From NCBI GenBank assembly GCA_014762585.1, contig JABURN010000121.1, positions 1 through 12,510 on the forward strand: a stretch of 12,510 nt of DNA. Reading direction: 5' to 3'. The position numbers and the translations under genes were made by a program. Position 1 is the stretch's first letter. Every line of letters starts with the position of its first letter. The notes under the pieces were generated by a model. It saw nothing but the letters and a program-made list of their open reading frames with translations. It was not told the origin of the DNA and made no database searches. This document shows, one piece after another, positions 1-12,510 of the stretch. The stretch comes from Methylophaga sp. (lineage in GTDB: Bacteria; Pseudomonadota; Gammaproteobacteria; Nitrosococcales; Methylophagaceae).

Positions 1-2
1 CG

Positions 3-53
3 TTGTCTCATCTGTTCAGACGCAGTGTGCACCCCAAGATCAAGCTACACTAA
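3..53 (+). CDS. Possible C-terminal tail of an upstream gene (partial)
   Basis: Frame 3 is open from the window edge and reads LSHLFRRSVHPKIKLH before a TAA stop at 51-53. A strong plus-strand terminator begins 24 bp after that stop, which is the spacing expected for the end of a gene. I do not recognise the peptide and it is too short to assign a family. The other two plus frames are open longer but run through the terminator hairpin, which makes them less likely. The upstream sequence is needed to confirm it. Confidence 0.3.
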   Translation: MSHLFRRSVHPKIKLH

Positions 54-77
54 ACGTATCCGTCCGAATTCTTTCAC

Positions 78-102
78 AAAGGCCCTTTTCAGGGCCTTTT
101 TT
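78..102 (+). terminator. Rho-independent terminator of the upstream plus-strand gene
   Basis: Perfect 9-bp stem AAAGGCCCT / AGGGCCTTT with a TTTC loop, running straight into six T residues on the plus strand. It must serve a plus-strand transcript entering from the left edge. It faces the gyrB terminator about 125 bp away, so transcription converges here. Confidence 0.85.
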
Positions 103-169
103 ATGTTCGCCACTATCTGAACAGTAATTGCCATAAAAATCGCTAATAGGCCCCCTTCACGGCTTCCTG

Positions 170-192
170 GCGAGAATGTAGAACACTCTCGC
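170..192. repeat. Short hairpin between convergent terminators
   Basis: Inverted repeat with ten-base arms (GCGAGAATGT and ACACTCTCGC), one mismatch and a three-base loop. No T tract follows on either strand, so it is not a standard terminator. No reading frame of note covers it. Function unknown; it could arise by chance or be part of a 3' UTR structure. Confidence 0.35.
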
Positions 193-227
193 GCTGCTTT
201 CAATCATTCAGCTAGTTAACAGGGCAT

Positions 228-260
228 AAAAAAGCCCTGACTGTATTTACAGCCAGGGCT
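228..260 (-). terminator. Rho-independent terminator of gyrB
   Basis: Read on the minus strand, a 13-bp stem (AGCCCTGGCTGTA / TACAGTCAGGGCT, one G-U wobble) closes a two-base loop and is followed by six U residues. It begins about 25 bp after the gyrB stop codon, so it ends the recF-gyrB transcript. Confidence 0.88.
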
Positions 261-285
261 CCATATTGATTCGTATGAATCCTTT

Positions 286-2736
<2,451 letters not shown>

Positions 2737-2739
2737 CTA

Positions 2740-3855
2740 TTATTCTACTACGTCTGGAGTTGTGTTGATAGCATCGTTCCCAGCCTCGGAAATGACGCCA
2801 TGTTCCACGTGAAACCTTTTTTCATTTTTCCCTGAAATCAATGCTTCCAGCTCTGTATTCGTACTACTTATAAAGCTCTGTACCGGCAATTCACGCAGTG
2901 TATTAAGCACTGTTCTTTGATGATGCCAGTCCAGTTCTGAGCTCAGATCATCTATTAGCAAGAGGGTGTTTTCGCGCTTTTTCTGCTCAGCTAAAATCAT
3001 GATTTGTGCCATGCTAAGCGATAGAAAAAATAACTTCTGCTGTCCTCGCGAAAGCAACTCATAGGGATCAGCATCATTTACCCTGAATGACCAGTCAGCA
3101 GCATGAGGTCCGGAACGGGTATAGCCTAAAGCTCGGTCGCGCTCGAGATTCTGGTGTAAGTATTCTGATAATTCATACTCTTTATTCCAGCCACGGAGAT
3201 ATCGCAAAGAGAATTTGTAGTCAGCTAATTCAGGGCAAAGCTTTTTGAAGAAAGGGCGGAAGTGAACAATTAATTGTTTCAGATAACGTTCACGCATCTG
3301 CGTAATAGCCAGACCATGATCGGTGAGTGCTTTATCCCATAGTGTGATTTCGTTGATTGGCTTATGTGTTTTGATTGCGGCATTGCGCTGTTGCAATACT
3401 TTTTTATAAGATTGCCAGTGATAATTAAATTGATGTTCCACGTGGAACACACCCCAATCAACCATCCTTCTGCGGAACTTCGGGCCAAGCTCAAAGTACT
3501 GGTGACAGTTTGCCGGGATGAGCTGTACAGGCAAATGAAAAGCCAGATCTGAAAGCCGTTTCAGGGGCGCATTATTCAGACGAATCTGAAGACCATTTTG
3601 AAAATCATATTGTAAGCCAATCGGTGTTTTATCTAACGAGCGTGCAAACAGGGTAAGGTGCTTGTGGTCGTATTTGACAAGATTTTTCAGAAAGCGCGAA
3701 CGAAAAGAGCGGCCCATTGCCAGTACAAAAATCGCTTCCAGTAAACTGGTTTTTCCTGAACCGTTTTCACCCAGAATGAAATTGATGCCCTCTGCAGGAA
3801 ACAGTTCCGCTTCGTTGATATTACGAAATTGGTGAATATGAATTTGGGCTAGCAC
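2740..3855 (-). CDS. recF: DNA replication and repair protein RecF
   Basis: SMC-like ATPase that, with RecO and RecR, helps load RecA at single-strand gaps and restart stalled forks. The 371-aa product has a Walker A motif GENGSGKTS (29-37), the RSGPHAAD segment (247-254), an ABC signature LLSRGQQKL (267-275) and Walker B LLLIDDLSSELD (298-309). It is slightly longer than the 357-aa E. coli protein, partly through a C-terminal tail after residue 353. The start is GTG; no clear Shine-Dalgarno sequence precedes it, but residues 3-20 match the expected RecF N-terminus. gyrB follows after 39 bp. The gene carries two parS-like sequences, each encoding FHVEH (137-141 and 348-352). dnaN, its usual upstream neighbour, is absent; rubredoxin is there instead. 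Confidence 0.96.
   Translation of the reverse strand: MLAQIHIHQFRNINEAELFPAEGINFILGENGSGKTSLLEAIFVLAMGRSFRSRFLKNLVKYDHKHLTLFARSLDKTPIGLQYDFQNGLQIRLNNAPLKRLSDLAFHLPVQLIPANCHQYFELGPKFRRRMVDWGVFHVEHQFNYHWQSYKKVLQQRNAAIKTHKPINEITLWDKALTDHGLAITQMRERYLKQLIVHFRPFFKKLCPELADYKFSLRYLRGWNKEYELSEYLHQNLERDRALGYTRSGPHAADWSFRVNDADPYELLSRGQQKLFFLSLSMAQIMILAEQKKRENTLLLIDDLSSELDWHHQRTVLNTLRELPVQSFISSTNTELEALISGKNEKRFHVEHGVISEAGNDAINTTPDVVE
2801..2816. promoter_or_regulatory. parS: parS-like ParB-binding site 1, inside the 3' end of recF
   Basis: TGTTCCACGTGAAACC differs only at its last base from the classical parS sequence TGTTCCACGTGAAACA, to which ParB/Spo0J binds to organise and segregate newly replicated origins. 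It encodes FHVEH at RecF residues 348-352. Chance occurrence at this match level in 12.5 kb is very unlikely, and a second site lies 633 bp away. Binding itself is inferred. Confidence 0.82.
3434..3449. promoter_or_regulatory. parS: parS-like ParB-binding site 2, inside recF (perfect palindrome)
   Basis: TGTTCCACGTGGAACA is a perfect 16-bp palindrome with the parS core CCACGTGG and both outer half-sites. It is the symmetric variant of the classical parS sequence. It encodes FHVEH at RecF residues 137-141. It reads identically on both strands, as expected for a dimeric ParB helix-turn-helix target. Confidence 0.85.
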
Positions 3856-3914
3856 AGGAGTCTGTTTATTCTGAGAAGAGATAGATGCCGGAATGTTTCA
3901 AAGAAAGGAAAAAT

Positions 3915-3977
3915 GAAATCAGCCAGTATTGCTTTTCTTTCTAATAAGAGAAGTAACAAGAAATACTGACTGATATC
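3915..3977. repeat. Long imperfect inverted repeat between rubredoxin and recF
   Basis: The outer arms at 3915-3930 and 3962-3977 pair at 14 of 16 positions (GAAATCAGCCAGTATT against the complement of AATACTGACTGATATC). A second inner pairing, CTTTTCTT at 3932-3939 with AAGAGAAG at 3946-3953, has one mismatch and would extend the stem past a bulge. On the minus strand the hairpin is followed by the T-rich stretch TTTCATTTTTCC, so it may end the rubredoxin message. It occupies much of the 140-bp gap upstream of recF, which holds no other gene. It could instead be a protein-binding site or an mRNA stability element. Confidence 0.5.
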
Positions 3978-3995
3978 GATCACAACTTTTTACAA

Positions 3996-4160
3996 TCAGA
4001 TTTCTACCATTTCGAAATCTTCTTTACCGACACCGCATTCAGGGCACTCCCAGTCTTCTGGAATCTCGTCCCATTTGGTGCCTGGCGGAATACCTTCTTC
4101 AGGCAGACCGCGAGCTTCGTCATAAATGAAGCCGCATACAATGCATTGCCATTTTTTCAT
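3996..4160 (-). CDS. rubA: Rubredoxin
   Basis: Small cytoplasmic electron carrier with one iron bound by four cysteines. The 54-residue product begins [20 protein letters not shown] and has the complete rubredoxin pattern: CxxCG at C6/C9, the [15 protein letters not shown] loop with conserved aromatics, and CPxCG at C39/C42. Length is typical for the single-domain family. AGGAG lies six bases before the ATG. It is divergent from oxyR, with 229 bp between the starts, and precedes recF on the same strand after a large hairpin. Rubredoxins can pass electrons to rubrerythrin-type peroxidases or to alkane hydroxylases; the OxyR neighbour favours a redox-stress role here, but that is inference. No rubredoxin reductase is visible in the window. 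Confidence 0.95.
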
Positions 4161-4305
4161 TAAGTTCTCCTTCCAGTCTGATAATCCGAGTCACTTGATT
4201 CTAACAAATATCCTGAATACTCACGTTGATTTGACGCCAATTAGCGAAAACTAACCTTCTGATTATGAGTCATAGGTTCAGCTGCTACCTGATACAGGAG
4301 TTGAA

Positions 4306-4374
4306 ATGCAGTTGCAGGATACAAAAAGCAGTATTCATGATAGTTTGTTGATACTATTAAACTTTGAATTTTAA
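4306..4374 (+). CDS. Candidate small reading frame (22 aa) upstream of oxyR
   Basis: ATG at 4306 opens a 22-codon frame encoding MQLQDTKSSIHDSLLILLNF followed by EF, then TAA at 4372-4374, 15 bp before the oxyR start. AGGAG sits five bases before the ATG, a much better ribosome binding site than that of oxyR, whose nearest candidate (CGGA) is about 11 bases away. It could be a leader peptide that couples or gates oxyR translation. The C-terminal half is hydrophobic but too short for a confident membrane segment. I recognise no family, and it may be a chance frame; comparison with related genomes would decide. Confidence 0.3.
   Translation: MQLQDTKSSIHDSLLILLNFEF
4340..4357. promoter_or_regulatory. 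Palindrome ATAGT-N8-ACTAT upstream of oxyR
   Basis: An 18-bp interrupted palindrome centred about 41 bp before the oxyR start. The ATAG/CTAT half-sites resemble those bound by OxyR, although the spacing (10 bp between ATAG and CTAT) differs from the usual 7. It also fits the general LysR-type pattern of an AT-rich dyad. It may be an autoregulatory operator for oxyR and possibly for the divergent rubredoxin gene; this is speculative. Confidence 0.3.
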
Positions 4375-4389
4375 GCGGAAAATTCGATT

Positions 4390-5316
4390 ATGAGATTACC
4401 CACGCTACGCCAGCTGCAATACTTGACCGCTGTGGTTGAAGAGAAACATTTCGGTCATGCTGCAGAAAAATGTTTCGTCACACAGTCAACACTCAGCGCA
4501 GGTATACAGGACCTGGAAGAACTGCTTGAAGTTTCGCTGCTGGAGAGAACCAATCGCAAGGTTCTGCCTACGCCTATCGGCGAGGAGATTGCGGGACGCG
4601 CCCAGCAGATTTTATCGCTCAGTGAGGACCTGGTCGATCTCGCTCAGTCCGAGAAGAATCCGCTCTCCGGCAGAATTCAGGTCGGTGTAATACCTACTAT
4701 CAGTCCGTTCCTGCTGCCCAAAGTTTTGCCGACCGTTCGCCAGCAGTTACCGGATCTGGAAATCTTACTGATTGAAGACCAGTCAGAACGTTTACTGGAT
4801 CAACTGGAAGCCGGCAGTATCGATGTGGCGGTGTTGGCATTCCCATTCAATATCCGCGGCCTGACGCATCGCGTTTTCGCGCAGGAACCGTTCTGGGTCG
4901 CTTTACCTAAAAAACACCGGCTGGCACAGAGGAAGACGCTCAAAGCCGATGAACTGCCTACCAACGAGCTACTGTTGCTGGCAGAGGGGCACTGCATGCG
5001 CGAGCATGCCCTCAGTGCCTGTCAGTTGCCGGCCTCAGCACAGCGTAAGAGCGTTCAGGCGACCAGTCTCTATACCCTGATTGAAATGGTGGCAAGTGGA
5101 CTGGGGATCACACTGATTCCGGATATGGCTATCACCTCTGACATGGTCAGTCACTCAGATATCAGCCTGGTCCCACTCGAGAACAAGAACAACCAGGCGA
5201 TGCGTGAGATTGGCCTGGTCTGGCGCCCCAGTTTCCGTCGAACAGCGACTTTGGAACAACTGGCCCAAACCTTCTCTGATGCGCTGGAAGATACGGATTA
5301 CTCACTACGAGCGTAG
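4390..5316 (+). CDS. oxyR: LysR-family peroxide sensor OxyR
   Basis: Transcriptional activator of peroxide defence genes, 308 aa. The N-terminal winged helix-turn-helix reads LRQLQYLTAVVEEKHFGHAA then QSTLSAGIQDLE, as in LysR regulators. The OxyR identity rests on LLLLAEGHCMREHALSAC, which aligns with LLMLEDGHCLRDQAMGFC of E. coli OxyR: C202 and C211 keep the same nine-residue separation as the redox pair C199-C208. The following ATSLYTLIEMVASGLGITLIP matches the rest of the regulatory domain. The protein should therefore form the same disulfide switch. It is divergent from rubredoxin, and its 3' end overlaps the convergent SCO-type gene by 19 bp. The ribosome binding site is weak, and a small reading frame lies just upstream. 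Confidence 0.93.
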   Translation: MRLPTLRQLQYLTAVVEEKHFGHAAEKCFVTQSTLSAGIQDLEELLEVSLLERTNRKVLPTPIGEEIAGRAQQILSLSEDLVDLAQSEKNPLSGRIQVGVIPTISPFLLPKVLPTVRQQLPDLEILLIEDQSERLLDQLEAGSIDVAVLAFPFNIRGLTHRVFAQEPFWVALPKKHRLAQRKTLKADELPTNELLLLAEGHCMREHALSACQLPASAQRKSVQATSLYTLIEMVASGLGITLIPDMAITSDMVSHSDISLVPLENKNNQAMREIGLVWRPSFRRTATLEQLAQTFSDALEDTDYSLRA

Positions 5317-5936
5317 AAGTCGCGCGCAGCCAGAAACTGTTGCTGGATAAGTGGTGAGGAGAAGGGGGGCTCGTAACGGGCATAGACTCTCCCTTTCGGA
5401 TCCACCAGAAATATGCTGTGCTGTTGTTCGAGGCTGTAACCCTGTTCGAGGGATGTTCGAAGGTACAGAAACTCAAAACGGTCAGCCAGTTGGTTGATGA
5501 CATTCTCTTTTCCACCATACAGAGGCAGTGACGGCATATTCTCCAACCACCAGTCGGGCCTTTGTGTTTTCTGCTTTGAATCAAAATTAATCGTTACAAA
5601 ACGGGTTTCACTCTCCGCGGAGAGTTGCTGCAGATTGTGCATCACTGATAAAACAGGTTCACACTGGGGTAGACAGGCAGGGTGTGTGAAATAAACATAA
5701 GTCCATTTATCCCGGAGTGACTGCTCGGTGAGCACCTGATGGGTATCGGAATAAAGCAGAAACTGCGGCAGTTCAGCCGGTGGTGAGCGCAGCAGTGAAT
5801 CCAGTGAAGGTGGGATTTGACGGTTATCAACCTGTTTCTGCTCGACCCGATATAGCCAGGCGAGCAGCAAGCTCGCAAAGACAACGAGATATAACAGCAA
5901 AAAACCCTTAGAATTAAAGCTTTTGAATAACTTCAT
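5298..5936 (-). CDS. SCO1/SenC/PrrC family protein, membrane anchored
   Basis: A 212-aa protein with a short basic N-terminus, one hydrophobic segment (about 11-28, GFLLLYLVVFASLLLAWL) and a periplasmic thioredoxin-like domain. The family signature is present: FTHPACLPQC supplies CxxxC (C88, C92) and H173 in QQHSIFLVDPKGRVYARY matches the third copper ligand of SCO proteins. Members deliver copper to the CuA centre of cytochrome oxidase or act as thiol-disulfide reductases; which one applies here cannot be told. Its stop lies inside the end of oxyR on the opposite strand, and its start is 40 bp from the murJ start. The start has only a weak GGGA nine bases upstream, but the membrane anchor follows at once, which supports it. 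Confidence 0.85.
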   Translation of the reverse strand: MKLFKSFNSKGFLLLYLVVFASLLLAWLYRVEQKQVDNRQIPPSLDSLLRSPPAELPQFLLYSDTHQVLTEQSLRDKWTYVYFTHPACLPQCEPVLSVMHNLQQLSAESETRFVTINFDSKQKTQRPDWWLENMPSLPLYGGKENVINQLADRFEFLYLRTSLEQGYSLEQQHSIFLVDPKGRVYARYEPPFSSPLIQQQFLAARDFYARSE

Positions 5937-5976
5937 CCGCTTGGTCCCGTTGTTGAGCTAACCCTATGAGTATCCA

Positions 5977-7518
5977 ATGAGCGAAAAACTGTTCCAGTCT
6001 ACCGCAGTTGTCAGCATCATGACGTTTATTTCCCGAATTCTGGGCTTCGTTCGAGATATTGTGATTGCCAGGATGTTCGGTGCGGGTCTGGGCGCAGACG
6101 TCTTTTTTGTCGCCTTCAAAATCCCTAACTTTTTACGTCGCCTTTTTGCTGAGGGTGCCTTTTCTCAGGCATTTATCCCGGTACTGGCTGAGTTCCGCGA
6201 ACGCGGTGATAAGCCACTGAAAGAATTGATCGCACAAACCAGCGGCACCCTGGCAGTCATACTCATGCTGATTAGTGCGGTCGGTATGCTGGCTGCCCCC
6301 ATTATCATCATGATATTTGCACCGGGTTTTATCAGTGACCCCTACAAACTGACGCTGGCAGGTGAACTGCTCACCATTACCTTCCCCTATCTTTTATTTA
6401 TTTCTCTGACTGCGCTGGCAGGCTCAATCCTCAACAGCTTTGGTAAATTCGCGGTGCCGGCTTTTACGCCGGTGTTTCTGAACCTGTCTTTGATTGGGGC
6501 TGCGATCTGGTTATCACCGCATTTGGATGAGCCGGTAAGGGCGCTGGCCTGGGGGGTATTTATCGGCGGGGTAGTGCAGTTGCTGTTTCAGCTGCCTTTC
6601 CTTTTCAAGATCAAGGCGCTGCCCAGACCGCGCTGGGGTTGGCGCAGCGAAGGCGTAACAAAGATCACCAAACTGATGATTCCGGCGATGTTCGGTGTAT
6701 CCGTCGCGCAAATTAACCTGCTACTGGATACGCTGCTGGCTTCGTTTCTGGTCACCGGCAGTATCTCCTGGCTGTATTATTCCGATCGGCTGGTCGAGTT
6801 TCCGCTGGGAGTCTTTGGTATCGCTTTGTCCACCGTCATTCTGCCCAGTCTGTCTAAGAAGCATGCCAGCCAGTCTGCAGAAGGCTTCTCAGACACCATC
6901 GACTGGGCACTGCGCTGGGTGTTTATTATCGGCACACCGGCGGCTATCGGGCTGATTGCCCTGGCTCAACCTCTGTTAACAACTTTATTCCAGTATGGTG
7001 AATTTGAAGCCGGTGATGCTTACAAAGCCTCACTGAGTTTGATGGCTTATGGTCTGGGGCTGCTGCCCTTTATTCTGATCAAAGTGCTGGCGCCCGGCTA
7101 TTATGCACGTCAGGACACAAAAACCCCGGTCAAAATTGGTGTCATTGCCATGGTCAGTAATATGGTGCTGAATGTGATTTTGATGATATATCTGGCCCAC
7201 GTAGGACTGGCACTGGCCACCTCCTTGTCGGCTGTGCTCAACGCCAGCCTGCTCTATATCGGCTTGCGCCGCCGCGGTGTTTATTCACCCAATAGCGGCT
7301 GGCTGCTGTTCGCAGGCAAACTCATTCTTGCCAATGGGCTGATGCTGATGATGTTGCTGTGGCTGACGCCAGACGTCAGCCACTGGCAGGGCTGGACTGC
7401 CTGGCAGCGTTTCGGACAATTGATGACTCTGATTGTCGGCTCGGCCCTGGCTTATTTTGTGATACTGAGCCTGCTCGGTATCCGCATCAAGCAGTTTATC
7501 CGGCCAAAACAGAGCTAA
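5977..7518 (+). CDS. murJ: Lipid II flippase MurJ
   Basis: Inner-membrane MOP-superfamily transporter that flips lipid II to the periplasmic face for peptidoglycan synthesis. The 513-aa length matches E. coli MurJ (511 aa), and the sequence is clearly similar throughout. The functionally important polar residues of the cavity are kept with an offset of two: R20, R26, D41, R54 and E59, in the stretches ISRILGFVRDIVIARMFGAG and PNFLRRLFAEGAFSQAF. Later motifs include LLYIGLRRRGVYSPNSGW and about 14 hydrophobic segments. It is divergent from the SCO gene with just 40 bp between starts, so its promoter must overlap that gene or be very compact. The ribosome binding site is poor. Its stop codon overlaps the T tract of the convergent ompW terminator. 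Confidence 0.96.
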   Translation: MSEKLFQSTAVVSIMTFISRILGFVRDIVIARMFGAGLGADVFFVAFKIPNFLRRLFAEGAFSQAFIPVLAEFRERGDKPLKELIAQTSGTLAVILMLISAVGMLAAPIIIMIFAPGFISDPYKLTLAGELLTITFPYLLFISLTALAGSILNSFGKFAVPAFTPVFLNLSLIGAAIWLSPHLDEPVRALAWGVFIGGVVQLLFQLPFLFKIKALPRPRWGWRSEGVTKITKLMIPAMFGVSVAQINLLLDTLLASFLVTGSISWLYYSDRLVEFPLGVFGIALSTVILPSLSKKHASQSAEGFSDTIDWALRWVFIIGTPAAIGLIALAQPLLTTLFQYGEFEAGDAYKASLSLMAYGLGLLPFILIKVLAPGYYARQDTKTPVKIGVIAMVSNMVLNVILMIYLAHVGLALATSLSAVLNASLLYIGLRRRGVYSPNSGWLLFAGKLILANGLMLMMLLWLTPDVSHWQGWTAWQRFGQLMTLIVGSALAYFVILSLLGIRIKQFIRPKQS

Positions 7519-7544
7519 AAAAAGGCCCTCCGTAAGGGAGGGCC
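7517..7544 (-). terminator. Terminator of ompW, overlapping the murJ stop codon
   Basis: An 8-bp GC-rich stem GGCCCTCC / GGAGGGCC with a five-base loop (7524-7544). On the minus strand it is followed by seven T residues, the complement of A7 at 7517-7523, so it stops ompW transcription. On the plus strand there is no T tract after the stem, so murJ has no strong intrinsic terminator here. The A7 run begins inside the murJ TAA codon. Confidence 0.85.
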
Positions 7545-7573
7545 AAAGCACTACGAGGACACAACCAAAATGA

Positions 7574-7597
7574 GCGGATGTGCTGTTCAACATCCGC
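7574..7597. repeat. Hairpin in the ompW 3' UTR
   Basis: Perfect 8-bp arms GCGGATGT / ACATCCGC around an eight-base loop, located 11 bp beyond the ompW stop and about 30 bp before the terminator hairpin. No T tract follows. Possible mRNA-stabilising structure for an abundant outer-membrane protein message. Confidence 0.5.
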
Positions 7598-7608
7598 GCA
7601 TCGAGGGT

Positions 7609-8283
7609 CTAGAAACGACGACCGATACCAATACCCCAGACAAAAGGATCAATATCGGCAGTGATTTTTGCTCTGCCGACAGGGGTGCCTGAGAAATGCG
7701 CTTCAGTATCGATGTCGATATATTTCACATCAAAGTTTACAAACCAGTCCTGGTTCAGGGCCACGTCGACACCAGCCTGTGCTGCTAGGCCCCAGGAGCT
7801 GTCAAGTTTTACATCAGCGCCGGGAATATCGAGCACGCTGCCGGATACTTCCTCATCGAAGAAATAGGTGTAGTTCACGCCAACGCCAACATAAGGACGA
7901 ACAGTCGAGTCCGGCAGGAAGTGATATTGCAGAGTCAAAGTGGGTGGCAATACTTTAGTATCGATGACGTCGCCAAGCGCAGACCAGGTTTTATGCGCTT
8001 TGACTGTGTGCTCTGAATAACCAAGAATCAGCTCCAGCCCCCAATTGCGTGTAAGCATATAGGTGATATCGAGCTCAGGGACAGTATCACTGTCAACTTC
8101 CACACCTTCAGAACCGGTACTGGCACCGCCGATGTAAAGATTACCGCTGTCATCATTAGGATTTACATTGATGATACGGCCACGAACCAGCCAGTCGCCA
8201 GCTTCATAGGCCATTGCTGGCACTGCAGCTGCGCTCAAACCCAAACCAGTGATCATGGCAGCAGCAAAAACGGTTTTTTTCAT
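7609..8283 (-). CDS. ompW: OmpW family outer-membrane beta-barrel protein
   Basis: A 224-aa precursor starting MKKTVFAAAMITGLGLSAAA, with a signal peptide ending in VPAMA before YEAGDW, and a mature eight-stranded barrel. OmpW marks include EAGDWLVRGR, LPPTLTLQYHF, RPYVGVGVNYTYFFDE, SSWGLAAQAGVDVALNQDWF and the terminal aromatic of WGIGIGRRF, needed for barrel assembly. Compared with E. coli OmpW, these segments match in order. Family members form narrow channels for small hydrophobic molecules. The frame extends upstream, but GGAGG lies seven bases before this ATG and the signal peptide begins exactly there. Upstream are an FNR box and the fnr gene in the same orientation, so expression should rise in low oxygen. 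Confidence 0.94.
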   Translation of the reverse strand: MKKTVFAAAMITGLGLSAAAVPAMAYEAGDWLVRGRIINVNPNDDSGNLYIGGASTGSEGVEVDSDTVPELDITYMLTRNWGLELILGYSEHTVKAHKTWSALGDVIDTKVLPPTLTLQYHFLPDSTVRPYVGVGVNYTYFFDEEVSGSVLDIPGADVKLDSSWGLAAQAGVDVALNQDWFVNFDVKYIDIDTEAHFSGTPVGRAKITADIDPFVWGIGIGRRF

Positions 8284-8326
8284 TCTTTTTCCTCCGGGAC
8301 AAACCCTGTGCGTCAAACATGGGTTT

Positions 8327-8368
8327 ATTGTCATAGAGGCCGCTCAAACGCGCATTGACCTGGATCAA
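8327..8368 (-). promoter_or_regulatory. FNR box and predicted class II promoter of ompW
   Basis: At 8355-8368 the plus strand reads TTGACCTGGATCAA, nine of ten matches to the FNR/Anr consensus TTGAT-N4-ATCAA. On the minus strand, exactly 22 bp beyond it, lies GACAAT (8332-8327), a four-of-six match to the -10 hexamer. With a start near 8320 the box would be centred at -41.5, the class II FNR position. It is 72 bp upstream of the ompW ATG. Placement is seen directly; activation is inferred from known FNR promoters. Confidence 0.75.
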
Positions 8369-8387
8369 TTATCAGTGAGGTAGGGAT

Positions 8388-9137
8388 TCAACCGCAGAGT
8401 TGTTTCAGTTTGTCCTGATCCGTCAGGCTGATGGCCTTGCCCTGCAGGCTGATCAGACCTTCATCCTGAAAGCGGGTAAACATACGACTCACCGTTTCCA
8501 CCGCAAGACCAAGGTGGTTGGCGATATCGCCGCGTGACATGGTGAGCTGGAAGTCACGCGCAGAAAAGCCACGATCCTGAAATCGCCGCGACAGCGATAG
8601 CAGAAAAGTTGCCAGTTTTTCTTCGGCAGTCTTTTTACCCAGCAGGAACATCAGCGTTTTATCACCGGACAGTTCCTTGCTGAGCCGGGACATCATCTGA
8701 ACCTGTAATTGCGGCATGGTGGCGCCGAATTCCTGCAGCTTTTCAAACGGCAGTTCACAAACGCTGCTGCTTTCCAGCGCCTTGGCGCTGGATTTGTATG
8801 CCTGTTCGTAGATGGCATCCATGCCGATGAATTCGCCGGGGAAGTAAAAACCTGTCACCTGTTCGCGACCATCGCTGGCCTGTACGGTGGTTTTGAATGA
8901 ACCGGAGCGCACGACAAAGATCGATTTGAACGGGGTATCGGACGAAAACAAGGCCTGACCGCGGGAGTAACTCTGGCTGCGTTTGATGATCTTATCCAGT
9001 TGCGCCAGGTCGTTGCTATGAAGCCCCAGCGGTAAACACAAGCGGTAAAGCGAACATTCCTTGCAGGCGATGTTGTGTTCGTGCTCGACTTTGGCGAGGT
9101 CTTTGAATAACGGGGTGACGTTGTTCAATTGGGCCAT
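8388..9137 (-). CDS. fnr: FNR/Anr-type oxygen-sensing transcription regulator
   Basis: CRP/FNR-family activator for the switch to low-oxygen metabolism. The 249-aa protein has all four iron-sulfur ligands of E. coli FNR: C25, C28 and C34 in CKECSLYRLC and C127 in SSVCELP. The beta-roll reads GREQVTGFYFPGEFIGMDAI, a dimerisation helix follows, and the recognition helix is HLGLAVETVSRMFTRF, where E214, S217 and R218 correspond to the residues that read TTGAT. It should therefore bind a 4Fe-4S cluster and recognise the box in front of ompW. AAGGA lies six bases before the ATG. It is divergent from hisB (96 bp between starts), and no terminator separates it from ompW downstream. Confidence 0.95.
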   Translation of the reverse strand: MAQLNNVTPLFKDLAKVEHEHNIACKECSLYRLCLPLGLHSNDLAQLDKIIKRSQSYSRGQALFSSDTPFKSIFVVRSGSFKTTVQASDGREQVTGFYFPGEFIGMDAIYEQAYKSSAKALESSSVCELPFEKLQEFGATMPQLQVQMMSRLSKELSGDKTLMFLLGKKTAEEKLATFLLSLSRRFQDRGFSARDFQLTMSRGDIANHLGLAVETVSRMFTRFQDEGLISLQGKAISLTDQDKLKQLCG

Positions 9138-9174
9138 TGCTGATCCTTATGCATAACATTGCCTATAATAACCC

Positions 9175-9203
9175 TTCAAACCCTTGTCCGAAACAGTTAT
9201 TAT
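9175..9203 (+). promoter_or_regulatory. Predicted sigma-70 promoter of the his operon
   Basis: TTCAAA (9175-9180) and TATTAT (9198-9203) are separated by 17 bp and match the -35 and -10 consensus at four and five of six positions. The start would be near 9210, giving a leader of about 25 bases before hisB, too short for a His-codon attenuator. On the minus strand a TATTAT at 9170-9165 could serve as the fnr -10, but its -35 partner is poor. Confidence 0.45.
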
Positions 9204-9233
9204 CTCGTTTTATTAATAAAATCAGGATTCACA

Positions 9234-9827
9234 ATGACCGCTCGTAGCGCGACTGTTGCGCGAAACACGCTGGAAACCCAAATTGAAGTTGCCATTAACC
9301 TCGATGGCAGCGGCAGCTTCCAAGCCGAAACCGGCGTTCCCTTCCTCGACCACATGATGGATCAAATCGCCCGCCACGGCCTGTTTGACCTGAGCGTCAA
9401 AGCCAGTGGTGATCTGCATATTGACGCGCACCACACCGTGGAAGATGTCGGTATCACCATCGGTCAGGCATTGAAAAAAGCGCTGGGCGACAAGAAAGGG
9501 GTTGTCCGCTACGGTCACGCTTACGTGCCGCTGGATGAAGCCCTGTCACGTGTCGTGCTGGATTTGTCCGGTCGTCCCGGTCTGGAATTCGACGTCACTT
9601 TCACCCGTGACAAAATCGGCGAGTTTGATGTCGACCTGTTCTACGAGTTTTTCCAGGGCCTGGTCAATCATGCCGGCATCACGCTGCATATCGATAACCT
9701 GAAAGGTCGTAATGCCCACCATATTGCTGAAACGATTTTCAAAGCTTTCGGCCGAGCGCTGCGCATGGCGGTTTCGCTTGATCAGCGGGCGCTGGAGCAA
9801 TTACCTTCAACCAAAGGGGCATTGTAA
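9234..9827 (+). CDS. hisB: Imidazoleglycerol-phosphate dehydratase
   Basis: Converts imidazole glycerol phosphate to imidazole acetol phosphate, the sixth stage of the histidine pathway. The 197-aa length marks the monofunctional enzyme, not the phosphatase fusion of enteric bacteria. Metal-binding histidine motifs are intact: [13 protein letters not shown] (H40, H48), [11 protein letters not shown] (H66, H67, E70) and GRNAHHIAE (H162, H163, E166). The frame extends 25 codons upstream, but AGGA lies six bases before the ATG at 9234, and the family N-terminus begins here with [14 protein letters not shown]. It is the first gene of a run of six his genes and is divergent from fnr. A 55-bp gap separates it from hisH. 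Confidence 0.97.
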
Positions 9828-9882
9828 GCTCAGGATTGAGGCTTCTCAGCACCATTATTCAAGATGATTAAACAGGTTTAAA

Positions 9883-10527
9883 ATGCGTCGCGTAGCAGTG
9901 ATCGACTATGGCATGGGCAATCTCCGCTCTGTGTCCAAAGCACTGGAAACAGTCTCCGGGCAATCCGCTCAAGTTTTTATCAGTTCCAAGCCGGAAGAGA
10001 TTTTGTCGGCCAGCCATATCCTGTTCCCCGGCGTCGGCGCGATCCGCGACTGCATTGATGAACTTAAACGACTGGGCCTCGATGAAGTCGTGCAGGAAGC
10101 TGCCCGCGAAAAACCCTTCATGGGGATCTGCCTCGGTATGCAGGCGATGCTCACTCACAGTGAAGAAAACAACGGCATCGATGCGCTTGGCATCATTCCC
10201 GGTGAGGTCAAAGCCTTCGACAAACCATTGTCAGCAGCCGGCGACAAGCTGAAAGTCCCGCATATGGGCTGGAACCAGGTACACCAGACCTGTGATCACC
10301 CGCTGTGGAACAATATTGAGCAGGATGAGCGTTTTTATTTTGTTCATGGCTATTTTGTCAGCCCGGCCGATCCGGCCGTGGTCGCAGCCACAACCCATTA
10401 CGGTGCAGACTTTGCGTCGGCCATTTACCGCGATAATGTGTTTGCTACCCAGTTCCACCCGGAGAAAAGCCAGCGCGCCGGCCTGCAGTTACTGGAAAAT
10501 TTTGTAAACTGGGACGGACAATGCTGA
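9883..10527 (+). CDS. hisH: Imidazole glycerol phosphate synthase, glutaminase subunit
   Basis: Class I glutamine amidotransferase that releases ammonia from glutamine and channels it to HisF. The 214-aa protein shows the nucleophile elbow GICLGMQ (C83), the histidine and glutamate of the triad in QFHPEKSQRAG (H192, E194), the PGVGA oxyanion strand (49-53) and the HisH-specific VPHMGWN segment (125-131). The start MRRVAVIDYGMGNLRSV is typical for the family. An AGG lies seven bases before the ATG. It is followed by hisA after 28 bp. Its active partner HisF is two genes downstream. Confidence 0.97.
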   Translation: MRRVAVIDYGMGNLRSVSKALETVSGQSAQVFISSKPEEILSASHILFPGVGAIRDCIDELKRLGLDEVVQEAAREKPFMGICLGMQAMLTHSEENNGIDALGIIPGEVKAFDKPLSAAGDKLKVPHMGWNQVHQTCDHPLWNNIEQDERFYFVHGYFVSPADPAVVAATTHYGADFASAIYRDNVFATQFHPEKSQRAGLQLLENFVNWDGQC

Positions 10528-10555
10528 TGACCGCCCAACTAACGGAGAATGATTT

Positions 10556-11305
10556 ATGTTGTTGATCCCTGCCATTGATCTCAAACAAGGTCACTGCGTG
10601 CGTTTGCGTCAGGGGCGTATGGAAGACAATACCGTGTTTTCGGATGATCCGGTTGCGGTCGCGAGAAAATGGGTGGAAGCCGGGGCGAAACGCCTGCATA
10701 TGGTCGATCTGGATGGCGCTTTTGCCGGCAACCCGGTCAATGCCGATGTCATTCATAAAGTCTGTGAGACTTTTCCCGACCTGGACGTCCAGGTCGGCGG
10801 CGGCATTCGTGATGAAGAAACCATCGAAACCTACCTGCATGCCGGTGTCCGTTATGTCATTCTCGGCACCAAAGCGATTAATGCGCCGCATTTTGTCGGT
10901 GATGTCTGTGCTGAATTTCCGGGCCACATCATCATCGGTCTGGATGCCAAAGACGGTAAAGTCGCCATTGACGGCTGGTCTAAACTGTCTAATCACGATG
11001 TGATTGATATTGCGCAACAATTCGAGCAGGACGGCGTCGAAGCTATTATCTACACGGATATCAGCCGTGACGGCATGATGCAGGGTGTTAACCTGGAATC
11101 GACCCGTAAACTGGCCAGCGCGATTCAGATTCCGGTCATTGCCTCGGGTGGCGTCAGTAGCTACGAAGATATCGAAGCCCTGTGCGAAGCCGAGGGTGAA
11201 GGCGTAATGGGTGCGATTCTGGGCCGCTCCATCTATGAAGGCAGCATTGATCTGAAAAAAGGTCAGGAACTGGCCGACAAACTGAATCCGCCACTGGAGT
11301 TTTAA
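10556..11305 (+). CDS. hisA: ProFAR isomerase (phosphoribosylformimino-AICAR ribotide isomerase)
   Basis: A (beta/alpha)8 barrel enzyme that carries out the Amadori rearrangement of ProFAR to PRFAR. At 249 aa it is standard length. The catalytic aspartates are D8 in [14 protein letters not shown] and D130 in [14 protein letters not shown]. Phosphate-binding loops are VQVGGGIR (79-85) and VIASGGVSS (194-202), with YTDISRDGM (166-174) in between. CGGAG lies eight bases before the ATG at 10556; another ATG seven bases earlier is out of frame. Only 6 bp separate it from hisF. The two proteins are homologous half-barrel duplications, which explains their mutual similarity. Confidence 0.97.
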
Positions 11306-11311
11306 CTGCAA

Positions 11312-12085
11312 ATGGGTCTCGCCAAACGCATCATTCCCTGTCTCGACGTCGATAACGGCCGTGTGGTCAAAGGCGTGCAGTTTGTTGATATCCGTGATGC
11401 CGGCGATCCCATCGAAATCGCCAAGCGCTATGACGAACAGGGTGCCGATGAAATCACTTTTCTCGACATCACTGCCACCCATCATGAGCGGGATACCATG
11501 GTGCACGTGGTGGAAGCCGTCGCCAGTCAGGTGTTTATTCCCCTGACAGTGGGCGGGGGTATCCGCACTGTTGACGACATCCGCAGGATGCTGAATGCCG
11601 GTGCCGATAAGGTCGGCATTAACTCGGCAGCCGTTAAAAATCCGGACTTTGTGCGTGAAGCCGCTGAGCGCTTCGGTTCGCAGTGCATTGTCGTCGCCAT
11701 TGATGCCAAGCGCGTTTCCGCAGAGGGTGAAACACCACGCTGGGAAATTTTTACCCACGGCGGTCGCAAACCTACCGGGATTGATGCTGTTGAATGGGCA
11801 AAAAAAATGGTCGCCAATGGCGCCGGTGAAATCCTGCTGACCAGTATGGACCGCGATGGCACCAAATCGGGTTTCGATCTGGCTTTGACCCGCGCTGTCA
11901 GCGAAGCGGTTGATGTACCTGTCATCGCATCCGGTGGTGTGGGTGAATTGCAGGACCTCAGTGACGGTATCACCGAGGGTCTGGCCGATGCTGTATTGGC
12001 AGCCAGTATTTTCCACTTTGGCGAACACACGGTACAGGAGGCCAAACAACAAATGGCCAGCCAGGGTATCGAGGTGAGGTTGTAA
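11312..12085 (+). CDS. hisF: Imidazole glycerol phosphate synthase, cyclase subunit
   Basis: Uses ammonia from HisH to convert PRFAR into imidazole glycerol phosphate and AICAR, the latter feeding purine synthesis. The 257-aa barrel carries catalytic D12 in [15 protein letters not shown] and D131 in VVAIDAKRV, the phosphate loops [12 protein letters not shown] and [13 protein letters not shown], and the [16 protein letters not shown] and [14 protein letters not shown] segments typical of HisF. The ribosome binding site GGAG lies in the last codons of hisA. Its TAA stop shares one base with the hisI start (TAATG), so the two are probably translationally coupled. Confidence 0.98.
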
Positions 12086-12465
12086 TGGACTTTCTGGATC
12101 AGGTGAAATGGAATGAGCAAGGACTCGTCCCCGTTATCACTCAGGAATCAGAGACGAAGCAAGTACTTACTTTAGCCTGGATGAATCGGGAGGCGCTCAA
12201 GCTCACTGCCGAAACCGGCCATGCAGTCTACTGGTCCCGTTCCAGACAAAAGCTCTGGCATAAAGGCGAACAGTCCGGTCATCAGCAAATCGTTCAGTCT
12301 ATCCGGCTTGACTGCGATAAAGACGCGGTACTTATCGAGGTGATACAGAAAGGCGGTATTGCCTGCCACACCGGCCGTCATCACTGCTTTTATTTCCGCT
12401 TGGAGCAGGGCGAGTGGCAGCCCGTGGAACCGGTTCTTAAAGATCCTGACGAGATATACTCATGA
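12085..12465 (+). CDS. hisI: Phosphoribosyl-AMP cyclohydrolase
   Basis: Opens the adenine ring of PR-AMP, the third step of histidine synthesis. The 126-aa protein has the family motifs LAWMNREAL (30-38), [18 protein letters not shown] (49-66) and the metal cluster D76-C77-D78-x-D80 with C94 and C101 in [14 protein letters not shown]. The aspartates bind magnesium and the cysteines zinc in characterised relatives. It is a stand-alone enzyme and not fused to HisE as in enteric bacteria. GAGGTGAGG in the end of hisF is its ribosome binding site, and its stop overlaps the hisE start as ATGA. Confidence 0.97.
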
Positions 12466-12510
12466 GCGATATTCTGCAAAAACTCAATCAGGTGCTGAAT
12501 GAACGTAAAC
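12462..12510 (+). CDS. hisE: Phosphoribosyl-ATP pyrophosphatase (5' part only)
   Basis: The 16 visible residues, [16 protein letters not shown], agree with the N-terminus of HisE, which hydrolyses PR-ATP to PR-AMP, the step just before HisI. The ATG overlaps the hisI TGA stop by four bases (ATGA), the classic coupled arrangement. The rest lies beyond the window, so catalytic residues cannot be checked. Confidence comes from the sequence start and position together. Confidence 0.85.

Follow-up and report, generated by a model that had tools for sequence, protein, structure and literature searches.

Two 16-bp sites inside the recF gene of a Methylophaga draft genome are very probably (a chance of about nine in ten) true parS sites of the chromosome and, within the limits of the assembly, its whole centromere; ParB would load on them, and this would fix codons, and partly residues, of RecF. 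The reading builds on the location of the sites, their conservation, the codon constraint, the par genes, the closeness of the sites to the predicted origin of a relative and the absence of core-intact sites from well-assembled ParB-less genomes; from these we infer ParB binding and a segregation function in this organism. In ParABS systems, ParB is loaded as a CTP clamp and spreads, and movement of the origin is driven by ParA. Here, the parB gene, which has a parA-like neighbour, is on another contig; its product would load on both sites as a CTP-dependent clamp and spread across recF–gyrB, and ParA would move the nearby origin. As both sites are made up of recF codons, selection on ParB binding would leave the FHV[EK]H peptides with fixed synonymous positions and would also fix their residues to some extent.

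Sites, partner genes and origin

The window is an entire contig (C260) of 12,510 bases from a draft genome of 2.37 Mb (260 contigs, 85.74% complete), the genus of which is placed in Gammaproteobacteria. Its features are listed in Table 1. RecF was identified by TIGR00611 (330 bits, cut-off 172), and its closest named relatives come from an uncultured Methylophaga MAG (88%) and M. thiooxydans DMS010 (71%). The position upstream of recF is usually occupied by dnaN; here, a short ORF is found (3996–4160, minus strand), which, read by eye, presumably resembles rubredoxin.

Table 1. Coordinates of the genes and putative ParB-binding sites in the window.
Feature	Position	Strand	Description and evidence
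gyrB	286..2706	minus	3′ of recF, same direction; ORF list and TIGR01059 above cut-off
recF	2740..3855	minus	371 aa, GTG start, both sites inside; ORF list and TIGR00611
Putative parS site A, TGTTCCACGTGAAACC on the plus strand	2801..2816		Pattern search, 1 mismatch to TGTTYCACGTGRAACA; homologous place compared in 260 recF
Putative parS site B, TGTTCCACGTGGAACA, perfect palindrome	3434..3449		Pattern search, 0 mismatches to TGTTYCACGTGRAACA

The original prediction, made from this DNA alone, had described two 16-mers in recF, one a single base away from classical parS and the other a perfect palindromic variant. Pattern search confirmed both descriptions, with the starts 633 bp apart; the 16-bp palindromic parS of a chromosomal ParABS system is present, once exactly and once with one mismatch. 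Both sites encode the same RecF peptide. The coding strand of site A, GGTTTCACGTGGAACA, encodes FHVEH (RecF residues 348–352, after R347), and site B encodes VFHVEH (residues 136–141). The two sites are the sole matches to TGTTYCACGTGRAACA in the window at up to three mismatches, where 0.20 are expected; two such matches were reached in 2 of 200 shuffles of the window. It had also been claimed that the window contains no further parS-like CACGTG site, and the three other CACGTG hexamers present, at 1551, 9547 and 11504, each lie outside any match with three or fewer mismatches.

In the whole draft, the recF pair constitutes the only matches within one mismatch; two places elsewhere have two mismatches, both lacking the CACGTG core. 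The absent portion of this incomplete genome could harbour more parS. Matches that are not scattered, together with the finding of parB and a parA-like neighbour, support the predicted role of recF as a putative centromere-like ParB-loading region; two of the three proposed routes to refuting this role were followed and neither refuted it. The gyrB gene would be expected to lie within the zone of ParB spreading.

The draft contains one TIGR00180 match, parB (194 bits, cut-off 58). The protein is related to the solved Spo0J/ParB chains 1vz0, 7bnk and 6t1f, the best being 1vz0 (Spo0J, E 5e-52), and thus has, with a score above the cut-off and solved relatives, the features of a chromosomal ParB. 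On contig C109, the order is gidB-like ORF, parA-like ORF, parB, atpI-like ORF; the gidB-like and atpI-like ORFs were named by eye and are presumed to be such. The parA-like ORF is located directly upstream of parB, as befits a chromosomal ParABS system. Its best NCBIfam match is NF041546 (ParA_partition), with 112 bits, below the cut-off of 180; of the 30 families that the protein matches, 25 were listed, and it exceeded the cut-off of none of these. ParA is assigned from similarity and position. A Noc nucleoid-occlusion system was considered and rejected, the ParB scoring 222.7 bits with TIGR04285, under the cut-off of 315. Noc is a ParB relative, and its site differs from parS.

The origin was sought in a Methylophaga relative, G022, assembled as a single contig of 3,106,976 bases, of which 20 stretches of 20 kb were sampled. 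In G022, recF occupies 1,425,825–1,426,931, with parB at 1,509,267 and dnaA at 1,655,119. The GC skew in ten-kb blocks is negative in 11 of 11 blocks left of the recF block and −0.004 in the recF block itself; of the 28 blocks to the right, 27 are positive and one has −0.002. In 1-kb steps, the skew is mixed over 1,426–1,434 kb, −0.16 at 1,438,001 and +0.10 at 1,440,001 (1,434–1,438 kb were left out). Three exact TTATCCACA boxes are situated at 1,438,734–1,438,776, in an AT-rich gap. Judging from these signals, the predicted oriC of G022 is separated from the recF sites by about 12 kb and from dnaA by 216 kb. The predicted region (L311:660–930, 1,438.66–1,438.93 kb) is flanked by genes that we take, by eye, to be dihydrofolate-reductase-like and priA-like. 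The dnaA gene was rejected as an origin marker in G022, since skew and DnaA boxes indicate the distant gap.

The distance between recF and dnaA is 119–228 kb in the seven genus genomes that have both on one contig (228 kb in G022); it seems that, in this genus, recF–gyrB and the origin have become separated from dnaA. The contig of the window ends before the corresponding place, no exact DnaA box occurs within its 12,510 bases, and the GC skew of its own genome is weak. The predicted closeness of the sites to a GC-skew origin held in the one-contig relative; the origin of the window's genome would be placed by analogy with G022. In G022, the recF sites are near the predicted origin despite the distant dnaA, which raises a testable question: is it the gene or the origin that keeps parS in place?

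Occurrence of the sites and of ParB

When 23 genomes of the genus, the window's own among them, were searched within one mismatch, the site pair was found in 22, inside the recF coordinates, with a spacing of 633 bp in 20 genomes, 632 bp in G011 and 636 bp in G008. The incomplete genome G001 (55%) had no parS match and no recF match; G002 and G006 each had one extra parS match. In G011 (C14:9134–10203), recF is in two pieces in different frames, owing to a frameshift or an assembly error. The aligned genus set (n = 22) leaves out G011 (L094, L095) and includes G541. Site B has no mismatch in 19 of these recF and one in three; site A has none in 13 and one in nine, both homologous places being within one mismatch in 22 of 22.

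In total, 260 recF were aligned: 22 from the genus, 128 from the class and 110 from the order of G279. A phylum-wide search returned loci of the same class only. The class rows are the best-scoring half, approximately, of the 305 of 369 genomes with a recF match, and they lean to query-like RecF. In the order of G279, recF was used from 79 of 109 ParB-positive and 31 of 39 ParB-less genomes, the other eight ParB-less genomes having no recF match; the order includes enteric-like bacteria, as the recF of G473 is 87.9% identical to that of E. coli. ParB was taken as present at a threshold of E 1e-20. Four loci without a ParB match, L187, L227, L250 and L261, come from doubtful assemblies (77, 58, 89 and 95% complete, the last being G159); all four retain site A intact. 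They were excluded from the codon-position scan, the core-intact counts, the tree test and the family averages; they were kept in the count of FHV after site loss and in the ParB-less codon rows, outside the residue table.

Counting sites with up to one mismatch at the homologous places, 96 of the 122 ParB-positive class genomes have both and 118 have one or both. For the order of G279, the corresponding numbers are 32 and 70 among 79 ParB-positive genomes, versus none and three among 31 ParB-less ones. Six class genomes lack a ParB match; two of them have both sites and five at least one. These six comprise the four doubtful assemblies and G200 and G308, which are 99% complete and in one contig. 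The sites of G200 and G308 have two or three mismatches, except for site A of G308, with a single mismatch in the core (CATGTG); in their ParB-positive sister, G055, the sites have 0 and 1 mismatches. When an intact CACGTG core is required, a site is kept in 196 of 223 ParB-positive and 0 of 33 ParB-less recF (the four doubtful assemblies excluded); when it is not, the numbers are 210 of 223 and 4 of 33. Pairs in the RecF tree that differ in ParB are too few for significance (three to four independent): the site follows ParB in about two and in no case opposes it, although treating G159 as ParB-less yields one opposing pair (three to four independent ParB losses).

Coincidental matches are a practically negligible explanation. 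A single site with three or fewer mismatches is not very rare, given the expectation for the window, but the agreement of both places within one mismatch throughout the aligned genus and in most ParB-positive class recF speaks against it, and the codon results and the codon-position scan described below are incompatible with it.

Neither site is present in 13 of the 223 ParB-positive recF, six of which belong to family f185 (L127, L147, L164, L165, L168 and L173; seven f185 recF were seen) and three to f54 (L176, L182 and L273, the last examined at site B only). The ParB matches of f185 are weak (E 1e-56 to 1e-74), which suggests a different centromere in this family.

The genome-wide count of parS covered 130 genomes; with six lacking a ParB match set aside, 124 ParB-positive genomes with recF contain 274 matches within one mismatch, versus 12 for a control pattern. 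The recF frame holds 218 of the 274, and in 88 of the 124 genomes every match is in recF. In the subset at least 95% complete (n = 98), recF accounts for 171 of 216 matches, and 68 genomes have all of theirs there. Class-wide, the share of recF is probably lower, because the genomes were drawn from those with the best-scoring recF. Any parS match is found in 315 of 369 class genomes, and none in 54. Three genomes of family f144, with no recF among the matches listed, have parS pairs only 43–106 bp apart (G171:C8:115422–115480, G283:C1:1326867–1326988 and G379:C4:214521–214616). In G357 (C157:5797–5998), four identical parS matches are spaced by 62 bp, and the genome has eight.

This concentration in recF bears on the possibility that ParB binds there mainly to regulate expression of recF–gyrB and that other sites serve segregation. 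In P. aeruginosa, an excess of ParB lowers expression around parS1–4, which the authors link to parS1 and parS2 in recF (PMC5521831). The same paper describes no derepression beside the intragenic parS1 and parS2 in parB or parS null P. aeruginosa, as judged at the native ParB level (PMC5521831). The draft is also devoid of another site within one mismatch, and most ParB-positive genomes counted have all their matches in recF; a mainly regulatory role is very unlikely.

Codon and residue constraint in RecF

The weight of the case rests on the codon evidence. Read in frame, both places follow nTG TTY CAC GTG RAA CAn. The sample comprised the 223 recF from ParB-positive genomes, in rows where RecF has FHV[EK]. 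CAC, GTG and GAA/AAA occur together at site B in 167 of 173 rows and at site A in 181 of 198, versus 9.9 and 11.7 expected from the gene's own codon use. Averaged by family, parS codons are found in 76.8 of 79 (site B, 6.0 expected) and 76.6 of 81 (site A, 6.4 expected). At the F codon, for which either base is compatible with parS, both codons occur, TTC somewhat more often than expected (86 of 173 rows versus 54 at site B; 86 of 198 versus 60 at site A). When 227 codon positions of ParB-positive recF were scanned, the seven most constrained were residues 350, 139, 349, 138, 136, 351 and 140, all of them parS wobble positions, with z from 9.9 to 19.2; the next value was 9.4 (residue 36). These z values are inflated, since related sequences are not independent, and more trust is due to the family averages. 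None of the seven was among the 14 highest positions listed for the 33 ParB-less recF.

The constraint extends to the residues. Of the 223 ParB-positive RecF, 175 have V139, and none of the 33 ParB-less RecF does. Among 221 ParB-positive rows, 162 have E as the fifth residue of site A and 46 have K, a charge reversal permitted by the RAA of parS. After loss of the site, FHV is retained in 8 of 91 rows at site B and 10 of 57 at site A, of which five and seven, respectively, are within two mismatches.

Could FHVEH be a RecF motif under protein selection, with its parS-like codons coincidental? ParB-less RecF (n = 33) still have F137 in 30 cases, H138 in 29 and F348 in 32, so the motif is partly constrained by the protein. 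However, protein selection would account neither for synonymous positions that are fixed against recF codon use and rank first among 227 nor for the distribution of V139 and the exchange of E and K at site A; FHV is mostly gone once the site is gone, and FHVEH written with other codons is not common in ParB-positive genomes. A purely protein-level origin of the motif is very unlikely indeed. Selection for ParB binding is the preferred reading, and the comparison indicates that the sites would be kept for segregation and would fix some RecF amino acids.

Among 164 rows with both places within two mismatches, CACGTG stands at both in 157, and five rows differ between the sites. L027 has CACATG at both sites, both RecF valines being methionine, and L137 has CATGTG at both; these matched altered cores look as if they were tracking a change in ParB. 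CATGTG at site A, with GTG and RAA kept, is found in 14 ParB-positive recF (L046, L053, L058, L060, L062, L064–L067, L071–L073, L137 and L222), and site B is lost in most of these. The 16-mer most like parS in the recF of E. coli strain GF3-3 is at the place of site A, with three mismatches; the place of site B has six.

Taken across the class, it is quite probable that the main centromere of much of Gammaproteobacteria is written in recF codons. FHV[EK]H would then derive largely from ParB and not from RecF function, the residues would drift after loss of ParB or of the site, and the site-A place of E. coli would be a remnant.

Significance and comparison with known systems

The recF gene appears here as two-purpose DNA, encoding a repair protein and providing a loading place for the segregation machinery. 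Selection on DNA would then account for a conserved protein motif, and caution is called for in equating RecF conservation with RecF function. The recF sites also offer a route to centromeres in unfinished genomes.

The location of parS in recF is already known from P. aeruginosa; what appears to be new is the class-wide, codon-by-codon constraint reaching into the protein sequence. No description of parS-driven RecF codons or residues was found in openly licensed PMC papers. The distribution of parS was treated by Livny et al. in 2007, who may reportedly have described part of the wider pattern. Conservation in much of the class, the shared RecF peptide, the parS-driven choice of codons and the P. 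aeruginosa precedent go beyond the original prediction.

We know of no native parS in recF of Bacillus, Caulobacter or Thermus. The ParB/Spo0J–parS systems of these bacteria are alike in having a related ParB and the same type of 16-bp site, the B. subtilis sequence being given in PMC4368675. For Caulobacter, the recF–gyrB region is described as a hot spot for inserted parS (PMC5815017).

The closest likeness is with P. aeruginosa, where the parS nearest to oriC is located about 4 kb away, in recF (PMC3909081), and parS1 and parS2 lie within recF (PMC5521831). PMC4368675 states that any one of parS1–4 is necessary and sufficient for segregation and that, when the intragenic parS were altered with the protein unchanged, almost all altered sites bound ParB 2- to 10-fold less. 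It also gives parS2 and parS3 as TGTTCCACGTGGAACA, the same 16-mer as at 3434–3449 of the window, and parS1 as one base off the palindrome, without naming recF (PMC4368675). The two systems differ in number and setting: P. aeruginosa has ten parS, and two of the four near oriC are outside recF, whereas the Methylophaga draft has the recF pair only; recF follows dnaA–dnaN in P. aeruginosa, whereas recF–gyrB of Methylophaga lies 119–228 kb from dnaA (seven genomes).
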